Below, one piece after another: positions 1 through 64,000 of a stretch of 64,000 nt of DNA. The notes under the pieces are model-generated. The model had not been told where the DNA came from and did not search any database. It saw only the letters and a list, made by a program, of their open reading frames with translations. Numbering within the stretch: position 1 is the stretch's first letter; each line of letters opens with the position of its first letter. This DNA is from Nitrobacter sp. NHB1 (GTDB lineage Bacteria > Pseudomonadota > Alphaproteobacteria > Rhizobiales > Xanthobacteraceae): the NCBI RefSeq assembly GCF_036964665.1, contig NZ_JBAMDA010000001.1, positions 2,270,001 to 2,334,000 on the forward strand, given 5' to 3'. Made by a program: the position numbers and the translations under genes.

Positions 1-293
1 CGGTGCCAGTCAACGACACGGCCGAGCGGCCCGATCCGATCGCGCTGGTGCGGATGATCGCGGTGGCGCGGATCATGATGCCGAGGAGCGTGGTCCGGCT
101 GTCGGCGGGCCGGCAATACATGACCGACGAATTACAGGCGCTGTGCTTTTTGGCCGGCGCCAACTCCATTTTCATCGGCGATGTCCTGCTGACCACAAAA
201 AATCCGCAGACCACACGCGACGCCGCGTTGCTCGACCGCCTCGGCATCAAGTCGCGGCTGGACGACGCGAAGGCAGCCGCACCGCCCCACTGA
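1..293 (+). CDS. bioB: Biotin synthase, C-terminal part (5' end outside window)
   Basis: Only the last ~97 residues are present; the reading frame is open from the first base, so the gene begins before the window. The segment [18 protein letters not shown] followed by [12 protein letters not shown] and LLTTKNP matches the conserved end of BioB, the radical-SAM enzyme that inserts sulfur into dethiobiotin in the last step of biotin synthesis. The iron-sulfur cysteines lie in the missing N-terminal part. The product ends in a variable Ala/Asp-rich tail. It is followed by 245 bp of non-coding DNA before hemA, so it is probably the last gene of its transcript. Confidence 0.93.
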
Positions 294-538
294 TCCGGTG
301 GAAAACGGGCCATTGCCTGCAATTCCCCGGACCGGTTTTCGGGCTGTCTCCCATCGGCGAACTGCCAGTCCCGAACAAGACGAGGCCGTCCGGATTCTTT
401 GCGCCAGAGCAAATCAATGGCAATTTTTAACCCTTAAACGGGCGCTTTTGCGGATTCCGGCTCGACAGCCCGGCTGGAAAGGCTCTAAAAAGGTGTCCGA
501 TCGGTCCGGCCGTCTCGGGCCTTCTTCCGGATTTTGTC

Positions 539-1768
539 ATGGATTATAGCAAGTTCTTCAGTAACGCGCTCGATCGACTTCATGACGAGCGGCGCTATCG
601 CGTCTTCGCAGATCTTGAACGCATCGCCGGCCGGTTCCCCTACGCCACATGGCACTCCCCCAAAGGGCCGCGCAACGTCGTGATCTGGTGTTCCAACGAC
701 TACCTCGGCATTGGTCAGCACCCGAAGGTTGTTGGCGCCATGGTCGAGACCGCGACCCGCGTCGGCACCGGCGCCGGCGGCACCCGCAACATCGCCGGAA
801 CCCATCATCCGCTGGTCCAACTCGAGCAGGAACTGGCCGATCTGCACGGCAAGCCGGCAGCGCTGGTGTTCACGTCCGGCTATGTCTCGAACCAGACCGG
901 CATTTCGACCCTCGCCAAGCTCATTCCGAACTGCCTGATCCTGTCGGACGCGCTCAACCACAATTCGATGATCGAAGGCATCCGGCAGTCTGGCTGCGAG
1001 CGCATCGTATTCCGCCACAATGACGTGGCGCATCTGGAGGAACTGCTTCGCGCCGCCGATCCTGACCGTCCGAAGCTGATCGCCTGCGAGAGCCTGTATT
1101 CGATGGATGGCGATGTCGCGCCGCTTGCGAAGATCTGCGATCTCGCCGAGCGCTACGGCGCGATGACCTATGTCGACGAGGTGCACGCAGTCGGCATGTA
1201 CGGGCCGCGCGGCGGCGGTATCGCGGAGCGCGAAGGCGTCATGCATCGCATCGACGTCCTTGAAGGCACGCTCGCCAAGGCCTTCGGTTGCCTCGGTGGC
1301 TACATCGCCGGCAATTCCGATATCATCGACGCGGTGCGTTCCTATGCGCCCGGCTTCATCTTCACCACCTCGCTGCCGCCCGCGATCTGCTCGGCGGCGA
1401 CGGCTGCGATCCGGCATCTCAAGTCATCGACATGGGAACGCGAACGCCATCAGGAACGCGCGGCGCGCACCAAGGCAAGCCTGATTGCGGCCGGTCTGCC
1501 GGTAATGGTGAGTTCGACCCACATCGTCCCGGTCTTCGTCGGCAATCCCGAGCGCTGCAAGCAGGCGTCCGATATGCTGCTGCATGACCATGGCATCTAC
1601 ATCCAGCCGATCAACTATCCAACCGTGCCCAAGGGCATGGAGCGGCTTCGGATCACGCCGTCGCCATATCACGACGACGCGCTGGTCGATCAGTTGGCGG
1701 AAGCCCTGCTTCAGGTCTGGGAACGTCTCGATCTGCCGTTGCAGGCAAAATCCATGGCGGCCGAGTAG
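539..1768 (+). CDS. hemA: 5-aminolevulinate synthase
   Basis: PLP enzyme that condenses glycine and succinyl-CoA to 5-aminolevulinate, the first step of heme (and any bacteriochlorophyll) synthesis by the Shemin pathway used in alphaproteobacteria. 409 residues, normal for the family. Visible hallmarks are WCSNDYLG (50-57), [15 protein letters not shown] (76-90), the PLP aspartate in YVDEVHAVG (D213) and the Schiff-base lysine in GTLAKAFG (K247). The ATG start gives the canonical MDYSKFF N-terminus, though no strong Shine-Dalgarno precedes it. Monocistronic by context: bioB ends 245 bp upstream and two repeat elements follow. I looked for a FixK/FNR box (TTGAT-N4-ATCAA) upstream and did not find one. 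Confidence 0.97.
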
Positions 1769-1802
1769 CGATCTGCCAGAACGCGTTCGCTTTTGATGGA
1801 CC

Positions 1803-1907
1803 GGAGCCTTTTCGCTTCTGATGGAATCAGAAGCCAGGCTCTATGATTTTGATTTGACGCGTTTTCTTCACGCGAACCGGTGCCCACTTCGCTCGAAAAC
1901 GCTCTAG
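1803..1907. repeat. Intergenic repeat, family B (copy 1)
   Basis: Dispersed element with the core GATTTTGATTTGACGCGTTT followed by an arm that includes GCGAACCGG and ends in GCTCGAAAACGCT. A small inverted repeat (CTTCTGATGG/AATCAGAAG) lies at its left side. Related copies in either orientation occur near 12.7, 13.4, 16.6, 26.1 and 50.7 kb. It is non-coding and sits downstream of hemA. It may act as a transcript-end hairpin, but this is inference. Confidence 0.75.
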
Positions 1908-1939
1908 ATCGTGATGACTTGAGGTCAGATCAGCTCCCC

Positions 1940-2022
1940 CGTCATTGCCAGCGAAGCGAAGCAATCCAGGAGCCACTCTGAAAGACTGGATTGCTTCGTC
2001 GCTTCCGCTCCTCGCAATGACG
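1940..2022. repeat. Palindromic repeat, family A (copy 1)
   Basis: Long inverted repeat: left arm CGTCATTGCCAGCGAAGCGA then AGCAATCCAG, right arm CTGGATTGCTTCGTCG, ending GCAATGACG. It would fold into one extended hairpin. It lies between the convergent ends of hemA and the FixJ-like regulator, a typical place for such elements. Further copies are at 36547-36628 and 37366-37483. Confidence 0.85.
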
Positions 2023-2048
2023 ACGATTCAAACTCATTTCATCCCGCT

Positions 2049-2699
2049 CTAGGAAGCGGACAACCGCCGCCGGGCGCTCGCCTCCGACAACACGATCCTT
2101 ATCAGATCGGCGGCATTTTTGGCGCCGAGCTTGTCCATGATCCGCGCGCGATGAACCTCGACCGTGCGCGGACTGATGCCAAGTCTGCGTCCCGCTTCCT
2201 TGTTCGACGCGCCCCTGGCCACCTGGGACAGGACTTCGCGCTCCCGGCAGGTCAGCAGATGGCGGCCGGGGAAATTGGCGAGCCCGTCGATCTCGCCGCC
2301 CCGCGCCTCGCGCCACACGTTCACCGCGGCACGAACCCGGTCGACGATCGCATCCGAGGAAAACGGCTTCTCCAGAAAATCGAGCGCGCCGTATTTCATC
2401 GCCGCGACGGCTGTTGCGATGTCGGCCACGCCGGAGATCACGAGGATCGGCGCGGCAACCCGCTCGGCCGCGAGCTTGCGCAGGATATCGAACCCGGATT
2501 CGCCGGGAAGATGCAGGTCGAGAATGACACAGGCCGGCGACACGCTCCGAACCGCCTCGAAAAACGAGGTTCCGTCGCCAAAGCTTTGCGCGGCATAGCC
2601 CTCGATCTTCAAAAGCAGGACCAGCGTTTCCCGCACCGACGGATCGTCGTCGACGATGAAAACCGGAGTATCCGGAACGAAGGACAGAAGTTGACCCAT
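2049..2699 (-). CDS. FixJ-family two-component response regulator
   Basis: 216 residues. A receiver domain (about 12-125) has the acidic pocket D17-D19, phospho-acceptor D61 in CVILDLHLPG and K111 in FLEKPF. It is followed by a LuxR-type helix-turn-helix (LTCREREVL to VHRARIMDKLG, about 148-195), the FixJ/NodW layout. The gene is divergent from the SSF hybrid kinase (start-to-start 191 bp), so the two probably share a regulatory region, and the kinase is the most likely phosphodonor. Known relatives control oxygen- or substrate-responsive genes; the target here cannot be read from sequence. The ATG start sits directly before the conserved PVFIVDDDPSV. Confidence 0.93.
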   Translation of the reverse strand: MGQLLSFVPDTPVFIVDDDPSVRETLVLLLKIEGYAAQSFGDGTSFFEAVRSVSPACVILDLHLPGESGFDILRKLAAERVAAPILVISGVADIATAVAAMKYGALDFLEKPFSSDAIVDRVRAAVNVWREARGGEIDGLANFPGRHLLTCREREVLSQVARGASNKEAGRRLGISPRTVEVHRARIMDKLGAKNAADLIRIVLSEASARRRLSAS

Positions 2700-2890
2700 T
2701 CGCAGCGTCCTCGATAGAGATCGATGAGAAACACAACTTATACGTGTATAAGCTGATTCGCGCCGGTGTGCAAATCATGACGGCAGGGCTGTCGCGCGGG
2801 GCCGCGTAAGACGCTAGATTTTTCGCCGGAACGGCTACGGCGTTAACCCGAAGCAGACCCAAGGCAGCGCCTGCCGGAGGAGCCACCGCA

Positions 2891-5800
2891 ATGCTGCACG
2901 ACTGGGGCGTGATCGCGGCCGCCATCGGCTACATCGGCTTCCTCTTCCTGGTCGCAAGCTATGGCGACCGGGCGCCGAAGTTTGGGCGTGGCCGCGCCGG
3001 CCCGCTGATCTATCCGCTGTCGCTGGCGGTGTACTGCACGTCGTGGACGTTTTTCGGTTCGGTCGGACTCGCGACCCGAACCGGCCCCGAGTTTCTCGCG
3101 ATCTATGTCGGGCCGGTCCTGCTGATCGCATTCTGCACGCCGCTGCTGCGGCGGATCATCCAGTTGGCCAAATCGCAGAACATCACGTCGGTCGCCGATT
3201 TCATCGCCGCGCGCTACGGCAAGAGCCAGGCGGTGGCGGCAACCGTCGCCGTCATCGCCATGATCGGCTCGGTTCCATATATCTCGCTTCAACTCAAGGC
3301 AGTTGCCTTGTCGCTCGGGACCATTCTGATCGACGACCAGGCGATCGCCAAAATTCCTGTCATCAGCGACATCGCGCTGATCGTGACGCTCGCGCTGGCC
3401 CTGTTCGCGGTGCTGTTCGGAACCCGGCAGACCGATGCGACGGAGCATCAACACGGCCTGATGCTGGCGATCGCGACCGAGTCCATCGTCAAGCTGGTGG
3501 CGTTCATCGCCGCGGGCGCCTTCGTCACGTTCTGGATGTTCAGTCCCGTCGAACTGGTCGAGCGCGCGCTGAAGTCGCCGGAGGCGATGCGGGCCATCGA
3601 GCACACGCCGTCGATCGGCAACTTCCTGACGATGACGCTCTTGTCGTTTCTCGCGATCATGCTGCTGCCCCGGCAATTCCATGTCAGCGTGGTGGAGAAC
3701 TCCAGCGACGCCGAAGTCGGCCGGGCGCGCTGGCTGTTTCCGCTCTACCTGGTCGCCATCAACATCTTCGTTGTCCCGATCGCGCTCGCAGGCCTCGTCA
3801 CATTCCCGTTCGGCAACAGCGACATGTATGTGCTGGCGCTGCCGATCGAGGGTCACTCGAGGTTGCTCAGCATCGCGGTGTTCATCGGAGGACTTTCAGC
3901 GGGAACCGCGATGGTGATCGTTGAATGCGTGGCGCTGGCGATCATGGTGTCCAACGACATTGTCGTGCCGCTGGTGCTCCAGCGCAGTCCGGCGTCCCGC
4001 GGCGGCCGCAAGGACTTCGGCAACTTCCTGCTCAAGACCCGCCGTCTTGCGATCTTCGCCATCATGATCATGGCGTATTTGTACTACCGCGCGCTCGGCA
4101 GCGCACAACTCGCCGCGATCGGGCTGCTGTCGTTCGCCGCCATCGCCCAACTCGCGCCGGCGTTCCTCGGCGGCCTGGTCTGGCGGCGCGCGACGGCGCG
4201 CGGCGCGATGGGCGGGATGCTCGCCGGCTTTGCCGTCTGGGCCTACACGCTGTTTCTTCCGAGCTTGCTCGACGGCACCACCGTCGGCACGATGATGATG
4301 CAACATGGCCCGCTGGGCATCGCCGCGCTGAAGCCGCAGGCGCTGTTCGGCGTCGGCCTGCCGCCGCTCATGCACGGCGTGCTATGGAGTCTGTCGATCA
4401 ATGTCCTGACCTACGTCGCGCTGTCGCTGACGCGGCAGCCATCGTCGATCGAGCGGGTGCAGGCGGGAATCTTCGCGCCCCACGCGCTCGCGCCGCTGAC
4501 CCCGCCATTCCGGCGCTGGCGTTCGATGGTGACGGTGCAGGATATTCTCGACACCGTTGCACAATACCTCGGTCCCGACCGCGCACGGCAGTCGTTCAAG
4601 GCGTTCGCGGCTGCGCGACGCCTCAACCTCGATCCGGCAGCGCCGGCCGATTTCGAACTGCTGCAGCACGCCGAGCATCTGATCGCGTCGTCGATCGGCG
4701 CGGCGTCGTCGCGGCTGGTGATCTCGCTGCTGCTGCGACGCCGCACGGTGTCGGCGAAGGCGGCCTTGAAGCTGCTCGACGACGCGCACGCGGCGCTCCA
4801 CTTCAACCGCGAGATGCTGCAGACCGCACTGAACCACGTGCGGCAGGGAATCGCGGTGTTCAACCCCGATCTGCAACTGATCTGTTCGAACCCGCAATTC
4901 GGAAATATTCTCGGGCTGCCGCCGCAAATCGTTCAGATCGGGATTCCGCTGACCGAGATTCTTGAATTCCTCGGTGCCATCGATAAGCCGCAGATCGACC
5001 GGGAGACTGCGAAGCAGGCCCGTCTCACCGCATACACGACGGAGGGACAGCCGTATCTGGAGCGGCGTCCCGACCGCAACATCGTGATCGAGGTCCGCGC
5101 CAACCGGATGCCCGACGGTGGCCTGGTGATTACCTTTTCCGATGTGACCCCGAGCTTCGAGGCCGCCGAGGCGCTTGAGCGCGCCAACGCCACACTCGAA
5201 AAGCGCGTACGCGACCGCACCGGGGAACTGACCCGGCTGAATTCCGAACTCGCGCGCGCCAAGAGCATCGCCGAGGAAGCCAACATCTCCAAAACCCGGT
5301 TCCTGGCGGCCGCCGGCCACGACATCCTGCAACCGCTCAACGCCGCACGGCTCTATGTCACGAGCCTGGTAGAGCGGCAGACCGGTGGCGAGGATTCCAG
5401 GCTCGTCCAGAACATCGACGATTCACTGGAGGCCATCGAGGAGATTCTCGGCGCGTTGCTCGACATCTCGCGACTCGATGCCGGCGCCATCACGACGTCG
5501 ATCACAAGTTTCCGGGTCGGCGACCTGATGCGCTCGCTCGAAATCGAGTTCGCTCCGATGGCGCGGGCGAGGCAGCTTCGCCTGACGTTCGTGCCGAGTT
5601 CACTGCCGGTCGCATCCGACCGGCTGCTGCTGCGGCGGCTGCTGCAAAACCTGATCTCGAACGCCATCAAGTATACGCCGCACGGCCGGGTGCTGATCGG
5701 CTGCCGCCGTCGCGGCAAATCGCTCCGGATCAACGTCTATGACACCGGGGTCGGAATCCCGATCCCCAAGCGCGGCGAAATCTTCAAGGAATTTCATCGG

Positions 5801-6400
5801 CTCGAACAGGGAGCGCGGATCGCGCGCGGGCTCGGGCTCGGCCTGTCGATCGTCCAGCGGCTTGCGCGCGTGCTTGATCACACCATCGCGCTGGACTCAA
5901 ACCGCAGCGGCGGCTCGGTGTTCTCGGTCACGGTTCCGATCGCGCCGGCCGTCAATCACACCGCCCATGCCACCGCGGTGACCAGCAGCACGCCGCTGTC
6001 GCACGCGCCGATGAGCGGAGCCCTGATCATCTGCATCGAGAACGATCTGGCGATCCTCGACGGCATGAAGACGCTGCTGACCTCCTGGGATGCGCGCGTG
6101 ATCGCCGTGGCCGAGCCTGAGGCGGCGATCGCGGCGATCGAAGCGGCCGGCGGACGGATCACCGGGCTGCTGGTAGACTATCATCTCGATCGCGGCAACG
6201 GCATCGCGACGATCCGGGAGATCCGGCGGAAATTCGGCGACACCATTCCGGCGATCCTGATCACGGCCGACCGCAGCCCCCACGTTCGCGAAGCGGCGCA
6301 ACTGGAACGGGTTTCGGTGCTCAACAAGCCATTGAAGCCCGCATCGCTGCGGGCGCTGATCGGCCAGTGGCGAAGCCAGCAGATCGCCGCCGCGGAATAA
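2891..6400 (+). CDS. SSF-domain hybrid sensor histidine kinase (CrbS/MxtR-like)
   Basis: 1169-residue membrane sensor. Residues 1 to ~510 form a multi-helix sodium/solute-symporter (SSF) fold. A PAS domain follows (about 642-765), then a coiled coil (ALERANATLEKRVRDRTGEL), a HisKA domain with phospho-histidine H810 (FLAAAGHDILQPLNAARL), a HATPase domain with N box (NLISNAIKYTP), DTGVGI and GLGLGLSIVQ, and a C-terminal receiver with acceptor D1096 (LLVDYHLD). This is the architecture of CrbS, MxtR and ErcS' proteins, which regulate acetate/alcohol metabolism such as acs in Vibrio and Pseudomonas. The start has a good Shine-Dalgarno (CCGGAGGAG). The NarL-type regulator on the opposite strand at 6.4-7.1 kb matches the CrbR/ErdR partner type. 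Whether the SSF part transports or only senses its solute is unknown. Confidence 0.93.
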   Translation: MLHDWGVIAAAIGYIGFLFLVASYGDRAPKFGRGRAGPLIYPLSLAVYCTSWTFFGSVGLATRTGPEFLAIYVGPVLLIAFCTPLLRRIIQLAKSQNITSVADFIAARYGKSQAVAATVAVIAMIGSVPYISLQLKAVALSLGTILIDDQAIAKIPVISDIALIVTLALALFAVLFGTRQTDATEHQHGLMLAIATESIVKLVAFIAAGAFVTFWMFSPVELVERALKSPEAMRAIEHTPSIGNFLTMTLLSFLAIMLLPRQFHVSVVENSSDAEVGRARWLFPLYLVAINIFVVPIALAGLVTFPFGNSDMYVLALPIEGHSRLLSIAVFIGGLSAGTAMVIVECVALAIMVSNDIVVPLVLQRSPASRGGRKDFGNFLLKTRRLAIFAIMIMAYLYYRALGSAQLAAIGLLSFAAIAQLAPAFLGGLVWRRATARGAMGGMLAGFAVWAYTLFLPSLLDGTTVGTMMMQHGPLGIAALKPQALFGVGLPPLMHGVLWSLSINVLTYVALSLTRQPSSIERVQAGIFAPHALAPLTPPFRRWRSMVTVQDILDTVAQYLGPDRARQSFKAFAAARRLNLDPAAPADFELLQHAEHLIASSIGAASSRLVISLLLRRRTVSAKAALKLLDDAHAALHFNREMLQTALNHVRQGIAVFNPDLQLICSNPQFGNILGLPPQIVQIGIPLTEILEFLGAIDKPQIDRETAKQARLTAYTTEGQPYLERRPDRNIVIEVRANRMPDGGLVITFSDVTPSFEAAEALERANATLEKRVRDRTGELTRLNSELARAKSIAEEANISKTRFLAAAGHDILQPLNAARLYVTSLVERQTGGEDSRLVQNIDDSLEAIEEILGALLDISRLDAGAITTSITSFRVGDLMRSLEIEFAPMARARQLRLTFVPSSLPVASDRLLLRRLLQNLISNAIKYTPHGRVLIGCRRRGKSLRINVYDTGVGIPIPKRGEIFKEFHRLEQGARIARGLGLGLSIVQRLARVLDHTIALDSNRSGGSVFSVTVPIAPAVNHTAHATAVTSSTPLSHAPMSGALIICIENDLAILDGMKTLLTSWDARVIAVAEPEAAIAAIEAAGGRITGLLVDYHLDRGNGIATIREIRRKFGDTIPAILITADRSPHVREAAQLERVSVLNKPLKPASLRALIGQWRSQQIAAAE

Positions 6401-6444
6401 GGGGAACGCCTCCTTGACCTCCGCCATCGTCGCGGACAGACGAC

Positions 6445-7140
6445 TCAACCCGCCGACGGCTCGCTCTGACGCCACTGATCTCCGGCAATCCGCGCCGCCG
6501 CAATGACCGCCTGGGTGCGGCTCTCGACCCCCAGCTTTTGCAGGATCGCGGAGACGTGCGCCTTGATGGTCGCCTCCGACACCCCGAGTTCGTAGGCGAT
6601 CTGTTTGTTGAGCAGTCCTTCGGACAGCATCATCAGGACGCGCACCTGCTGCGGCGTCAGCGTGACGAGCCGGTCGCGCAAGCGCGTCATCTCCGGATCG
6701 GCGGCGGCCGACAGATCGACGTCGGGCGGGATCCAGATATCGCCCTCGATGACCTTGAGGATCGCGGTGCGTAGCGCATCGACTCCCAACCGCTTCGGAA
6801 TGAACCCGGAGGCGCCGAAATCCATCGAGCGACGGATCGTCGCCACGTCGTCGCTGGCCGACACCACCACCACCGGAATCGCCGAATACTGGGCGCGCAG
6901 GTAGATCAGCCCGGAAAACCCGCTGATCCCCGGCATCGACAGGTCGAGCAGAATCAGATCGACGTCGGCCTCCTGCTCGAGCCGCGCCGTCAACTCCTCG
7001 AACGTGCCGGCCTCGTCGATCTGTGCAGGCATGATGCTGGCGACCGCCTGCCGCAGGGCATCGCGGAACAGCGGATGATCGTCGGCGATCACGATACGGG
7101 TGCTATCGGATGCGGTCATCGAATTCACGGGCTCGCGCAT
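6445..7140 (-). CDS. NarL/LuxR-type response regulator (CrbR/ErdR-like)
   Basis: 231 residues. The receiver has D20/D21, acceptor D66 (LILLDLSMPG) and K in FIPKR; the LuxR-type helix-turn-helix runs from LTPQQVRVL to SAILQKLGV (about 160-210). The gene ends 45 bp from the 3' end of the SSF hybrid kinase, in convergent orientation. Regulators of this class partner CrbS-type kinases in gammaproteobacteria, so a phosphorelay between the two is likely but inferred. An alternative start is Met8 (MTASDSTRIV), seven codons downstream. Confidence 0.92.
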   Translation of the reverse strand: MREPVNSMTASDSTRIVIADDHPLFRDALRQAVASIMPAQIDEAGTFEELTARLEQEADVDLILLDLSMPGISGFSGLIYLRAQYSAIPVVVVSASDDVATIRRSMDFGASGFIPKRLGVDALRTAILKVIEGDIWIPPDVDLSAAADPEMTRLRDRLVTLTPQQVRVLMMLSEGLLNKQIAYELGVSEATIKAHVSAILQKLGVESRTQAVIAAARIAGDQWRQSEPSAG

Positions 7141-7252
7141 ACCTTCGCGTTCACTGCGGTGGTCTCAGGCCGGGTGGGTACCCCGGAACCGGATTGTCCA
7201 CCGCTCGAACCGGTCTTGCAAGACGCAATGCCGCGGACCATGGAAACGAAGC

Positions 7253-7287
7253 AAAAACGATCCGGCCGCGCAAAGCGGCCGGATCGT
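7253..7287 (-). terminator. Rho-independent terminator of the BA14K gene
   Basis: Perfect 13-bp stem ACGATCCGGCCGC/GCGGCCGGATCGT with a 5-nt loop. On the minus strand it is followed by a run of T, 30 bp past the BA14K stop codon. Confidence 0.88.
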
Positions 7288-7316
7288 CGCGCCGGACAAG
7301 CCGCGTCCTCGTCTGA

Positions 7317-7736
7317 CTACGGGCAGGGATGGCGGTTGCCATCGTAGCCAAGATACGTCCCGGAGCGCGGGTCATAGGATTTGAAGCGGCGGAAGCAATA
7401 GGCGTCGTCGCTTCTTGGGGCGCGAGCCTGACTCCCGGCTATGGCGCTGCCGATGATCGCGCCGGCGGCGAGCCCGCCGAACACCGGACCCGGGCCATAG
7501 CCATAGTAACCTGGGCCATAACCATAGTAACCCCGCCGCCAGCCGCGGTGATGCCAGCCGTGATGATGCCAGCCATGGTGATGCCAGCCATGGTGTCGAT
7601 AACGGACCGGCTGTGGCGTCGCGGCTGAGGTGGCAAGCGATCGGTCGAGCGTCAAAGGCGCAGCCATCGCGGGCTGAAACGAAATGGACGCGGCGCCCAT
7701 CGCCAGCGCCGCGAGCAGGATTTTCGAAAACCGCAT
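7317..7736 (-). CDS. BA14K-family exported protein
   Basis: 139 residues. A signal peptide ends at PAMAAP. Next come four tandem HHGW-type units, then two YYGYGPG repeats, a Gly/Ala hydrophobic stretch (GLAAGAIIGSAIAG), and a C-terminal BA14K motif (AYCFRRFKSYDPRSGTYLGY followed by DGNRHPCP). BA14K proteins of Brucella and relatives are immunogenic and lectin-like; the cellular role is not established. The His/Trp/Gly repeats suggest metal or surface binding, which is inference. The gene stands alone between a clear terminator and a GGAAC-N17-GTT promoter-like motif 35 bp upstream, suggesting stress control. Confidence 0.85.
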   Translation of the reverse strand: MRFSKILLAALAMGAASISFQPAMAAPLTLDRSLATSAATPQPVRYRHHGWHHHGWHHHGWHHRGWRRGYYGYGPGYYGYGPGPVFGGLAAGAIIGSAIAGSQARAPRSDDAYCFRRFKSYDPRSGTYLGYDGNRHPCP

Positions 7737-7770
7737 AGAGACCTTCCTTTATCTGCAGTGAAAGGAGGAC

Positions 7771-7795
7771 AACCGGTGCGTGCAGCAAGCGTTCC
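7771..7795 (-). promoter_or_regulatory. Candidate EcfG-type promoter for the BA14K gene
   Basis: On the minus strand: GGAAC, 17 nt, GTT (the base before GTT is G rather than the consensus C). The -10 part is ~35 bp from the BA14K start codon. It matches the general stress sigma factor consensus GGAAC-N16/17-CGTT apart from that base. Confidence 0.5.
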
Positions 7796-7922
7796 GGCAA
7801 AACGGGGAGATCGTTTTGCGTCAGATCGTCGCGGGGCGGAACCGCGAGGAGGATCGTAGCGCGAGCCCAGGTCGTGAACCCCGAGTCTTGAGTCAAATTG
7901 TCTTTGAGTCGAACCGCGCCGG

Positions 7923-8477
7923 TCAGATTCCTCCGGATGCATCGCGGTGAACGCGGCCGGCCATCTCGATCAGCCGCCGCCAGGCGCGCTCGGCGAACGA
8001 CATCACGCGATCCATGTCGCGATCGCTCGGCAGCGGAATCTCGATGCTGTTACGGTTGGCGTCGGCGGATTTCGGTTCGTCGGCTTTTGGCACCGCTGCG
8101 CCGGGCTCGCCCGGCCTCAGCGAATCCGCCTTGGGCAAAGCCTGCCGGGTCTTGCCGCCGGCGGTCGGCTCGCGCGCGGCGAGTTGCGCCTTCAGTTTCT
8201 CGTTCTTCGCCAGCAGCCGGCCGATTTCCTTATCCAGGGCGGCACGTTCTTCGGGCAACGCGTAACACGCCCAGCCATTGCCCTTGTCCGCGCAATGCGC
8301 GACCACGCCGGTCCGCGTATCCAGCCTGACGAAGCCGCCGCTCATCGGCGTGAGCGTATAGCGTCCGTTCTCCACATCCGGCGGCGCCTGCGCCAGCGCC
8401 GGTGCGGCGAGGCAGCCAAGCAAGGCGGCGGTCGCGGGAATCCGCAACAGTCTGAGAAGCGAAATTGCTGCGCTCAT
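7923..8477 (-). CDS. Conserved exported protein of unknown function
   Basis: From the Met giving MSAAISLLRLLRIPATAALL the product is 184 residues with a signal peptide cleaved near ALAQAPP. An upstream extension of 26 codons in the same frame lacks protein-like character. After the signal is a short conserved-looking region (NGRYTLTPMSGGFVRLDTRT, then CADKGNGWACYAL) with two Cys, then a charged coiled-coil stretch (ERAALDKEIGRLLAKNEKLK), a Pro/Ala linker and a C-terminal helix. No family name recognised; periplasmic or membrane-associated location inferred. Confidence 0.7.
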   Translation of the reverse strand: MSAAISLLRLLRIPATAALLGCLAAPALAQAPPDVENGRYTLTPMSGGFVRLDTRTGVVAHCADKGNGWACYALPEERAALDKEIGRLLAKNEKLKAQLAAREPTAGGKTRQALPKADSLRPGEPGAAVPKADEPKSADANRNSIEIPLPSDRDMDRVMSFAERAWRRLIEMAGRVHRDASGGI

Positions 8478-8945
8478 GCTCGGCTCCGTCAATGCCAAAT
8501 CCGCTCGCCACCGGGCCGGCGTCTGCGTCAGGCACTTTCGAACTATAGGGCGCACCGCGCGATTTCAACGCGCCGACCGCCGATTCGATCCGGTTCCGCC
8601 CTCGACAACCCAGACGCTGCAAAAGCGAGCCGCCGATTTTGCAGAACGGGTCAGCCGACGCTATTCACCCTTGGATTATAAGTGTTTACGAGATGACTGG
8701 AACGGCGCAGGGCCGATATGATCCCTACGCCGACCGGCTCGAAAAACGAGCAGCGATCTGCTGGATCATACGGCCCGCAGAATGTCCCACCCGCCGGCTT
8801 GCGTGCGTCCCGGCGGCGCCGCGAAGCAAAAGCAGACAACCGCCCCCGCGAGTCCGCCGTTGCAACGCGGCAACTGGGCGCAGCCGGTTTGATTTTCCGA
8901 AATAAAATCAGCCAATTCAATGCTGTAGTCGGATACGACCCAATC
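8478..8945. other. Non-coding spacer upstream of the ATP synthase operon
   Basis: About 470 bp between the start of the exported protein gene and the atp promoter. Short open frames exist on both strands, but none has a ribosome binding site or recognisable product. No tRNA-like fold was found. Confidence 0.5.
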
Positions 8946-8974
8946 TTGACTTGACCTGTGGCCGTCAGTATGGT
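8946..8974 (+). promoter_or_regulatory. Sigma70-like promoter of the F0 ATP synthase operon
   Basis: TTGACT (8946-8951), exactly 17 nt, then TATGGT (8969-8974), about 70 bp upstream of atpI. The -35 is near consensus and the spacing ideal; the -10 is weaker. Confidence 0.55.
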
Positions 8975-9042
8975 CCGCGCGGCTTTTGAGGGTAACGGGC
9001 GTTATTTCCTGAGATCGCGGCGTTGTGTCGGGTGTCGAGAGC

Positions 9043-9426
9043 ATGGCTGACGGCACAGACAAAAACAGCGGCGGGCACGGAGATCGCGAGCATTCGGCTC
9101 CCGACGAAGCTGCGCTTTCCGAAAGGCTTGGAAATCTCGATCAGCGGCTGTCCAAACTTCGAGGACCCCGCAAGAGCGAGACTGACCAATCCGGAGATGG
9201 AAGCGGGAACGGAACCGCCAGAGCCTCGGCGATGGCGCGCGGTTTTCGCTTGTCCTCCGAGTTGGTCGCGGGCGTTGTCGTCGGAGCTGTGATCGGCTGG
9301 GGATTCGACCGCTTGCTGTCGACCTCGCCTTGGGGGCTGATCGTGTTTTTCCTGCTCGGCTTCGCGGCCGGCGTGATCAACGTGATGCGGTCGGCAGGCG
9401 TGGTTCCCGAGCAGACCGACCGATGA
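9043..9426 (+). CDS. atpI: F0F1 ATP synthase assembly protein I
   Basis: 127 residues from ATG (a GTG six codons upstream is possible). The N-terminal ~65 residues are polar and variable. Then MARGFRLSSELVAGVVVGAV and SPWGLIVFFLLGFAAGVINV form two membrane helices typical of AtpI/AtpR. AtpI is a small membrane protein that helps assemble the c-ring; it is not a stoichiometric subunit. It heads the operon atpI-atpB-atpE-b'-b, 67 bp before atpB. Confidence 0.9.
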   Translation: MADGTDKNSGGHGDREHSAPDEAALSERLGNLDQRLSKLRGPRKSETDQSGDGSGNGTARASAMARGFRLSSELVAGVVVGAVIGWGFDRLLSTSPWGLIVFFLLGFAAGVINVMRSAGVVPEQTDR

Positions 9427-9493
9427 CGGGTGGCTGCCGGATAACTGAGTTGCTTGAACGCCGGCCTGCCGGCAGACTGAAAGTTGCACGCGG

Positions 9494-10237
9494 ATGATGG
9501 ACCCGATCCACCAGTTCAACATCGAGAATATCTTCACGATCGGCCATATCGGCGGCCAGGAAATCGCTTTCACCAATTCCTCCGCCTATATGCTGCTTGC
9601 CGTCGTTCTGACGTCGCTTTTGATGCTGGCTACCGGCCGCAAGCTCGTGCCCGGGCGGATGCAGTCGATCGCCGAGATCAGCTACGAATTTGTCGCGGAC
9701 ACCATACACACCACCGCCGGCAAGGACGGGATGAAGTTCTTCCCGTTCGTGTTTACGATCTTCATGCTGGTAACGGTCTCCAATCTGGTCGGTATCATCC
9801 CCTATAGCTTCACGATCTCGAGCCACATCATCGTCACGGCCGGGCTGGCATTCCTCGTCTTCTTCACCGTGCTGATCTACGGCTTCTACAAGAACGGTCT
9901 GAGATTCTTCAAACTGTTCGTGCCCTCGGGCATTCCGATCGTGATCCTGCCGCTGGTGGTGGCGATCGAGGTGATTTCGTTCCTGTCGCGGCCGGTCTCG
10001 CACAGCGTGCGTCTGTTCGCCAACATGCTGGCCGGCCACATCACGCTGAAGGTGTTCGCGAGCTTCGTCACCATGCTCGGCGCCATGGGCATCGTCGGCG
10101 TGTTCGGCGCCGCGCTGCCGCTGGCGCTGGTGGTGGCTCTCACCGCGCTCGAACTGCTGGTCGCATTCCTTCAGGCCTACGTCTTCACCATCCTCACCTG
10201 CATCTACATCAACGATGCGATTCATCCGGGCCATTAG
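9494..10237 (+). CDS. atpB: ATP synthase F0 subunit a
   Basis: 247 residues, hydrophobic. This stator channel protein forms the proton half-channels against the c-ring. The essential arginine is R173 in [14 protein letters not shown], and the last helices ([20 protein letters not shown]) carry the conserved Gln. The N-terminus [10 protein letters not shown] fits alphaproteobacterial homologues; the second Met is an alternative start. It lies between atpI and atpE with short spacers. Confidence 0.97.
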
Positions 10238-10290
10238 AAGCCCGCCCCAACCGCGCGTTATTTCAACAAACCTCAACTAAGGAGTTCGTT

Positions 10291-10518
10291 ATGGATCCGC
10301 TCGCAGCGAAGTACATTGGTGCTGGTATTGCCTGCATTGGCATGGGTGGCGCCGGCGCCGGCGTGGGCATCATATTCGGCAACTATCTTGCCGCCGCCGT
10401 GCGCAATCCCTCGGCCGCCCAGGGCCAGTTCGGCAACCTGATCTTCGGCTTCGCCGTGACCGAAGCGCTCGGCATCTTCTCGCTGCTGATCGCCCTGCTG
10501 TTGCTGTTCGCTCTTTAA
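10291..10518 (+). CDS. atpE: ATP synthase F0 subunit c
   Basis: 75-residue proteolipid hairpin of the rotor ring. Helix 1 is glycine-rich ([18 protein letters not shown]), the polar loop is RNP (38-40), and helix 2 carries the proton-binding carboxylate E58 in [14 protein letters not shown]. There is no added polar residue pattern typical of sodium rings, so H+ coupling is expected. It has a strong Shine-Dalgarno (AAGGAG), in keeping with the need for many c copies. Confidence 0.98.
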
Positions 10519-10581
10519 GATCACTGACTGGCTGACGGGACCCGGAAAACCGGGACCCGATCAACCGCAGAGGAGAAGCCC

Positions 10582-11139
10582 GTGGCTGAGAGTCATGGCA
10601 ACGCAAAGGGCACGACGGCCCACACCGAAGCCGGCGGCGGCCACAAGGCCCCGTTTCCGCCATTCGAGAAGGACACGTTCGCGTCCCAACTGGTGTCGCT
10701 GACGATCGCGTTCGTCGCGCTCTATCTGATCTCGTCGCGACTGGCCTTGCCACGCGTCCGCAAGACCATCGACGACCGCCAGAACAAGATCGAGGGCGAT
10801 ATCGCGCAGGCGCAAAAGCTGAAGGACGAGTCCGACGCTGCGTTGAAGGCCTACGAGGCCGAACTCGCGGCCGCGCGGACCCGAGCGCAGGCGATCGGCA
10901 ACGAGACCCGCGAGACGCTGAATGCCGAGGCCGATGCCGAACGCAAGGCGCTCGAGGCACGGTTGTCCGTCAAGCTCGCCGACGCCGAGAAGACCATCAC
11001 CTCGACACGCACGGCAGCGATGAGCAACGTCCGCGGCATCGCGAGCGATGCGGCAACGGCTATCGTGCAGCAACTGACCGGCGCGATGCCTGACCGCAAG
11101 CTCGTCGACAGCGCCGTCGACGCCTCGATGAAGGGATGA
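10582..11139 (+). CDS. atpF': ATP synthase F0 subunit b' (second b-type stalk subunit)
   Basis: 185 residues starting at GTG with Shine-Dalgarno GAGGAG. A soluble N-terminal tail rich in His/Gly precedes one membrane helix ([20 protein letters not shown], about 36-58). The rest is a long charged coiled coil (Ala/Glu/Lys/Arg) ending in a short amphipathic tail. With the next gene it forms the heterodimeric b/b' peripheral stalk found in alphaproteobacteria, cyanobacteria and chloroplasts. A small GC hairpin precedes it in the atpE spacer. It ends 7 bp before atpF. Confidence 0.93.
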
Positions 11140-11146
11140 CGAAACC

Positions 11147-11632
11147 ATGTTGGCCGCACCGGAAACCTGGGTTGCCATAGCCTTCGTGATCCTGATGGGC
11201 GTCTTCGCCTATGTCGGATTGCATCGTACCGTGCTGACCGCGCTCGATCGTCGCAGCGCGCGCATCAAGGACGAACTCGACGACGCCCGCCGCTTGAAGG
11301 ACGAAGCCGCCAAGCTGCTTGCCGACTACAGAGCCCGCCGTGCGAGCGCCGAGCACGAGGCGCAAGACATTATCGCCTCGGCCAAAGCCGAAGCCGAGCG
11401 CATCGCGGCCGACGCCAAGATCAAGATGGAGGATTTTGTCGCGCGCCGCACCAAGAGCGCGGAAGGCAAGATCGCATCGGCGGAAGCCCAGGCCATCGCG
11501 GATGTCCGCGCCGCCGCCGCCGACGCCGCGGTCGCCGCCGCTTCCACCATCCTGTCGCAGTCGGTGAAGGGACAGGTCGCCGACGACCTGCTCGCCGCTG
11601 GCGTCAGCGAGGTTCGCGCCAAGCTGAACTGA
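11147..11632 (+). CDS. atpF: ATP synthase F0 subunit b
   Basis: 161 residues. The N-terminal membrane helix ([19 protein letters not shown]) is followed by a coiled coil rich in Arg/Ala/Glu ([20 protein letters not shown]). It is the partner of b' in the stator stalk that holds F1 against rotation. It starts 7 bp after the b' gene, so translation is probably coupled, and a strong terminator follows 22 bp after its stop. The F1 genes are not in the window, as usual for this group. Confidence 0.95.
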
Positions 11633-11654
11633 GTTTTTTGACGATAGGAAGCAA

Positions 11655-11686
11655 AGCCGGCGCGAGCCCATCGCGCCGGCTTTTTG
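11655..11686 (+). terminator. Terminator of the F0 ATP synthase operon
   Basis: Stem AGCCGGCGCG/CGCGCCGGCT with a 7-nt loop followed by TTTTT, directly after atpF. Confidence 0.92.
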
Positions 11687-11713
11687 ATTCTTGCAGGTAT
11701 TCCGATTTCAGAC

Positions 11714-11813
11714 GTCATCACCCGCGAAAGCGGGTGATCCAGTATTCGATAGAACCGCGGTGAAATTCGCAAGGCCACGGCATACTGGATACCCGCTTGC
11801 GCGGGTATGAGAC
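11714..11813. repeat. Intergenic repeat, family C
   Basis: A 100-bp element with inverted ends: left GTCATCACCCGCGAAAGCGG then GTGATCCAGTA, right TACTGGATACCCGCTTGCGC then GGGTATGAGAC. Each end is itself a small palindrome (CCCGC-GAAA-GCGGG; CCCGC-TT-GCGGG). The layout resembles a small MITE-like or REP-pair element. Only one copy was seen in the window. Confidence 0.75.
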
Positions 11814-11858
11814 CGCCAGGCACGCGTGAGCGCGGTGCTTTCGCATCCGTCGCCTTGA

Positions 11859-12545
11859 TTACCTATGCCGCGTGCGCCTCGCCCGCGGCTCAGGCTTCAG
11901 TGCCTGCGGATCGAACCCGATGTAAAACACATATCGGTCGGCGGCCGCGCCTTGCGGCGCCGGATAGGCGATATCGTCCGACACGAAACTGTAGGTTCCG
12001 CCTTCGACGCCCGGCACGTTCACCGTAATCGTATAGGCCTTGGTGGCGATGGTTTTCGGGGAAACACCGTCCTCGACCACCGCGATGCGCAACGGCACCT
12101 CCACCGTCGGCGGCGCACCGGCCGGCCCCACGATGACCCGCCCCTGAATCCCGACCTTGATCGCGATCTGATGCGTATCGGTGTTGTAGTCGCATTCTCT
12201 CGCGGTCTGGCGGATGACCGCTTGGTAGCGGAGATCGGTGCCGCTCGCCGGCTGGCCCGGCAGGCCGACCGCGTAAGTCGATGCGCCGGCGCGGATGGTC
12301 ACAGGCGGACAACTAAGGTCGCTGGGCGCGGAAGCCGTCTCGCCCGATACGGGTGCCGTCCGCTCCGGCTGCGATTTGATGCCGAACATGTCCTTGAAAC
12401 GATCCCCGAGCGATTGCGCTTGGGCCGCCGAGGCCGCAACGATACTGAAGACTGCAACCATGGTCGCCAGACCAAACGGAAAGCGCCGCAACGGCCCGGC
12501 GACAGCCGGTCCAGGCGCGTCAGTCGAATCCGCAACATGAGCCAT
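11859..12545 (-). CDS. Conserved exported protein of unknown function
   Basis: 228 residues from the Met giving MAHVADSTDAPG; 30 further codons upstream are open but look non-coding. A hydrophobic signal segment (FGLATMVAVFSIVAASAAQA) ends at AQAQS. The mature part begins LGDRFKDMFG, has Cys in SCPPVTIR and ARECDY, and a beta-rich body (QIAIKVGIQGRVIVGP, then PLRIAVVEDGVSPKTIATKA) resembling a periplasmic all-beta domain. No catalytic motif seen. It stands alone, convergent to the ATP operon across repeat C. Confidence 0.72.
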   Translation of the reverse strand: MAHVADSTDAPGPAVAGPLRRFPFGLATMVAVFSIVAASAAQAQSLGDRFKDMFGIKSQPERTAPVSGETASAPSDLSCPPVTIRAGASTYAVGLPGQPASGTDLRYQAVIRQTARECDYNTDTHQIAIKVGIQGRVIVGPAGAPPTVEVPLRIAVVEDGVSPKTIATKAYTITVNVPGVEGGTYSFVSDDIAYPAPQGAAADRYVFYIGFDPQALKPEPRARRTRHR

Positions 12546-12680
12546 TCGCGTCGTCCGATCATTATTTCCACGCGGCGGCTTTATAACAAGGCAATGGCGG
12601 CAAGCCAAAGGCGCAAAACGGCCAGCGCGGATCAAATCAAAATCATGGAGCCTCGCTTCCGATTCGATTTGAAGCGGAAG

Positions 12681-12792
12681 GCTTTAGAGCGCTTACCGTT
12701 CTGATGGAATCAGAACGGGCGCGCTCTAAACTTTTGAGTGGTCGCATTTGCTTACGGTGAACCGGTTCCCACTTCACCGGAAAATGCTTTAG
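12681..12792. repeat. Intergenic repeat, family B (copy 2)
   Basis: A diverged family B copy containing the inverted pair CCGTTCTGATGG/AATCAGAACGG, then GGTGAACCGGTTCCCACTTC and AAAATGCTTTAG. The last bases supply the stop codon of the adjacent acetyltransferase gene. Confidence 0.65.
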
Positions 12793-13373
12793 CCGTGAAA
12801 ATCCTCGTGCAGCATGCCGAACAGCAAGTGATCCTGCCAGATCCCGTTGATGCAGAGATAGCGGCGCGCCAGCCCCTCGCGCGTGAAGCCGGACTTTTCC
12901 AGCACCCGGATCGACGGCGCATTGCTGGGAATGCAGGCGGCCTCGATGCGATGCAGGCTCAGTTCGCCGAACAGGGTCGGCAGCAGCACCCGCAGCGCCG
13001 CGGTCATATAGCCCTGTCCCGCATAGGGTTCGCCGATCCAGTATCCGATGGTGCCGGCCTGCACGATGCCGCGGCGGACATTGGCAAGCGTCACCCCGCC
13101 GAGCATGACGCCGTCGGATTCCCGGAGCACGATGAACGGATAGGATTTGTCGCCGGCGATATCCTCGGCGTAGCGACGCAGCCGCCGCCGGAAGCCGGCC
13201 CGCGTCAGGTCGTCCGACGGCCAGATCGGCTCCCATGGCGTCAGATAGGCGCGGCTGTACTCGCGAAGCTGCATCCATTGCAGAAAATCGGACGCCTCCG
13301 GCGCTCGCAGCAACAGGCCGTGCCCCCGCGGCATGAGCGCCGCCACGCTGGATGGCAAACGAAACAGGGCCAT
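12789..13373 (-). CDS. RimJ/RimL-type GNAT N-acetyltransferase
   Basis: 194 residues, one GNAT fold. The acetyl-CoA loop is IGYWIGEPYAGQGYMTAAL (about 108-126) and the C-terminal signature is HRIEAACIPSNAPSIRVLEK then SGFTREG. This matches RimJ-like enzymes that acetylate protein N-termini such as ribosomal S5; small-molecule substrates are also possible. The stop codon (TAA) overlaps the end of repeat B copy 2. The gene follows the M16 peptidase on the same strand but is separated from it by repeat B copy 3. Confidence 0.87.
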   Translation of the reverse strand: MALFRLPSSVAALMPRGHGLLLRAPEASDFLQWMQLREYSRAYLTPWEPIWPSDDLTRAGFRRRLRRYAEDIAGDKSYPFIVLRESDGVMLGGVTLANVRRGIVQAGTIGYWIGEPYAGQGYMTAALRVLLPTLFGELSLHRIEAACIPSNAPSIRVLEKSGFTREGLARRYLCINGIWQDHLLFGMLHEDFHG

Positions 13374-13412
13374 GGCCGTTCCTCGATGCCGAACCCGCCA
13401 GTCTCTAACCTA

Positions 13413-13490
13413 CAGCGTTTTCGAGCGAAGCATGTCCTCGGGCATGACCCGAGGACGGGTACCGGTTCGCATAAAGAAAACGCGTCAAAA
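13413..13490. repeat. Intergenic repeat, family B (copy 3, reverse orientation)
   Basis: Contains AGCGTTTTCGAGCGAAGCAT, the inner palindrome TCCTCGGGCATGACCCGAGGA, GGTACCGGTTCGC and AAGAAAACGCGTCAAAA, that is, family B read backwards. It lies 8 bp past the M16 peptidase stop and may serve as its transcript end. Confidence 0.8.
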
Positions 13491-13497
13491 CAATAGG

Positions 13498-14787
13498 CTA
13501 GTGAAGCAGGATTTTCGCCTTCGACTGCGCCAATCCTTCCGCAAAAGCCACCGCCGTGTCCAGTCCCCTGCCGCTGCCGAGCGCGACGACCGCGGGCCGG
13601 CTGCGCGTGAGGAGATCCCGTGCCACGTCGCGGGTCGATTCGACGCTGACGGCATCGATCCTGGCCATCAATTCGGGCACGCTCTGCGGCCGCCCGTAGA
13701 CGAGGATGTGACGCGCCAATTGTTCGGCGCGGGCGCTGCAACTCTCCAACGCCATCAGCAGACCGGCTTTCATCTGCGCTTTGGCGCGCGCGATTTCAGC
13801 CTCGGTCAGCGTCTCCACCGCCTCGTTGATGACGTCGACGACGACTTCCATCATTTCCGGCGCGTCGCTCGGATCGGTGCCGGTGTAGAGCCCGAAGAAC
13901 CCGGTATCGGCATAAGGCGCGTGGAAGGCGTAGATCGAATAGCACAGCCCGCGCTTCTCGCGGACCTCCTGAAACAGCCGCGAGGACATGCCGCCGCCGA
14001 GCAGGTGGGTGAACACCTGCAAGGAGAACAGCGAGCGGTCGGTCTGCGGCAGCCCTTCCAGCGCCAGCGTCAGATGGGCCTGCTCGAGGTCGCGATGCAC
14101 CACCCTGGAGCCGCCCTGGCCGAATTTCGCCGCTTGCGGCTTCGGCGCCGGCGTGGCGTCGAAGCTTGCGAAGCGCCGCTCGGCCTCGGCTACGACCGCC
14201 TTGTGCTCGACCGCCCCGGCCGCGGCCACCACCATGTTCGGCCCGCGATAATGCGTCGCGAGATAGCCATGCAGCCCGTCGCTGTTGAACCGCTTCAGCG
14301 TCTCCGGCGTACCGAGCAGCGAGCGCCCCATCGGCTGATCGGGATAGCAGAGTTCGTTGAGATGCTCGAACACGACGTCGTCGGGCGTGTCCTGCGCCGC
14401 GCCGATTTCCTGCTCGATAACGCTTTTTTCGCGTTCGAGTTCGTCGGCGGCGAAGTTCGGATTGGACAGGATGTCGCTCAGCACATCGAGCGCGAGCGGA
14501 ACGTCCGCCTTCATCACCCGCGCGTAATAGGCCGTGGTCTCGACGCCGGTGGCCGCGTTGAGATCGCCGCCGACCGCCTCGATTTCCTCGGCGATCTCTC
14601 GCGCCGACCGCGTGGTGGTTCCCTTGAACGCCATGTGTTCAAGAAGGTGCGAGATGCCGTGCTCGTTCGGCTTCTCGTCGCGGCCGCCGACCCCCGTCCA
14701 GACGCCGAGCGCGGCCGTTTCCAGATGCGGCATGGTGTCGGTGACGACCGTGAGGCCGGAGGGCAGCTTGGTCACGTCGACACTCAT
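13498..14787 (-). CDS. M16-family zinc metallopeptidase (processing-peptidase-like)
   Basis: 429 residues from MSVDVTKLPSG. The inverted zinc motif HLLEH (H47, E50, H51) is followed about 76 residues later by the third ligand Glu in KSVIEQEIGA. The C-terminal half has the R/Y signature (REKRGLCYSIYAF) of the M16B family, which includes the mitochondrial processing peptidase beta subunit and alphaproteobacterial PepR/MPP-like proteins. The natural substrate is not known from sequence. The start codon overlaps the thrC stop (ATGA), so translation is coupled to thrC, a conserved arrangement in this group. Confidence 0.92.
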   Translation of the reverse strand: MSVDVTKLPSGLTVVTDTMPHLETAALGVWTGVGGRDEKPNEHGISHLLEHMAFKGTTTRSAREIAEEIEAVGGDLNAATGVETTAYYARVMKADVPLALDVLSDILSNPNFAADELEREKSVIEQEIGAAQDTPDDVVFEHLNELCYPDQPMGRSLLGTPETLKRFNSDGLHGYLATHYRGPNMVVAAAGAVEHKAVVAEAERRFASFDATPAPKPQAAKFGQGGSRVVHRDLEQAHLTLALEGLPQTDRSLFSLQVFTHLLGGGMSSRLFQEVREKRGLCYSIYAFHAPYADTGFFGLYTGTDPSDAPEMMEVVVDVINEAVETLTEAEIARAKAQMKAGLLMALESCSARAEQLARHILVYGRPQSVPELMARIDAVSVESTRDVARDLLTRSRPAVVALGSGRGLDTAVAFAEGLAQSKAKILLH

Positions 14788-16202
14788 CCGGCAACTCCGT
14801 GCTTGGCGGCGCGGCTGACGGACAGCACGAACCGTTCGATTTCTATCTGATCGTTGTTCATGACTGTGATCCGCTCGGGCCGCGTCATCAACCCGTCGAG
14901 CCACGCCGGCAATTGCGGCCGCACGCCGCAGGCGGCCTCTACCGCATCGGGAAATTTCGCGGCATGCGCCGTCGCCAGCACGACATTGGGAATTCCGGAG
15001 TCGGAGGTGTCGCGATCGGCTATCGCAAGCGCCACCGCGGTATGGGGATCGACGAGATCGCCGGCCTCGCGCCACGCCGCACGGATCGCGGCCGCGGTTT
15101 CGGTCTCGTCGCTACGCCCGGCGTCGAAATCGCGCCGGATCTCGGCCAGCACGGGATCCGGCAGCACGAAGCGCCCGGATTGTTGCAGCGACGCCATCAG
15201 CGCACGCACCTGCGCGGCGTCACGACCCGTCGCCTCGAACAGCAGCCGCTCGAAGTTCGACGAAACCTGGATATCCATCGACGGCGAGGTGGTGGCGTCA
15301 ACCTCGCGCACCTCGTAGATGCCGGTCTTCAGCGTGCGCACCAGGATATCGTTGACGTTGGCGGCGATGCGCAGGCAGCGCACCGGCAGGCCCATTTTCT
15401 TCGCGACGTAGCCGGCGAAGATGTCGCCGAAATTACCGGTCGGAACGGTAAAATCGACGGTGCGCGCCGGCGCGCCGAGCGCGACCGCCGAGGTGAAATA
15501 ATACACCACCTGCGCGACGATCCGCGCCCAGTTGATCGAGTTGACGCCGGAGAGCGACACCTCGTCGCGGAAGCGGTGGTTGTTGAACAGCCCCTTCACG
15601 ATCGCCTGGCAGTCGTCGAAAGTGCCCTTGACCGCGAGCGCGTGAACGTTCGGTGCGGCCGTCGTGGTCATCATCCGCCGCTGCACCTCGGAGATGCGGC
15701 CGTCCGGAAACAGCGCGATCAGATCGACATTGGCGCGGTTGGCGAACGCGTCGACCGCGGCGCCGCCGGTATCGCCCGAGGTTGCGACCACGATCGTGGT
15801 GCGCCGGCCGCGTTGCGCCAGGACGTGATCCATCAGCCGCGACAGGAGCTGCATCGCCACGTCCTTGAACGCGAGCGTTGGACCGTGAAACAGTTCCAGC
15901 ATGAACTGATTGGGCCCGATCTGGTCGAGCGGCACCACCGCCGGATGCCGGAACGTCGCATAGGCCTCATTGGCCATGCGGCCGAGATCGGCATCGGAGA
16001 TGTCCCCGGCCACGAACGGCCTGATGACCTCGACGGCCACTTCCCAATACGGCCGGCCGACAAAGCCAGCGATGGTATCGGGCGGCAATTGCGGCCAGAC
16101 CTCGGGCACATAGAGACCGCCGTCGCGGGCGAGCCCGGCCAGCATCACATCGCAGAACCTGAGTTTCTGGGCTTCGCCCCGGGTCGAAAGATAATGCGTC
16201 AA
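14784..16202 (-). CDS. thrC: Threonine synthase, TTG start
   Basis: 472 residues. PLP enzyme converting O-phosphohomoserine to threonine, the last step of threonine synthesis. Fold-type II motifs: PLP lysine K113 in GPTLAFKDVAMQ, TSGDTGGAAVDAF, and TVPTGNFGDIFAGY. The conserved N-terminus (THYLSTRGEA) has no ATG; the frame is open well upstream but that part is repeat DNA. A TTG codon five bases after a TGGAGG Shine-Dalgarno places the start exactly where homologues begin. The gene overlaps the M16 peptidase by 4 bp. Confidence 0.94.
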   Translation of the reverse strand: MTHYLSTRGEAQKLRFCDVMLAGLARDGGLYVPEVWPQLPPDTIAGFVGRPYWEVAVEVIRPFVAGDISDADLGRMANEAYATFRHPAVVPLDQIGPNQFMLELFHGPTLAFKDVAMQLLSRLMDHVLAQRGRRTTIVVATSGDTGGAAVDAFANRANVDLIALFPDGRISEVQRRMMTTTAAPNVHALAVKGTFDDCQAIVKGLFNNHRFRDEVSLSGVNSINWARIVAQVVYYFTSAVALGAPARTVDFTVPTGNFGDIFAGYVAKKMGLPVRCLRIAANVNDILVRTLKTGIYEVREVDATTSPSMDIQVSSNFERLLFEATGRDAAQVRALMASLQQSGRFVLPDPVLAEIRRDFDAGRSDETETAAAIRAAWREAGDLVDPHTAVALAIADRDTSDSGIPNVVLATAHAAKFPDAVEAACGVRPQLPAWLDGLMTRPERITVMNNDQIEIERFVLSVSRAAKHGVAG

Positions 16203-16207
16203 GCCGG

Positions 16208-16213
16208 CCTCCA
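16208..16213 (-). promoter_or_regulatory. Ribosome binding site fixing the thrC TTG start
   Basis: TGGAGG on the minus strand, five bases before TTG. It is the only Shine-Dalgarno-like site near the conserved N-terminus and decides the start. Confidence 0.75.
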
Positions 16214-16550
16214 GCGGCGGCGTATGTTGCCAAGTATTTGATCTTGAGGGGTATTCACTTCGCCTTCGGGCGATAGCCGCCGCGCACCATAGAGTGTTTC
16301 GCGGTGAAGGCAAAACCGGCAAGCAAGAAAAACGCGCCGCAAGGACCGCGCCAATTGGCTCTATAGAGCGTTTCACGCCGGGACGGCAACACCTCGATGA
16401 TCCGTCATTGTCGGGGATAGCCAGTTCGAAGAACGGCGTCGTTTCACTCGGTATGACCCGACGATCCATCCGGAAGGAGGAGGACGATGGATGCGCGGGT
16501 AAAGAGAACAGCGTCCTTCGACCGGCTATGCCCGCGCACGATGCCAGAAC

Positions 16551-16676
16551 ACGAGCCTTTCCAGTTCTGATGAACCAGAACGGGGGCTCTATGATTTTGA
16601 TTTGACGCGTTTTCTTGACGCGAACCGATATCCACCCTCGGGTCAAGCCCGAGGGCATGCTTCGCTCGAAAATGCT
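16551..16676. repeat. Intergenic repeat, family B (copy 4)
   Basis: Contains CCAGTTCTGATGAACCAGAA, the core ATTTTGATTTGACGCGTTTT, CGCGAACCGATATCC, the inner palindrome CCTCGGGTCAAGCCCGAGG, and GCTTCGCTCGAAAATGCT. Same orientation as copy 1. Confidence 0.8.
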
Positions 16677-16777
16677 AACGGATCGATTGCATGTCATCGA
16701 GAACCGTTCTGGTCGAGCGACCAGGCCCAATTTTTACTCTCTCCCGCTTTAAAACTCTCTCCCGCTGGTTTGTGAGC

Positions 16778-17173
16778 TTAGTCAGGGGAGCTCGACCGGA
16801 TGGATCGGCCTTCGGCGGCCTTGTGGTGGAATTGCAGGCTGATCAGGAGCGATTTCATGGCGCGCAACGGTGCCAGGGTGACGGCAAGGATCAGGGGGAT
16901 CCACAGCACGGCGTGAACCCAGTACGGCGGCTGATACTTGACCTCGACGATCAGGGCGCAGCCGACGACGATGAAGCCGCCGATCAGGATGATGAACACC
17001 GCGGGTCCGTCGCCGGAATCGATGAAGGTGTAATCCAGTTCGCAGCGCTCGCAGGACGGCCGCAGCGTCAGGAACCCGGCAAACAGCTTGCCCTTGCCGC
17101 AGCGCGGGCATTTGCAGGCGATCCCGCGCAGGATGGCTTGAGACAAGGTCGCCCGGGCGTAAAAATTGGACAT
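16778..17173 (-). CDS. DUF983 membrane protein
   Basis: 131 residues. The N-terminal zinc-ribbon-like segment has CPRCGKG and CERC (two CxxC pairs), followed by two membrane helices (AVFIILIGGFIVVGCALIVE and VHAVLWIPLILAVTLAPL). DUF983 proteins commonly follow coxC in alphaproteobacteria; a role in oxidase assembly is suspected but unproven. Here it lies downstream of coxC, across a strong hairpin, on the same strand. Confidence 0.88.
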   Translation of the reverse strand: MSNFYARATLSQAILRGIACKCPRCGKGKLFAGFLTLRPSCERCELDYTFIDSGDGPAVFIILIGGFIVVGCALIVEVKYQPPYWVHAVLWIPLILAVTLAPLRAMKSLLISLQFHHKAAEGRSIRSSSPD

Positions 17174-17191
17174 CGGTGTTTCCCGGAAGAG

Positions 17192-17220
17192 AAAAAGGGC
17201 GGCCGCGCGGCCGCCCTTTT
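17192..17220 (-). terminator. Hairpin between coxC and the DUF983 gene
   Basis: Near-perfect palindrome AAAAGGGCGGCCGC/GCGGCCGCCCTTTT. The A and T tracts on both sides make it a possible terminator in either direction. Partial read-through would reduce DUF983 relative to the oxidase subunits. Confidence 0.8.
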
Positions 17221-17245
17221 CATGATTGAGTTGCTTGCGTCCCGA

Positions 17246-18100
17246 TCAGTGCGCGGCGTGCGCCATGGCCGAGGCGCCGTTGCCCCAGACATAGATGCAG
17301 ATGAACAGGAACAGCCACACCACGTCGACGAAATGCCAGTACCAGGCGGCGAATTCGAAGCCGAGGTGCTGCGTCGGCGAGAAGTGTCCGGCATTGGCGC
17401 GGAACAGGCAGACGATCAGGAAGATGGTGCCGACCAGCACATGGAAGCCGTGGAAACCGGTGGCCATGAAGAAGGTGGCGCCATAGACGTTGCCGGCGAA
17501 GTGGAAGGCCGCTTCAGAGTATTCGTGGGCCTGCACGGCGGTGAAGGTGGCGCCGAGCGCGATGGTCAGGATCAACCCCCACTTCAGTCCCTTGCGGTCG
17601 CCGTTGAGCAGGGCGTTATGCGCCCAGGTCACGGTGGTGCCCGAGGTCAGCAGGAGCAGGGTGTTGAGCAGCGGCAGGTGCCAGGGGTCGAAGACCTCGA
17701 TGCCCTTGGGCGGCCAGACGCCGCCGAACAGCGCGTCGCGGGTGGCGTGCACGGGATCGCCCGGGAACAGCGCGGAATTGAAGAAGGCCCAGAACCAGGC
17801 AACGAAGAACATCACCTCGGAGGTGATGAACAGGATCATGCCGTAGCGATGGCTGATCTGCACCACGCGGGTGTGGTCGCCCTTGTGCTCGGCCTCGCGG
17901 ATCACTTCCGCCCACCAGTTCGCCATGGTGTAGAGCACGCCGACCACGCCGATGCCGAAAATGATCGGCGCTGCCGCGGTCAGGTGATGCATCCACAGGA
18001 TGGCGCCGACGGCCATGACGAAGGCCGCGGTCGCGCCTATGATCGGCCACGGACTCGGGTCGACAAGGTGGTAATCGTGCTTGACTTGCGCCGTAGCCAT
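17246..18100 (-). CDS. coxC: Cytochrome c oxidase subunit III
   Basis: 284 residues, seven predicted membrane helices. Core subunit III of the aa3-type oxidase in the inner membrane; it stabilises proton uptake into subunit I. Signature segments include [25 protein letters not shown]-type [28 protein letters not shown] and [14 protein letters not shown] at the C-terminus. It starts with [19 protein letters not shown]. It follows ctaG after about 100 bp. Confidence 0.97.
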
Positions 18101-18202
18101 TGCGGTCTCTCTCCGTCTGCGTTAGCGGTGCCGGCTGAATTGGCACCTAATCCATCCCAAAAACAAAACGCGTCAGCAACCAAACGCGTCAGCCGTCGAA
18201 GG

Positions 18203-18868
18203 TCAGATGCTTCCCCCTGGCCGGTCCGGTTCGCTCGCCGCCACCGGCTTCGGCGCGGCATCCCTCACCGGGAAGAACGTGTAGGACAGGGTGATGGTCC
18301 TGACGCCGTCGTTCTCGCTGTCGGCGGCGAAGGCCGGGTCGACATAGAAGACGACGGCCATCTCCCGCTTCTCACCGGCCGCCAGGGTCTGCTCGGTGAA
18401 ACAGAAGCAGTTGATCTTGGTGAAATACGATCCGACCGTCAGCGGCGTGACGTTATAGGCCGCCTGCCCCGCCGTGGCGGTCCCCGCCTGGTTGGTGACG
18501 GTGTAGTATACGGTGGTGACCTCGCCGATCCGGACCTTGATTTCGGTCTGTTCCGGCTCGAACTTCCACGGCAGCCCGCCGGAGACGTTGGAGTCGAAGC
18601 GCACGGCCACCGTGCGCGCCAGCGGCGCCGCACTCGGCGCGACTTTTGCGACCTGCGTGGTTCCGTTGAAGCCGGTGGCGCGGCAGAACCAGTTGTAGAA
18701 CGGCACCGCCGCATAGGCGGCGCCGACCATGAGCGCGACCAGCAGGCCGCAGGTCGCGCCGATCTTCACGTCGCGGCTCACGCGCGGCGCAGCCTTCGGC
18801 GCGGCGGGAGCCGCCGGTGCGACTGAGGCCGTGGCGGGTTGCTGCGGGTGCTGTGGCGCGTCGGTCAT
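18203..18868 (-). CDS. ctaG: Cytochrome c oxidase assembly protein CtaG/Cox11
   Basis: 221 residues from ATG ([10 protein letters not shown]); a GTG three codons upstream overlaps the previous stop and is an alternative. Membrane-anchored copper chaperone that delivers CuB to subunit I. Pro/Ala-rich N-terminus, one helix ([20 protein letters not shown]), then a periplasmic beta domain with the copper motif KINCFCF (C154, C156) and a further conserved C62 near the helix end (NWFC). Lies between the small coxF-like gene and coxC. Confidence 0.94.
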
Positions 18869-18873
18869 CTCAA

Positions 18874-19038
18874 TCACATCGGACGGACGACAACGCCCGG
18901 CCCCTTGACGAATGTGACCGCGAAGAACAGCACGACCAGGATTCCGAGCGCGACGGCGATCGCGATCGAGCGCTCGCGCCGGCGCTTTTTCTGCGCCTCG
19001 GTGAGCACGATTTCGTCCGGCTTCGGCTTGTTGTCCAT
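18874..19038 (-). CDS. Small membrane protein of the oxidase cluster (CoxF-like)
   Basis: 54 residues from ATG ([11 protein letters not shown]), with GGAG four bases upstream; an in-frame GTG six codons earlier overlaps the ctaB stop. A charged N-terminus ([13 protein letters not shown]) precedes one membrane helix ([20 protein letters not shown]). A short protein of this kind sits between ctaB and ctaG in many alphaproteobacteria and is called CoxF or hypothetical. Its function is not established. Confidence 0.82.
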
Positions 19039-19055
19039 CGCTCCATGCGTCCCCA

Positions 19056-20006
19056 CTACCAGATCAACGGCGCGACGGCCTTCGCAACCACATCGAGCAG
19101 CAGAACGGCAAACAGCGCGAACAGATAGAGGATCGAAAATGCGAACAGGCGCCGCGTCGCGCGCAGCGCCACGCTACCGGTGCGATGGCGGTAGACATTG
19201 ATGGCGAGCACCAGCATGCCGAAGCCGAGAACCAGCGAGGTGACGCCATAAACCCAGTCGAAATAGCCGAGCGGCCAGGGCGCGGCGGCGATCGCCACCA
19301 GCACGATGGTATAGAGCAGGATCTGCAGCCGCGTCGCATCGGGCCCGGCGACCACCGGCAGCATCGGCACGCCGGCGCGCGCATAATCGTCAGAGCGGAA
19401 CAGCGCCAGCGCCCAGAAATGCGGCGGCGTCCAGAAGAAGATGATCAAAAACAGCAGCAGCGGCTCGACCGACAGCGACCCTGTCGCCGCCGCCCACGCC
19501 ACCACCGGCGGCAGCGCGCCGGCGGCGCCGCCGATCACGATGTTCTGCGCGGTCCGGCGCTTCAGCCCCATGGTGTAGATCACCACGTAGAAGAAGATCG
19601 TAAAGGCGAGCAACCCCCCGGCGTACCAGTTAACCAGAGCGCCGAGCGTCATCACCGAGAAAAACGACAGCGTGAGGCCGAACCCCATCGCCTCGCCGCG
19701 GGTGATGCGGCCGCGCGGGATCGGCCGGTTGGCCGTGCGCGACATCAGCACGTCGATATCGCCTTCGAGCGCCATGTTCAGCGCGCCGGAGGCGCCGGCG
19801 CCGACCGCGATGCACAGGATCGCGGTGAAGCCCAGCACCGGGTGAACATGACCCGGCGCAATCATCAGTCCGACCAGCGCGGTGAAGATCACGAGCGACA
19901 TCACCCGTGGCTTCAGCAGCGCGAAGTAATCGGCGACGCTCGCCTCCGATATCCGGGGCGGCAGCTCAATGGCGTTTCGATCGACTACCGGCAAGACACA
20001 ACTCAC
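19056..20006 (-). CDS. ctaB: Protoheme IX farnesyltransferase (heme O synthase)
   Basis: About 316 residues. UbiA-type membrane prenyltransferase that converts heme B to heme O, the precursor of heme A for the oxidase. First Asp-rich motif [19 protein letters not shown], second region [18 protein letters not shown], and about nine membrane helices. The start is uncertain: GTG at 20006 (given here) or TTG at 19994, which would align better with the usual N-terminus ([14 protein letters not shown]). The frame stays open to 20042 into tandem-repeat DNA. No good Shine-Dalgarno decides between them. Confidence 0.94.
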
Positions 20007-20023
20007 TTTGTTGGCGCCCGGCG

Positions 20024-20143
20024 CGGCGGGCGCGTCGCGCACAGTTCGCTTGTTGGGTACGCGGCGCGCACGGTTCGCTTTGTCGGGTGCGCGTCGCGTA
20101 AGTTGCCTTGTTGGGTGCGCGGCGCGCCAGGCGCGCCGCGCAC
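20024..20143. repeat. Imperfect 29-bp tandem repeat with terminal palindrome
   Basis: Three to four units of 29 bp (about 20024-20052, 20053-20081, 20082-20110, then a longer last unit), each with a G/C-rich half and an end like GTTCGCTT. The last unit contains a perfect 14-bp inverted repeat GTGCGCGGCGCGCC/GGCGCGCCGCGCAC with a 1-nt centre (20115-20143). It lies between coxA and ctaB. Confidence 0.8.
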
Positions 20144-20150
20144 AGTCACA

Positions 20151-21770
20151 TTACTGCACCTTCGGCAGCGTTCCGAACTGGTGGAACGGCGGCGGCGAGG
20201 ACAGCGTCCATTCCAGCGTGGTGGCACCTTCACCCCACGGATTGTCCGCAGCCTTCTCCTTGCGCGCGAAGGCATCGACCAGGCCGTAGAGGAAGACCAG
20301 AGCGCCGGCCCCCGCGATGAACGCGCCGTAGGACGAGATCTCGTTCCAGCCCGCGAACGCATCCGGATAGTCGACCGAGCGCCGCATCATGCCCTGCAGT
20401 CCGAGGAAATGCTGCGGGAAGAACAGGATGTTGGCGCCGATGAACATCAACCAGAAGTGCAGCTTGGCGATGGTCTCGTTGTACATGTAGCCGGACATCT
20501 TCGGGAACCAGTAGTACCAGCCCGCGAAGATCGAGAACACCGCGGCAATGCCCATCACGTAGTGGAAGTGCGCGATGACGTAGTAGGTCTCCTGCATCAC
20601 GCGATCGACGCCCGCATTGGCCAGCACCACGCCGGTGACGCCGCCGACCGTGAACAGGAAGATGAAGCCGACCGCAAACAGCATCGGCGCCCTGAACTCG
20701 ATCGAGCCGCCCCACATGGTGGCGATCCACGAGAACACCTTCACGCCCGTCGGCACCGCGATCACCATGGTCGCCGCGACGAAATAGGCCTGCGCCGACG
20801 ATGCCATGCCGACCGTGTACATGTGGTGCGCCCACACCACGAAGCCGACGCCGCCGATCGCGACCATCGCATAGGCCATGCCGAGATATCCGAAGATCGG
20901 CTTCTTCGAGAAGGTCGAGATCACATGGCTGACCATGCCGAAGCCCGGCAGAATCAGGATGTACACCTCGGGATGACCGAAGAACCAGAACAGATGCTGG
21001 AACAGCACCGGATCGCCGCCGCCGTCGGCAGCGAAGAACGTGGTGCCGAAGTTACGGTCGGTCAGCAGCATCGTGATCGCACCCGCCAGAACCGGCAGCG
21101 CCAGCAGCAGCAGGAACACCGTGACCAGGATCGACCACACGAACAGCGGCATCTTGTGCATGGTCATGCCCGGCGCGCGCATGTTGAAGATCGTGGTGAT
21201 GAAGTTGATCGCGCCGAGAATCGAGGAAGCGCCGGCCAGATGGATCGCCAGGATCACGAAATCCACCGACGGACCCGGATGACCGCTGGTCGACAGCGGC
21301 GCATACAGCGTCCAGCCCGTGCCAGCACCGATGGCGCCCGGCTCGCCCTCCATGAAGTTCGACAGCAGCAGCAGCGCAAACGCCGCCGGCAGCAGCCAGA
21401 ACGAGATGTTGTTCATGCGCGGAAACGCCATGTCGGGCGCCCCGATCATCAGCGGCACGAACCAGTTGCCGAAGCCGCCGATCATCGCCGGCATCACCAT
21501 GAAGAAGATCATGATCAGGCCGTGCGAGGTCACGAACACGTTGTATTCGTGAGCAGGATGGAAAACCTGCACGCCGGGAAACATCAGTTCCGCCCGGATG
21601 CCCATCGACATCAGGCCGCCGATGACCCCCGCAACGATGGCGAACACCAGGTACATGGTACCGATGTCCTTGTGATTGGTCGAATACGCAAAGCGCCGCC
21701 ACCCGGTCGGGTGGTGCGCATGGTCGTCGTCGTGATCGTGGTCGTGAGCAGATGCTGCGGTTGTTGCCAT
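20151..21770 (-). CDS. coxA: Cytochrome c oxidase subunit I (aa3 type)
   Basis: 539 residues, 12 membrane helices. Catalytic subunit with heme a, heme a3 and CuB. The CuB/Tyr-His region [20 protein letters not shown] has the A1-family glutamate; HHMYTVGM carries the CuB histidines; [10 protein letters not shown] holds the heme ligands. The N-terminus is His/Asp-rich ([12 protein letters not shown]). First helix [19 protein letters not shown]. It reduces O2 with electrons from cytochrome c and pumps protons. Lies 98 bp after coxB, with the 29-bp repeat downstream. Confidence 0.98.
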
Positions 21771-21868
21771 TGTCCAATCCTGTCTTTACGTCCCTTGAAG
21801 TCCTTCAAACCCTTGCGGTTGCGCCCGCGTCAGAAAACCTCCCGACGCCGGCGCCTGCCGCATCACGT

Positions 21869-22726
21869 CTACTGCATCACGTCGGCAGCCGAGGCCACCG
21901 CGTTCGCCGGGTTCGAAGCAAACTTCTTCTTTGCGGTTTCAACCCAGGCCGCAAAATCCTGCTCGCTCACCACCCGCACCGCGATCGGCATGAAGGCGTG
22001 ATCCCGGCCGCACAGCTCCGAGCACTGGCCGTAGAACACGCCGGTCTTGGTGGCCTTGAACCAGGTCTCGTTGAGACGACCCGGAATCGCATCCACCTTG
22101 ATGCCGAACGCCGGTACTCCAAAAGAATGAATGACATCGGCCCCGGTCACCTGAACCACGACCACCTTGTTCACCGGAACCACCAGCTCGTTGTCGACGG
22201 CCAGCATCCGCGGCTTCTTGTCTTCCGCGATCAGCGAGTCGAACTCAAACTTGCCGTTGTCCGGATAGGTGTAGCTCCAGTACCACTGCTTGCCGGTCGC
22301 CTTCACCGTCAGGTCGGCCTTCGGAATGTCAAGCTCCTCGAACAGCAGCCGGAACGACGGCACCGCAATGCCAACCAGAATCAGAACCGGGATGATCGTC
22401 CACGCAACCTCGATCAACGTGTTGTGGGTCGTCTTCGACGGCACCGGGTTGGCCCGCGCGTTGAACCGCACCATCGCCACAACCAGCAGCCCCGTCACCA
22501 GCAGCGTGATCAACGTGATGACAACCATAAGCCCGTTATGCATCCGCTGGATGCTGTCCATCACAGGCGTCACCCCCGCCTGAAGATCCAGCGCCCACGC
22601 ATTCGGTTGACCGACCAGCTCCTCTGCGGAAACCGATCCACCAGCGGCCAGCGCCGCTATTCCAAACGCTAATCCCAGAAACCGGCGGCTAAACCGGCGA
22701 CCAACCTGGCCCTTCGACATCTTCAT
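21869..22726 (-). CDS. coxB: Cytochrome c oxidase subunit II
   Basis: 285 residues from MKMSKGQVGRRF, preceded by AGGAG; an in-frame ATG seven codons upstream is less likely. Signal sequence (LGLAFGIAALAAGGSVSAEE), two membrane helices, then a cupredoxin domain with the CuA site: HSFGVPAFG, GQCSELCGRDHAFMP (Cys, Glu, Cys, His, Met ligands). No fused cytochrome c domain. It accepts electrons from cytochrome c. First gene of the minus-strand oxidase operon. Confidence 0.97.
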   Translation of the reverse strand: MKMSKGQVGRRFSRRFLGLAFGIAALAAGGSVSAEELVGQPNAWALDLQAGVTPVMDSIQRMHNGLMVVITLITLLVTGLLVVAMVRFNARANPVPSKTTHNTLIEVAWTIIPVLILVGIAVPSFRLLFEELDIPKADLTVKATGKQWYWSYTYPDNGKFEFDSLIAEDKKPRMLAVDNELVVPVNKVVVVQVTGADVIHSFGVPAFGIKVDAIPGRLNETWFKATKTGVFYGQCSELCGRDHAFMPIAVRVVSEQDFAAWVETAKKKFASNPANAVASAADVMQ

Positions 22727-23215
22727 GCCGCTCGCGCTCCTTGTCATATAAAAACCCTAAACTAGCCCCCTTAAGCAGTTCCTGCCGGCGGCAAGGCTGC
22801 TGGTCGATATGACGCTTCCGCGAACAGCCTGCGGGGCCGTTTAGCTAGAATGCGTCCAAAGCCGCCCCTCTCAAACCATAATTTGTCGTCCCTCGCAAGG
22901 ACCAAGGACAACGAGTCGAACGATGCCTTCGAACCGCGGTCCGGCGCATTTGGCTGACAAACGCCTTTGGCTGACAAAACAGAGCGCAAACGCGCATTTT
23001 GCTGCCGGACGCCGCTTGACAGGTGGATTGTCCGATGTAGGCACAGGCGCGGCCGCTTCACGGATTCGGCTGCGGTTCGGGCTGATCCGGGCCGGGACCG
23101 CCTCAAGGCGCCGTCATTGCCCATCGGGCCGGCGCGCCAAGGCACGGCATGCGAGAGCAGGGGATCGACCCGGATGAGGTTTTCGAAACCGCATATCAGG
23201 CATACGCCAGGACGC
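22727..23215. other. Divergent spacer between coxB and the IalB gene
   Basis: About 490 bp between two divergently transcribed genes, so it should hold both promoters. An A/T-rich stretch (GTTTAGGGTTTTTATATGAC on the minus strand) just before coxB may be part of its promoter. Open frames here show no recognisable product. Confidence 0.5.
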
Positions 23216-23734
23216 ATGGCAGTTGCGAAACGTCAGCCGGTCCGCGCGTTGACGAGCTGGGCCGCGGCCCTTCTCGTTCTGGGCTTTGCCGGCGCGGCCT
23301 GCGCCCAGGGGGCCGTCAAATCGGTCCATGGCGACTGGCAAATCCGCTGTGACACCCCGCCTGGCGCCAAGGCCGAGCAATGCGCGTTGATTCAGAGCGT
23401 GGTGGCGGAAGACCGCTCCAACGCCGGCCTGACCGTGATCGTGCTCAAGACCGCCGACCAGAAAAGCCGGCTGATGCGGGTGGTGGCGCCGCTCGGCGTG
23501 CTGCTGCCCTCCGGCCTCGGCCTGAAACTCGACAACGTCGACGTCGGCCGCGCCGGGTTCGTGCGCTGCCTGCCCAACGGCTGCGTCGCCGAGGTCGTGC
23601 TGGACGACAAGCTGCTGGGGCAGTTGCGCAGCGCCAAGACCGCGACATTCATCATCTTCGAAACGCCCGAGGAAGGCATCGGCTTCCCGCTCAGCCTGAA
23701 CGGGCTTGGCGAAGGTTACGACAAGCTGCCGTAG
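23216..23734 (+). CDS. IalB-family exported protein
   Basis: 172 residues from MAVAKRQPVRALTSW, with AGGA upstream; an ATG 14 codons earlier is in frame. Signal peptide ends at GAACAQGA. The mature protein begins VKSVHGDWQIRCDTPPGAKA and has Cys pairs (IRC...QCAL; VRCLPNGC) typical of invasion-associated locus B proteins. IalB was first linked to erythrocyte invasion in Bartonella, but homologues are common in free-living alphaproteobacteria, where the role is unknown. Location periplasmic or outer membrane. Confidence 0.85.
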   Translation: MAVAKRQPVRALTSWAAALLVLGFAGAACAQGAVKSVHGDWQIRCDTPPGAKAEQCALIQSVVAEDRSNAGLTVIVLKTADQKSRLMRVVAPLGVLLPSGLGLKLDNVDVGRAGFVRCLPNGCVAEVVLDDKLLGQLRSAKTATFIIFETPEEGIGFPLSLNGLGEGYDKLP

Positions 23735-23855
23735 CGATTTAGGTTTGCAAAGAGCCTCCCTTTTCGCGACCATCGTGCCTATCTTGAACCTTAGACCGCT
23801 TCGGACGACACGGAACGGCCGCATATCCGCGTTGAATGTTGAATCTGGAGTCCGC

Positions 23856-25283
23856 ATGACCAGTCCCGCCGCCACGTCTCTGCTCGACCGCGCCGATCTC
23901 GACCGCGATTCCGTACGCGATGAAGTGGCGCGGAGCCTCAAGGGCGCGGACGACGGCGAACTGTTTCTGGAATACAGCCAGAGCGAAGCGCTGATGTTCG
24001 ACAACGGCCGGCTCAAGCAGGCGACCTACGATACCTCGCAAGGCTTCGGGCTTCGCGCCGTCAAGGGCGATGCCGTCGGCTATGCCCATTCGTCCGACGT
24101 TTCGCTGCCCGCGCTGATCCGCGCCGCCGACGCCGTCGGCGCTGTGCGCGGCGGCTACCACGGGACCTTCGCGGCCGCTCCCGCCCATACCAATGTACGG
24201 CTGTACGGCGACGACAATCCGCTCGACGGCCTCGGCTTCGAGACCAAGGTCAAACTGCTTGCTGAGATCGACGCCTATGTCCGCGACAACGATCCGCGGG
24301 TGCGTCAGGTGTCCGTCAGCCTCGGCGCGACGTGGCAGGTCGTCGAAATCATGCGGCCGGACGGCGAAAGCTACCGCGATATCCGGCCGCTGGTGCGGGT
24401 GAACATTTCCGTCGTCGCCGGACAGGGCGACCGGCAGGAAACCGGCAGCCATGGCTATGGCGGCCGCGAGGGCTATGCCCGCTTCATCGAGACCAAGGCG
24501 TGGCGGTCGGCTGCGGACGGCGCAATCCGTCAGGCGCTGGTCAATCTGGAATCGGTGCCCGCGCCCGCCGGCGAGATGGACGTGGTGCTCGGTCCCGGCT
24601 GGCCCGGCGTGATGCTGCATGAAGCGGTGGGACACGGCTTAGAGGGCGACTTCAACCGCAAGAAAACCTCGGCCTTCGCGGGACTGATGGGGCAGCAGGT
24701 CGCGGCCAGAGGCGTCACCGTGGTCGACGACGGCACCATGTCGGCCCGCCGCGGCTCGCTTTCGATCGACGACGAGGGCACGCCGACGGGCCGCACCGTG
24801 CTGATCGAGGACGGCATCCTGGTCGGCTACATGCAGGACCGCCAGAACGCGCGGCTGATGGGCATGAAGCCCACCGGCAACGGCCGCCGTCAGGACTACG
24901 CCCACGTGCCGATGCCGCGCATGACCAACACCTACATGCCGGCGGGCGATCGCGACCCCGCGGAAATCCTGGCATCGGTGAAGAACGGAGTTTACGCCGC
25001 GAATTTCGGCGGCGGCCAGGTCGACATCACCTCGGGCAAATACGTGTTCCAGTGCACCGAGGCCTACAAGATCGAGAACGGCAAGATCGGCGCGCCGCTC
25101 AAGGGCGCGATGCTGATCGGCAACGGACCGACCGATCTGCATCGCATCACCATGATCGGCAACGATATCGCGCTCGACGACGGCATCGGCACCTGCGGCA
25201 AGAACGGTCAGGGCGTGCCGGTCGGCGTCGGCCAGCCGACGCTGCGAATGGAACGGATCACGGTCGGAGGAACGGGCGGATGA
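23856..25283 (+). CDS. tldD: Metalloprotease TldD
   Basis: 475 residues from MTSPAATSLLDRAD. Half of the TldD/TldE (PmbA) zinc protease, which processes modified peptides such as microcin B17 and unfolded peptides inside a barrel-shaped heterodimer. Zinc motif HEAVGHGLEGDF (H255, E256, H260) and the third ligand Cys in GIGTCGKNGQGVPVG (C447), with the nucleotide-like glycine-rich end. The partner tldE/pmbA is not in the window. The stop codon overlaps the lepB start (ATGA), so the two are translationally coupled. Confidence 0.96.
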   Translation: MTSPAATSLLDRADLDRDSVRDEVARSLKGADDGELFLEYSQSEALMFDNGRLKQATYDTSQGFGLRAVKGDAVGYAHSSDVSLPALIRAADAVGAVRGGYHGTFAAAPAHTNVRLYGDDNPLDGLGFETKVKLLAEIDAYVRDNDPRVRQVSVSLGATWQVVEIMRPDGESYRDIRPLVRVNISVVAGQGDRQETGSHGYGGREGYARFIETKAWRSAADGAIRQALVNLESVPAPAGEMDVVLGPGWPGVMLHEAVGHGLEGDFNRKKTSAFAGLMGQQVAARGVTVVDDGTMSARRGSLSIDDEGTPTGRTVLIEDGILVGYMQDRQNARLMGMKPTGNGRRQDYAHVPMPRMTNTYMPAGDRDPAEILASVKNGVYAANFGGGQVDITSGKYVFQCTEAYKIENGKIGAPLKGAMLIGNGPTDLHRITMIGNDIALDDGIGTCGKNGQGVPVGVGQPTLRMERITVGGTGG

Positions 25284-26050
25284 GCGCGGAAACATCAACA
25301 TCGCAATCGACGGTCCGGCGCTGGAGCGGACAGATCGTCCAGATCGCGGCGATCGTGCTGGTTGTGCTGGTCGCGAAGGGCGCGATCGCCGAGCCGTTCT
25401 ATGTGCCGTCGGCGTCGATGGAGCCGACGCTGCTGATCGGCGACGCGCTGCTGGCGTCGAAATACCCCTACGGCTACAGCACCGCCTCGCTGCCGATCCA
25501 CGTCTCGTTTCCCGAGACATCGCGCATTTTCGGCGAACTGCCCAAACGCGGCGACGTCGTGGTCTTCCGCTGGCCCGGCAACCTTTCGCAGGTCTGGGTG
25601 AAGCGCGTCATCGGCCTGCCCGGCGACCGCATCCAGATGCGCGGCGGTCAGGTCTGGATCAACGGACAGGCGGCGGCGCTGAAGCCGGATGGTCTCGGCG
25701 AGGCCGAGGACGACAACGGCTCCAGCGAACCGGCGCATCGTTACGTGGAAACGCTGCCGGGCGGCGCCTCGCACCCCATTTTCAAGATTCACGACAACGG
25801 CCGGCTCGACAACACGGCGGAGGTGACGGTGCCGCCGGGCCATCTGTTCGTAATGGGCGACAACCGCGACAACTCCGCGGACAGCCGCGTGCCCGTTAAC
25901 CAGGGCGGCGTCGGTCTGCTCCCGACCGACAACCTGGTCGGCCGGGTCGATGCCATCGTCGGCTCGTGGGATATGGGCATCCGCAGCCAGCCGGTCTGGA
26001 CCTGGCTCTCGGGCTTCCGCCTCGCACGTTTTTTCACGGCGGTGCATTAG
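25280..26050 (+). CDS. lepB: Signal peptidase I
   Basis: 256 residues. Membrane-bound serine protease that removes signal peptides. One N-terminal helix (IVQIAAIVLVVLVAKGAIAE), then box B with the nucleophile S46 (VPSASMEPTLL), the general base K108 (WVKRVIGLPGD) and box E (VMGDNRDNSADSR). Slightly long for the family because of a polar insert around GEAEDDNGSSEP. Starts inside the tldD stop codon. Relatives often carry more than one lepB; whether this is the main copy cannot be judged. Confidence 0.95.
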   Translation: MSAETSTSQSTVRRWSGQIVQIAAIVLVVLVAKGAIAEPFYVPSASMEPTLLIGDALLASKYPYGYSTASLPIHVSFPETSRIFGELPKRGDVVVFRWPGNLSQVWVKRVIGLPGDRIQMRGGQVWINGQAAALKPDGLGEAEDDNGSSEPAHRYVETLPGGASHPIFKIHDNGRLDNTAEVTVPPGHLFVMGDNRDNSADSRVPVNQGGVGLLPTDNLVGRVDAIVGSWDMGIRSQPVWTWLSGFRLARFFTAVH

Positions 26051-26052
26051 TC

Positions 26053-26138
26053 TAGGCCGTTTTCGAGCGAAGCATGTCCTCGGGCTTGACCGAGGATGGA
26101 TACCGGTTCGCGTCAAGAAAACGCGTCAAATCAAAATG
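26053..26138. repeat. Intergenic repeat, family B (copy 5, reverse orientation)
   Basis: Contains GGCCGTTTTCGAGCGAAGCA, TCCTCGGGCTTGACCGAGGA, ATACCGGTTCGCGTCAAGAA and AACGCGTCAAATCAAAA. It begins 3 bp after the lepB stop codon, as copy 3 does after the M16 gene. Confidence 0.82.
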
Positions 26139-26191
26139 GCAAGCCCGAGGACAGGCTCCGCGAAGCAATCCAGAACGATTGCGACCAGCCT

Positions 26192-26812
26192 CTATCGCAC
26201 GACTCCGGACGTAAAGCCCGGCCGGCGGCGTGGCGGCTTGATTTCCTTTTTCAGGAAACATCGCGCGGCTTTGCCGACATAGCCCGGCCGCGCATAGGTC
26301 CATGCCCGGCACTTGCTATCGGCATCGCACGCATGGCGGCAGATCTGGTCGGCATTGGCTCTTTCGTCTTTCTTGATTTCGAAGCCGCGGTAGTCGCCAC
26401 CTGCGCGATCGGTCGAGTGTTCGACCGGCCCGGTGCGCCGCTCGATCACGCCGGCGCCGCGCACGCCGGACACGCAACACGGATTCGCGATCCGCGGCGC
26501 GACGGCATTCTTGAGCCAGCACACCGCCATCTCCAACCGCTCGCTGGGATAGCTGAAACTCCAGGCGCGGCAGCGGCGGTCGCGCTCGCACGCCATCGCA
26601 CAATCGGCCGGATCGCCCGACCGCAGCGGCATTCGCAGATAGTCGGCGCCGGGCCGGTCGAAATTCGTCTGGGCAAGCGCCGGCGCCGCCGCTGGGCCGG
26701 CCATCAACGACAGCGCAGCCAGCAGGATCAGGCTGACTTTCAATGCGCAGGCTTTCAACACATGCCGCAAAACAGCGTATCCCGAACCAGGACGAGTGCG
26801 GAGTGGGCTCAT
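26192..26812 (-). CDS. Exported protein with two PAN/Apple-like domains
   Basis: 206 residues. The N-terminal hydrophobic signal (VSLILLAALSLMAGPAAA) ends near ALAQT. Two related cysteine-rich modules follow: the first from FDRPGADYLRMPLRSGDPAD with CAMACERDRRCRAWSF, the second from DRAGGDYRGFEIKKDERANA with CRHACDADSKCRAWTY and ARCFLKKEI. The CxxxCxxxxxCxAW spacing and ending CFLK are those of PAN/Apple domains, which bind proteins or carbohydrates. A disulfide-bonded periplasmic or surface protein is likely; the ligand is unknown. It is preceded upstream by gshA on the same strand, 106 bp away. Confidence 0.83.
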   Translation of the reverse strand: MSPLRTRPGSGYAVLRHVLKACALKVSLILLAALSLMAGPAAAPALAQTNFDRPGADYLRMPLRSGDPADCAMACERDRRCRAWSFSYPSERLEMAVCWLKNAVAPRIANPCCVSGVRGAGVIERRTGPVEHSTDRAGGDYRGFEIKKDERANADQICRHACDADSKCRAWTYARPGYVGKAARCFLKKEIKPPRRRPGFTSGVVR

Positions 26813-26918
26813 TAGATCGCCACCTTGATGTACGGTGGATGAACGATTCCGTCGTGAAGCCGTCGCGCACCCTCAAATCGCTGATTCAGAGTTGATCGGC
26901 CCTCAAACTTTATCCGGT

Positions 26919-28289
26919 CTAGAAAGCGTATTCGCTGTAGGCCGGTTCCACCGATCCGCCCCATGCGCCGTTGAATTTCTCCAGCATCTCCTCGGCGGGA
27001 GAGCGGCCTGAATCCAGAATTTGATCGAGCGGCTCCAGATGCCGCGACTCGTCGCGGCCGAGATGATCGACATGGCCGCGCCGGCGCAGACCCGCATGCG
27101 CCAGCACCAGGCACTCCCTGGCGATTTCGAACAGGTAGCGATCCTTGATCCGGGTCTTGAAGCCCATGCGGGAGACGTCGTCGCGCAGCGCCTGGCGTTC
27201 CTGCGCATTCCAGCGCTTGGCGATGTCCCAGGCTGCCTCGAGGCTGGTGTCGTCGTAGAGCAATCCGACCCAGAATGCCGGAAGCGCGGGCAGGCGTCCC
27301 CACGGTACGCCGTCGGCGCCGCGCATTTCCAGATAGCGCTTGAGCCGCACCTCGGGGAAGATGGTCGACAAATGATTGGCCCAGTCCGACAAGGTCGGCC
27401 GCTCGCCGGGGATGGCCTTGTTCCTGCCGTCGAAGAAATCGCGGAACGACGAGCCGGACACGTCGATATAATTTTCGTCGCGCTTGACGAAATACATGGG
27501 AACGTCGAGCGCGTAGTCGACCCAGCGTTCGAATCCCATGCCGTCCTCGAACGCCCAGGGGATCATGCCGGCGCGGGCGTTGTCGGTGTCGCGCCAGATT
27601 TCCGAACGGAACGACAGGAAGCCGTTCGGCTTGCCTTCGGTGAAGGGAGAATTTGCGAACAGCGCCGTCGCGACCGGCTGCAACGCCACCGAGACCCGCA
27701 GCTTCTTGACCATGTCGGCTTCGGACGAGAAGTCGAGATTGGTCTGCACCGTGCAGGTTCGCAACATCATGTCGAGACCGTACCGGCCGACCTTCGGCAT
27801 GTAGCCGCTCATGATCCTGTAGCGGCCCTTTGGCATCATCGGGATCTGCGCCCGCGACCACGACGGCGTCATGCCAAGGCCGAGAAATCCGATGCCGAGC
27901 GGCGTCGCGATCTCTTTAACCTGCGCCAGATGCGCGGCAAGCTCCGCCTGGGTCTGATGCACCGTCTCGACCGGTGCCCCCGACAGTTCGAACTGTCCTC
28001 CCGGCTCCAGCGAGATCGCACCGCCGCCGGTGACGTCATGGAGACCGATGATATTGCCCTGCTCCATGATCGGCTCCCAGCCAAGCAGGAGCTTCATGCC
28101 CTCGAGCAACGCGCCGATGCCGCGCGATCCTTCATACGGCACGGGATCGTGGCCTTGAAGCGTGAACGGAGTTTTTTCATGCTCGGTGCCGATGCGGAAT
28201 TCGGATGCGGGCTTCACGCCGGCTTCCAGCCACGCCACGAGTTCGTCGCGCGACTGCAGCGGCGTCATATCGATCTGGTCACGCGCCAT
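26919..28289 (-). CDS. gshA: Glutamate-cysteine ligase, plant/alphaproteobacterial type
   Basis: 456 residues from MARDQIDMTPLQSRDELVAW; 25 upstream codons are open but not protein-like. First enzyme of glutathione synthesis, joining glutamate and cysteine using ATP. Visible family segments: FRIGTEHEKTPF, GGGAISLEPGGQFELSGAP, MMLRTCTVQTNLDFSSE and YLEMRGADGVPWGRLPALPA. Belongs to the GCS2 group shared with plants. The gene lies 96 bp downstream of a MarR gene in the same direction, so they may be co-transcribed. Confidence 0.95.
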   Translation of the reverse strand: MARDQIDMTPLQSRDELVAWLEAGVKPASEFRIGTEHEKTPFTLQGHDPVPYEGSRGIGALLEGMKLLLGWEPIMEQGNIIGLHDVTGGGAISLEPGGQFELSGAPVETVHQTQAELAAHLAQVKEIATPLGIGFLGLGMTPSWSRAQIPMMPKGRYRIMSGYMPKVGRYGLDMMLRTCTVQTNLDFSSEADMVKKLRVSVALQPVATALFANSPFTEGKPNGFLSFRSEIWRDTDNARAGMIPWAFEDGMGFERWVDYALDVPMYFVKRDENYIDVSGSSFRDFFDGRNKAIPGERPTLSDWANHLSTIFPEVRLKRYLEMRGADGVPWGRLPALPAFWVGLLYDDTSLEAAWDIAKRWNAQERQALRDDVSRMGFKTRIKDRYLFEIARECLVLAHAGLRRRGHVDHLGRDESRHLEPLDQILDSGRSPAEEMLEKFNGAWGGSVEPAYSEYAF

Positions 28290-28385
28290 GAAAAATCCGG
28301 GTGTCGGGCGTTTCGATCGAACGCACGCGGTAGCGGTAAAGAATGTGAGCCGCATGGCCCGCAATCGCGAAAGGCGAGAGAGACA

Positions 28386-28874
28386 TCATCGCGTGGACGC
28401 ACCGTCTCTCACAGCAAGCGCCTGAGCCTCATTGCAGGAACAACCGAGCCGGTCAAGCAGAGCGCAAAGCTTTGCGGCGTCGGCGTCGGAGAGTTTGGAG
28501 CCGACATGCTTTTCGATCGCCGCCGAATAGGCCTGCCACATCCTTTTTTGCAACTCCCGCCCGGCGTCGGTGATCGCGACGAACTGACCGCGCTTGTCGG
28601 CCTTGCATTCGCGCCGCACCGCCAGCCTCTCGTCCGCCAGGCGGTCGATCAGGCGCGAGGTCGCGTATTGCGGCAGCAGCATCTGCTTTTCCAGTTCGAC
28701 CGGCCGCAGCTCGCCTGCCGGCGCGCGCGACAATTCGAACAGCGCATCGTAGCAGGCCAGCGGCGGAAAACCCGCCTTCTTCAACTCATGCTCCACCGCA
28801 TCCAGCACCCGGCTCTGCACGCGCATCAGGCGGGTCCAGGCAGCGGCCGCCTCGATCGACGGTTTGCGTCTCAT
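28386..28874 (-). CDS. MarR-family transcriptional regulator
   Basis: 162 residues. Winged-helix core: CYDALFELSRAPAGELRPVE (helix region), LEKQMLLPQYATSRLIDRLA (recognition helix), and the wing VRRECKADKRGQFVAITDAG. Flanking helices form the dimer interface. Two nearby Cys in LGCSCNEAQ at the C-terminus could be redox-active, which is inference. MarR proteins usually repress themselves and a neighbour; the adjacent target candidate is gshA. An imperfect palindrome lies 38 bp upstream. Confidence 0.92.
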   Translation of the reverse strand: MRRKPSIEAAAAWTRLMRVQSRVLDAVEHELKKAGFPPLACYDALFELSRAPAGELRPVELEKQMLLPQYATSRLIDRLADERLAVRRECKADKRGQFVAITDAGRELQKRMWQAYSAAIEKHVGSKLSDADAAKLCALLDRLGCSCNEAQALAVRDGASTR

Positions 28875-28911
28875 CGTGAAGCCCCTGTGTCCCGCCGGCA
28901 GCTTACCGCAC

Positions 28912-28929
28912 TCAATGCAACTGCATCAA
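28912..28929. promoter_or_regulatory. Candidate MarR operator
   Basis: TCAATGCAACTGCATCAA: TGCA inverted halves around a 2-bp centre with two mismatches in the outer bases, 38 bp before the marR start codon. Size and symmetry fit a MarR dimer site. Confidence 0.4.
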
Positions 28930-29191
28930 TCTTGATCCAGTCAAGCCGATGCATTTGATCGTCTCGCCCAACGCGGCCGACCTTCGCGAAAGGCGCCGGG
29001 TCGCCGGGCAGGATGACCTGATCGGCCAGCAGTTCACGGTGGCCGACGGCAATCTGTTCGTGATGCCTGGAGGCAGGCCTGAAGGCGCATCAGGTGTATT
29101 TTTTAAAAATACAATTACAGGATGCGTCCGAGCCGAAATCGCGGCATCCTTTCGCCAAAAATGCAACTTTTAGCGGTGGCCGCGCAACTCC

Positions 29192-29206
29192 TTAACCCGT
29201 TGTTTA
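29192..29206 (+). promoter_or_regulatory. CtrA-like box upstream of the PodJ-like gene
   Basis: TTAA-CCCGTTG-TTTA, one base away from the CtrA consensus TTAA-N7-TTAA, 125 bp before the start codon of a putative cell-polarity gene. Confidence 0.3.
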
Positions 29207-29330
29207 CCGTAACACGAAAAGGTCGAGCCTCAGAGGCAGACGACCTGCGCCGGTTTCGATTGTCTATTCAAGGGACGCGCGGGGAACCTGAAGGCGCATG
29301 GGATGCGCCGGTCGGACACCGGACGAAAGC

Positions 29331-32300
29331 ATGAATTCGCGCGGATCGTGGAGCGAAGACGGGATCGAACCATCCGTTCGCGAGCGGGCCGAAGCCGCCG
29401 CGAGGCGCGCCGGCGTGTCCCTGAACGAGTGGCTCAGTTCCACGGCCGGCGGCGCCATGCCGGATTCTCCGATGGCGCAGTCTCCGGTCCCTGGCCAGGA
29501 CAGCCGCGACGTCGCGGACATTCATCAGCGGCTCGATTCCATCACCCGCCAGATCGACCAGTTGTCGAGCCCGGCCACGCGCGGCGAACCCGCCGTCGCC
29601 CGCCAGCTCAATGACGCCATTTCGCGACTCGATGCCCGGCTCGCCCGGGTCTCCGCCCAAGCGCCCGCGGATGACTCGCAGCACCGCGCCGACAGGGTCG
29701 AGCGCGCCGCGGCCGAGGTCTACAGCCGGTCGCCGCCGCAAGATCCCGTCTCGCTCGAATTCGCGATCGCGGAAGTCGCCGCACGCCAGCATGAACTCGA
29801 CGGCGCACGCGCGACGCCGCCGCGCAACTCACCGCCTGTCGCGCCGGCGATGACAACGCCGCGGCCGACGCCGGATTTCTCCGGTCTCGAGCGGCAACTG
29901 TTCAAGATCACAAGCCAGATCGAATCGCTGCAGCGCCCGGACGGGATCGAGCAGTCGATCGCCGCATTCCGCAGCGAGCTTGCCGGCATTCGTCACGTCA
30001 TCACCGAGGCGTTGCCGCGCCGCGCGATCGAATCGATCGAAAACGAGATTCGCTCGCTGTCGCAGCGCATCGACGACGTCCGCCAAAGCGGCAGCGACGG
30101 CCAGGCGCTGGCGAATATCGAACGCGCCCTCAATGAGATCCACGACGCGCTGCGATCGCTAAAACCGGCGGAACAGCTAGCAGGGTTCGACGAGGCGATC
30201 CGCAATCTCGGCAACAAGATCGATACGATCGTGCGCAGCAGCGGCGACAGCGGCATGATGCAGCAGCTCGAAAACGCGATCGGCGCGCTTCGCGGCATCG
30301 TCTCCAACGTCGCCTCCAACGATGCGCTGGCACAGCTCAGCGACGATCTCACCATGCTGTCGTCGAAAGTCGATCAGCTCAGTCGATCCGAGGGCAACAG
30401 CGATTCGTTCTCCGCGCTCGAACAGCGCGTTGTCGCCGCGCTGACGGCGACCCTGGAAAACCGCGAACGTCCCGCCTCTGGCGGCAGTTCCGGGCAGCTT
30501 GAAGACGCGGTGCGGGCACTGTCCGAGCGTCTCGACCGTCTGCCGGCCGGTCACGATTCGTCATCGGCGCTGGCGCATCTCGAACAGCGGATCTCGCTGC
30601 TGCTGGAACGCCTGGAGACCGCCGGCGGTCATTCAGGAACCGATCTCGCAGGAACCGATCTCGCAGAAACCAATCTCGGGCGCGTCGAGGAAGGCTTGCA
30701 GGACATACTGCGCCACCTGGAACGGCAGCAGGCCGGGCTTGCGGCGCTGGCCGAAGACGGTCCGCGCAGCACCGGCCCGACCATGGACAGCGAGGTCGTC
30801 GAGGCGATCAAGCGCGAACTGTCCGAGATGCGCTTCTGCCAGTCGGAAACCGACCGTCATACCCAGGATTCGCTCGAGGCCGTTCACAATACGCTCGGGC
30901 ACGTCGTCGACCGGCTGGCGATGATCGAAGGCGACCTGCGCGCAGTCCGCGCGACGCCTGCCGCCCAGCCTGCCGCCCAGGCCGGGCCGTCTCGCGGCGC
31001 GATGCCGGAACAGCCGGCTGGTCTGCCGCCGAAACCCGAATTGCCGAACCCCGTGCTGTCGCAGATGGCGGTGCCGCAGCCCGCTCCGGCCGCCTCGACA
31101 TCAGCGCCGATCCCGCCACGCGCGATCGGCGACATCCTGATTCCGAGAGACGCCTACGACCCTGGGCACGTCCCGCAATCCGCAACCGTGCGCCCGCCGC
31201 AACCGCGCGCCGCGATCAATCCGGGCCTGCCGCCCGATCATCCGCTGGAACCCGGCACCCGTCCGGCGGGACGCGCAGCATCGCCGTCGGAGCGCATCGC
31301 GGCCTCCGAAAGCGCTATCGGCGACATCGCCGAAGCGCCGCGCGAACAATCGGGTTCATCATTCATTGCCGCGGCGCGCCGGGCCGCGCAGGCGGCGGCC
31401 GCCGCAGCGCCGTCGTCCAACAAGGCTGGCCGAACCAAGGTCGCCATCGAGCCGGCGCGTCCCGCCGGAGGCGGGTCCGGCATCACCGCCAAGATCCGTT
31501 CGCTACTCGTCGGAGCGAGCGTGGTGGCGATCGTGCTCGGCAGTTTCCAACTCGCAATGTCGCTGTTCGATGGAACCTCGCGCACGGCCGTCAGCGAAAC
31601 CAGCCGGGCCGCCCCGCCCGCGGCGGAGTCACCGGCCGACGTCGAAGCCGCACCCGCGACCGATATCCCGGCGACGCCGTCGATGACCTCGCCCACGCCG
31701 ATCGACCGGCAGTCGATGATTTCGCCAACGTCCGGCGGCAGCGCGGCTCCGGCCGAATCGCCATCGGACACGGCGCCATTGAGCCGGCCGGAGACAGCAT
31801 CCACTGAGGTCACCGGCACGATCCCGGTCGCGCCCGCATCGGTCCCGAACGGACACACGCTCGAGCGGGTCGCCATTCCCCGTTCGGAATCCCTCCCCGA
31901 CAGCATCGGCGGCCCGATGCTGCGGACCGCCGCGCTCCACGGCGACGCCGCGGCGGCGTTTGAAGTCGGCGTTCGCTATGCCGAGGGCAAAGGCGTTGCC
32001 GTCAATTACGACGAAGCCGCGAAATGGTACGATCGCGCGGCACAAGCCGGCGTCGTGCCCGCCATGTTCAGGCTCGGCACCCTGCACGAAAAGGGCCTCG
32101 GCGCGAGCAAGGACGTCGATGCGGCGCGGCGCTATTACATGCAGGCGGCCGAGCGGGGCAATGCCAAGGCCATGCATAACCTCGCTGTGCTCGACGCCGA
32201 CGGCGGCGGCAAGGGCGCCAACTACACGAGCGCGGCGCAATGGTTCCGCAAGGCGGCCGAGCGGGGCGTCGCCGACAGCCAGTTCAATCTCGGCATTCTC

Positions 32301-32654
32301 TATGCCCGCGGCATCGGCATCGAACAGAACCTCGCGGAATCCTACAAGTGGTTCAGCCTCGCCGCCGCTCAGGGCGACGCGGATTCCGGGCGCAAGCGCG
32401 ACGAGGTCGCCAAGCGCCTCAATCCGCAGTCGCTTGCTGCGGCCAGGCTGGCGATTCAAACATTCGTCCCAAAGCCTCAACCCGACGATGCCGTCAAGGT
32501 CGCAAGTCCCGCCGGTGGATGGGACGGCGCAGCCGCCAAACCCCAGGCCAAGACTACGACCAAAACCACGGCGGCCCGATCCGCGACAAAAAAGTCTGCG
32601 ACGGCCAAATCCGCGATGACCAAGTCTGCGACGGTCAGACAGGCCGTGCGTTAA
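29331..32654 (+). CDS. PodJ-like polarity protein with SEL1 repeats
   Basis: 1107 residues from MNSRGSWSEDG. N-terminus (ERAEAAARRAGVSLNEWLSS) resembles the start of PodJ/SEL1-type proteins. A long coiled-coil, Arg/Asp-rich region follows (about 60-560), then a Pro/Ala-rich linker, one membrane helix (SLLVGASVVAIVLGSFQLAM, about 723-745), another Pro/Thr linker and a periplasmic block of SEL1 repeats (about 870-1020: AAKWYDRAAQAG, ARRYYMQAAERG, AAQWFRKAAERG, SYKWFSLAAAQG). The tail is Lys/Thr/Ala-rich. In Caulobacter, PodJ organises the new pole. The layout agrees, but the sequence is too diverged to claim orthology. Confidence 0.85.
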   Translation: MNSRGSWSEDGIEPSVRERAEAAARRAGVSLNEWLSSTAGGAMPDSPMAQSPVPGQDSRDVADIHQRLDSITRQIDQLSSPATRGEPAVARQLNDAISRLDARLARVSAQAPADDSQHRADRVERAAAEVYSRSPPQDPVSLEFAIAEVAARQHELDGARATPPRNSPPVAPAMTTPRPTPDFSGLERQLFKITSQIESLQRPDGIEQSIAAFRSELAGIRHVITEALPRRAIESIENEIRSLSQRIDDVRQSGSDGQALANIERALNEIHDALRSLKPAEQLAGFDEAIRNLGNKIDTIVRSSGDSGMMQQLENAIGALRGIVSNVASNDALAQLSDDLTMLSSKVDQLSRSEGNSDSFSALEQRVVAALTATLENRERPASGGSSGQLEDAVRALSERLDRLPAGHDSSSALAHLEQRISLLLERLETAGGHSGTDLAGTDLAETNLGRVEEGLQDILRHLERQQAGLAALAEDGPRSTGPTMDSEVVEAIKRELSEMRFCQSETDRHTQDSLEAVHNTLGHVVDRLAMIEGDLRAVRATPAAQPAAQAGPSRGAMPEQPAGLPPKPELPNPVLSQMAVPQPAPAASTSAPIPPRAIGDILIPRDAYDPGHVPQSATVRPPQPRAAINPGLPPDHPLEPGTRPAGRAASPSERIAASESAIGDIAEAPREQSGSSFIAAARRAAQAAAAAAPSSNKAGRTKVAIEPARPAGGGSGITAKIRSLLVGASVVAIVLGSFQLAMSLFDGTSRTAVSETSRAAPPAAESPADVEAAPATDIPATPSMTSPTPIDRQSMISPTSGGSAAPAESPSDTAPLSRPETASTEVTGTIPVAPASVPNGHTLERVAIPRSESLPDSIGGPMLRTAALHGDAAAAFEVGVRYAEGKGVAVNYDEAAKWYDRAAQAGVVPAMFRLGTLHEKGLGASKDVDAARRYYMQAAERGNAKAMHNLAVLDADGGGKGANYTSAAQWFRKAAERGVADSQFNLGILYARGIGIEQNLAESYKWFSLAAAQGDADSGRKRDEVAKRLNPQSLAAARLAIQTFVPKPQPDDAVKVASPAGGWDGAAAKPQAKTTTKTTAARSATKKSATAKSAMTKSATVRQAVR

Positions 32655-32846
32655 TCCAAATTTATTCACCACCTTCGGACCTGATCGGGGAGCCGGGCGG
32701 AAAAGCCGGGCCGGGCCGAATTCTTTAACCCCTGCCGCTGATGATTTCGGTTATGCAGGAGACGCGGCCCGCGACCGCGCCGCGACCGAAAATCCATGCT
32801 GCGCAAGGCGACGGCCGGCCCGCGGCCAAATTCGAAATGAACGCGC

Positions 32847-33773
32847 GTGCAGCTCTATCTCCCGATCGCCGATATTCCGGTCAACGTGTTCCTCATCCTG
32901 GCGATGGGCGCGGCGGTGGGTTTCGTGTCCGGCATGTTCGGTATCGGCGGCGGCTTCCTGATGACGCCGCTGCTGATCTTTGTCGGTATCGCGCCGGCGG
33001 TTGCCGTTGCAACGGTTGCGAGCCACATCGCCGCGTCCTCCTTCTCCGGCGCGCTGTCCTACTGGCGCAAGCGCGCGATCGATCCGATGCTGGCGCTGGT
33101 GCTGCTGGGCGGCGCCATGGCCGGAACCATGCTCGGCGTCTGGACCTTCACGCGGCTGCGCTCGCTGGGTCAGCTCGATCTGGTGATCGCGCTGTCCTAT
33201 ATGGTGCTGCTGTCCGGCGTCGGTGCGGCGATGTTCTGGGAGGGGCTGCGCGCCATGCTGCGGACCCGGCAAGGCCAGAGCGCTCCGCTGCGGCGCTCGA
33301 GCGGTCACGGCTGGGTCCACGGCTTGCCGCTGAAAATCAGATTCAAGCGGTCCAAGATCTACCTGTCGGTCATCCCGGTCGTGGCCATCGGCCTCTTCAT
33401 CGGCTTCATCGGCGCGATCATGGGCATCGGCGGCGGCTTCATTCTGGTGCCGCTGCTGATCTACCTGCTGCGCGTGCCGACCTCCACCGTGATCGGCACG
33501 TCCATGGTCATCACCCTCATCACCATGACGTTCGCTACGGTGCTGCACGCCGCCACCAACCATCTCGTCGACGTCGTGCTTGCGTTGATCCTGATGACCG
33601 GCGGCGTGTCCGGCGCGCAATTCGGCGCCCGCGCCGGCCAGCGCATCCGCGGCGAACACCTGCGCCTGCTGCTTGGGCTGTTGATCCTGGCGGTCGGAAT
33701 CCGCTTTGCGATCGAGTTGGGCATTCGTCCCGCCGATCTTTACACCGTCCACGAAACCACGGGCGGCCCATGA
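32847..33773 (+). CDS. TauE/SafE-family sulfite/anion exporter
   Basis: 308 residues, starting at GTG (MQLYLPIADIPVNVF). Two homologous halves each carry the family glycine motif: GFVSGMFGIGGGFLMTPLL and GFIGAIMGIGGGFILVPLLI, within about eight membrane helices. TauE/SafE proteins export sulfite, sulfoacetate or other organosulfur anions. The stop codon overlaps the start of the TIGR02186 gene (ATGA), indicating coupled translation and probably a joint function. Confidence 0.92.
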   Translation: MQLYLPIADIPVNVFLILAMGAAVGFVSGMFGIGGGFLMTPLLIFVGIAPAVAVATVASHIAASSFSGALSYWRKRAIDPMLALVLLGGAMAGTMLGVWTFTRLRSLGQLDLVIALSYMVLLSGVGAAMFWEGLRAMLRTRQGQSAPLRRSSGHGWVHGLPLKIRFKRSKIYLSVIPVVAIGLFIGFIGAIMGIGGGFILVPLLIYLLRVPTSTVIGTSMVITLITMTFATVLHAATNHLVDVVLALILMTGGVSGAQFGARAGQRIRGEHLRLLLGLLILAVGIRFAIELGIRPADLYTVHETTGGP

Positions 33774-34564
33774 GGAGGCGCGCAACCTGCTCGACGATAG
33801 GACTGGCGCTGCTGCTCGGCTCGGCCTTCGTCGCGGGCGATGCGCGCGCCGAGCACCTGATCGTCTCGGTGTCGAACCATCGCGTCACCGTGACGCCGAA
33901 CTATTCCGGCGAGGAGCTGGTGCTGTTCGGCTCGATCGAGCGCGACGGCGGTGCGCCGGTTCCGCGCACCGGCTACGATCTCGTCGTGACTGTCAGCGGC
34001 CCGCGCGTCGACATGGTCACGCGCCGCAAGGAGCGCACGCTCGGCATCATCTGGGTGAACGCCGATTCCCGGCAATTCCTTCAGGTCCCGTCCTATCTTG
34101 CGGTGTTCGCCAACCGGCCGCTGGACAAGATCGCCGCGCCCGACATCCTGCGCCGGCAGCAGCTTGGACTGAACAACGTGCTGCTGATGCAACGCGTCGG
34201 CCCCGACTACGCCGACGTGGTGGCGAGCGATCCGTTCCGCCGCGCCTTCATAAGGCTGCGCGCCGAACACGGATTGTACCGCGAGAACACCTCGGCCGTG
34301 ACCTTCCTGACCCCGACCCTGTTCCGTGCCGGCATTCCGCTGCCGGCGGAGGTGCCGATCGGCACCTACACCATCGGAATCAAGCTGTTCGCCGGCGGCG
34401 CACTGATCGCAAAGACCGATACGGCGTTCGAAATCGTCAAGGTCGGTTTCGAGCAGTTCGTGGCCACCGCCGCCCGGCAACACGGCCTCCTCTACGGCGT
34501 GGTGACGGCATGTATGGGACTGATGGCGGGCTGGATGGCGTCGATCGTCTTCCGCAAGGACTGA
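33770..34564 (+). CDS. TIGR02186 / Alph_Pro_TM membrane-anchored protein
   Basis: 264 residues. Signal sequence (STIGLALLLGSAFVAGDARA), then a periplasmic beta-rich domain (EHLIVSVSNHRVTVTPNYSG, ELVLFGSIERDGG, IGTYTIGIKLFAGG), and one C-terminal membrane helix (GVVTACMGLMAGWMASIVF). This is the alphaproteobacterial family TIGR02186 (Pfam Alph_Pro_TM), of unknown function, which recurrently sits beside TauE-type exporters. It overlaps the exporter gene by 4 bp. A periplasmic accessory role for the exporter is inferred. Confidence 0.87.
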   Translation: MRRRATCSTIGLALLLGSAFVAGDARAEHLIVSVSNHRVTVTPNYSGEELVLFGSIERDGGAPVPRTGYDLVVTVSGPRVDMVTRRKERTLGIIWVNADSRQFLQVPSYLAVFANRPLDKIAAPDILRRQQLGLNNVLLMQRVGPDYADVVASDPFRRAFIRLRAEHGLYRENTSAVTFLTPTLFRAGIPLPAEVPIGTYTIGIKLFAGGALIAKTDTAFEIVKVGFEQFVATAARQHGLLYGVVTACMGLMAGWMASIVFRKD

Positions 34565-34622
34565 TGGTCACAGCGGTGGGGCCGCCGATCAGCGTCATGC
34601 GAAGTCTCGTCATGGCGGCCTC

Positions 34623-35555
34623 CTAATGCTGAGCTGGAGCGGCCGCGGGACGGGTGACGAGGTAGATGCCGAGCGCCACTGGAATGATGCCGAGGAGGTC
34701 GCGCGCCGCGACATGCTCGCCGAGCACCAACCAGGCGAACAGTATGGCGAGCGGCGGCATCAGGAAGTGATAGGCGCTCGCCGCGGTCGCCCCGCAAACC
34801 TTCAGCAAATGAAACCACAGCACATAGGCCAAGATCGAGCCGCACAGCACGAGGTAGGCAAACGCCGCCAGCAGGCGCCAGCTCGGCACGATGTCGCTGA
34901 CATCAGACAGCGTCGATGCGAACGGCAGCAGCGCCAGACCGCCGGCCAGACTCTGGATCCCGTTGCCGAGCCAGAGGTTGCCCTTCGGAGCCAACACCTT
35001 GAACAGAATCGTGCCGGCGACGATCGAGGCCAGCGACGCCAGCGTGAACATGATTCCGTGCAGGCTGTCGGTGCCGACCGACATCCGATGCCACACGATG
35101 AAGGCGACGCCGGCGATACCCAGCAACAGCCCCATGACCTTGCGCCAGGTCAAACTCTCGCCAAGAAAGACCGCGGCCAGGACCGCCGTGAATACCGGGT
35201 TGGCGCTGACGATCAGGCCGCTGAGACCGGCCGAGACGGTTTGCAGGCCGGTGTAGCCGAGGCCGAGATACATTGCGTTGTTGGCGACGCCGAGCACCGC
35301 GAAGATCGCGACATCGCGGCGGGAGAGCGACCAGCCCTCGCCGCGCAGCATAGCAATCCCGAAGATCAGGATGCCCGCCAGCAGGAAACGCGCCGTCAAC
35401 AGGATCAGCGGCGGGCAATCGGTGACGCCGATCTTGCCGGCGACGAAGGCGAAACTCCATAGCAGGCAGAACGCGGCAATGGTGAGCGGCAGCGTGTTGA
35501 AGGCGGGGCGCGGGGCGGCGGCCGGCGAGGCAAGGGAGGGAGAGATGACGGTCAT
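34623..35555 (-). CDS. EamA/DMT-family transporter
   Basis: 310 residues, ten predicted membrane helices in two EamA repeats; the first begins LTIAAFCLLWSFAFVAGKIG, the second around GIMFTLASLASIVAGTILFK. Typical motifs are NNAMYLGLGYTGLQTVSAGL and SAYHFLMPPLAILFAWLVLG. Members export amino acids and other metabolites; the substrate cannot be assigned. It is divergent from a LysR gene whose starts are 98 bp apart, so it is the probable target of that regulator. Confidence 0.9.
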   Translation of the reverse strand: MTVISPSLASPAAAPRPAFNTLPLTIAAFCLLWSFAFVAGKIGVTDCPPLILLTARFLLAGILIFGIAMLRGEGWSLSRRDVAIFAVLGVANNAMYLGLGYTGLQTVSAGLSGLIVSANPVFTAVLAAVFLGESLTWRKVMGLLLGIAGVAFIVWHRMSVGTDSLHGIMFTLASLASIVAGTILFKVLAPKGNLWLGNGIQSLAGGLALLPFASTLSDVSDIVPSWRLLAAFAYLVLCGSILAYVLWFHLLKVCGATAASAYHFLMPPLAILFAWLVLGEHVAARDLLGIIPVALGIYLVTRPAAAPAQH

Positions 35556-35596
35556 TGGGAAGTCTCCTTTGCCCGTGATGTATCCCGCCGCCTTGT

Positions 35597-35626
35597 CATT
35601 TGGAAATTAAATGATAAAATAATCAT
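35597..35626. promoter_or_regulatory. Candidate LysR operator between the EamA and LysR genes
   Basis: Two overlapping A/T-rich dyads: CATTT-N7-AAATG (35597-35613) and ATGAT-N6-ATCAT (35611-35626), in an otherwise GC-rich region and centred in the divergent promoter space. Confidence 0.5.
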
Positions 35627-35652
35627 CAGTGGATTTTTGAATGGTAAGCGCC

Positions 35653-36516
35653 ATGCTGGATCTTGAGTTGTTGCGGAGTTTCGTGTCCGTCGTCGATGCT
35701 GGGGGCTTCACCCGTGCCGGTGAGCGCGTCCATCGCACCCAGTCGACCGTCAGCCAGCAGATCAAGCGGTTGGAGGACGACTTCGGCCGCCCCCTGCTCA
35801 ACCGCATCGGCAAGAAGGTCATTCCCACCGAGGACGGCGAGCGGCTCCTGGCTTACGCGCGGCGGCTTTTGGCGCTTGCGGAAGAAGCCCGCGACGTGCT
35901 GGCGCGGCCGAAAGGCGACGGCGTCGTCCGGCTGGGAATTCCCGAGGATTTCGCCGCCTATCGCCTGACCGAATTGCTGGCGAGTTTCATGCGGTCGCGT
36001 CCCGGCCTGCGGCTCGACGTCCGCGCCGACCAGAGCAAGTATCTCCGCCGCGACCTCGAACGCGGCGAACTCGACCTGGCGCTGCTCAAGCGGCCGGCCG
36101 GCGAGAAGGGCGGCATCAGCGCGTGGCCCGAGTTGGTCCATTGGGTGACGAGCAAGGTCCATCCCATCAATCCGGCAACCCACTCCGTTCCGCTGATCGG
36201 TTTTCCGCCGGGCTGCCTGTATCGGGCCGGCGCCATTCACGCCATCGAAAGCGCAGGCCGCGCCTGGCACATGGCCTACACCAGTTCGAGTCTTGCGGGC
36301 ATCCAGGCCGCGGTCGCCGCCGGCCTGGGTTTAAGCATTCTCTCGGAGATCGCGATTCAGCCCGGACATCGCGTCCTGACGGCGAAAGACGGTTTTGCGC
36401 CGATCGACAAGACCGAGGTTGCACTGGTCGCCGCGCCGGAGGCGAACCCGGCCACGCTGCGCGTTGCCGATCTGCTGGCGGATTTCTGCAATACAGTGCA
36501 GGCGAAAGCTGCGTGA
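35653..36516 (+). CDS. LysR-family transcriptional regulator
   Basis: 287 residues from MLDLELLRSFVSVVDAGGFT; an ATG four codons earlier is possible. N-terminal winged helix-turn-helix (FTRAGERVHRTQSTVSQQIK, RLEDDFGRPLL, 20-55), then a substrate-binding domain (VRLGIPEDFAAYRLTELLAS, and SSSLAGIQAAVAAGLGLSIL). Typical LysR activator, transcribed away from the EamA transporter gene. The inducing molecule is unknown. Confidence 0.94.
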   Translation: MLDLELLRSFVSVVDAGGFTRAGERVHRTQSTVSQQIKRLEDDFGRPLLNRIGKKVIPTEDGERLLAYARRLLALAEEARDVLARPKGDGVVRLGIPEDFAAYRLTELLASFMRSRPGLRLDVRADQSKYLRRDLERGELDLALLKRPAGEKGGISAWPELVHWVTSKVHPINPATHSVPLIGFPPGCLYRAGAIHAIESAGRAWHMAYTSSSLAGIQAAVAAGLGLSILSEIAIQPGHRVLTAKDGFAPIDKTEVALVAAPEANPATLRVADLLADFCNTVQAKAA

Positions 36517-36546
36517 AACGCTGAGCGGGAAAGCCATGGTTTAGGT

Positions 36547-36628
36547 GTCATTAGCGAGCGCAGCGAAGCAATCCAGAGAGTTACAAACAAAACTGGATTG
36601 CTTCGTCGCAAGTACTCCTCGCAATGAC
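36547..36628. repeat. Palindromic repeat, family A (copy 2)
   Basis: Arms GTCATTAGCGAGCGCAGCGA then AGCAATCCAG, and CTGGATTGCTTCGTCG ending GCAATGAC, in the 140-bp gap between the converging LysR and PdeM genes. Likely hairpin. Confidence 0.85.
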
Positions 36629-36656
36629 GGGAGCAACCGCTTTGACTTACAGCACT

Positions 36657-37340
36657 TCAATAACACCGCGCTGCGGCGATCGTGTGCATGCGCCTGTCGC
36701 CGAGTACATGCGCGATGAAATCGGCCGAGAAGAGTCTCGCGAACGCCTCGTCGCGAATGCTCAAACCTCCCGCGTAGGCGCCGAACGCCGGCATCACCAC
36801 GCGCGCGCCATCGCTTGCGAAACAGCGCCGCTCGATCGAACGGCCGCGCGTCGAAACCCGCGCCTTGGGATGCAGGTGGCCTGCGATTTCGCCGAATGCG
36901 CCGGTCGGTTCATGACGAAACACGATGCCGCCGACCGCGACCTCGCTCGCGACCGTGCCGCCGAGATCGTCCGGCAACGCCGGATCGTGATTGCCTGAAA
37001 TCCAGATCCAGTCGCGGCGCGCCTGCAAGGCCGAAAGCGCGTCGCGATCAGGCGCGATCAGGCGTTCATGCGCATCGCGATCGTGAAAACTGTCGCCGAG
37101 CGCGATCACCGTGCGCGGATCGAACCGTGCGACGACGGCCGCGAGCCGGCTCAGCGTTGCAACCGTATCGTACGGCGGCAGCAGCACGCCGCGGGCGGCG
37201 AAGCTCGAACCCTTTTCGAGATGCAGATCGGACACCACGAGCAGGCGCTCGTGCTCCCAGAACAGCGCACCCGAGAGATCGGCGAGCAGCGTAACGCCCG
37301 ATACGGTGACGTGCTCGCGCGTTGCACTCTCGTTCGTCAT
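36657..37340 (-). CDS. pdeM: Ligase-associated DNA-damage endonuclease PdeM
   Basis: 227 residues. Calcineurin-like metallophosphoesterase with the motif set VVSDLHLEKG, ALGDSFHDRD, SGNHDPALPDDL and IAGHLHPKA. These features and length match the family found beside an ATP-dependent DNA ligase, a Lhr-like helicase and an exonuclease in a bacterial DNA-damage operon. Here only the helicase lies upstream, separated by a composite repeat; the ligase and exonuclease are not in the window. Substrate specificity is inferred from family. Confidence 0.9.
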   Translation of the reverse strand: MTNESATREHVTVSGVTLLADLSGALFWEHERLLVVSDLHLEKGSSFAARGVLLPPYDTVATLSRLAAVVARFDPRTVIALGDSFHDRDAHERLIAPDRDALSALQARRDWIWISGNHDPALPDDLGGTVASEVAVGGIVFRHEPTGAFGEIAGHLHPKARVSTRGRSIERRCFASDGARVVMPAFGAYAGGLSIRDEAFARLFSADFIAHVLGDRRMHTIAAARCY

Positions 37341-37365
37341 GCACAGGAGCCTATTGCATACTCAT

Positions 37366-37483
37366 CGTCATTGCGAGCGAAGCGAAGCAATCCAGACAAG
37401 CCCCCACCTCGACCCGCCCCCGCAAGCGGAGGAGGGAGAAAGGGGACTGGATTGCTTCGTCGCTGACGCTCCTCGCAATGACG
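37366..37483. repeat. Composite palindromic repeat, family A (copy 3) with nested insert
   Basis: Outer arms CGTCATTGCGAGCGAAGCGA and CTGGATTGCTTCGTCG ending GCAATGACG as in other family A copies. The centre is replaced by a C-rich segment (CCCCCACCTCGACCC, GGAGGAGGGAGAAAGGGG) resembling the family D element at 53.3 kb. It lies between the helicase and pdeM genes. Confidence 0.82.
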
Positions 37484-37504
37484 ATTCAACCTGATCATCC
37501 TGCC

Positions 37505-40177
37505 TTAATCCCGCGCTATCGCCTCGCGCACCAGTTCCTCGGCGGCTTCCGCCAGCAGTTCATCCGACGCCTCGCCATAGATCGCCTCGCGGCCGATCTC
37601 CAGCATCACCGGAACCGCGAGCGGCGAAATGCGGTCGAGCGGCTTGTGGGTGATCCGGCCCCTGATCCGCGCTAGCATATCGCTCAGGCGGCGGATATCC
37701 AGCAACCCGGCCGCCGCATCGGCACGCGCCGCGCGCAACAGCACATGATCGGGCTGATGCTTGCGCAGCACGTCGTAGACGAGATCGGTGGAGAACAAAA
37801 CCTGCCGCCGGGTCTTCTCATCAGAAGTCGAACGCCGCGCGATCAGCCCGGAGATGATCGCGCAACTGCGGAACGTGCGCTTCATCAGCGCCGATTCCGC
37901 AAGCCATGCCTCGAGATCGTCGCCCAGCATGTCCGGATCGAACAGCGCATCGAGATCAAGCTGGCGCTGCCGGATCATCGACGAGATGTCGCCGAGCATC
38001 CAGATCGCCAGCGCATATTCGTTGGCGACGAAGCCGAGCGGCCGCACGCGCATCCGCTCCAGCCGCCGCGTCAACAGCATGCCGAGGGTCTGGTGCGCGA
38101 GCCGTCCTTCGAACGGATAGCAGACAAGGTAATGCTTGTCGGCGCGCGGAAAGGTCTCGACGATCATCTCGCGCGCATGCGGCACGCTCGAAAAATGCGA
38201 CTGCAGCGACAGCCATTCCCGCACCTGATCCGGTAAGCCGCTCCATGCGCGCTTGTCGTCGAGAAGGTTGCGCACGCGTTCCGCGAGATAGGTCGAGAGC
38301 GGAAACTTGCCACCCATATAGGACGGCACCTTTGGGCTCTCGTCGTTGGCGCGCAAGACGTAAACCTGATCCTCGACCAGCGCCTCGTAGCGCACGATCT
38401 CGCCGCCGAACACGAAAGTGTCGCCGGCGACGAGACCTTCGATGAAATATTCCTCGATCTCACCGAGCATCCGGCCGCCGCTTGCGATGGCACCGGTCGA
38501 ACCTTTACCTCTGTTTTGGCCGCCATGCCGCGAGCGCACCAGCTTCACCTTCAGCATCGCCTCCTCGACAATGGTGCCGACGTTGAGGCGATAGCTCTGC
38601 CGCACGCGCGGATTGGCGACGCGCCAGCGGCCCTCTTTGTCCTGCCTGATGCGGGCGAAGCGCTCATAGCTTTTCAGCGCATAGCCGCCGGTGGCGACGA
38701 AATCGATCACGTCGTCGAAGTCGGCGCGTGCGAGGTCCGCATAGGGCGCTGCGGTCCGCACCTCGTCGTAGAGCCGATCGGCATGGAACGGCTCGCCGCA
38801 GGCGCAGCCCATAACATGCTGCGCCAGCACGTCGAGCGCACCGGTGCGCAATGGCGGGGTATCCTGCGCGTTCTCGTTGACCGCGTCGATGGCGACGCGG
38901 CATTCCAGCACCTCGAATCGATTGGCCGGCACCAGCACCGCGCGCGAGGCCTCATCGAGACGGTGATTGGCGCGGCCAATCCGCTGCATCAGCCGCGACG
39001 CGCCTTTCGGCGCGCCGATGTTGATGACGAGATCGACGTCGCCCCAGTCGACGCCGAGATCGAGCGAGGAGGTGCAGACCACGCCGCGAAGGCGGCCTTC
39101 CGTCATGGCCTGCTCCACTTTGCGGCGCTGCGCGACATCGAGCGAGCCGTGATGCAGTGCTATGGCGAGACCGTCGTCGTTGATGCGCCAGAGATCCTGG
39201 AACAGCATCTCGGCCTGGCTGCGGGTGTTGACGAACACCAGCGTGGTCCTGTTGCGCTTGATGAGATCGTAGACCTCGGCCAACGCATGGCGCGCCGAAT
39301 GCCCGGCCCACGGCAGCCGCTCGCTTGTATCGAGCATCTCGACAATCGGGGCCGCGGCGCCGCCGGCCACGACGATATCGGCAGAGACAGCCTCGCCGCA
39401 CGGCTGCGGCACCAGAAATCGCGCCAGCGACTCCGGTTCCGCCACCGTCGCCGACAATCCGACCATGCGCATCCGCGGCGCCAGCCGCCACAGCCGCGCC
39501 AGCGCGAGTGACAACAGATCGCCGCGTTTCGAGGTCACCAGCGCATGGAGTTCGTCGAGCACCACGCGCTGCAACGACGAAAATAAAAACGGCGCATCGT
39601 CGGAGGCGAGCAGCAGCGCCATCTGCTCCGGCGTCGTCAGCAGGATGTCCGGCGGATAGCGCCGCTGCCGCTGCCGCCGCGACACCGGCGTATCGCCGGT
39701 GCGGGTCTCGACTTTGATCGGCAGCTTCATCTCTGCGACCGGCGCTTCCAGATTGCGGGCGATATCGACCGCCAGCGCCTTCAGCGGCGAGATGTAGAGC
39801 GTGTGGAGGCCGCGCGTCTTACTTCCCTCTCCCCTCGCGGGAGAGGGTGATCCGACGCGGAGCGGAGGATCGGGTGAGGGGGTGAACAAACCCGATCGTT
39901 GCCGAAGAAGCCCCCTCACCCGGTTCACCGCCTTCGGCGGCTCGCCACCCTCTCCCACGAGGGGAGAGGGAAAGTAAGAAAGCTCCACCAGCGTCGGCAG
40001 AAACCCCGCCAGCGTCTTGCCGGCACCGGTGGGCGCGATCAGCAGCACCGAGCGGCAGGCGCGGGCCTTTTGCAGCAACGCCAACTGATGCGCGCGCGGC
40101 GACCATCCTCGCGCCGCGAACCAGCGCAGGAAGCCCTCGGGCAGCGCAGGCTGCTCCTCGCGATCAGCAATTCCCAC
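37505..40177 (-). CDS. Ligase-associated DEXH-box DNA helicase (Lhr-like) with in-frame insertion
   Basis: 890 residues from a GTG (VGIADREEQPALPEGF); the frame is open another 50 codons upstream but that part looks non-coding. Motifs: Walker A APTGAGKT (near 50), DELH box (VVLDELHAL), GLSATV, VFVNTRSQAEMLF, TSSLDLGVDWG and QRIGRANHRL. The C-terminal Lhr-type region is complete. Matches the ligase-associated DNA-damage helicase family (TIGR04121), a 3'-5' DNA/RNA-hybrid unwinding type. Between motif I and motif Ia, residues about 67-120 are encoded by an inserted palindromic element (39818-39978) that keeps the frame. Without it the length matches the family. Upstream of pdeM. Confidence 0.92.
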   Translation of the reverse strand: MGIADREEQPALPEGFLRWFAARGWSPRAHQLALLQKARACRSVLLIAPTGAGKTLAGFLPTLVELSYFPSPLVGEGGEPPKAVNRVRGLLRQRSGLFTPSPDPPLRVGSPSPARGEGSKTRGLHTLYISPLKALAVDIARNLEAPVAEMKLPIKVETRTGDTPVSRRQRQRRYPPDILLTTPEQMALLLASDDAPFLFSSLQRVVLDELHALVTSKRGDLLSLALARLWRLAPRMRMVGLSATVAEPESLARFLVPQPCGEAVSADIVVAGGAAAPIVEMLDTSERLPWAGHSARHALAEVYDLIKRNRTTLVFVNTRSQAEMLFQDLWRINDDGLAIALHHGSLDVAQRRKVEQAMTEGRLRGVVCTSSLDLGVDWGDVDLVINIGAPKGASRLMQRIGRANHRLDEASRAVLVPANRFEVLECRVAIDAVNENAQDTPPLRTGALDVLAQHVMGCACGEPFHADRLYDEVRTAAPYADLARADFDDVIDFVATGGYALKSYERFARIRQDKEGRWRVANPRVRQSYRLNVGTIVEEAMLKVKLVRSRHGGQNRGKGSTGAIASGGRMLGEIEEYFIEGLVAGDTFVFGGEIVRYEALVEDQVYVLRANDESPKVPSYMGGKFPLSTYLAERVRNLLDDKRAWSGLPDQVREWLSLQSHFSSVPHAREMIVETFPRADKHYLVCYPFEGRLAHQTLGMLLTRRLERMRVRPLGFVANEYALAIWMLGDISSMIRQRQLDLDALFDPDMLGDDLEAWLAESALMKRTFRSCAIISGLIARRSTSDEKTRRQVLFSTDLVYDVLRKHQPDHVLLRAARADAAAGLLDIRRLSDMLARIRGRITHKPLDRISPLAVPVMLEIGREAIYGEASDELLAEAAEELVREAIARD
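39818..39978. repeat. Palindromic element (family D) inserted in frame in the helicase gene
   Basis: 161 bp with inverted ends of ~37 bp: left CTTACTTCCCTCTCCCCTCG then CGGGAGAGGGTG, right its near-complement ending GGGGAGAGGGAAAGTAAG (one base longer, one change). Each arm is itself a small hairpin (CCTCTCCC/GGGAGAGG). Both arms and the centre are read through in the helicase frame, giving a Pro/Gly/Arg-rich peptide that begins FPSPLVGEGG. The same kind of sequence is normally intergenic in this group; a relative is at 53.3 kb. Confidence 0.88.
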
Positions 40178-40469
40178 GCCCTCAGAGGTAGGCCGTCCCG
40201 CTTGCCCGGTCGAGGCCGGGAACGATGCGCACCGCGCCCCTCCCAAGGAGCGAATCAGCGAACACACGAACCGGCCGGGGTTCGGCTTCAGCGTGGCTGG
40301 AGATCGCAGGCGGAGCCGCGGTAGCACCCGGACTCGCCATGTCGCACGCTGATTTTGCAGGGTTTTCGGCCTTGCACGGCATCATTCCGGGCGAGTGTGG
40401 CTACCGAACCACAGACAAGCCACCCGTCGCAGCGTACAGTTCCGAAGTCATTTGAAGATGGGGACCATA
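40178..40469. other. Divergent spacer between helicase and outer membrane protein
   Basis: About 290 bp. Open frames on both strands continue into it but have no conserved product. It should contain promoters for both neighbours; none is convincing by eye. Confidence 0.45.
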
Positions 40470-41807
40470 ATGAAAAGAATTTTGCTCGGCGTTCTGCTGG
40501 CCGGCACCGCGATGAGCGCCCAGGCGGCCGATCTCGCACCGCGCCCCTACACCAAGGCTCCGGTGATGGCCCCGGTCTACGACTGGACGGGCTTTTACCT
40601 CGGCGTGAACGCCGGCCTCGGGCTCGGCCGCGACCGGGCTGTGAATGATTTCGGCGACGGCACGGGAAATTCAACGTATCTGCAGCCGCTCGGCGCGGTC
40701 GGCGGCGGCCAGATCGGCTACAACTGGCAGACCAATTCGTTCCTGGGCCCGATCGTGTTCGGCATCGAAGCCGACATCCAGGGTGCGGACATGACCGACA
40801 ATCGGACCAACGTGAACGGCATCCAGTACAACCAGAAACTCGACTGGTTCGGTACGGCGCGCGGCCGCATCGGCCTGGTCAACGGCCCGACCCTGACCTA
40901 CCTGACCGGCGGCTATGCCTACGGCAACGTCAATACGACGGGAGTCGCGGCCGGCGCACCGTTCGCGTTCAGCGGCAACCGCAGCGGCTGGACCTGGGGC
41001 AGCGGCGTCGAAGCCGCGCTCGGCGGCAACTGGACCGGCAAGATCGAGTACCTCTATGTCGATCTCGGCAACCGCACGGACGTGTTCGACGGCGGCACCC
41101 AGTCGCTGCATTCGGAACTGCGCGAGAATATCTTCCGCGTCGGCCTGAACTATCGCATCGGCGGCAACAGCGCCTATGCCCCGGTTGCGACCGCCAACTG
41201 GACCGGCCTCTATCTCGGCGGCAATGTCGGTTCCGGCACCAGCCGCGACCGCACCACGGTGACCAACGTTGCCACTGGCGACAGCGGGGCGTTCAATCTC
41301 GCCCCCGACGGCCTCATCGGCGGCGGCCAGATCGGCTACAACTGGCAGGCCGGTAACATCGTCTATGGCCTCGAGACCGACTTCCAGGGCTCGACGATGG
41401 AGGACAACAAGACCTACGTCATCCGCACGCCGGGCGCCTCGGTCGATCTCAATGCGAAGCTGCAGTGGCTTGGCACGGTGCGCGGCCGCCTCGGCTACGC
41501 GGTCGGCCCCTCGCTGTTCTACGCGACCGGCGGTTTCGCCTACGGCAACGTCAAGACCGCGATCAACACTGTCAGCTTCTCGGATACCCGCACCGGCTGG
41601 ACCGTCGGCGGCGGCATCGAGACGCCGTTCACCCTGCTCGGCCTGTTCGGCCCGAACTGGACCTCGACGACGGAATATCTCTACGTCGACCTCGGCCGCT
41701 CGAGCCACGATTTGGGGCCGGCCGTGCTGACAACCGGCGTGCAGGAGCATATTTTCCGCACCGGCCTGAACTATCACTTCAACACGCCGGTGGTTGCACG
41801 ATACTGA
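40470..41807 (+). CDS. Outer membrane protein with two tandem beta-barrel domains
   Basis: 445 residues from MKRILLGVLLAGTAMSAQAA (signal peptide). Two copies of an opacity/Omp25-31-type eight-strand barrel follow: about 35-232 and 240-445. Matching landmarks appear in both: WTGFYLGVNAG/WTGLYLGGNVG, GGGQIGYNWQ twice, LDWFGTARGRIG/LQWLGTVRGRLG, GGYAYGNVNT/GGFAYGNVKT and EYLYVDLG twice, each copy ending FR.GLNY. Related single-domain proteins in this group are about half the length, so this is a duplication and fusion. It ends with an aromatic-rich strand but the final residue is Tyr. A strong terminator follows. Likely abundant in the outer membrane. Confidence 0.92.
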   Translation: MKRILLGVLLAGTAMSAQAADLAPRPYTKAPVMAPVYDWTGFYLGVNAGLGLGRDRAVNDFGDGTGNSTYLQPLGAVGGGQIGYNWQTNSFLGPIVFGIEADIQGADMTDNRTNVNGIQYNQKLDWFGTARGRIGLVNGPTLTYLTGGYAYGNVNTTGVAAGAPFAFSGNRSGWTWGSGVEAALGGNWTGKIEYLYVDLGNRTDVFDGGTQSLHSELRENIFRVGLNYRIGGNSAYAPVATANWTGLYLGGNVGSGTSRDRTTVTNVATGDSGAFNLAPDGLIGGGQIGYNWQAGNIVYGLETDFQGSTMEDNKTYVIRTPGASVDLNAKLQWLGTVRGRLGYAVGPSLFYATGGFAYGNVKTAINTVSFSDTRTGWTVGGGIETPFTLLGLFGPNWTSTTEYLYVDLGRSSHDLGPAVLTTGVQEHIFRTGLNYHFNTPVVARY

Positions 41808-41844
41808 TCGCCGAGGCCCTGCCCTTAACGACTTCGGACTTCAA

Positions 41845-41875
41845 AGCCCCGGCCTCTCGGCCGGGGCTTTTTCTT
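41845..41875 (+). terminator. Terminator of the double-barrel protein gene
   Basis: AGCCCCGGCC-TCTC-GGCCGGGGCT, a perfect 10-bp stem, followed by TTTTTC. Confidence 0.93.
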
Positions 41876-41903
41876 TTGCAGATGCCAACGGAATCTTCGC
41901 GTC

Positions 41904-42455
41904 ATGCCCGATCTCGCGATCCGAGCCATTGATGAGGCCGACCTTCCCGCCGTCACCGCGATTTACGATCATGCCGTCCGTTTCGGGACCGCGACCTTCG
42001 AACTTGTTCCGCCCGATCTCACTGAGATGACGCAGCGCTTCGGCGCGCTCCGGAACGGCGGCTTTCCTTGTCTGGTCGCGGAACTGGCGGGGACCGTGGT
42101 CGGCTATGCCTATGCCGGTCCCTACCGGCCGCGGCCGGCCTATCGCTTCACCGTGGAGAACTCGATCTATCTGGCGCCCGCCATCCATCGTCGCGGCGTC
42201 GGGATACAGTTGCTGCGCCGCCTGATCGCCGAATGCGAGGCACGCAGCTATCGCCAGATGATCGCCGTGATCGGCGATTCCGCCAACGCAGGATCGATCG
42301 GCGTGCACGCGCGCGCCGGCTTTCAGATGATCGGCACCCATCCCTCGGTCGGCCTCAAGTTCGGCCGCTGGCTTGACACCGTGATGATGCAGCTCGCGCT
42401 CGGCGACGGCAGCGCGACGATCCCCGCCGGCGGGGCGACGCGCAACTCGGGCTGA
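41904..42455 (+). CDS. Phosphinothricin acetyltransferase-like GNAT enzyme
   Basis: 183 residues. GNAT fold with the Pat/Bar-type start AIRAIDEADLPAVTAIYDHA, then AGPYRPRPAYRFTVENSIYL, acetyl-CoA loop HRRGVGIQLL, and IAVIGDSANAGSIGVHARAG followed by FQMIG. Chromosomal members usually acetylate methionine sulfoximine or related amino-acid analogues; herbicide resistance should not be assumed. It starts 28 bp after the terminator of the previous gene. Confidence 0.88.
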   Translation: MPDLAIRAIDEADLPAVTAIYDHAVRFGTATFELVPPDLTEMTQRFGALRNGGFPCLVAELAGTVVGYAYAGPYRPRPAYRFTVENSIYLAPAIHRRGVGIQLLRRLIAECEARSYRQMIAVIGDSANAGSIGVHARAGFQMIGTHPSVGLKFGRWLDTVMMQLALGDGSATIPAGGATRNSG

Positions 42456-42572
42456 CGAAGAACGAACTTCGACGGTTCCGCGACGGGCCGCCGCACTTGC
42501 GCGCCCAGATCCGCAATTCCCATGTTCTGGGATGCCGGCCCGCTATCCCCGGGCGGCAGTTGAGGGACCCCG

Positions 42573-43499
42573 ATGAGCTATTTTCGTACCGCGATCCTGC
42601 TGGCAGGCCTCACCGGCCTGTTCATGGGCGTGGGTTATCTAATCGGCGGCGCCAGTGGCGCGATGATCGCGCTCGTTGTCGCGGCCGCGACCAATATGTT
42701 CGCCTACTGGAACTCGGACCGCATGGTGCTGTCGATGTACGGCGCCCATGAGGTCGATGCCGGCACCGCGCCCGACCTGCATCGGCTGGTGGCGGAGCTT
42801 GCCGCGCGGGCCGGGCTGCCGATGCCGCGCGTGTTCCTGATGGACAATCCGCAGCCCAACGCCTTCGCCACCGGCCGCAACCCGGAAAACGCCGCCGTCG
42901 CGATGACCACGGGTCTCGTGCAGTCCCTGCGCCGCGAGGAGCTGGCGGGCGTGATCGCGCACGAACTCGCGCACATCAAGCATCACGACACGCTGCTGAT
43001 GACGATCACCGCGACCATCGCCGGCGCGATCTCGATGCTGGCGCAGTTCGGCATGTTCTTCGGCGGCAACCGCAACAACAACGGGCCCGGCATCATCGGT
43101 TCGCTGGCGATGATGATTCTCGCGCCGCTCGGCGCCATGCTGGTGCAGATGGCGATCAGCCGCACCCGCGAATACGCCGCCGACGAGACGGGCGCGCGCA
43201 TCTGCGGCCAGCCGATGTGGCTCGCCTCGGCGCTGGCCAAGATCGACAATGCCGCGCATCAGGTGCCGAACAGGGAGGCGGAACGCGCCCCCGCCACCGC
43301 GCACATGTTCATCATCAACCCGCTGTCGGGGCATGGCATGGACAGTCTGTTCGCCACCCATCCTTCGACCGAGAATCGTATCGCTGCGTTGCAGAGACTC
43401 GCCGGGCAGTCCGGCAGCGCCGCCCCGGAGCCGAATCCGGCGCCCGCGCCGCATGGCCCATGGAACGGTGGGGCTCCCCGCCGCGGTCCGTGGGGTTAA
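42573..43499 (+). CDS. htpX: Membrane zinc protease HtpX
   Basis: 308 residues. M48B protease of the inner membrane that degrades misfolded membrane proteins. Two N-terminal helices ([20 protein letters not shown] and [16 protein letters not shown]), active site HELAH (H130, E131, H134), two further helices, and the third ligand region [19 protein letters not shown]. The C-terminal tail is Pro/Gly-rich. Monocistronic here. Confidence 0.96.
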
Positions 43500-43785
43500 G
43501 GAGCGCGACGACCTTCAAGATCAACCGATGGAGGATGCAACGCCGGCGGACGTTGGTCGGCGGCGGTGCCGTCGCCCCGAGAGATCGTGGTCCTGAGATC
43601 GTGCGGCGAATTCGCCGCGCCGCTTGAAGTTGCCGGCCAGAAGGCGTTGGCAACCTACCTTGCCGCCTGCAAAATATAATGGAACCAAACGGCCGGATGC
43701 GGCGTTTTCCTCTGATTGTGACTCGGTATCCGGTGTGTGGGAATCGTCCCTGCGGATCGGCCTGCCCAACGACCTGTCCGTTTTG
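43500..43785. other. Spacer upstream of the multi-PAS kinase
   Basis: 286 bp. The kinase frame stays open through half of it, but that portion (MKLPARRRWQPTLPP) does not look like protein. No clear promoter or repeat. Confidence 0.45.
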
Positions 43786-46611
43786 ATGCTGGAGAAGGAA
43801 AGTGTCAGTACCGGGGCTTTCCTCGCCGGCGGCGGGGAAATGGGTGATTTGACGCGCCGATTCGACTGGGCCGGGACATCGGTCGGCATTCCCGAGACCT
43901 GGCCCCAGAGCCTGCGCACGACGGTCCGCATCGTGCTCAATACCAACCACCCGATGTTGATCTGGTGGGGGCCGGATCTGATCCAGTTCTATAACGATGG
44001 CTACCGCCAGACCCTTGGGCCGGAACGGCATCCGAGCGCGCTCGGCCAGAGGGGCCAGGACTGCTGGGGCGAGATCTGGCACATCATCGGCCCCCAGATC
44101 GAACACGTCATGGCCGGGCGCGGCGCGACCTGGCATGAGGACGAGCTTGTTCCGGTCACGCGCCACGGCCGGCTGGAGCAGGTCTATTGGACCTACGGCT
44201 TCAGCCCGATCGATGAGGATCACGGTGTCGGCGGGGTGCTCGTGGTGTGCCGCGACGTCACCCGTGAACATCTTGCCAAAGTCGCCTTGCAAGAGCGGGA
44301 GACCGAGCTCGCGCGCGTGCAGGCGATCGGCCGGATCGGCGGCCTCGAGGTCGATCTGCGCACCGGTCATCGCAGCCGCAAGTCGCCGGAGTATCTGACG
44401 ATACACGGCCTTCCGCCGGAAGCCGTCAACGAAAGTCATGAGGACTGGCTGCGTCGCGTTCATCCCGATGACCGCGCGGTCGCCGAAGGGCAGTTCATCG
44501 ATACGGTGCGCGGCGGTGATCGCGAGTATGCGGTGCGCTACCGCATCATCCGGCCGAGCGACGGCGAGACGCGCTGGATTTCCGCGCGATCGGTGATCGA
44601 GCGCGATGCCGGCGGCAAAGCCCTCCGGCTGTTCGGTGCACACACCGACATCACCGATCAGGTCGAGGCGTTGCGTGCCATCCGCCAGCGCGAGGAGGAA
44701 TTCCGCACGTTGGCGGAGGCGCTGCCGCATCACGTCTGGACAGCAAAGCCCAACGGCGAACTGAACTGGTGCAATACGCGCGTCTACGACTATATCGGCG
44801 CGAAGCCCGGCGAACTCGGCGGCAACGACTGGAACAAGGTGGTCCATCCGGACGACGCACCCGCCTCGGCCACGGCGTGGACCCACGCGGTGGCCACGGG
44901 CGAGCCTTATGAGATCGAATTCCGGCTGCGCGGCGCCGACGGCAGCTATCACTGGTTTCTGGCGCGCGCGGTGCCGGCGCGCGACGAAGACGGGCGCATC
45001 ATTCGCTGGATCGGCACCAACACCGACGTCCACGATCAGAAACTGTTCGCAGGCAGGCTCGCCGAACTGAACGCGACACTCGCCGAGCGCGTCGAGGAGA
45101 AAACCCGCGAGCGCGACCGGATCTGGAACGTGTCGCAGGACCTGCTGCTGGTCGCGGACCACGACGGCATTTGCCGCTCCGTCAATCCCGCCTGGACGAG
45201 GACGCTCGGCTGGAGCGAGGCCGTGCTGCTGGGGCGCACCGCCGAATGGATCGAGCACCCCGACGACATCGTCAAGACGCGGGTGGAGGTCCGCCGCCTC
45301 GCGCGTGGCAAGGCCACGATACGATTCGAAAACCGGCTCCGTCACAAGGACGGTTCCTACCGGTGGCTGTCCTGGACCGCGGTCCCGGATCAGAACCTGA
45401 TCTACGCCGTCGCGCGCGACATCACCGCGGAGAAGGCCGCAACCGAACGGTTGAGGGCAGCCGAGGAGGCGCTGCGTCAATCGCAGAAAATGGAAGCGGT
45501 CGGCCAGTTGACCGGCGGCATCGCCCACGATTTCAACAACCTGCTCACCGGCATCGTGGGCTCGCTGGATCTGATGCAGACGCGCCTCAGTCAGGGGCGG
45601 ACCGATCGCGCCGGACGCTACATCGAGGCCGCGATGGCCTCGGCCAATCGGGCCGCGGCGCTGACGCACCGGCTGCTGGCGTTCGCCCGCAGGCAGCCTC
45701 TGGTGCCGAAGCCGGTCGATGCCAATCATCTCGTCCTCTCGCTGGAAGATCTGCTGCGCAGGACCATCGGCGAGGCCATCGATCTGGAGATCGCGCCGTC
45801 CGGACGGCTGTGGCAAACGCTGTGCGATCCGAACCAGCTCGAAAGCGCGCTGCTCAATCTCGCCATCAATGCGCGGGACGCCATGCCCGGTGGCGGCAAG
45901 CTCGCGATCGCGACAGCGAATATGACCATCGGCGCCGCCGATGCCGGCTCCTCCGCCGTGCGGCCGGGCGACTATGTCTGCATCACCGTCACCGACACCG
46001 GAACGGGCATGACCGCCGAGGTGGCGGCGCGCGCCTTCGATCCTTTCTTCACCACCAAGCCGATCGGCCAGGGGACCGGACTCGGGCTGTCGATGATCTA
46101 CGGATTTGCGCGGCAATCGAACGGCCACATCGCCTTCGACACCGCGCCGGGACGGGGCACGTCGATCAGGCTTTGTCTGCCGCGCCATGACGACGTCGCC
46201 GAGGCCGATCAGGCTTCGCCCGCCAACAAGGACAGGATCGCGGCCACCGGCGAAACCGTGCTGGTCGTCGAGGATGAACCGGTCGTGCGCGGCGTCATCA
46301 TCGAGATGCTGCACGATCAGGGCTATCTGACGCGCGAAGCCGCAGACGGAGCGACGGGCTTGCGGATTCTGCAACTGGACAAACCCGTCGATCTGCTGCT
46401 GACCGACATAGGGCTGCCCGGCATGAACGGCCGGCAGCTTGCGGATCAGGCGCGGGAGCTGCGACCGGATCTGAAAATCCTCTTCATGACCGGCTATGCC
46501 GAAAACGCCGCGAACGCCGAAGGCTTCCTCCTGCCCGGCATGGACATGATCACCAAGCCGTTCGATCTCGGCCATCTGTCGCAGCGCGTGCGGGACATCA
46601 TTTCCGGCTGA
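43786..46611 (+). CDS. Cytosolic multi-PAS hybrid sensor histidine kinase
   Basis: 941 residues from ATG ([10 protein letters not shown]); a second ATG at 43840 ([10 protein letters not shown]) has a better Shine-Dalgarno and is a real alternative. No membrane helix. Four PAS-like modules: about 30-165 ([20 protein letters not shown] type), 185-300, 305-430 and 450-565. Then HisKA with H581 ([14 protein letters not shown]), HATPase ([32 protein letters not shown]) and a C-terminal receiver with D874 ([10 protein letters not shown]). H-box of the HDFNN type is common in PAS hybrid kinases of this group. Input signal unknown; no regulator gene is next to it. Confidence 0.93.
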
Positions 46612-46785
46612 AGCGTATCAAAGCAATTGGCGTCGTCATGTGTCGTCCCCGCGAAACGCGAAGGACAACGATACAGCCGACGCGGTTTTGTTCCATAGAC
46701 AACCGCATTTTGCAGGCAAAAACCGGCGGAACGAAATGCCTGAGCCGGGACTTCTCCTCCGCACATCATGATCGGAGGAAACTTT

Positions 46786-47202
46786 ATGATCCGTCGCGTC
46801 ATTGGAACTGCCGCAATTGCGGTCGCATTGGTGCTCCCAGTGTCTGCCATCGCGCAGGGCGTGCCGGGCGGCATCGAGCGGGGTGCCCGCGAGGGTGAAC
46901 GGGCCGCTGGGCCGGTTGGTGCCGTCGTCGGCGGCACGATCGGCGGAGTTGTTGGCGGCGTCGCCGGCGTGCTCGGCGTCGAGCAGCGTCCGCGCTTCCA
47001 CCGCTACGTGGTCGAGCAGCATCGCACCTCATATCACTATCGGGAACCGGTCCGTGTCGGTGCAGTGCTGCCGGAGTCGGGCGTGACCTATTATGAGGTG
47101 CCGGCCGAATACGGCGCACCGCAATATCGCTATACCGTGGTGAATGATCGGACCGTTCTGGTTGATCCCAGGACCCACCGGATCGTCGACGTCATCGAAT
47201 AA
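46786..47202 (+). CDS. DUF1236 exported protein
   Basis: 138 residues from MIRRVIGTAAIAVALVLPVS, with a perfect GGAGGA Shine-Dalgarno. After the signal peptide comes a glycine-rich hydrophobic stretch (GAVVGGTIGGVVGGVAGVLG), then the DUF1236 domain: VRVGAVLPESGVTYYEVPAE and YRYTVVNDRTVLVDPRTHRI. DUF1236 proteins are frequent in Rhizobiales and have no known function; the glycine zipper-like segment suggests membrane association. Terminator follows. Confidence 0.87.
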   Translation: MIRRVIGTAAIAVALVLPVSAIAQGVPGGIERGAREGERAAGPVGAVVGGTIGGVVGGVAGVLGVEQRPRFHRYVVEQHRTSYHYREPVRVGAVLPESGVTYYEVPAEYGAPQYRYTVVNDRTVLVDPRTHRIVDVIE

Positions 47203-47225
47203 CATCGTCGACGGAGCAGCGAAAG

Positions 47226-47256
47226 AAGAGGCCGTCGTTAAAGGCGGCCTCTTTTC
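47226..47256. terminator. Bidirectional terminator between DUF1236 and MBL genes
   Basis: AAGAGGCCG/CGGCCTCTT stem with a 10-nt loop followed by TTTCC on the plus strand; the A-rich left side suits the convergent MBL gene as well. Confidence 0.78.
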
Positions 47257-47272
47257 CGTTCAGGGTGCGGCG

Positions 47273-47965
47273 TCACAGTCCGCCGGTCAGGAACGGGTTG
47301 CTCGCGCGCTCGTGGCCGATGCTCGATCCCGGGCCGTGTCCGCAGATGAAAGCGACATCGTCGCCGAGCGGCAGCAGCTTGTCGGTAATGGATTTGACCA
47401 GCATCGCGTGACTGCCGCCGGGCAGGTCGGTGCGGCCGACGGAGCCGTTGAACAGAACGTCGCCGACATGCGCAAAGCGCATCTCCCTGTTAAAAAAAAC
47501 CACGCTGCCCGGCGAATGGCCGGGGCAATGGAGGACGTCGAATTCGAGTTTGCCGATCTTGACCTTCTCGCCCTCCTCGAGCCAGCGGTCCGGCGCGAAA
47601 TTACGCATCCCGGTCATGCCGTAGCTGCGTCCGCTCTCGACCACATGATCGAGCAAGAACTTGTCGGCGATATGCGGTCCCTCGATCGGGACCTTCAGCG
47701 CGTCGCGCAATTCCGCGGCGCCGCCGACATGATCGATGTGGCCGTGGGTGAGCCAGATCCGTCTGACGGTCACGCCGCTCTTTTCGATCGCGGTCCTGAT
47801 CAGCGGGACATCGCCACCGGGATCGATGACCACGGCGTTCCTTGTGGTTTCGCACCACAACAGCGTGCAGTTCTGGCGGAACGGCGTCACCGGAATAATG
47901 CTGGCGCCGGCTTTCGTCGCAGTCCGGTCGTCGGGTTGGTTCTCTTGTTGGTTTTCTTGGACCAT
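47273..47965 (-). CDS. MBL-fold metallo-hydrolase (glyoxalase II-like)
   Basis: 230 residues from MVQENQQENQPDD. Metallo-beta-lactamase fold with the metal motif THGHIDH, further ligands in CPGHSPGSV, GDVLFNGSVGRTDLPGG and CGHGPGSSIGHE. The short C-terminal part, lacking the glyoxalase II substrate domain, resembles YcbL/GloB2-type enzymes that hydrolyse S-lactoylglutathione or related thioesters. Transcribed away from mmcB (125 bp between starts). Confidence 0.9.
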   Translation of the reverse strand: MVQENQQENQPDDRTATKAGASIIPVTPFRQNCTLLWCETTRNAVVIDPGGDVPLIRTAIEKSGVTVRRIWLTHGHIDHVGGAAELRDALKVPIEGPHIADKFLLDHVVESGRSYGMTGMRNFAPDRWLEEGEKVKIGKLEFDVLHCPGHSPGSVVFFNREMRFAHVGDVLFNGSVGRTDLPGGSHAMLVKSITDKLLPLGDDVAFICGHGPGSSIGHERASNPFLTGGL

Positions 47966-48090
47966 GCGCACACAATGCCGATTTTTACAGCGCCGCCAAG
48001 CGATTTGAGCGGCATGACCGGTTCCACTTCCCTGGGAGGTCAAAAACACCAGCGTGGCTCGTGCCGTCGTTTTTGCTATGGTCCTGTCGC

Positions 48091-48582
48091 ATGGAATCGA
48101 ACGCCACCCACATCGCCCTCGTGCCTCTGCCCGACCGCCGCCAGTCGGAGACCGCGCTGGCGATTGCGCGCGGAACGGGGAGGTTTTTGCGGTCGCTGGG
48201 GTTTTGCTGCGTCAGCGAATTGCCGCTGCCGTCAGGACGACGCGCCGATCTGGTGGCGCTGAACGCGCGCGGCGAGATCTGGATTGTCGAGATCAAGTCA
48301 TCGGCAGAGGATTTGCGTGCCGATCGGAAGTGGCAGGATTACCGGGCGCATTGCGACCGCTTGTTCTTCGCCTTCACGCGCGATCTGCCGTGCGAGATTT
48401 TCCCCGGCGACACCGGCCTGATTGTCGCCGATGCCTATGGCGCGCACCTGCATTGCGAGGCGCCGGAACACCGCCTGCCTGCCCCGACGCGCAAGGCGAT
48501 GATGCTGCGCTTTGCGATGGCGGCGGCGCAGCGGCTCAATCGCCTCGCCGATCCGCAAGGCCATGCCGAGACGGGATTCTAA
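48091..48582 (+). CDS. mmcB: MmcB-family putative DNA repair protein
   Basis: 163 residues. PD-(D/E)XK nuclease-like fold: ALAIARGTGRFLRSLG, then ELPLPSGRRADLVALN (acidic residue), EIWIVEIKSSAEDLRADRKW (E-x-K) and LPCEIFPGDTGLIVADAYGA. These fit MmcB (formerly DUF1052), induced by mitomycin C and part of the DNA-damage response in Caulobacter. No LexA-like box could be confirmed upstream. It ends 10 bp from the convergent regR gene. Confidence 0.88.
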   Translation: MESNATHIALVPLPDRRQSETALAIARGTGRFLRSLGFCCVSELPLPSGRRADLVALNARGEIWIVEIKSSAEDLRADRKWQDYRAHCDRLFFAFTRDLPCEIFPGDTGLIVADAYGAHLHCEAPEHRLPAPTRKAMMLRFAMAAAQRLNRLADPQGHAETGF

Positions 48583-48592
48583 AGCAGGCGTA

Positions 48593-49147
48593 TCAACGCG
48601 GTGCGCGTTTCGCCAGAATGCGTTGCAGCGTGCGGCGATGCATGTTGAGCCGCCGGGCCGTTTCCGACACGTTGCGGTTGCACATCTCGTAGATACGCTG
48701 GATGTGTTCCCATCGCACGCGATCGGCCGACATCGGATTCTGTGGCAACTCGGACTTCTCGGTGCCGCTGGCGAGCAGCGCCGCGACCACGTCGTCGGCG
48801 TCGGCGGGCTTGGACAGATAATCGACGGCGCCCATCTTCACCGCGGTCACCGCAGTCGCGATGTTGCCATAGCCGGTCAGCACGATCGCGCGGGCATCGG
48901 GCCGCTCACGCTTCAGGGCCGACACCACGTCGAGGCCGTTGCCGTCGCCGAGCCGCAAATCCACCACGGCAAAGGCCGGCGCGGATTTTCCGATATGCGC
49001 AAGGCCGTCGGAAACGCTGTCGCATGACGTCACATTGAAGCCGCGCGTTTCCATGGCGCGCGACAGCCTTTCCAGAAACGGCTTGTCATCCTCGACGATC
49101 AGCAGCGAGCGGTCGGCTTGCGGGATAACGTCGGGGGCAGCGTTCAC
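48593..49147 (-). CDS. regR: Redox response regulator RegR/RegA/ActR
   Basis: 184 residues. Receiver with D20/D21, acceptor D63 in AVVDLRLGDG and the conserved K in YLSKPADADD, a Pro-rich hinge, and a C-terminal Fis-type helix-turn-helix (WEHIQRIYEMCNRNVSETAR, RLNMHRRTLQRIL), which is near invariant in the RegA group. In Bradyrhizobium RegR activates nifA and other low-oxygen genes; in Rhodobacter it controls photosynthesis and oxidases. It lies 78 bp downstream of regS on the same strand. Confidence 0.95.
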   Translation of the reverse strand: MNAAPDVIPQADRSLLIVEDDKPFLERLSRAMETRGFNVTSCDSVSDGLAHIGKSAPAFAVVDLRLGDGNGLDVVSALKRERPDARAIVLTGYGNIATAVTAVKMGAVDYLSKPADADDVVAALLASGTEKSELPQNPMSADRVRWEHIQRIYEMCNRNVSETARRLNMHRRTLQRILAKRAPR

Positions 49148-49225
49148 GGTGATACCTCGCGCTTGGGTTGCCTTTGAAATATGGGCGCTGAAAGTCGCAC
49201 CGCAAGCAATTGAGACTTACGATCG

Positions 49226-50566
49226 CTAAGTCGTTGTCTCAGCGATCGTTTTTGAGGTTTCGAAGCGGACGCGCGGCCACACGATCTGAACCACCGCACC
49301 ATGCTCCGGAAATGTCCGGTTGGCGAAGGACACCTTCGCGCCGGTTCGCTCCAGCAAGGTGCGGGCGATGAATATCCCGAGACCGAGGCCGGCGCGGCTG
49401 CCTTGTGCATCACTGACGTTGCGGCGGCGCGACAGGTAAGGCTCGCCGATCCGCTTGAGAATGTCGGGGGCGATGCCCGGTCCGTCGTCCGAAATCACGA
49501 TCTCGACGGTCTCGCTGCTCCACCAGGCATTCACTTCGACGGTGCTGTTCGCGAAGTCGACGGCATTCTCCAGAATGTTGCCGACGCCGTAGAGGATCGC
49601 GGGGTTGCGCATCCCGACCGGCTCATCGTCGCCGGTGGCCGCGATCCGGATCGTGATGTCGATGCCGAAGTCGCGATGCGGCGCGACGGTTTCCTCGATC
49701 AGGGTCGACAGCGGCATCCGGTCGAACGGCGCGCCGGACGACGACAGTTGCGCGATCTTGGCGAGAATATCGCGGCAACGCTGCGCCTGCTCCCGCACAA
49801 TGGAGAGATCGCCGGCGAGCCGCTGCGGATCCTGCGCGCCATTTTCCTGCAGGGCTTTTTCCAGCTCGCGCGAAATCAGGAAGATGGTCGACAGCGGCGT
49901 TCCGAGTTCATGGGCGGCGGCGGCGGCAAGGCCGTCGATCTGAGTCAGATGCTGTTCGCGGGTCAGGACCAGTTCGGTCGCCGCCAGCGCGTCGGACAGC
50001 TTGCGCGCCTGCTCCGTCACCTGGAACGTGTAGAGGCTGGTGACGCCGATCGCGAGCACGATCGATAACCAGACCCCGACGAGATAGATCCGCGGCAGGA
50101 TCAGCGGATTGTTGGCGTCCCATGGCAGCGGCAAATGCGTGAAGCCCAGAACCGTCGCGCAGGCAACCGCGAACCCGCCAAGCGCCATGGTCATCCGCGT
50201 CGGCAATGCGGTGGCGGAGATCAGCACGGGCGCGAGAAACAGATATGAGAACGGGTTCTGCAGACCGCCGGTGAAGAACAGCAGGGCCGCCAGTTCAGTA
50301 ATGTTCAACGCAAGCAGCGCCGCGGCATAGCGCGGCTCGAGCCGCTGCATGGGATTGAAGATGACCTGCAAAGCAAGATTGAGCAGTGACGACAACCCGA
50401 CGATCGTCACGCAGGGAATGATCGGCAGTCCGAATTCGAGTCCCTGCGCGACAACGAAGATCGCCGCGAGCTGCCCCAGTGCCGCGAGCCAGCGCAGCCG
50501 CAAAATAGTATCCAGCCGGACGTAGCGGCGCGGATGGCGGAAATCGGAGGCGTCGACGTCGGTCAT
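49226..50566 (-). CDS. regS: Redox sensor histidine kinase RegS/RegB/ActS
   Basis: 446 residues. Six N-terminal membrane helices contain the quinone-sensing heptapeptide GGLQNPF (100-106). Dimerisation domain has H219 (AAAAHELGTPLSTI) and the redox cysteine C264 in QAQRCRDIL, equivalent to the RegB sensor cysteine. HATPase: ILENAVDFAN, SDDGPGI and GLGLGIFIARTLL. All sensing elements known from RegB are present, so redox control of the regR partner is expected. Upstream is a region of repeats. Confidence 0.96.
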   Translation of the reverse strand: MTDVDASDFRHPRRYVRLDTILRLRWLAALGQLAAIFVVAQGLEFGLPIIPCVTIVGLSSLLNLALQVIFNPMQRLEPRYAAALLALNITELAALLFFTGGLQNPFSYLFLAPVLISATALPTRMTMALGGFAVACATVLGFTHLPLPWDANNPLILPRIYLVGVWLSIVLAIGVTSLYTFQVTEQARKLSDALAATELVLTREQHLTQIDGLAAAAAHELGTPLSTIFLISRELEKALQENGAQDPQRLAGDLSIVREQAQRCRDILAKIAQLSSSGAPFDRMPLSTLIEETVAPHRDFGIDITIRIAATGDDEPVGMRNPAILYGVGNILENAVDFANSTVEVNAWWSSETVEIVISDDGPGIAPDILKRIGEPYLSRRRNVSDAQGSRAGLGLGIFIARTLLERTGAKVSFANRTFPEHGAVVQIVWPRVRFETSKTIAETTT

Positions 50567-50578
50567 TATCCAAGCTTA

Positions 50579-50623
50579 GAGCATGATCCCGAAAAGTGGG
50601 AACCGGTTTTCGGGATCATGCTC
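50579..50623. repeat. Perfect 17-bp palindromic hairpin
   Basis: GAGCATGATCCCGAAAA and its exact complement around an 11-nt loop (GTGGGAACCGG), 13 bp upstream of the regS start. This sequence recurs in this bacterial group as an intergenic palindrome. It could influence regS transcript initiation or stability. Confidence 0.85.
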
Positions 50624-50676
50624 AATCAAAAGGATCGGACTCTGCCGCGCGGAGGACGAACCACAAACCGCGCTAT

Positions 50677-50781
50677 AGCGTGCGAAGCATGTCCTCGGGC
50701 TTGACCCGAGGATGGGTACCGGTTCGCGTCAAAACAAAAAGCTGGAGCCCGGGTTTGATTCCATCAGAGCCGGACTCCAGG
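50677..50781. repeat. Intergenic repeat, family B (copy 6, reverse orientation)
   Basis: Contains AGCGTGCGAAGCATGTCCTC, GGGCTTGACCCGAGGATGGG, TACCGGTTCGCGTCAAAACA and a flanking inverted pair CTGGAGCCC/GGACTCCAG. It occupies most of the 360-bp space between regS and phaZ together with the palindrome at 50579. Confidence 0.8.
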
Positions 50782-50926
50782 TTGACGCGAAAGCCAGGTA
50801 TGGCGGAATATTTCCGCCACATCCGGTTCGCGTGATCCATTAACATACTATATGTAGACCTATGGCGGATTGACGCTATGCCTCCCAGCAGTCACTGTGT
50901 TGCGGCGCAATAGGGGATTGAGCAGA

Positions 50927-52261
50927 ATGCCTATCGGTGAATTTGGACGCCCTCCGGATATGCCGGCGGAAGTCAGTCCGGCGATGACGACGCCGATGTA
51001 CTGGATGTACGAGATGGCGCAGGCGTCGCTCAATCCGGCGCGCGCCGTCACCGATGCGACCAAGATGCTGTTCCAGAATCCGCTCAATCCGTGGTCGCAT
51101 ACCGAGTTCGGCAAATCCGTCGCCGCCGGCTGCGAACTGTTCGAGCGCACCACCCGCCGTTACGGAAAGCCGGAATGGGGTCTGCACAAGACCGAAGTCA
51201 ACGGCGTGCGCACGCCGATCGAGATCCGCTCGGTCTGGGAAAAGCCGTTTTGCCGTCTGCTCTACTTCGATCGCATGCATGTGCGTCCGCTGCGGAAGCC
51301 GCAGCCGCGCGTGCTGCTGGTGGCGCCGATGTCGGGCCACTACGCGACCTTGCTGCGCGGAACCGTCGAGGCGTTCATGCCGACGCATGACGTCTATATC
51401 ACCGACTGGACCGACGCCCGGATGGTGCCGGTGTCGGAAGGGCGCTTCGATCTCGACGACTACGTCGATTATTTGATCGAGATGCTGCATGTGCTGGGCG
51501 GAAACGTCCATATCATCGCGGTCTGCCAACCGTCGGTGCCGGTGCTGGCCGCCGTGTCGGTGATGGAGGCCGATGGCGATCCCTGTGTCCCGCTGTCCAT
51601 GACGCTGATGGGCGGACCGGTCGATACACGCAAGAACCCGACCTCCGTCAACGACCTCGCCGCCGAGAAGGGCACCGACTGGTTCCGCAACAATGTCATC
51701 ACCAAGGTGCCGTTCCCGCATCCCGGCGTGATGCGTGATGTCTATCCGGGCTTCCTGCAACTCAACGGCTTCATCACCATGAACCTCGATCGTCACATGG
51801 CCGCGCACAAGAATCTGTTCAAGAATCTCGTCAAGGGCGACGGCGACCTGGTCGACAAGCACCGCGATTTCTACGACGAGTATCTCGCCGTGATGGACCT
51901 GACCGCTGAATACTACCTGCAGACGGTCGATCTCGTGTTCGTCAAGCACGCGCTGCCGAAGGGCGAGATGGCCCACCGCGGGCGGCCGGTCGATCCCTCG
52001 AAGATCACGCGCGTCGCTCTGATGACGGTGGAAGGCGAGAACGACGATATTTCCGGGATCGGCCAGACCGAGGCGGCGCACGCGCTGTGCACAGCCATCC
52101 CCGACAACCGGCGGGCGCACTACATGCAAAAAGGTGTCGGCCACTACGGCGTGTTCAACGGTTCGCGGTTCAAGTCGGAGATCGTGCCGCGCATCAACGA
52201 CTTCATGCAGTCGAACGCCAGGCATCCGGCGCAAGCATCGCGCGCTGCGGCCGCGGAATGA
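50927..52261 (+). CDS. phaZ: Intracellular polyhydroxybutyrate depolymerase
   Basis: 444 residues from MPIGEFGRPPDMP; an upstream in-frame GTG/ATG region looks non-coding. Alpha/beta hydrolase of the intracellular PHB depolymerase family, which mobilises the storage polymer. The lipase-like box has Cys as nucleophile (AVCQPSVPV, C200), as in Ralstonia PhaZ1. Other catalytic residues are probably D in GENDDISG and H406 in GVGHYGVFNG. Characteristic MYWMYEMAQASLNPARAVTD and GTVEAFMPTHDVYITDW are present. Monocistronic. Confidence 0.94.
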   Translation: MPIGEFGRPPDMPAEVSPAMTTPMYWMYEMAQASLNPARAVTDATKMLFQNPLNPWSHTEFGKSVAAGCELFERTTRRYGKPEWGLHKTEVNGVRTPIEIRSVWEKPFCRLLYFDRMHVRPLRKPQPRVLLVAPMSGHYATLLRGTVEAFMPTHDVYITDWTDARMVPVSEGRFDLDDYVDYLIEMLHVLGGNVHIIAVCQPSVPVLAAVSVMEADGDPCVPLSMTLMGGPVDTRKNPTSVNDLAAEKGTDWFRNNVITKVPFPHPGVMRDVYPGFLQLNGFITMNLDRHMAAHKNLFKNLVKGDGDLVDKHRDFYDEYLAVMDLTAEYYLQTVDLVFVKHALPKGEMAHRGRPVDPSKITRVALMTVEGENDDISGIGQTEAAHALCTAIPDNRRAHYMQKGVGHYGVFNGSRFKSEIVPRINDFMQSNARHPAQASRAAAAE

Positions 52262-52537
52262 ATCGCGCCGGCGGGGCCTGGTCAAAGCGCCAAACCCGCT
52301 GAAGCCCTCAAACGCAGTTCGTTGCTCTCTTGGAGGATTGAATCCATTATCATTCCTTGTAGAGCCGAAGTATGTTCAATGAACCTCGAATATTTTGTTC
52401 CGACGCCCATCCTGTAGGGGTGGCACGACAAATCCCCCCTGTATATTGGGCAAATGATTTGTTTTTGCGCCGAGCGATTCGACTGGCGCCGGATATGGCA
52501 GAATCCGGGCGATACTCCCGCCTCCGGATTTTCTGAC

Positions 52538-53290
52538 ATGGCCCGCGCACTCCTTTATCGACGTCCCGCCGAACCCTCCCGGCTTCTTATCAAACACGGT
52601 TCGCAAATCTATTCGGTGCGCTTGCGCCGGCATCGCCGCGCCCGCCGTTACACCTTGCGAATCCATCCGAGCGACCGCGAAGCGATCCTGACCATGCCGC
52701 CGCGGGGAACGCTTCCGGAGGCCAAGGACTTTGCGCAGCGTCACGGCGGCTGGATCGCGGCGCGCCTCGGGCGCCTGCCGAAGGCGGCGCCGTTCCACCA
52801 CGGCGCGGTCATTCCGCTGCGCGGCGTCGCCCATCGGATTGTGCATCGCGCCGGCGAGCGCGGCACTGTGTGGACCGAAACACGCGACAGCGGCGAGCGC
52901 ATTCTCTGTATCGCCGGCGGACTCGAATATCTCGACCGGCGTGTGCACGATTTTCTGAAGCGGGAAGCACGGCGCGACCTGCAAAAAGCCACGCAACGCT
53001 ACGCCGATACGCTGAGCGTCAAGGTCAAGCGTCTTTCGATCCGCGATCAGTCGAGCCGCTGGGGATCGTGCACCTCGTCGGGATCGCTGTCGTTCTCATG
53101 GCGGCTCATCCTGGCGCCGCCGTTCGTGCTGGACTATCTCGCCGCCCACGAGGTCGCCCACCTCGTTGAAATGAATCATTCGCCGCGATTCTGGAAGGTG
53201 GTGGCGCGGATCTGCAATCATGTCGAGCGGGCCAAGAAGTGGCTCGACGCCGAAGGCAACGATCTCCACCGCTACGGCATTCAGGATTAG
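52538..53290 (+). CDS. YgjP-like zinc metallopeptidase (DUF45/M48-type)
   Basis: 250 residues from MARALLYRRPAEPSRL. N-terminal arginine-rich beta region (SVRLRRHRRARRYTLRIHPS), then the DUF45 core: SSRWGSCTSSGSLSFSWRLI and the zinc motif HEVAHLVEMNHSPRFW (HExxH plus a third His). Members are putative cytosolic metal-dependent hydrolases; the substrate is unknown. The open frame extends 28 codons upstream without conserved features. It is followed by repeat family D copy 2. Confidence 0.9.
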   Translation: MARALLYRRPAEPSRLLIKHGSQIYSVRLRRHRRARRYTLRIHPSDREAILTMPPRGTLPEAKDFAQRHGGWIAARLGRLPKAAPFHHGAVIPLRGVAHRIVHRAGERGTVWTETRDSGERILCIAGGLEYLDRRVHDFLKREARRDLQKATQRYADTLSVKVKRLSIRDQSSRWGSCTSSGSLSFSWRLILAPPFVLDYLAAHEVAHLVEMNHSPRFWKVVARICNHVERAKKWLDAEGNDLHRYGIQD

Positions 53291-53323
53291 CGTGCTGCAC
53301 GGAATCGCGGCGAGCGATTCTTA

Positions 53324-53434
53324 TACCTCTCCCGCTTGCGGGGGAGGTCGACCCACGAAGTCGGTCGGGTGGGGGCTCTTACTACTGGACACTTGCCCCC
53401 TCCCCAACCCTCCCCCGCAAGCCGGAGAGGGAGC
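53324..53434. repeat. Palindromic repeat related to family D (copy 2)
   Basis: Left TACCTCTCCCGCTTGCGGGG then GAGGTCGACCC, right CCCTCCCCCGCAAGCCGGAG then AGGG; the arms are complementary in part and each forms a hairpin. It lies between the YgjP-like gene and the converging PBP1A gene. Confidence 0.75.
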
Positions 53435-53478
53435 GCGCAGTGCCCCGACGAAGCGTTTCCTTGAAAATGAAGATGACG

Positions 53479-55695
53479 TTACCGCCCACCGAACACCCGG
53501 TCCATGAGCCAGCCGTCCAGTCCGCTTGCGGCTTCCGGCCGGACGTCGGTCCGGATCGGCGGAGGTCGGCCAACGGGTGGCACCGAAGCAGGAGGCACCG
53601 AAGAAGCGCCGGGAGCCGGCGCGACGACCTGCCGGCCGAGCTGCGCAATGTCCGGCAGAAGGCCGCCCCGCTGGGTGCCGGGGATCGGCTCGGGCCGCAC
53701 GCCCTGATGCGCGGCGCGCATGAAGCGCGTCCAGACCTCAACCGGCAGGCCGCCGCCGGTGGCCTTGTGGGTCGGCGAGTTGTCGTCGTTGCCGAACCAC
53801 ACCCCGGTCACGAGCTTTGCGGTGTAGCCGACGAACCACGCATCGCGAAAATCCTGGCTGGTGCCGGTCTTGCCGGCAGCGGTCCATCCCGGAATCTGGG
53901 CCTTGCGCGCAGTGCCGCTGATGACCGTCTGTTCCATCATGGTGTTCATCATGGCGACGCTGCGCGGATCGATCACCCGGGCGGGGACGTCCTGCGCGCG
54001 CGCGTAGAGAAGCTTGTTGCCATCGACGGTGCGGATGCGATTGACGATATGGGGGTTAGCGGCATAGCCGCCGTTGGCGAACGGCGCGTAGGCGCCGACC
54101 AGTTCCAGCGGCGACACCTCGGAGGTGCCGAGCGCGATCGAAGCGTTGGGCTCCAGTTTTGATGTGATGCCGAGCCGGTGCGCGGTGCGGACCACATTCG
54201 CAGGCCCGACCTCCAGTCCGAGCCGGACCGCGACCGTGTTCAGCGACATCGCCAGCGCCTGGGTCAGCGTCACCGCGCCGAAGTATTCGTGACCGTAGTT
54301 CTCCGGCCGCCAGCCCTTGACGTCGAGCGGAGCGTCCTGCCGGATCGTCTCGGGCGTGAGCCCGGCCTCGATCGCGGTGAGATAGACAAACGGCTTGAAC
54401 GCGGAACCGGGCTGGCGCTTCGCCATGACCGCGCGGTTGAACTGGCTGTCGGCGTAGTTGCGTCCGCCGACCATGGCGCGGACCGCGCCGTCGGGCGTCA
54501 TCGCCACCAGCGCGCCCTGGCTGACATTGAACTTGACGCTTTTCGCGGCCAGTTCGTCGATCAGGGCGGCTTCCGCCACGCTCTGCAGTTTCGGATCGAT
54601 GGTGGTTTCGACGACGATGCTCTGATCGACCTGGCCGACCAGATCGTCGAGCACTTCGCCGACCCAGTCGGCGACATAGTTGATGGTGCCGGCGCTGGCC
54701 GGCTTCACGGCGTAGGAGGGATGGGCGGCGGCGGCGCGCGCCTGCTGCTCGGTAATGAATTTCGCGTCGGCCATCGCCGCGAGCACGACCTTTGCGCGGG
54801 CCTCGGCGCCTTCCGGGTTGCGGTTCGGCGCAAGCCGCGACGGCGACTTGACGAGACCGGCCAGCATGGCGGCCTCGGCGAGCGTGACGTTCTTCGCGGG
54901 CTTCCCGAAATATTTCTGCGCGGCAGCCTCGACGCCATAGGCGCCGGAGCCGAAATAGACCCGGTTGAGGTAAAGTTCGAGAATCTGCGCCTTGGTGAGC
55001 TTGCGCTCCAGCCAGAGCGCGAGTTCGACCTCCTGAAGCTTCCGTTCGAGCGTGCGCTCCTGGGTCAGGAACAGGTTCTTGGCGAGTTGCTGGGTCAGCG
55101 TCGAGCCGCCCTGCGACACGCCCATGTGCAGGACGTTGGCCATGGCTGCGCGCAGGATGCCGATCGGATCGATGCCGTAGTGCGAATAGAACCGGCGGTC
55201 CTCGATCGCGATGAAGGCCTTCGGCAGATAGGGCGGCAGGTCTTTGAGCGAGACATTGCTTCCGGCCATTTCGCCGCGCGTCGCCAGCACGCTGCCGTCA
55301 GCGCCGACGATCTTGATGGTGGGCGGACGTTTTGGAATTTCCAGCGACTGAATCGGCGGCAGGTGCGCGCCGACATAGACCACCACGCCGACGACGGCGA
55401 TGACCGCCCACAAAGCGAGCACGGCGCCCCAGTAGAACAGCCGGGACAGGCGGACGCGCGTCCGCTTCTGCGCACGCCCTTTGCGGGCTTTCCGATTCTG
55501 CGGCGGCTGGCGCTCGCGCGATCCGTCACCACCCGGACCGGCGGCTTTGCGCGGCGCAGCGCGCCTGGCTGGCTTGTCGTCGGCAACCGTGATGCGATCG
55601 AGCGGATTGAGGCGCAACTCCGCGAGCGAAGCGGCAACCGCGCCGAATACAGGTTCCTTGCGCCCGCCGCGCTTTTTCTTTCGTCCCCACACCAT
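53479..55695 (-). CDS. Penicillin-binding protein 1A family (bifunctional)
   Basis: 738 residues from ATG (MVWGRKKKRGGRK); a TTG three codons upstream is an alternative. A basic cytosolic tail of about 80 residues, one membrane helix (FYWGAVLALWAVIAVVGVVV), then GT51 glycosyltransferase (E165 in AFIAIEDRRFYSHYGID, QGGSTLTQQLAKNLFLTQER, RKLQEVELALWLERKLTK) and transpeptidase with S431-K434 (RQPGSAFKPF), MSLNT and GKTGTS. The C-terminus is Pro-rich. It polymerises and cross-links peptidoglycan in the periplasm. The long basic tail may interact with cytosolic partners (inference). Confidence 0.95.
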   Translation of the reverse strand: MVWGRKKKRGGRKEPVFGAVAASLAELRLNPLDRITVADDKPARRAAPRKAAGPGGDGSRERQPPQNRKARKGRAQKRTRVRLSRLFYWGAVLALWAVIAVVGVVVYVGAHLPPIQSLEIPKRPPTIKIVGADGSVLATRGEMAGSNVSLKDLPPYLPKAFIAIEDRRFYSHYGIDPIGILRAAMANVLHMGVSQGGSTLTQQLAKNLFLTQERTLERKLQEVELALWLERKLTKAQILELYLNRVYFGSGAYGVEAAAQKYFGKPAKNVTLAEAAMLAGLVKSPSRLAPNRNPEGAEARAKVVLAAMADAKFITEQQARAAAAHPSYAVKPASAGTINYVADWVGEVLDDLVGQVDQSIVVETTIDPKLQSVAEAALIDELAAKSVKFNVSQGALVAMTPDGAVRAMVGGRNYADSQFNRAVMAKRQPGSAFKPFVYLTAIEAGLTPETIRQDAPLDVKGWRPENYGHEYFGAVTLTQALAMSLNTVAVRLGLEVGPANVVRTAHRLGITSKLEPNASIALGTSEVSPLELVGAYAPFANGGYAANPHIVNRIRTVDGNKLLYARAQDVPARVIDPRSVAMMNTMMEQTVISGTARKAQIPGWTAAGKTGTSQDFRDAWFVGYTAKLVTGVWFGNDDNSPTHKATGGGLPVEVWTRFMRAAHQGVRPEPIPGTQRGGLLPDIAQLGRQVVAPAPGASSVPPASVPPVGRPPPIRTDVRPEAASGLDGWLMDRVFGGR

Positions 55696-55881
55696 ACGCA
55701 ACAACGCCCACGCCGACCCACACTAGAATCATAAGATTGCTAGCGTCCCTTTGATTTCAAAGCTCGCATCAAAAGTTGCTGCAAGGCCATGCGGACTTCG
55801 AAATCGAGACACTAGCGATCGGGGTTTAAGGGGCGGTTACCCGAAAGTTAACGCAAGATTAGGGGATGAGGCGGCCGCAGC

Positions 55882-56400
55882 GAGCGAAGCGGATATCAGT
55901 CCACTAGAAAGTTCATCACGCACTGGAAACGGCTCGGTCCGAAATCCGGCAACAGCCTCGCCCTGCTGGAACGTCGCCTCCGCCTTCTGAAGGCGAAGGC
56001 TGGTCCGGTGCTATTTCAGCTTCCACCGCAATTTCAGAAGGACACCATGCAGCAAACCACGCCCTTACGTCTTTGAGTTTCGTCATCCGAGCTGGTACAC
56101 GCTGGAAACTTTCGATCTTCTGCGCGATCATAGCAGCGCCCTTTGCATCTCGGATCATCACGACGCACCGGCACCATGGGAGGTAACCGCACCCCATGTC
56201 TACGTCCGCGCTCATGGGCCGTCGGGAAACTATCGCGACCGTTATGCGCCGCAAACACTGACGGCTGGGGCACGGCGGCTATCCGCCTGCGAAACGAGGG
56301 ACACAGTATCTACGTCTATTTCGACAACGACCAGAAGAGCGCGACTCCGCTCGATGCCGCACGGCTGATGCGTCTGATGCACTTGAAAGCTGACATATAA
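55882..56400 (+). pseudogene. Frameshifted, 5'-truncated DUF72 gene
   Basis: Remains of a DUF72 (YecE-like TIM-barrel) gene read in alternating frames. First frame: RKFITHWKRL and AKAGPVLFQLPPQF (to about 56060). Then, after a +1 shift and a probable short deletion, PYVFEFRHPSWYTLETFDLL, ALCISDHHDAPAPWE and APHVYVRAHGPSGNY. Then a shift back near 56262 gives IRLRNEGHSIYVYFDNDQKS to the stop at 56400. All segments are in the right order for the family. The first ~60 residues are missing. Clearly inactive; an ordinary gene would be ~250 codons. Confidence 0.85.
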
Positions 56401-56742
56401 CCCGGCCTTTCAAGCAGTTTGAAACCGCGGCACATTTTTTGGAACATTTTTTCTCGGAGAGGATGCGGAGCAGCGCGCGCGACGCTCGCTGGCGCGGCCG
56501 CAGAGGCGCCCTGAGTAATGCCGCCAGGCTCCTGACCCAACGGCATTTTTTAGATGGAGTAGTGCGAACGGGGCCCAAGAACCTCAGGCCCCTGTTCCAG
56601 GTCCAGACCCGCCGGTTGCCCTTTCGCCGGCGGGTTTGATTTTGTCATGAAGTGAATGGGGACATTTGCAGCCGGACGACTCCCGGACCGGAACAAGGTT
56701 TGCTAATCATCCCCAACTGTATCAGCTCATAACAGACTCTGG
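56401..56742. other. Non-coding spacer after the DUF72 pseudogene
   Basis: 340 bp with several T-rich runs (ATTTTTTGGAACATTTTTTC near 56430) and a hairpin at 56607-56635. No recognisable gene. Confidence 0.45.
56607..56641 (+). terminator. Hairpin, possible terminator
   Basis: ACCCGCCGG/CCGGCGGGT stem with an 11-nt loop followed by TTGATTTTG. The gene it would end (possibly the former DUF72 gene or a small RNA) is not evident. Confidence 0.55.
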
Positions 56743-57252
56743 CTATCGGTCGTCATAGCGACGCTGTGCAACTGCGAGCGCACGGGCTTCGGCGCGAATG
56801 CGGATAATGAGCACCAGCGCATTCAGGATAGTGAAGACCAACGCCAGTAGATACAGATGAAGCGCGAGCGGCAAAACCGCGATCTCCGCGGCAACGATCG
56901 CATAGTTGGGATGCGACAAATATCCGTAAGGCCCCGCCGTGACCATCGGCGCGTCGGGCAATACAATAATACGCGTGGTCCATCGTGGTCCAAGCGTTGT
57001 CAGCACCCACAAGCGCAGGATCTGCAACAAAATAAAAATTGAAAGAACAATGAGATTTACGTCCCGATCGCGACCCCATGCCCATAACGCAATTAGCCAG
57101 GCCGCATGGGTCGCGACAACCAGCGGATAATGGCCCGGCGCGATCTCGATTGCGCCCTGCGCCAACAGCCTGCCGGTGTTGTATCGGGACAGAACGAGTT
57201 CGCCTAGCCGCTGTAGCGTCACCAACGCGAGAATGAGAGTGGCGAGAGTCAC
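56743..57252 (-). CDS. Isoprenylcysteine carboxyl methyltransferase-like membrane protein
   Basis: 169 residues starting at GTG inside the stop codon of the polyketide synthase gene (GTGA overlap). Five or so membrane helices; the ICMT/PEMT-type SAM motif is PYGYLSHPNYAIVAAEIAVL, with RIRAEARAL near the C-terminus. Proteins of this type beside type III polyketide synthases (e.g. BpsB-like partners) O-methylate the alkylpyrone or alkylresorcinol product. That is the most likely role here; prenyl-protein methylation is not expected in this context. Confidence 0.86.
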   Translation of the reverse strand: MTLATLILALVTLQRLGELVLSRYNTGRLLAQGAIEIAPGHYPLVVATHAAWLIALWAWGRDRDVNLIVLSIFILLQILRLWVLTTLGPRWTTRIIVLPDAPMVTAGPYGYLSHPNYAIVAAEIAVLPLALHLYLLALVFTILNALVLIIRIRAEARALAVAQRRYDDR

Positions 57253-58301
57253 GCTGTGTGACGCAGAGTGACGCAGCTTGCGGTGAACCCCGGCCCGAGT
57301 GAGGTCACCAGTGCCCGCGGGGGCAGGCCCTGCGCGCGAGCGCGTTCGAGCACAAACAGGACCGTCGCCGCCGACATATTCCCGTAATCGGCAATTACCC
57401 CTCTTTCGTTGTTGAGCGTCCCCTGGTCGAGCGAAAAAGCCCGCTCGATCGCGATAATGACTTTCGTACCGCCGGGATGGCAAATGAAGCAATCGATATC
57501 TCCGATCGAAAGACCCATCCCGGACAGAATTGCCGTGACACCTGGCTTCATGTGCGCAACCACGAAGTCAGGAATGGTGCGCTGGAAGATCACGCCAAAT
57601 CCTTCGGGGTCTACACGCCATCCCATGATATTCAGCGTGTTAGGCCACAGATATTCGCCGGTTGCCTCGATGCGTGTCGCACCTCCATCTCCGGCGCGCA
57701 GCAGGACGGCGGCGGCCCCGTCGCCGAACAGACTGGCGGCAACGATATTGGCCTTGGTCAATTCGTCATGGCGGACTGCGAGCGTACAAAGTTCAAGGAC
57801 CACCAGCAGCACGTTCGTGCCAGGCCGTGCTTGCGCCAGCCGCGATGCAATGGATAGTCCAGTTACGCCGCCCGCGCAGCCCAGACCAAAGACTGGCACG
57901 CGCGACACATCCGGCCGGAAGCCGAGTTTCGCCGCGACGCGGGCCTCCAGCGTCGGTGTCGCGATGCCGGTCGAACACACCGTCACGACGGTGTCGATAT
58001 TAGTCACGCTGAGATCGGCGCGTTCGATAGCCTTGCGCGCGACATCGACGAACAAGGCTTCGGCGCCTTCCAGAAAGGCTTGAGTTCGCTCCGGCCAGCC
58101 ACGCGGCTCGCAGTACCATTCAATCGGTTTAACGCCGTAACGGTGCTGTATGCCGGTGTTAGCGAAAAGAGAGGAGAGCGTTTCAAACTGCGGATACCGC
58201 GAACCCAAGATGAAACGCGCCGCTTGGAGAATTTGCGTCTGATGAAACACATGCGGTGGAACTCCGGTCGCCATCGAGATCAAAGCGGCCGTTTGCTTCA
58301 T
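57249..58301 (-). CDS. Type III polyketide synthase
   Basis: 350 residues from MKQTAALISMATGVPPH, with an AGGAG Shine-Dalgarno. Chalcone synthase-like ketosynthase with the Cys-His-Asn triad: C142 (FGLGCAGGVTGL), H275 (CFICHPGGTKV) and N308 (DYGNMSAATV). It condenses malonyl-CoA units onto an acyl starter, typically to alkylpyrones or alkylresorcinols in bacteria. It overlaps the methyltransferase gene by 4 bp, so both products are made together. The chain-length specificity cannot be predicted by eye. Probably continues a minus-strand set that includes the two upstream stress genes. Confidence 0.93.
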   Translation of the reverse strand: MKQTAALISMATGVPPHVFHQTQILQAARFILGSRYPQFETLSSLFANTGIQHRYGVKPIEWYCEPRGWPERTQAFLEGAEALFVDVARKAIERADLSVTNIDTVVTVCSTGIATPTLEARVAAKLGFRPDVSRVPVFGLGCAGGVTGLSIASRLAQARPGTNVLLVVLELCTLAVRHDELTKANIVAASLFGDGAAAVLLRAGDGGATRIEATGEYLWPNTLNIMGWRVDPEGFGVIFQRTIPDFVVAHMKPGVTAILSGMGLSIGDIDCFICHPGGTKVIIAIERAFSLDQGTLNNERGVIADYGNMSAATVLFVLERARAQGLPPRALVTSLGPGFTASCVTLRHTA

Positions 58302-58427
58302 ATCGTTGCTCCTGCCCCAGGTGGCACTCGTATCGAAAACCGCGCCGCTGACGCAATCGGCCACGCGGCCGGAGGAATACTGCGGCGCCGATGCCGAGCC
58401 GATCGAAACCGCCGGACAACAGCACCC

Positions 58428-58919
58428 CTACATCTTGACCGTCACCTTGCGGTTCTCGCCGAGGTTCGGCTCGTCTCCGGTCAACCTCGCCTTGGCGAAC
58501 TCGAAAATGGTAGCCACAGCACTAGCCGGTCCATCCCACAATTCCGCGGTAAAAGGCTCAATCCGCAACAAGCATACATTGGGATCGCTCGGCCCTCCTG
58601 GCCACCATACCTCATCGGTCTTTCGCCATGCCGCCTTTGTCTTATCCGCATCGTGGACGATGCAGGCGCGGCCGGTGATCGACAGGTAGGCTTTTTCGTC
58701 CGAATCGATAAAGACGAGGCCTACATCGGGTTTGGTCTCAATCTCATCCTCCTTCGGGCTGTGAATGTCGGTTACGAAGAAGATCAGGCCAGCGCCGCGA
58801 TCAGGCCTTGCTTCCAGCGGTCGCGCACGCAACCCATCGGCGAATTGCGTCGTCAGCATGCAAACGCCTACCTTTTCAACGATGTCCCAGACACGATCGA
58901 TGTTGTTTTTCTCGTTCAT
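58428..58919 (-). CDS. Pyridoxamine-phosphate-oxidase-like general stress protein
   Basis: 163 residues from MNEKNNIDRVWDIVEKVGVC; a Met six codons earlier is an alternative. Split beta-barrel of the COG3871/YdaG 'general stress protein' group: MLTTQFADGLRARPLEARPD, LIFFVTDIHSPKEDEIETKP, DVGLVFIDSDEKAYLSITGR, WWPGGPSDPNVCLLRIEP. Such proteins bind flavin or heme-like cofactors; enzymatic activity is unproven. It lies 127 bp upstream of the polyketide synthase gene on the same strand and downstream of the DUF6496 gene. Confidence 0.86.
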   Translation of the reverse strand: MNEKNNIDRVWDIVEKVGVCMLTTQFADGLRARPLEARPDRGAGLIFFVTDIHSPKEDEIETKPDVGLVFIDSDEKAYLSITGRACIVHDADKTKAAWRKTDEVWWPGGPSDPNVCLLRIEPFTAELWDGPASAVATIFEFAKARLTGDEPNLGENRKVTVKM

Positions 58920-59064
58920 TTGACCACCAGCATTCATGCGGTTGAAACTTCTGTAAAAGGATTCTTCGCAGAGTCGGCGCTCTGTGCCCGTCGAGATGAC
59001 CGCCGCGCCTTCCCGGATAAATGGCAACTGCCGGCGGGAGTCTTCTTGCAATGATCACACATCA

Positions 59065-59307
59065 TCAGCGAGATTTCTTCTTCGGAACCTTTTCGCCCTT
59101 CTTGCGCGCCTTGGAGAGGCCGATCGCGATGGCCTGTTTTCTGCTTTTGACCTTGCCGCCCTTGCCGCCGCGCCCGCTTTTTGCCGTGCCTTTTTTGTAA
59201 CGGCGCATTTCCTTTTCTACCGTGCGACCCGAACTCTTCGAATAACGGCGCTTCTTTGCCTTCTTCTTTGCCGCCTTCTTCGCCTTCTTCGCCTTCTTCG
59301 CGGCCAT
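59065..59307 (-). CDS. DUF6496 lysine-rich small protein
   Basis: 80 residues, about 40% Lys/Arg. The N-terminal third is KKA-type repeats (AAKKAKKAKKAAKKKAKKRR), resembling histone H1 tails. The C-terminal part (EKEMRRYKKGTAKSGRGGK then SRKQAIAIGLSKARKKGEKV) is the DUF6496 motif found in small stress-associated alphaproteobacterial proteins. DNA or RNA binding is a reasonable guess but unproven. A one-mismatch EcfG-type motif lies 64 bp upstream. Confidence 0.83.
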   Translation of the reverse strand: MAAKKAKKAKKAAKKKAKKRRYSKSSGRTVEKEMRRYKKGTAKSGRGGKGGKVKSRKQAIAIGLSKARKKGEKVPKKKSR

Positions 59308-59370
59308 GAACTTTTTCCTCCGTAAGGTGGACGGGACTTGAGCGGCTCGGTTAAATATCGGTTGCGGACG

Positions 59371-59395
59371 AACTCAACTCTCCAGATTGCGTTCG
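59371..59395 (-). promoter_or_regulatory. Weak EcfG-type promoter candidate for the DUF6496 gene
   Basis: Minus strand: CGAAC, 17 nt, GTT; one mismatch in the first box compared with GGAAC. Spacing and distance to the start codon are right. Confidence 0.3.
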
Positions 59396-59568
59396 AGAAG
59401 AGTGCGCCCAAGCCACCTACGCCGGTTCGACCTGCTGGAACGTTTTGGTCCTGCTCATGGCAAAATTTCAGGTTGGAAGCGGTTCGCGATAATCGCCGGC
59501 AAGCGAGGGAACTCCTGTATATCAAAAGGCCCGACGCGCGCGCCGGGTCTTTCTCGAAGAACTCTGCC

Positions 59569-59925
59569 TCACCAGAACGGCGAAGCTTGGTAATGGTCAT
59601 AGACTCGCTTGTCGTTCTCGCGACTCCATGCCCACTCAGCGTCGTTTTGGTAGTGGGGCGCCTCGTCGAGTTGATCCCTTGTTACGTTTGTAATGTAACC
59701 GCTCAAGTCTTTATCGTATTTCAGACTGGCCCAGGGCGTGGGATAGTGATCGTCACCGATACCGAGGAAGCCTCCATAGCCTAAGACGGCGTAGGCCACC
59801 TTGCCTGACATCTTGTCTATCATCACGCGCTCGATGCTGCCGATCTTCTGGCGATCAGCGCCATAGACGGCCGTGCCTTCCACCTTGTCGCTGCCGATAA
59901 GATTTCCTGTTTCCCGCTCGGCCAT
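59569..59925 (-). CDS. PRC-barrel domain protein (cytosolic)
   Basis: 118 residues. PRC-barrel fold: NLIGSDKVEGTAVYGADRQK, IGSIERVMIDKMSGKVAYAV and GYGGFLGIGDDHYPTPWASL, then a YDHYQASPFW tail. PRC-barrel proteins of this size in soil alphaproteobacteria are commonly stress-induced; molecular function unknown. No signal peptide. A clean EcfG-type promoter lies 37 bp upstream and an SD (AGGAGG) precedes the start. Confidence 0.88.
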   Translation of the reverse strand: MAERETGNLIGSDKVEGTAVYGADRQKIGSIERVMIDKMSGKVAYAVLGYGGFLGIGDDHYPTPWASLKYDKDLSGYITNVTRDQLDEAPHYQNDAEWAWSRENDKRVYDHYQASPFW

Positions 59926-59961
59926 GGCGTCCTCCTGGGTGTGAGTTGTCCCGGAGCATCC

Positions 59962-59986
59962 AACGCGCCCGCAAGAAAAGTGTTCC
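59962..59986 (-). promoter_or_regulatory. EcfG-type promoter for the PRC-barrel gene
   Basis: Minus strand: GGAAC (59982-59986), 16 nt, CGTT (59962-59965). Exact match to the general stress response consensus, 36 bp before the start codon. Confidence 0.75.
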
Positions 59987-60419
59987 GAAAGTCAAAGGAC
60001 GGTCTGCAACCAGCATCGCTGGCCGCGTCAGCGGCGAGAGCTGCTACCGGCAATTCGCTACGCAGAACAATCCATCCATGATTTTTCCAAACAAACTTTT
60101 AGGAGAAGGGTCAATCTTCTCAAAAGCGAAAAACACTTATTCTGCGACCTCGGTTTCACGGAGCTGCTCGATGCGCCCGTCGTAGAACTTGAATCTGATT
60201 TTCTGTTGTTCCTTGCTTCAAAGCGCCGACATCCCGTGCGACTGGTACGGCACTCGTCCATGGCCCGACTAAATAGGAAACCTATCGCAAGGTCATCGTC
60301 GATCGGTCATCGTCGATCGCGACTGCAACTAAGAGCGATCAAGCTTTCCGCCAGACCAATCCGCCCAATACATCGGGCGGGTTGTCGTTGATTAGGGCAA
60401 ATCGACATCTGAAGTCGGA
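59987..60419. other. Non-coding spacer with small repeats
   Basis: No convincing gene. Short minus-strand reading (KIRFKFYDGRIEQLRETEVA, about 60139-60200) looks protein-like but has no start. Also a 14-bp tandem duplication at 60291 and a small hairpin (CCGCCC/GGGCGG, near 60361-60380). Confidence 0.45.
60291..60318. repeat. 14-bp perfect tandem duplication
   Basis: GGTCATCGTCGATC occurs twice in direct succession. Confidence 0.9.
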
Positions 60420-60444
60420 GGAACTGGATATTCCCTTCTGCGTT
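60420..60444 (+). promoter_or_regulatory. EcfG-type promoter for the 26-residue peptide gene
   Basis: GGAAC (60420-60424), 16 nt, CGTT (60441-60444): exact match to the EcfG consensus, 31 bp upstream of the start codon. Confidence 0.72.
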
Positions 60445-60475
60445 CAACTCACTTGAGGTTTTAATGGAGGCGACG

Positions 60476-60556
60476 ATGGGACGAGGACTTTTGCTCTGGC
60501 TGCTTGGAGTGCCTATTCCGGTAATCATTCTGTTGTGGCTGTTCTTCGGCCACTGA
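60476..60556 (+). CDS. 26-residue hydrophobic membrane peptide
   Basis: Very small gene: MGRGLLLWLLGVPIPVIILL then WLFFGH and stop. A GGAGG Shine-Dalgarno lies five bases before the ATG; another in-frame ATG four codons upstream is less well placed. The peptide is a single membrane helix with a Pro-Ile-Pro kink, like other small stress-induced membrane peptides. An exact EcfG-type promoter just upstream supports its reality. I recall near-identical short hypothetical proteins in related genomes, but cannot check. Function unknown. Confidence 0.75.
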   Translation: MGRGLLLWLLGVPIPVIILLWLFFGH

Positions 60557-60969
60557 TAGGCTGATGGCCCGTTGAGGTTAGCTGCTTACGCAAATGGGCT
60601 GGACTTCCGGCGATAATAACTTCCGACATGGGCGTACATGCGTTTCGCCGACGTGGCTCGCGATGGCCGATGGCGCGTCAGAACAATCGCTCGAACGAGA
60701 CGAACGCCGCAGCCCAAGTCCTAGGGTAAACAGCAAGGAGGCTCGCGCCGGCGATCAAAAGCCGGGACTTTAACCGAGTGCGGTTTTGAGTTTCCGTTCG
60801 ACCTCGTTCGTCATCGCCTTCCAACGGTTGAGTTTTCACTGGTTCCGAGATCGGCATCGGTGGATGCCGGGTCGTAGCGTTGCCGAGCCTGTTCCTCAGG
60901 CACCATATGCCGAAAACACCTCAATCGCTGGTCCGATCGGCCGCCCGACGAGCCCTCCTATCGGTCGCC
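60557..60969. other. Non-coding spacer
   Basis: 413 bp downstream of the small peptide and of the iron permease homologue. A short minus-strand frame (MVPEEQARQRYDPASTDADL and a few more codons, about 60814-60909) is possible but unrecognised. No terminator hairpin stands out. Confidence 0.4.
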
Positions 60970-61392
60970 TCAACCCCGGCTTTGCCTGCCTTTTCCCGCT
61001 TCGGCTCGCCGCTCACACTTGACGCGAATCTCTTCGATTTCTTCGTCGGTGAGATGCTCAATTCCTACAAAGGAATTTTGGGCCGTGCTGACCCTGATCA
61101 GTTCGTCGAGCTTGACTTGAATAGCGGCGCTGTCACGGTTCTGAGAGTTTTGGATGAGGAATACCATCAGGAAGGTCACGATAGTGGTGCCCGTATTGAT
61201 GATGAGTTGCCACGTATCGGAGTAGTGAAAGACGGGACCGCTGATACCCCAGACGATCACGACGCCGACCGCGATGGTGAACGTCAGACCACGACCGGCG
61301 GCCTGCGACGTGCGGTTTGCGATTTCTCCGAACAGCTTGGAAAAGCGGCTGCCATTAGGTTCGGCCACACGCGCATTCACTTGTTTCAACAC
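60970..61392 (-). CDS. Low-affinity iron permease-like membrane protein
   Basis: 140 residues from a GTG nine bases after GGAGG (VLKQVNARVAEPNG); an earlier GTG at 61443 would add 17 codons. Pfam family 'low affinity iron permease': FSKLFGEIANRTSQAAGRGL, two helices (FTIAVGVVIVWGISGPVF and IINTGTTIVTFLMVFLIQ) and the marked NSQNRDSAAIQVKLDELIR. Bacterial members are half the size of yeast Fet4 and their transport role is unproven. An EcfG-type promoter lies 45 bp upstream. Confidence 0.86.
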   Translation of the reverse strand: MLKQVNARVAEPNGSRFSKLFGEIANRTSQAAGRGLTFTIAVGVVIVWGISGPVFHYSDTWQLIINTGTTIVTFLMVFLIQNSQNRDSAAIQVKLDELIRVSTAQNSFVGIEHLTDEEIEEIRVKCERRAEAGKGRQSRG

Positions 61393-61436
61393 GGGTGGTT
61401 TCCTCCGCAGGCCTCCAAGGTTTGCCGCGGCCAATG

Positions 61437-61462
61437 AACGCACACGATCGGAAGAAAGTTCC
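61437..61462 (-). promoter_or_regulatory. EcfG-type promoter for the iron permease-like gene
   Basis: Minus strand: GGAAC (61458-61462), 17 nt, CGTT (61437-61440). Exact boxes; the -10 end is 45 bp from the chosen GTG and just upstream of it. The site also argues against the more distal GTG at 61443, which overlaps the motif. Confidence 0.7.
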
Positions 61463-61661
61463 CCAGGGTTTGCGGGTCCTTCTGGCGAAGGGTCTAGTCC
61501 GTGGATGCGGCTCTCTACGGCGGCGTATTGGCAGGAATCTCGTCGCGTAACCTATAGGGGAAGCCAGAACGTATTATCCCTGTAGACAACGCCACGCGTC
61601 TCATCGGCGTCGATGCGCTCGATGCCGCTCGACGCACGATTCGGCTTCTCGGTTCCGACAC
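61463..61661. other. Non-coding promoter spacer between divergent stress genes
   Basis: About 200 bp between two divergent EcfG-type promoters. Nothing else recognised. Confidence 0.4.
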
Positions 61662-61686
61662 GGAACGATCGCCCCGCGCGCTCGTT
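61662..61686 (+). promoter_or_regulatory. EcfG-type promoter for the exported PRC-barrel gene
   Basis: GGAAC (61662-61666), 16 nt, CGTT (61683-61686), 30 bp before the start codon. Confidence 0.75.
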
Positions 61687-61716
61687 GGAAGGTGACCATC
61701 AACGAAGGAGACTACA

Positions 61717-62139
61717 ATGCGATTGATCCCGGCAGTGCTTCTGGCGTGCGCCCTCGCCTCGCCCATGGCGATGGCCCAAAACCTTGCACCGACCCCGTCA
61801 GCTGCTGCGGCGCCTGTCTCGGCCGCCGGTCAGTGGAGAGCTTCCAAGCTAGTGGGCGTGAATATATACAATGAGCAGAATGACAAGATCGGCGAAGTGA
61901 ATGATGTGATCATCGACGGCTCTGGCAAAGTTGACGGCGTCATTGTCAGCGTCGGCGGCTTTCTCGGCATGGGCGAACATAACGTTATGATGAAGCTGGA
62001 TCAGATCAAGTTCGCCAACAAGGCCGGAACCACGACAACCGGTTCAACGAGTTCGAATTCGAAGCAGTGGTATCCTGACCGTGGCACGGTCAACGCCACG
62101 AAGGACCAGCTCAAGGCAATGCCACAGTTCAAGTACTAG
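61717..62139 (+). CDS. Exported PRC-barrel domain protein
   Basis: 140 residues with AAGGAG Shine-Dalgarno. Signal peptide (IPAVLLACALASPMAMAQ), then a Pro/Ala linker and a PRC-barrel domain: SKLVGVNIYNEQNDKIGEVN, DVIIDGSGKVDGVIVSVGGF, LGMGEHNVMMKLDQIKF. The C-terminus (YPDRGTVNATKDQLKAMPQF) is typical of these alphaproteobacterial proteins. Periplasmic; function unknown. It differs from the cytosolic PRC-barrel at 59.6 kb in having a signal peptide. Confidence 0.89.
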   Translation: MRLIPAVLLACALASPMAMAQNLAPTPSAAAAPVSAAGQWRASKLVGVNIYNEQNDKIGEVNDVIIDGSGKVDGVIVSVGGFLGMGEHNVMMKLDQIKFANKAGTTTTGSTSSNSKQWYPDRGTVNATKDQLKAMPQFKY

Positions 62140-62318
62140 GCATTAAGCCGGCAAACGCTCGACCTTAGGAACGCGTCGTCCTTAAGCGCGTTTCTGGGGT
62201 CTGTTATGCACCTGCCGTCACCGGGAGGCCGCCGTAGTGGGGGCAATTTTGAACTTCGGCGGGCTCTTGCACCAGCCTGATGATCTCCGTCACATTGGCC
62301 TTCATGAAGGACATTATC

Positions 62319-63272
62319 CTAAAACCCCGACATCTGGCGCTGCTTCTGGCGAGCTTCGAACATGCGTCTGGTCTGGGGTTTCACGAAGAGCGAGACGATC
62401 TGAGGATGCTTTTCGCGGATCCGTCGCTCGAGCTCCGTGACGCATTCTTCGATCTGTGGTGTGTGGAGAGCGTCCGCAAATTCCAGACTAAGGGTCGCCA
62501 CAATCTGATCTGGCGATAGATGGACGGTAATCACGCCATTAGCGCCTTCAACCCCTGGCTGACTTTCAGCGAGCGAAAGGACCGAACTGTTGATCGCTTC
62601 GCTGGCGCGCTCGCCAATCAACAGACCCTTGCTCTCCCTTGCAAGAAGGGCGGCTATGACCGCCAGAACTGTGCCAATAAGAATCGATGCGGCGCCGTCA
62701 ATTGCAGGTATCCCAAAATGATCGGCCGCCCAAATCCCGGCTGCCGCGATCACGATGCCGATCAGGGCGGCGGTGTCTTCGAGAAGGACCATGAACGAGG
62801 GCGGATCCTTGCTCATCGTAATGGCTTCTAGGTAAGGCTTCGATCCCTTGGAAGCGCGAAAAGATTTCAGCGCGATCCACCACGACACCCCCTCGAACAG
62901 AAACGAACAAGCCAGGACAATGTAATTGACCGACACATTTTCGATCCGGGTGGGCGCGGCAACATGCAGGATACCCTCGTAAAACGAGACGCCGGCGCCA
63001 AGCGCAAACAGCAAGAGTGCAACAATGAAACTCCAAAAATACAGTTCGCGCCCATAACCCAGCGGATGGTGCGCATCGGGCCGGAGGCTGGCACGTGAAT
63101 ATCCATAAAGAAGCAGCGCCTCATTACCCGTATCCACCAACGAATGGACGCCCTCGCTGATCATCGACGAACTTCCAGTGATGAGCGCAGCGATGAATTT
63201 GGTCACGGCAACTAACAGGTTTCCCGCCAATGCCGCATAGATCACCTTTTTTGATGGGTTGTTCGTGGCCAT
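62319..63272 (-). CDS. Cation diffusion facilitator (metal exporter)
   Basis: 317 residues. CDF family: helices carry the metal site SMISEGVHSLVDTGNEALL (helix 2) and LLEDTAALIGIVIAA (helix 5), plus the DAHHPLGYGRELYFWSF signature. About six membrane helices, then a short cytosolic beta-alpha-beta domain (VITVHLSPDQIVATLSLEFA). It exports Zn2+, Fe2+, Mn2+ or similar by proton antiport; there is no long His loop to indicate zinc. Monocistronic, on the opposite strand to the exported PRC-barrel gene. No EcfG box was seen upstream. Confidence 0.93.
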   Translation of the reverse strand: MATNNPSKKVIYAALAGNLLVAVTKFIAALITGSSSMISEGVHSLVDTGNEALLLYGYSRASLRPDAHHPLGYGRELYFWSFIVALLLFALGAGVSFYEGILHVAAPTRIENVSVNYIVLACSFLFEGVSWWIALKSFRASKGSKPYLEAITMSKDPPSFMVLLEDTAALIGIVIAAAGIWAADHFGIPAIDGAASILIGTVLAVIAALLARESKGLLIGERASEAINSSVLSLAESQPGVEGANGVITVHLSPDQIVATLSLEFADALHTPQIEECVTELERRIREKHPQIVSLFVKPQTRRMFEARQKQRQMSGF

Positions 63273-63720
63273 GCCCGGAGATCGAATTCCTGAAATCGAC
63301 AGGCCGCCGACCGGCCGCGGGAAACAGTGCTATAAGGCTCGTCGCGATGAAATACGCTCCGCGGCGAATGAACGCCGTCCGGTCGGTGAAGTTCCTTGAT
63401 GCTTATATTGCACCCGGTTGCAGAGCATCTTCTTGAAAATGACATGGACCTTTTTCGGTTTAGATGCAGACCTACTTGAAGATATTCGCGGACTTGCAAA
63501 GCTAGTTGGCAGGTCCGTCGCTAACGTTACGCTGCTTTCCAACGACCATCGTTTCGATTTTCAGAATATTGGAAAGCGCCGGGGGTGTCCGATCACTGTT
63601 GCCGCTCAAACAGCCCCTCAAAAAGGCAAATTGCGCCATCCAAAAGCAAAGACTGTACTGTGATGCTTGAACCGCAGCTGAGGTACGCGACGCCAAGCTC
63701 AAGGCCGGCCTCAGCTGTCC
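63273..63720. other. Non-coding spacer before the transposase remnant
   Basis: About 450 bp. A 75-codon frame (from 63436, MTWTFFGLDADLLEDI) is open but unrecognised and has no clear Shine-Dalgarno. The region seems decayed. Confidence 0.4.
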
Positions 63721-63870
63721 GTGGGACCTTCGAAAGCCGTTGAGGTCGCGACGTTAACCTGGGTTGATAAGTTCAACAATCGCCGGCTGCTAGAGCGCGT
63801 TGGCAACATCTCGCTGGCCGAAGCCGAGGAGCGCTATTACGCCACGATCGAAAAACAGCCATGGCCGCGG
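63721..63870 (+). pseudogene. IS3-family transposase, C-terminal remnant
   Basis: The segment AVEVATLTWVDKFNNRRLLE, then RVGNISLAEAEERYYATIEK, matches the well-conserved end of IS3-family OrfB (integrase) transposases. The first part needs a 1-bp frameshift: GTFE (frame 3) joins AVEVATL (frame 1) at 63735, an extra A. Upstream transposase sequence, ends and OrfA are absent, so this is a dead fragment. Beyond ~63870 the reading no longer resembles transposase. Indicates past IS activity at this edge. Confidence 0.8.
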
Positions 63871-64000
63871 GCCACGGCTGCTCCGGCGTGGGTTCTACGC
63901 GGCTCCGCGATACGTAGCCGCGCAAGCCCAGGCACGAACCGCACCCCTTCACAAAATCGGCGCAGCATTCAAGTTCGCTGTTCACTTGCGCGTTTGAAAC

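Follow-up and report, generated by a model that had tools for sequence, protein, structure and literature searches.

RPE are palindromic repeats of about 150 bp, many of which lie in frame in unrelated genes (PMC10969869). REPs of the GTAG/CGTC type have been found in frame in repair and replication genes, including those for DNA polymerase I and DnaE2, and in recB of X. campestris and X. oryzae they occupy about the same site, and flexible linkers have been proposed (PMC3733652). The E. coli triplex motif, TM_ECO, is built from the arms CCCTCTCCC / GGGAGAGGG / GGGTGAGGG, sometimes as inverted pairs, and is always intergenic in that species; the search rule for triplex motifs asks for three arms with loops of 1-6 nt (PMC4666352). 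Br-REP1 and Br-REP2 of Bradyrhizobium are many-copy palindromes of intergenic regions and 3'-UTRs (PMC5082802).

We analysed a palindromic element that lies inside the gene for a ligase-associated DEXH helicase of the nitrite-oxidising bacterium Nitrobacter sp. NHB1, in a stretch of 64,000 nucleotides referred to below as the window. The gene, its neighbour and the parts of the protein that border the element are:

37505 to 40327, minus strand: ligase-associated DEXH helicase (TIGR04121), a 940-codon ORF with a putative GTG start
36657 to 37340, minus strand: pdeM, ligase-associated endonuclease (TIGR04123), adjoining the helicase gene
40013 to 40033, minus strand: PTGAGKT, residues 99-105, which we take to be motif I (Walker A)
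39770 to 39790, minus strand: SPLKALA, residues 180-186, presumably the motif Ia region
39809 to 39985, minus strand: codons of the variable loop E115-G173 (59 residues), between motif I and the motif Ia region

The helicase ORF scored 1096.9 bits against the TIGR04121 profile, above the curated cut-off of 850, and pdeM scored 229.5 bits against TIGR04123 (cut-off 150); with pdeM adjacent, the helicase has the gene neighbourhood expected of a ligase-associated enzyme. Its body gave dN/dS values of 0.083-0.117 against seven congeners, which agrees with the view of an earlier note on this DNA that the helicase outside the repeat is intact. The open ORF, the high profile score and the body dN/dS of about 0.1 together rule out a pseudogene or a frameshift. 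A further sort of repeat was seen at about 37370-37490 of the window, on the plus strand, at the end of the helicase gene and before pdeM; if read, it gives the peptide IASEAKQS..WIASSLTLLAMT, and similar strings occur at about 1950-2010 and 36615.

Aligned by sequence to the solved Lhr-type helicase chain 5v9x, the variable loop has its place between residues 84 and 94 of that chain. The loop is expected to be disordered and to lie away from the catalytic core; an AlphaFold model made with 37 close relatives reached a pLDDT of 49.5, too poor for placing it. The corresponding loop of N. winogradskyi has 8 residues, and 25 residues is the length common in the wider family. The gain of about 53 residues given in the earlier note is therefore close to the difference from N. 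winogradskyi (51 residues) and too large relative to the common form (about 34 residues).

The insert responsible for this length has the following parts:

39818 to 39978, minus strand: palindromic element of 161 bp, sort A (our own label), read in frame
39823 to 39849 and 39946 to 39972: outer arms of the element, 27 nt, 96% complementary (inverted-repeat search)
39862 to 39931: inner inverted repeat with GGGTGAGGG and CCCTCACCC, arms 39862-39882 and 39911-39931, 21 nt, 86% complementary
39826 to 39846: palindrome 1, CCTCTCCC..GGGAGAGG
39949 to 39969: palindrome 2, 123 bp from palindrome 1

Thus, as first noticed, a 161-bp palindromic repeat is read in frame and without a stop between motifs I and Ia. 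Since 161 is not divisible by three, the frame is kept jointly with flanking bases. The insert reads as a linker rich in Pro, Gly, Arg, Ser and Ala, and, going by the sequence, we presume that the long form of the protein is translated. Structurally, the element comprises two CCCTCTCCC..GGGAGAGGG palindromes at a spacing of 123 bp, which enclose GGGTGAGGG and CCCTCACCC. Its coding strand pairs end to end at -113.9 kcal/mol, against -69.2 kcal/mol (sd 4.2) for shuffled sequences (z -10.8), and none of 200 dinucleotide shuffles folded as low. Inverted ends of about 37 bp had been proposed; the ungapped arms are only the 27 nt listed, and it is in the fold that the pairing extends to the element ends. 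The element has terminal inverted repeats, as expected of a MITE, and no target-site duplication was seen by eye in the full and empty helicase sets compared. Rfam at the gathering cut-off gave no match anywhere in the window.

The window element is like RPE in that it is palindromic and forms an in-frame part of a conserved gene. It differs from RPE in its bacterial group, in that different sorts of element fill the loop of one gene across the family, and in the apparent replacement and collapse of elements described below. Unlike the GTAG/CGTC REPs, the 161 bp contain no GTAG, CTAC or CGTC on the plus strand (there is one internal GACG, at 39854), and no GTAG/CGTC tag stands at the palindrome end. 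The element shares its arms with TM_ECO; by the strict triplex motif rule it falls outside, as its third arm is 26 nt away, not 3. The polA element of the same genome has the arm-arm-CCG-third-arm layout, in which the second loop is the 3-nt CCG, compared with 26 nt in the window element. With Br-REP1 and Br-REP2 it shares the bacterial family and the character of a repetitive palindrome with many copies, but the consensus sequences are different. By analogy, then, the mode of occupation resembles that of RPE and intragenic REPs, both of which are known, also in repair genes. In the sections of PMC3733652 considered, neither this helicase nor NrdJ or HrpB is named, nor is many-fold reoccupation of one loop.

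We analysed how often the element occurs in its own genome and where. The 161 bp gave 18 matches (both strands counted); the exact arm pattern CCTCTCCC..GGGAGAGG was found at 17 sites and CCTCCCCC..GGGGGAGG at 10 sites, whereas the reversed-pattern controls for both gave 0 sites. Joining sites less than 130 bp apart yielded 24 places, a count that rests on the two exact patterns and that diverged copies escape, as exemplified by one within the window:

53326 to 53430: another, diverged palindromic element, outside genes as far as seen, just 3' of an ORF at 52454-53290

These genomic copies, together with the shuffle tests on the window element and on the loops of relatives, rule out a chance palindrome. 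At four of the 24 places the element is in frame in a recognisable gene: this helicase, polA, an error-prone DNA polymerase that we take to be dnaE2, and a B12-dependent ribonucleotide reductase, presumably nrdJ. The suggestion that elements of this kind are normally intergenic is thus mostly right, but the helicase is not an isolated case in its genome, where other DNA-metabolism genes also carry elements; the idea that its copy was the only one within a gene was dropped after the second arm pattern revealed the others. Close to serA and to a phytase-like gene, the element is upstream of the domain. The count of recognisable genes leaves out two ORFs that span an element, in L007 and L013 (L and G numbers are our labels for loci and genomes). 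All four in-gene cases of this genome belong to DNA metabolism, which is suggestive only, being four cases of a class named afterwards.

The same linkers were then compared in relatives. In nrdJ, seven of the eight congeners read have a 26-residue empty form; in the eighth, G007 (L365), a single palindrome unlike the NHB1 element is inserted there, and L374, from another genus, also has such an insert. The element-bearing reductase with which these are compared is L299 (G000:C1:905085), and its linker is a second recurrent site. Elements were recognised by eye in the polA linker of six of 31 sequences (L219, L269, L270, L271, L273 and L277), and in the dnaE2 linker of NHB1 itself as well as of L340, L341, L342 and L345. 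The dnaE2 linkers L346 and L347, from two Nitrobacter genomes, hold another insert (CPALCRASTS / CPVLGRASTS..DVDGRD..), seemingly a further repeat family. Among 28 hrpB sequences (L334 is unaligned there), L215, L309, L312 and L316 have linker elements, and L311 and L313 are unsure; at L316 / L338 (G007, Nitrobacter) the linker seems to hold two successive elements in a 109-residue stretch. More broadly, 72 other matches were collected in relatives; some of them belong together as the two arms of a single element, and at least five recur among the 31 matches of R. rhenobacensis considered below. An ORF spans 30 of the 72, and Pfam was run on 20 of those ORFs: domains flank the element on both sides in L219 (PolA), L215 (HrpB) and L166 (two ABC domains, either a fused gene or two genes), a domain lies only downstream in L226, and the other 16 scanned ORFs have no Pfam family. 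In R. rhenobacensis no domain was found in the six Pfam-scanned of ten spanning ORFs.

To see how the helicase loop itself varies, we examined it at 110 helicase loci, 30 from a search of 61 genomes (30 of which gave classified loci; G009 and G024 were considered apart) and the best 80 from a contig search. Reading a loop required both flanks in one frame, which was the case, with no stop between them, for 109 of the 110 loci, while L046 stops at a contig end. Five loci duplicate another assembly, leaving 104 distinct loops, the window's included. Genomes of the same genus have loops whose DNA is identical to that of named Nitrobacter records, which gives the genus as Nitrobacter. By our own labels, 31 of them contain a full palindromic element, 10 a remnant or single palindrome, and 63 none; what had been taken for a single unusual case is one of 41. 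Nor do the homologues have equally long loops of unrelated sequence, since most of the longest loops in relatives themselves come from repeats. The presence of similar elements at the same helicase site in other assemblies also makes an assembly artefact unlikely.

The 31 full elements fall into seven sorts (A, 2; B, 7; C, 9; D, 4; E, 4; F, 4; G, 1), which, like the remnants, were labelled by eye from peptide and DNA, so that other workers may draw the lines differently; blastn grouping joined most loops (68 of 104) and 40 inserts, because linker and arms are shared. An inverted repeat that beat all 100 dinucleotide shuffles was present in 30 of the 104 loops, namely 28 of the 31 labelled full, two of the 10 remnants and none of the 63 others; L027, L032 and L096 are labelled full, yet have no significant inverted repeat.

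Could all these loops descend from one ancient, vertically inherited insertion that diverged until it resembled several families? CCTCYCCC-type arms are indeed common to many elements, and the Nitrobacter remnants resemble a decay series. Nevertheless, we consider this very improbable. L023, L056 and L064, which are separated by about 0.05 changes per column, hold three different elements (the closely related L085, none), and the three also differ in the bases that join the element to the helicase codons. On a helicase tree built without the loop, parsimony required 33 state changes (20 for full versus none), numbers that are approximate because 42 of the 101 inner branches of this quick tree are open; the three different elements of L023, L056 and L064, and the sisters L058 (sort A) and L125 (none), are contrasts that do not depend on the tree. 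Moreover, sorts A, B, C and E have matches elsewhere in the genomes of their bearers. Sort B gave 21-89 matches per genome (five genomes), sort C 2-37 (four genomes) and sort E 11-44 (four genomes), counting the helicase copy and both strands, with many matches partial and at most 40 candidates scored per genome; the L083 genome has one further sort-C match only, and that is partial.

It is possible, if doubtful, that replacement proceeds by recombination, with genomic copies converting the in-gene element through similar arms, which would leave little need for new insertion after the first. The different sorts do have similar arms. The loop of the window exceeds that of the congener L020 by exactly 123 nt, the spacing of the two palindromes, and L020 agrees at 43 of 54 positions with the sequence predicted for two palindromes collapsed into one; such a difference fits recombination or slippage between them (L024, L025, L026 and L028 look like further erosion). 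Simple arm-to-arm conversion is insufficient for L023, L056 and L064, since their flank bases change too, and it sits poorly with the full and empty sisters L058 and L125 and with nrdJ, which is filled in NHB1 and empty in most congeners read.

The 104 helicases were also scanned for insertions elsewhere, using alignment columns filled in fewer than 30% of rows. In the part covered, which starts 60 residues ahead of the loop and runs to the C-terminal end, no other insertions of at least 10 residues were found besides those in the loop and at one more site:

39401 to 39406, minus strand: second permissive site, directly following RFLVPQ (39404-39421) and without an insert in the window helicase

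Palindromic inserts were recognised there by eye in four of the 104 (L068, L082, L089 and L117), and G009, outside the 104, likewise has a long insert after RFLVPQ. In G024, contig 7 stops within the helicase (L234) at this same loop (SGVGGV..), which might mean that an element of this kind interrupted the assembly. That all insertions of this size are at two sites might indicate that the insertion machinery prefers the DNA of the loop, or that old palindromes, often present in the loop, serve as landing sites; PMC3733652 mentions that insertion sequences target REPs. We find such target choice unlikely, as the full and empty sets compared show by eye no shared target sequence or duplication, and similar elements in the linkers of PolA, HrpB, DnaE2 and NrdJ point to tolerance.

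We compared selection on the loop with that on the rest of the protein. Loops with sort C gave dN/dS of 0.36-0.72 and their bodies 0.02-0.08 (15 pairs from six of the nine sort-C loops), whereas element-free loops averaged 0.13-0.16 with bodies at 0.036-0.049 (three groups, 15 loci). The linker is therefore loosely constrained anyway, and more loosely when it contains an element. To gauge how readily an insertion could be read through, we turned to R. rhenobacensis, where 31 other matches to sort B span 153-183 bp. Of their 186 frames 73 were open, and 10 of the 31 lengths were divisible by three (these are match lengths, not proven element ends). By our own arithmetic, a random insertion could be readable through in very roughly one case in eight.

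These values leave the term 'exapted', used in the earlier note, unsupported. Exaptation would mean that the element-derived linker is kept for a new property of the helicase, for example as a basic flexible loop touching DNA near motif Ia. Median net charge is +3 in the 31 full-element loops and +2 in the 78 others (five duplicate assemblies among them), and sort C recurs in the helicase loops of several Bradyrhizobium species. But the charge difference is small, constraint is weaker with an element than without, the peptides that serve the same site are unrelated between sorts, and sister species lack the element, so that we hold exaptation to be highly unlikely. A related and also quite unlikely reading is that triplex- or REP-like palindromes of the Nitrobacteraceae form exchangeable modules, selectively kept in frame in the linkers of the helicase, PolA, DnaE2, NrdJ and HrpB, where they would tune repair or mutation. 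If true, the occupation of these linkers would be under selection and not merely tolerated.

Taken together, the helicase loop looks like a tolerated landing place that is filled repeatedly, and not like a one-off oddity: its insert is a repeat read in frame, many relatives hold other repeats in this loop, and a constrained body contrasts with a much looser element-bearing loop. The explanation we favour, with good though not complete confidence, is that triplex- or REP-like palindromes arrive recurrently in flexible linkers, with preservation of the reading frame as the main filter. The window insert is one copy of a dispersed palindromic element made of two inverted CCCTCTCCC..GGGAGAGGG..GGGTGAGGG units. 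New elements of several sorts may continue to arrive, whether they transpose or recombine in from copies elsewhere in the genome, and the survivors would mainly be those that preserve the frame and insert into either of the two tolerant loops. Resident elements would then decay, partly through two palindromes collapsing into one, as the loop of L020 suggests, and could be replaced. The effect of an element on the helicase is most likely near neutral. As a counterpoint to recurrent arrival, the recurrence of sort C in Bradyrhizobium suggests that some copies may be kept by selection, and the loop dN/dS is below 1. In addition, tolerance alone leaves the predominance of DNA-metabolism genes among the in-gene cases unexplained.

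In-frame palindromes as such were known already, from RPE and from REPs in repair genes; what is new is the repeated occupation of one loop by several sorts. Among the titles listed in searches of openly accessible papers, none dealt with this helicase loop. The loop provides a natural experiment, in which one enzyme loop has been filled many times by different non-coding repeats and empty sister species are available for comparison. Two questions thereby become accessible to test: by what route non-coding repeats turn into protein sequence, and whether tolerance or selection accounts for the in-gene palindromes reported from DNA repair genes (PMC3733652).

Follow-up and report, generated by a model that had tools for sequence, protein, structure and literature searches.

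Background

Accounts of bacterial end joining, PMC12784961 for one, present it as the work of two proteins, Ku and LigD, and a comparative study of bacterial NHEJ looked at ku-ligD proximity, with no third gene mentioned in the sections used (PMC7719229). Nothing on DUF6496 was found in the consulted portions of the literature on bacterial Ku/LigD gene neighbourhoods, and a search of the open literature returned no paper naming DUF6496, DUF6321, PF20106, PHROG 2423 or the motif strings of the protein. In the histone H1-like proteins of bacteria, those of the HctB type included, a lysine/alanine-rich repeat makes up the conserved bulk of the protein. Here we compare with these systems a small, basic DUF6496 protein encoded in the window, that is, the whole 64,000-nucleotide stretch of Nitrobacter sp. 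NHB1 DNA that was analysed.

A conserved and highly basic DUF6496 protein

The minus strand of the window carries a gene for an 80-residue protein (59065..59307) with an ATG start and a predicted pI of ~11.8. The first-pass annotation had given exactly these coordinates, without a strand, and had assigned the product to DUF6496, and the assignment holds: the protein matches the Pfam family PF20106 over the full profile (positions 1-58 of 58) with a score of 104.9 bits for a cut-off of 24. The Pfam entry itself is a 'family of unknown function'. The extreme basicity of the protein is borne out as well, with 36 K/R vs 3 D/E among its 80 residues. A ribosome-binding-like GGAGG (59317..59321, minus strand) lies 9 bases 5' of the ATG and is kept in N. 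hamburgensis. Set against its counterpart on plasmid 1 of N. hamburgensis X14, the gene shows 9 synonymous and 5 non-synonymous codon differences (dN 0.027, dS 0.193, dN/dS ~0.14), four of the five non-synonymous changes falling within the first 18 residues; purifying selection acts on this gene. The host genome (4 contigs, 3.79 Mb) contains a single DUF6496 match, on the minus strand, in a genome-wide profile search. A profile search independent of VKSRKQAI seeds finds the family in 73 of 149 genomes of the same family as the host, including four of the seven from the same genus. These data confirm that the window protein is real and conserved beyond chance. On the plus strand, an antisense frame is open across all of 59065-59307 and could mislead annotation.

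The protein has two parts, a KKA-rich N-terminal tail (residues 1-20; 59248..59307, minus strand) and the conserved DUF6496 domain (residues 21-78; 59074..59247, minus strand). The KKA repeats noted earlier are thus present in the tail; the conserved sequence that had been taken for the end of the protein is the SRKQAIAIGLSKARKKG motif, which occupies residues 55-71 in the C-terminal half. An AlphaFold2 model built from 30 aligned sequences (mean pLDDT 86, pTM 0.63) predicts a first helix at residues 24-39 (59191..59238, minus strand), a short hairpin and a second helix at residues 56-69 (59101..59142, minus strand), the last of these, RKQAIAIGLSKARK, being placed by both model and alignment. 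The model also draws the tail as a helix (residues 2-19). Residues invariant in 32 aligned bacterial and viral homologues include, in window numbering, G40, V53, S55, R56, K57, Q58, A59, I60, A61, I62 and S65, and VKSRKQAIAI is near-invariant in alignments collected partly through that motif. The invariance of the core is inflated because two homologue scans were seeded partly on VKSRKQAI and the viral set there was filtered on the motif.

The KKA tail is variable or missing among relatives, many of which have a K/R/S/T-rich C-terminal tail instead. Nitrobacter proteins have the N-terminal KKA form, Bradyrhizobium proteins a C-terminal K/S/T/R form, and most phage members a short tail. A description of the protein as histone-tail-like therefore suits the first 20, variable residues and fails for residues 21-78, which are predicted to fold as a domain of their own made of a helix, a short hairpin and a helix. 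Whereas the repeat is the conserved bulk of an H1-like protein, here it is confined to residues 1-20 and the conservation lies in residues 21-78. A relative of ~170 aa (L204-L210, L214-L216, L218) has SAAAKKAARTR repeats, resembling histone H1, after its GKHGARSTKQAIAIGLSEARRAGV-like core, and occurs in genomes of the window's family, of its order and of other classes of the phylum.

A Foldseek search of the PDB with the predicted structure returned two matches only (E 8.8 and 9.4, probability <=0.03), with no solved DNA-binding fold matched, and phmmer returned no match of the window protein to PDB sequences. The SAP domain of Ku70, a eukaryotic domain, had been considered as a candidate fold and was dropped, since the fold search found no similarity to any solved structure.

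Genomic setting and stress island

Upstream of the DUF6496 gene lies a gene for a PRC-barrel protein (PF05239; 59569..59925, minus strand), itself preceded by an EcfG-type promoter-like motif (59962..59986, minus strand). A terminator-like hairpin (59530..59547, minus strand) between the two genes suggests that DUF6496 is transcribed separately; the hairpin is a consensus match only, of a kind found 11 times vs 7.0 in shuffles. Downstream are genes for a pyridoxamine-phosphate-oxidase-like (PNPOx-like) protein (PF16242; 58428..59051, minus strand; longest ORF, the true start probably further in), which we take to be of the general stress protein 26 type, and for a type III polyketide synthase (PF00195/PF02797; 57249..58364, minus strand; longest ORF). 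On plasmid 1 of N. hamburgensis X14 the homologue is followed by the same set of genes (PNPOx-like, type III polyketide synthase and ICMT-family), and this plasmid matches a 6.8 kb query at 92.3% DNA identity across 50% of the query. The synthase and the ICMT-family methyltransferase (together 56743-58364) are also paired on Phyllobacterium zundukense and N. hamburgensis plasmids, and two Sphingomonas plasmids have an ICMT-family gene beside a synthase annotated as 3-oxoacyl-ACP synthase III-like.

The window contains 11 exact EcfG-type motifs (GGAAC-N15-18-CGTT) vs 2.6 expected, a number reached in none of 100 shuffles. Seven of them fall within 3.4 kb (59962-63371), in front of or close to genes for PRC-barrel, iron-permease-like and cation efflux proteins; the chance estimate for this cluster is optimistic because the region was chosen after the sites were seen. 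Judged by these motifs, 59962-63371 is a compact general-stress island. The first-pass annotation had placed the DUF6496 gene in a stress cluster; this has some support, as the seven motifs adjoin the gene, though none stands upstream of DUF6496 itself, where the best site in 293 bases has 2 mismatches. Joint transcription of DUF6496 with the PRC-barrel gene from the EcfG-type motif of the latter is not favoured, given the terminator-like hairpin between the genes and the lack of a good motif before DUF6496.

Among 109 DUF6496 relatives, six (two of them identical) have an exact EcfG motif within 250 bases upstream, against a background of 1.6% of random stretches and 2/109 on the antisense strand (binomial p 0.009 for six, 0.03 for five). 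The EcfG-controlled genes tabulated for Sphingomonas melonis together with putative EcfG sites include, in the portion consulted, those for Ku, for a PRC-barrel protein and for a general stress protein 26 (PMC6599016). At three of four Bradyrhizobium loci listed, the close relatives of the window protein have an apparent Do-like protease and an apparent universal stress protein, recognised by eye, as neighbours, and not Ku.

Linkage to Ku and LigD

Within the host's family, a listed Ku lies within 5 kb of DUF6496 in at least 15 of the 73 DUF6496-positive genomes and within 2 kb in at least 14, where 0.24 pairs are expected; the 150 Ku places listed fall in 109 of the 128 Ku-positive genomes among the 149, so that 15/73 is a lower bound. 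The 15 genomes span six genera (5, 5, 2, 1, 1 and 1 genomes), and LigD is present in all 15 of the Ku-linked regions fetched, which links the family to Ku/LigD. DUF6496 is convergent on Ku in 14 of these regions, and the remaining one (G045) has Ku, LigD and DUF6496 in that order on one strand; because its order differs from that of the other 14, the linkage is not one frozen arrangement. Among the matches listed, 58 of the 73 DUF6496-positive genomes have no Ku within 5 kb of DUF6496. Five regions without a near Ku were chosen by hand, and in one of them (L236) LigD adjoins DUF6496 without Ku.

A broader comparison covered 82 loci, comprising 80 of at least 166 genome relatives and two plasmids, many of them cut by contig ends. 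An all-against-all comparison of the ORFs around these loci identifies Ku as a recurrent close neighbour of DUF6496, and tblastn finds Ku in 7/82 and LigD or a ligase-like match in 9/82, 28 of the 82, by our count, being closely related Bradyrhizobium-type copies without Ku or LigD. Pfam confirms Ku in L032 (a Legionella lytica plasmid), L080 and L083, full LigD in L080 and L105 (a Bacteroidota contig), and ligase domains in L049 (an Acidobacteria contig); L032, L074 and L077 have a ligase-like match by tblastn only. In L083, Ku lies 545 bp from a DUF6496 gene whose product is 79% identical to the window protein. This locus and the long-branched Legionella row (L032) share the 46-row tree group of the window protein (support 99/92), and Ku-linked rows occur in several places of the tree (121 distinct of 132 rows, 60 columns, 63 of 118 inner branches open).

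Some labels in public genomes call for caution. The Ku and LigD proteins of locus L102, labelled Mucilaginibacter, share 76% and 71% identity with their counterparts in L080 (Bradyrhizobium), and L102 may be a binning error. Both L102 and L038 (labelled Frankia) have a Bradyrhizobium-like DUF6496, possibly through contamination or mislabelling. Another recurrent neighbour, a YihY/BrkB-type membrane protein, is encoded ~2.2 kb or less from DUF6496 in 5/82 loci (L032, L070, L083, L095 and L106), which are labelled Legionella, Xanthobacteraceae and Bacteroidota; Pfam was run on L070 and L095.

The window copy lies far from both Ku genes of its host: at C1:2329074, it is ~178 kb from the Ku gene at C1:2150626 and ~897 kb from that at C1:3226228. 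The idea that DUF6496 is a split Ku tail was rejected, as the C-terminal 50 residues of 21 DUF6496-adjacent Ku proteins still contain 11-17 K/R, similar to the 15 and 16 K/R in the host's two unlinked Ku proteins.

Ku and DUF6496 also co-occur across genomes. In the host's family, Ku is present in 71 of 73 genomes with DUF6496 vs 57 of 76 without (Fisher p 8e-5, kinship ignored), and the two DUF6496 genomes without Ku are 81% and 58% complete. In a draw of 398 genomes from the phylum, 89 have Ku overall, with 21/22 among DUF6496 genomes vs 68/376 among the others (p 5e-14, kinship ignored); these genome draws are centred on the host's lineage, and genomes within one genus are not independent. 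Outside the window's family, Ku is found in 10 of 11 DUF6496 genomes (p 6e-7, kinship ignored). One of these 11 (G284) has the short form, seven have the ~170 aa relative, two have a third type, and the last (G463) has a match below the Pfam cut-off and without the motif. A control stress family, KGG, has Ku in 31/56 of its genomes, and beyond the family the value for DUF6496 (10/11) exceeds that for KGG (30/55; p 0.04, kinship ignored). Since KGG is enriched in Ku genomes too, the co-occurrence partly reflects lifestyle. Co-occurrence by itself was therefore rejected as proof, and gene linkage is the stronger evidence.

Viral relatives

The viral set comprises 80 loci of at least 348 relatives in IMG/VR. 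A motif-bearing ORF (median length 60 aa) is present in 78 of the 80, and by raw count 43 of these 78 lie near one or more of the head, packaging or connector gene clusters, nearly always on the same strand. Neighbours of DUF6496 in the 78 loci, named from one representative of each cluster, include portal-type (27), MuF-type (24), large terminase (20), scaffold (20), major capsid (16) and SU10 adaptor (13) proteins, as well as DUF6321 (18). DUF6321 is another small basic family, seen near DUF6496 at L133:805-1095 and at 17 other viral loci. A tblastn search of named phage records with the window protein gave no match at E 0.01; IMG/VR contained many. Among the phage proteins, that of L141 scores 49.7 bits, above the Pfam cut-off for DUF6496, and PHROG 2423 is a weak match to the window protein (E 5e-4, residues 54-77). 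Predicted viral structures match the window model with an rmsd of 1.0-1.8 for the six best; the top-ranked matches have a probability near 1, yet the best E is 0.0096 and none is below 0.001. They include phage proteins and ones labelled Mimivirus AB-566-O17 (36% identity) and Marseillevirus LCMAC103 (37% identity).

Possible function

The protein is likely to bind DNA or RNA. Because its relatives often adjoin Ku/LigD and its phage relatives often lie near head-building genes, DUF6496 is probably DNA-associated. Our tentative reading, which we hold at a little under even chances, is that it is a small DNA-associated accessory protein with a helix-short hairpin-helix core and flexible K/R-rich tails. 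The tails would bind DNA without sequence specificity, and the near-invariant core would contact a partner protein or a DNA structure. The window protein itself would be a stress-linked accessory, possibly a third end-joining factor.

A different reading would make the protein a general nucleoid-compacting factor of the H1/HctB type, whose tails condense DNA under stress while the core only dimerises, the Ku linkage then reflecting common stress regulons. The 36 K/R among 80 residues, tails that differ in length and position, the SAAAKKAARTR-like repeats of the ~170 aa relatives and the stress-type neighbours all agree with it. However, it is the domain and not the tail that is conserved, the lysine-rich ends of many phage members are short, and a bulk compaction protein needs no tight adjacency of DUF6496, Ku and LigD. 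We consider general compaction less likely than the accessory role. We give distinctly less credence to the view that bacteria have domesticated a phage head or packaging protein whose targets in virions are the packaged DNA or the portal region. The 43 of 78 viral loci with a clustered head, packaging or connector gene, mostly on the same strand, and the structural matches (rmsd 1.0-1.8 in the six best, none with E below 0.001) speak for such an origin, but the nameable bacterial neighbours are Ku/LigD, BrkB-type or stress genes, and the tree, built on 60 columns and with 63 of its 118 inner branches open, does not give the direction of transfer.

Small, very basic proteins frequently bind RNA, and on this general ground an RNA-binding or ribosome-associated stress protein might be considered; we regard it as the most improbable of these readings. 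No ribosomal or RNA-metabolism gene is found among the recurrent neighbour clusters that were named, a minority of the clusters, which makes the argument weak. Genomic context points more towards DNA ends or packaged DNA than towards general H1-like compaction or RNA.

The accessory-protein reading can be made more specific where Ku is near. Gene linkage shows that DUF6496 belongs to the Ku and LigD end-joining locus in part of the bacteria that carry it, where it would help to hold, bridge or protect broken ends. A putative role in DNA-break repair is a reasonable though not a favoured expectation for the Ku-linked lineages, and a more doubtful one for the window's own copy, which, beside the stress island, would protect DNA or help to rejoin it under stress with Ku encoded elsewhere. 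A bolder proposal, which we think rather unlikely to hold in full, is that DUF6496 is an unrecognised third component of bacterial NHEJ that bridges or protects DNA ends in trans, its viral use and the distant Nitrobacter Ku included. Under this proposal, phages and apparently giant viruses would use the domain on DNA or its end in the head, and the Nitrobacter protein encoded beside the stress island would work with the distant Ku. If true, it would be a directly testable addition to end joining, a third conserved gene at the Ku/LigD locus, and DUF6496, a domain of unknown function that occurs in several bacterial phyla and in viruses, would gain a function. The candidate third gene is found in six genera of one family as well as, at single loci, on a Legionella plasmid and in other groups, and phages share its domain.

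Comparison with known systems

The lysine/alanine-rich tail of the window protein resembles the histone H1-like bacterial proteins of the AlgP (PMC9239181) and HctB types. Unlike proteins of the AlgP/HctB type, DUF6496 consists for the most part of a conserved predicted 58-residue domain, and the tail is its variable part. The DUF6496 tails are also basic, flexible and variable in length, like the basic extended C-terminus of bacterial Ku; unlike that C-terminus, DUF6496 is a separate gene, and the adjacent Ku proteins retain basic tails of their own. PHROG 2423 and the other phage DUF6496 proteins have the domain in common with the window protein, but they are often encoded in head/packaging modules and their tails are mostly short.
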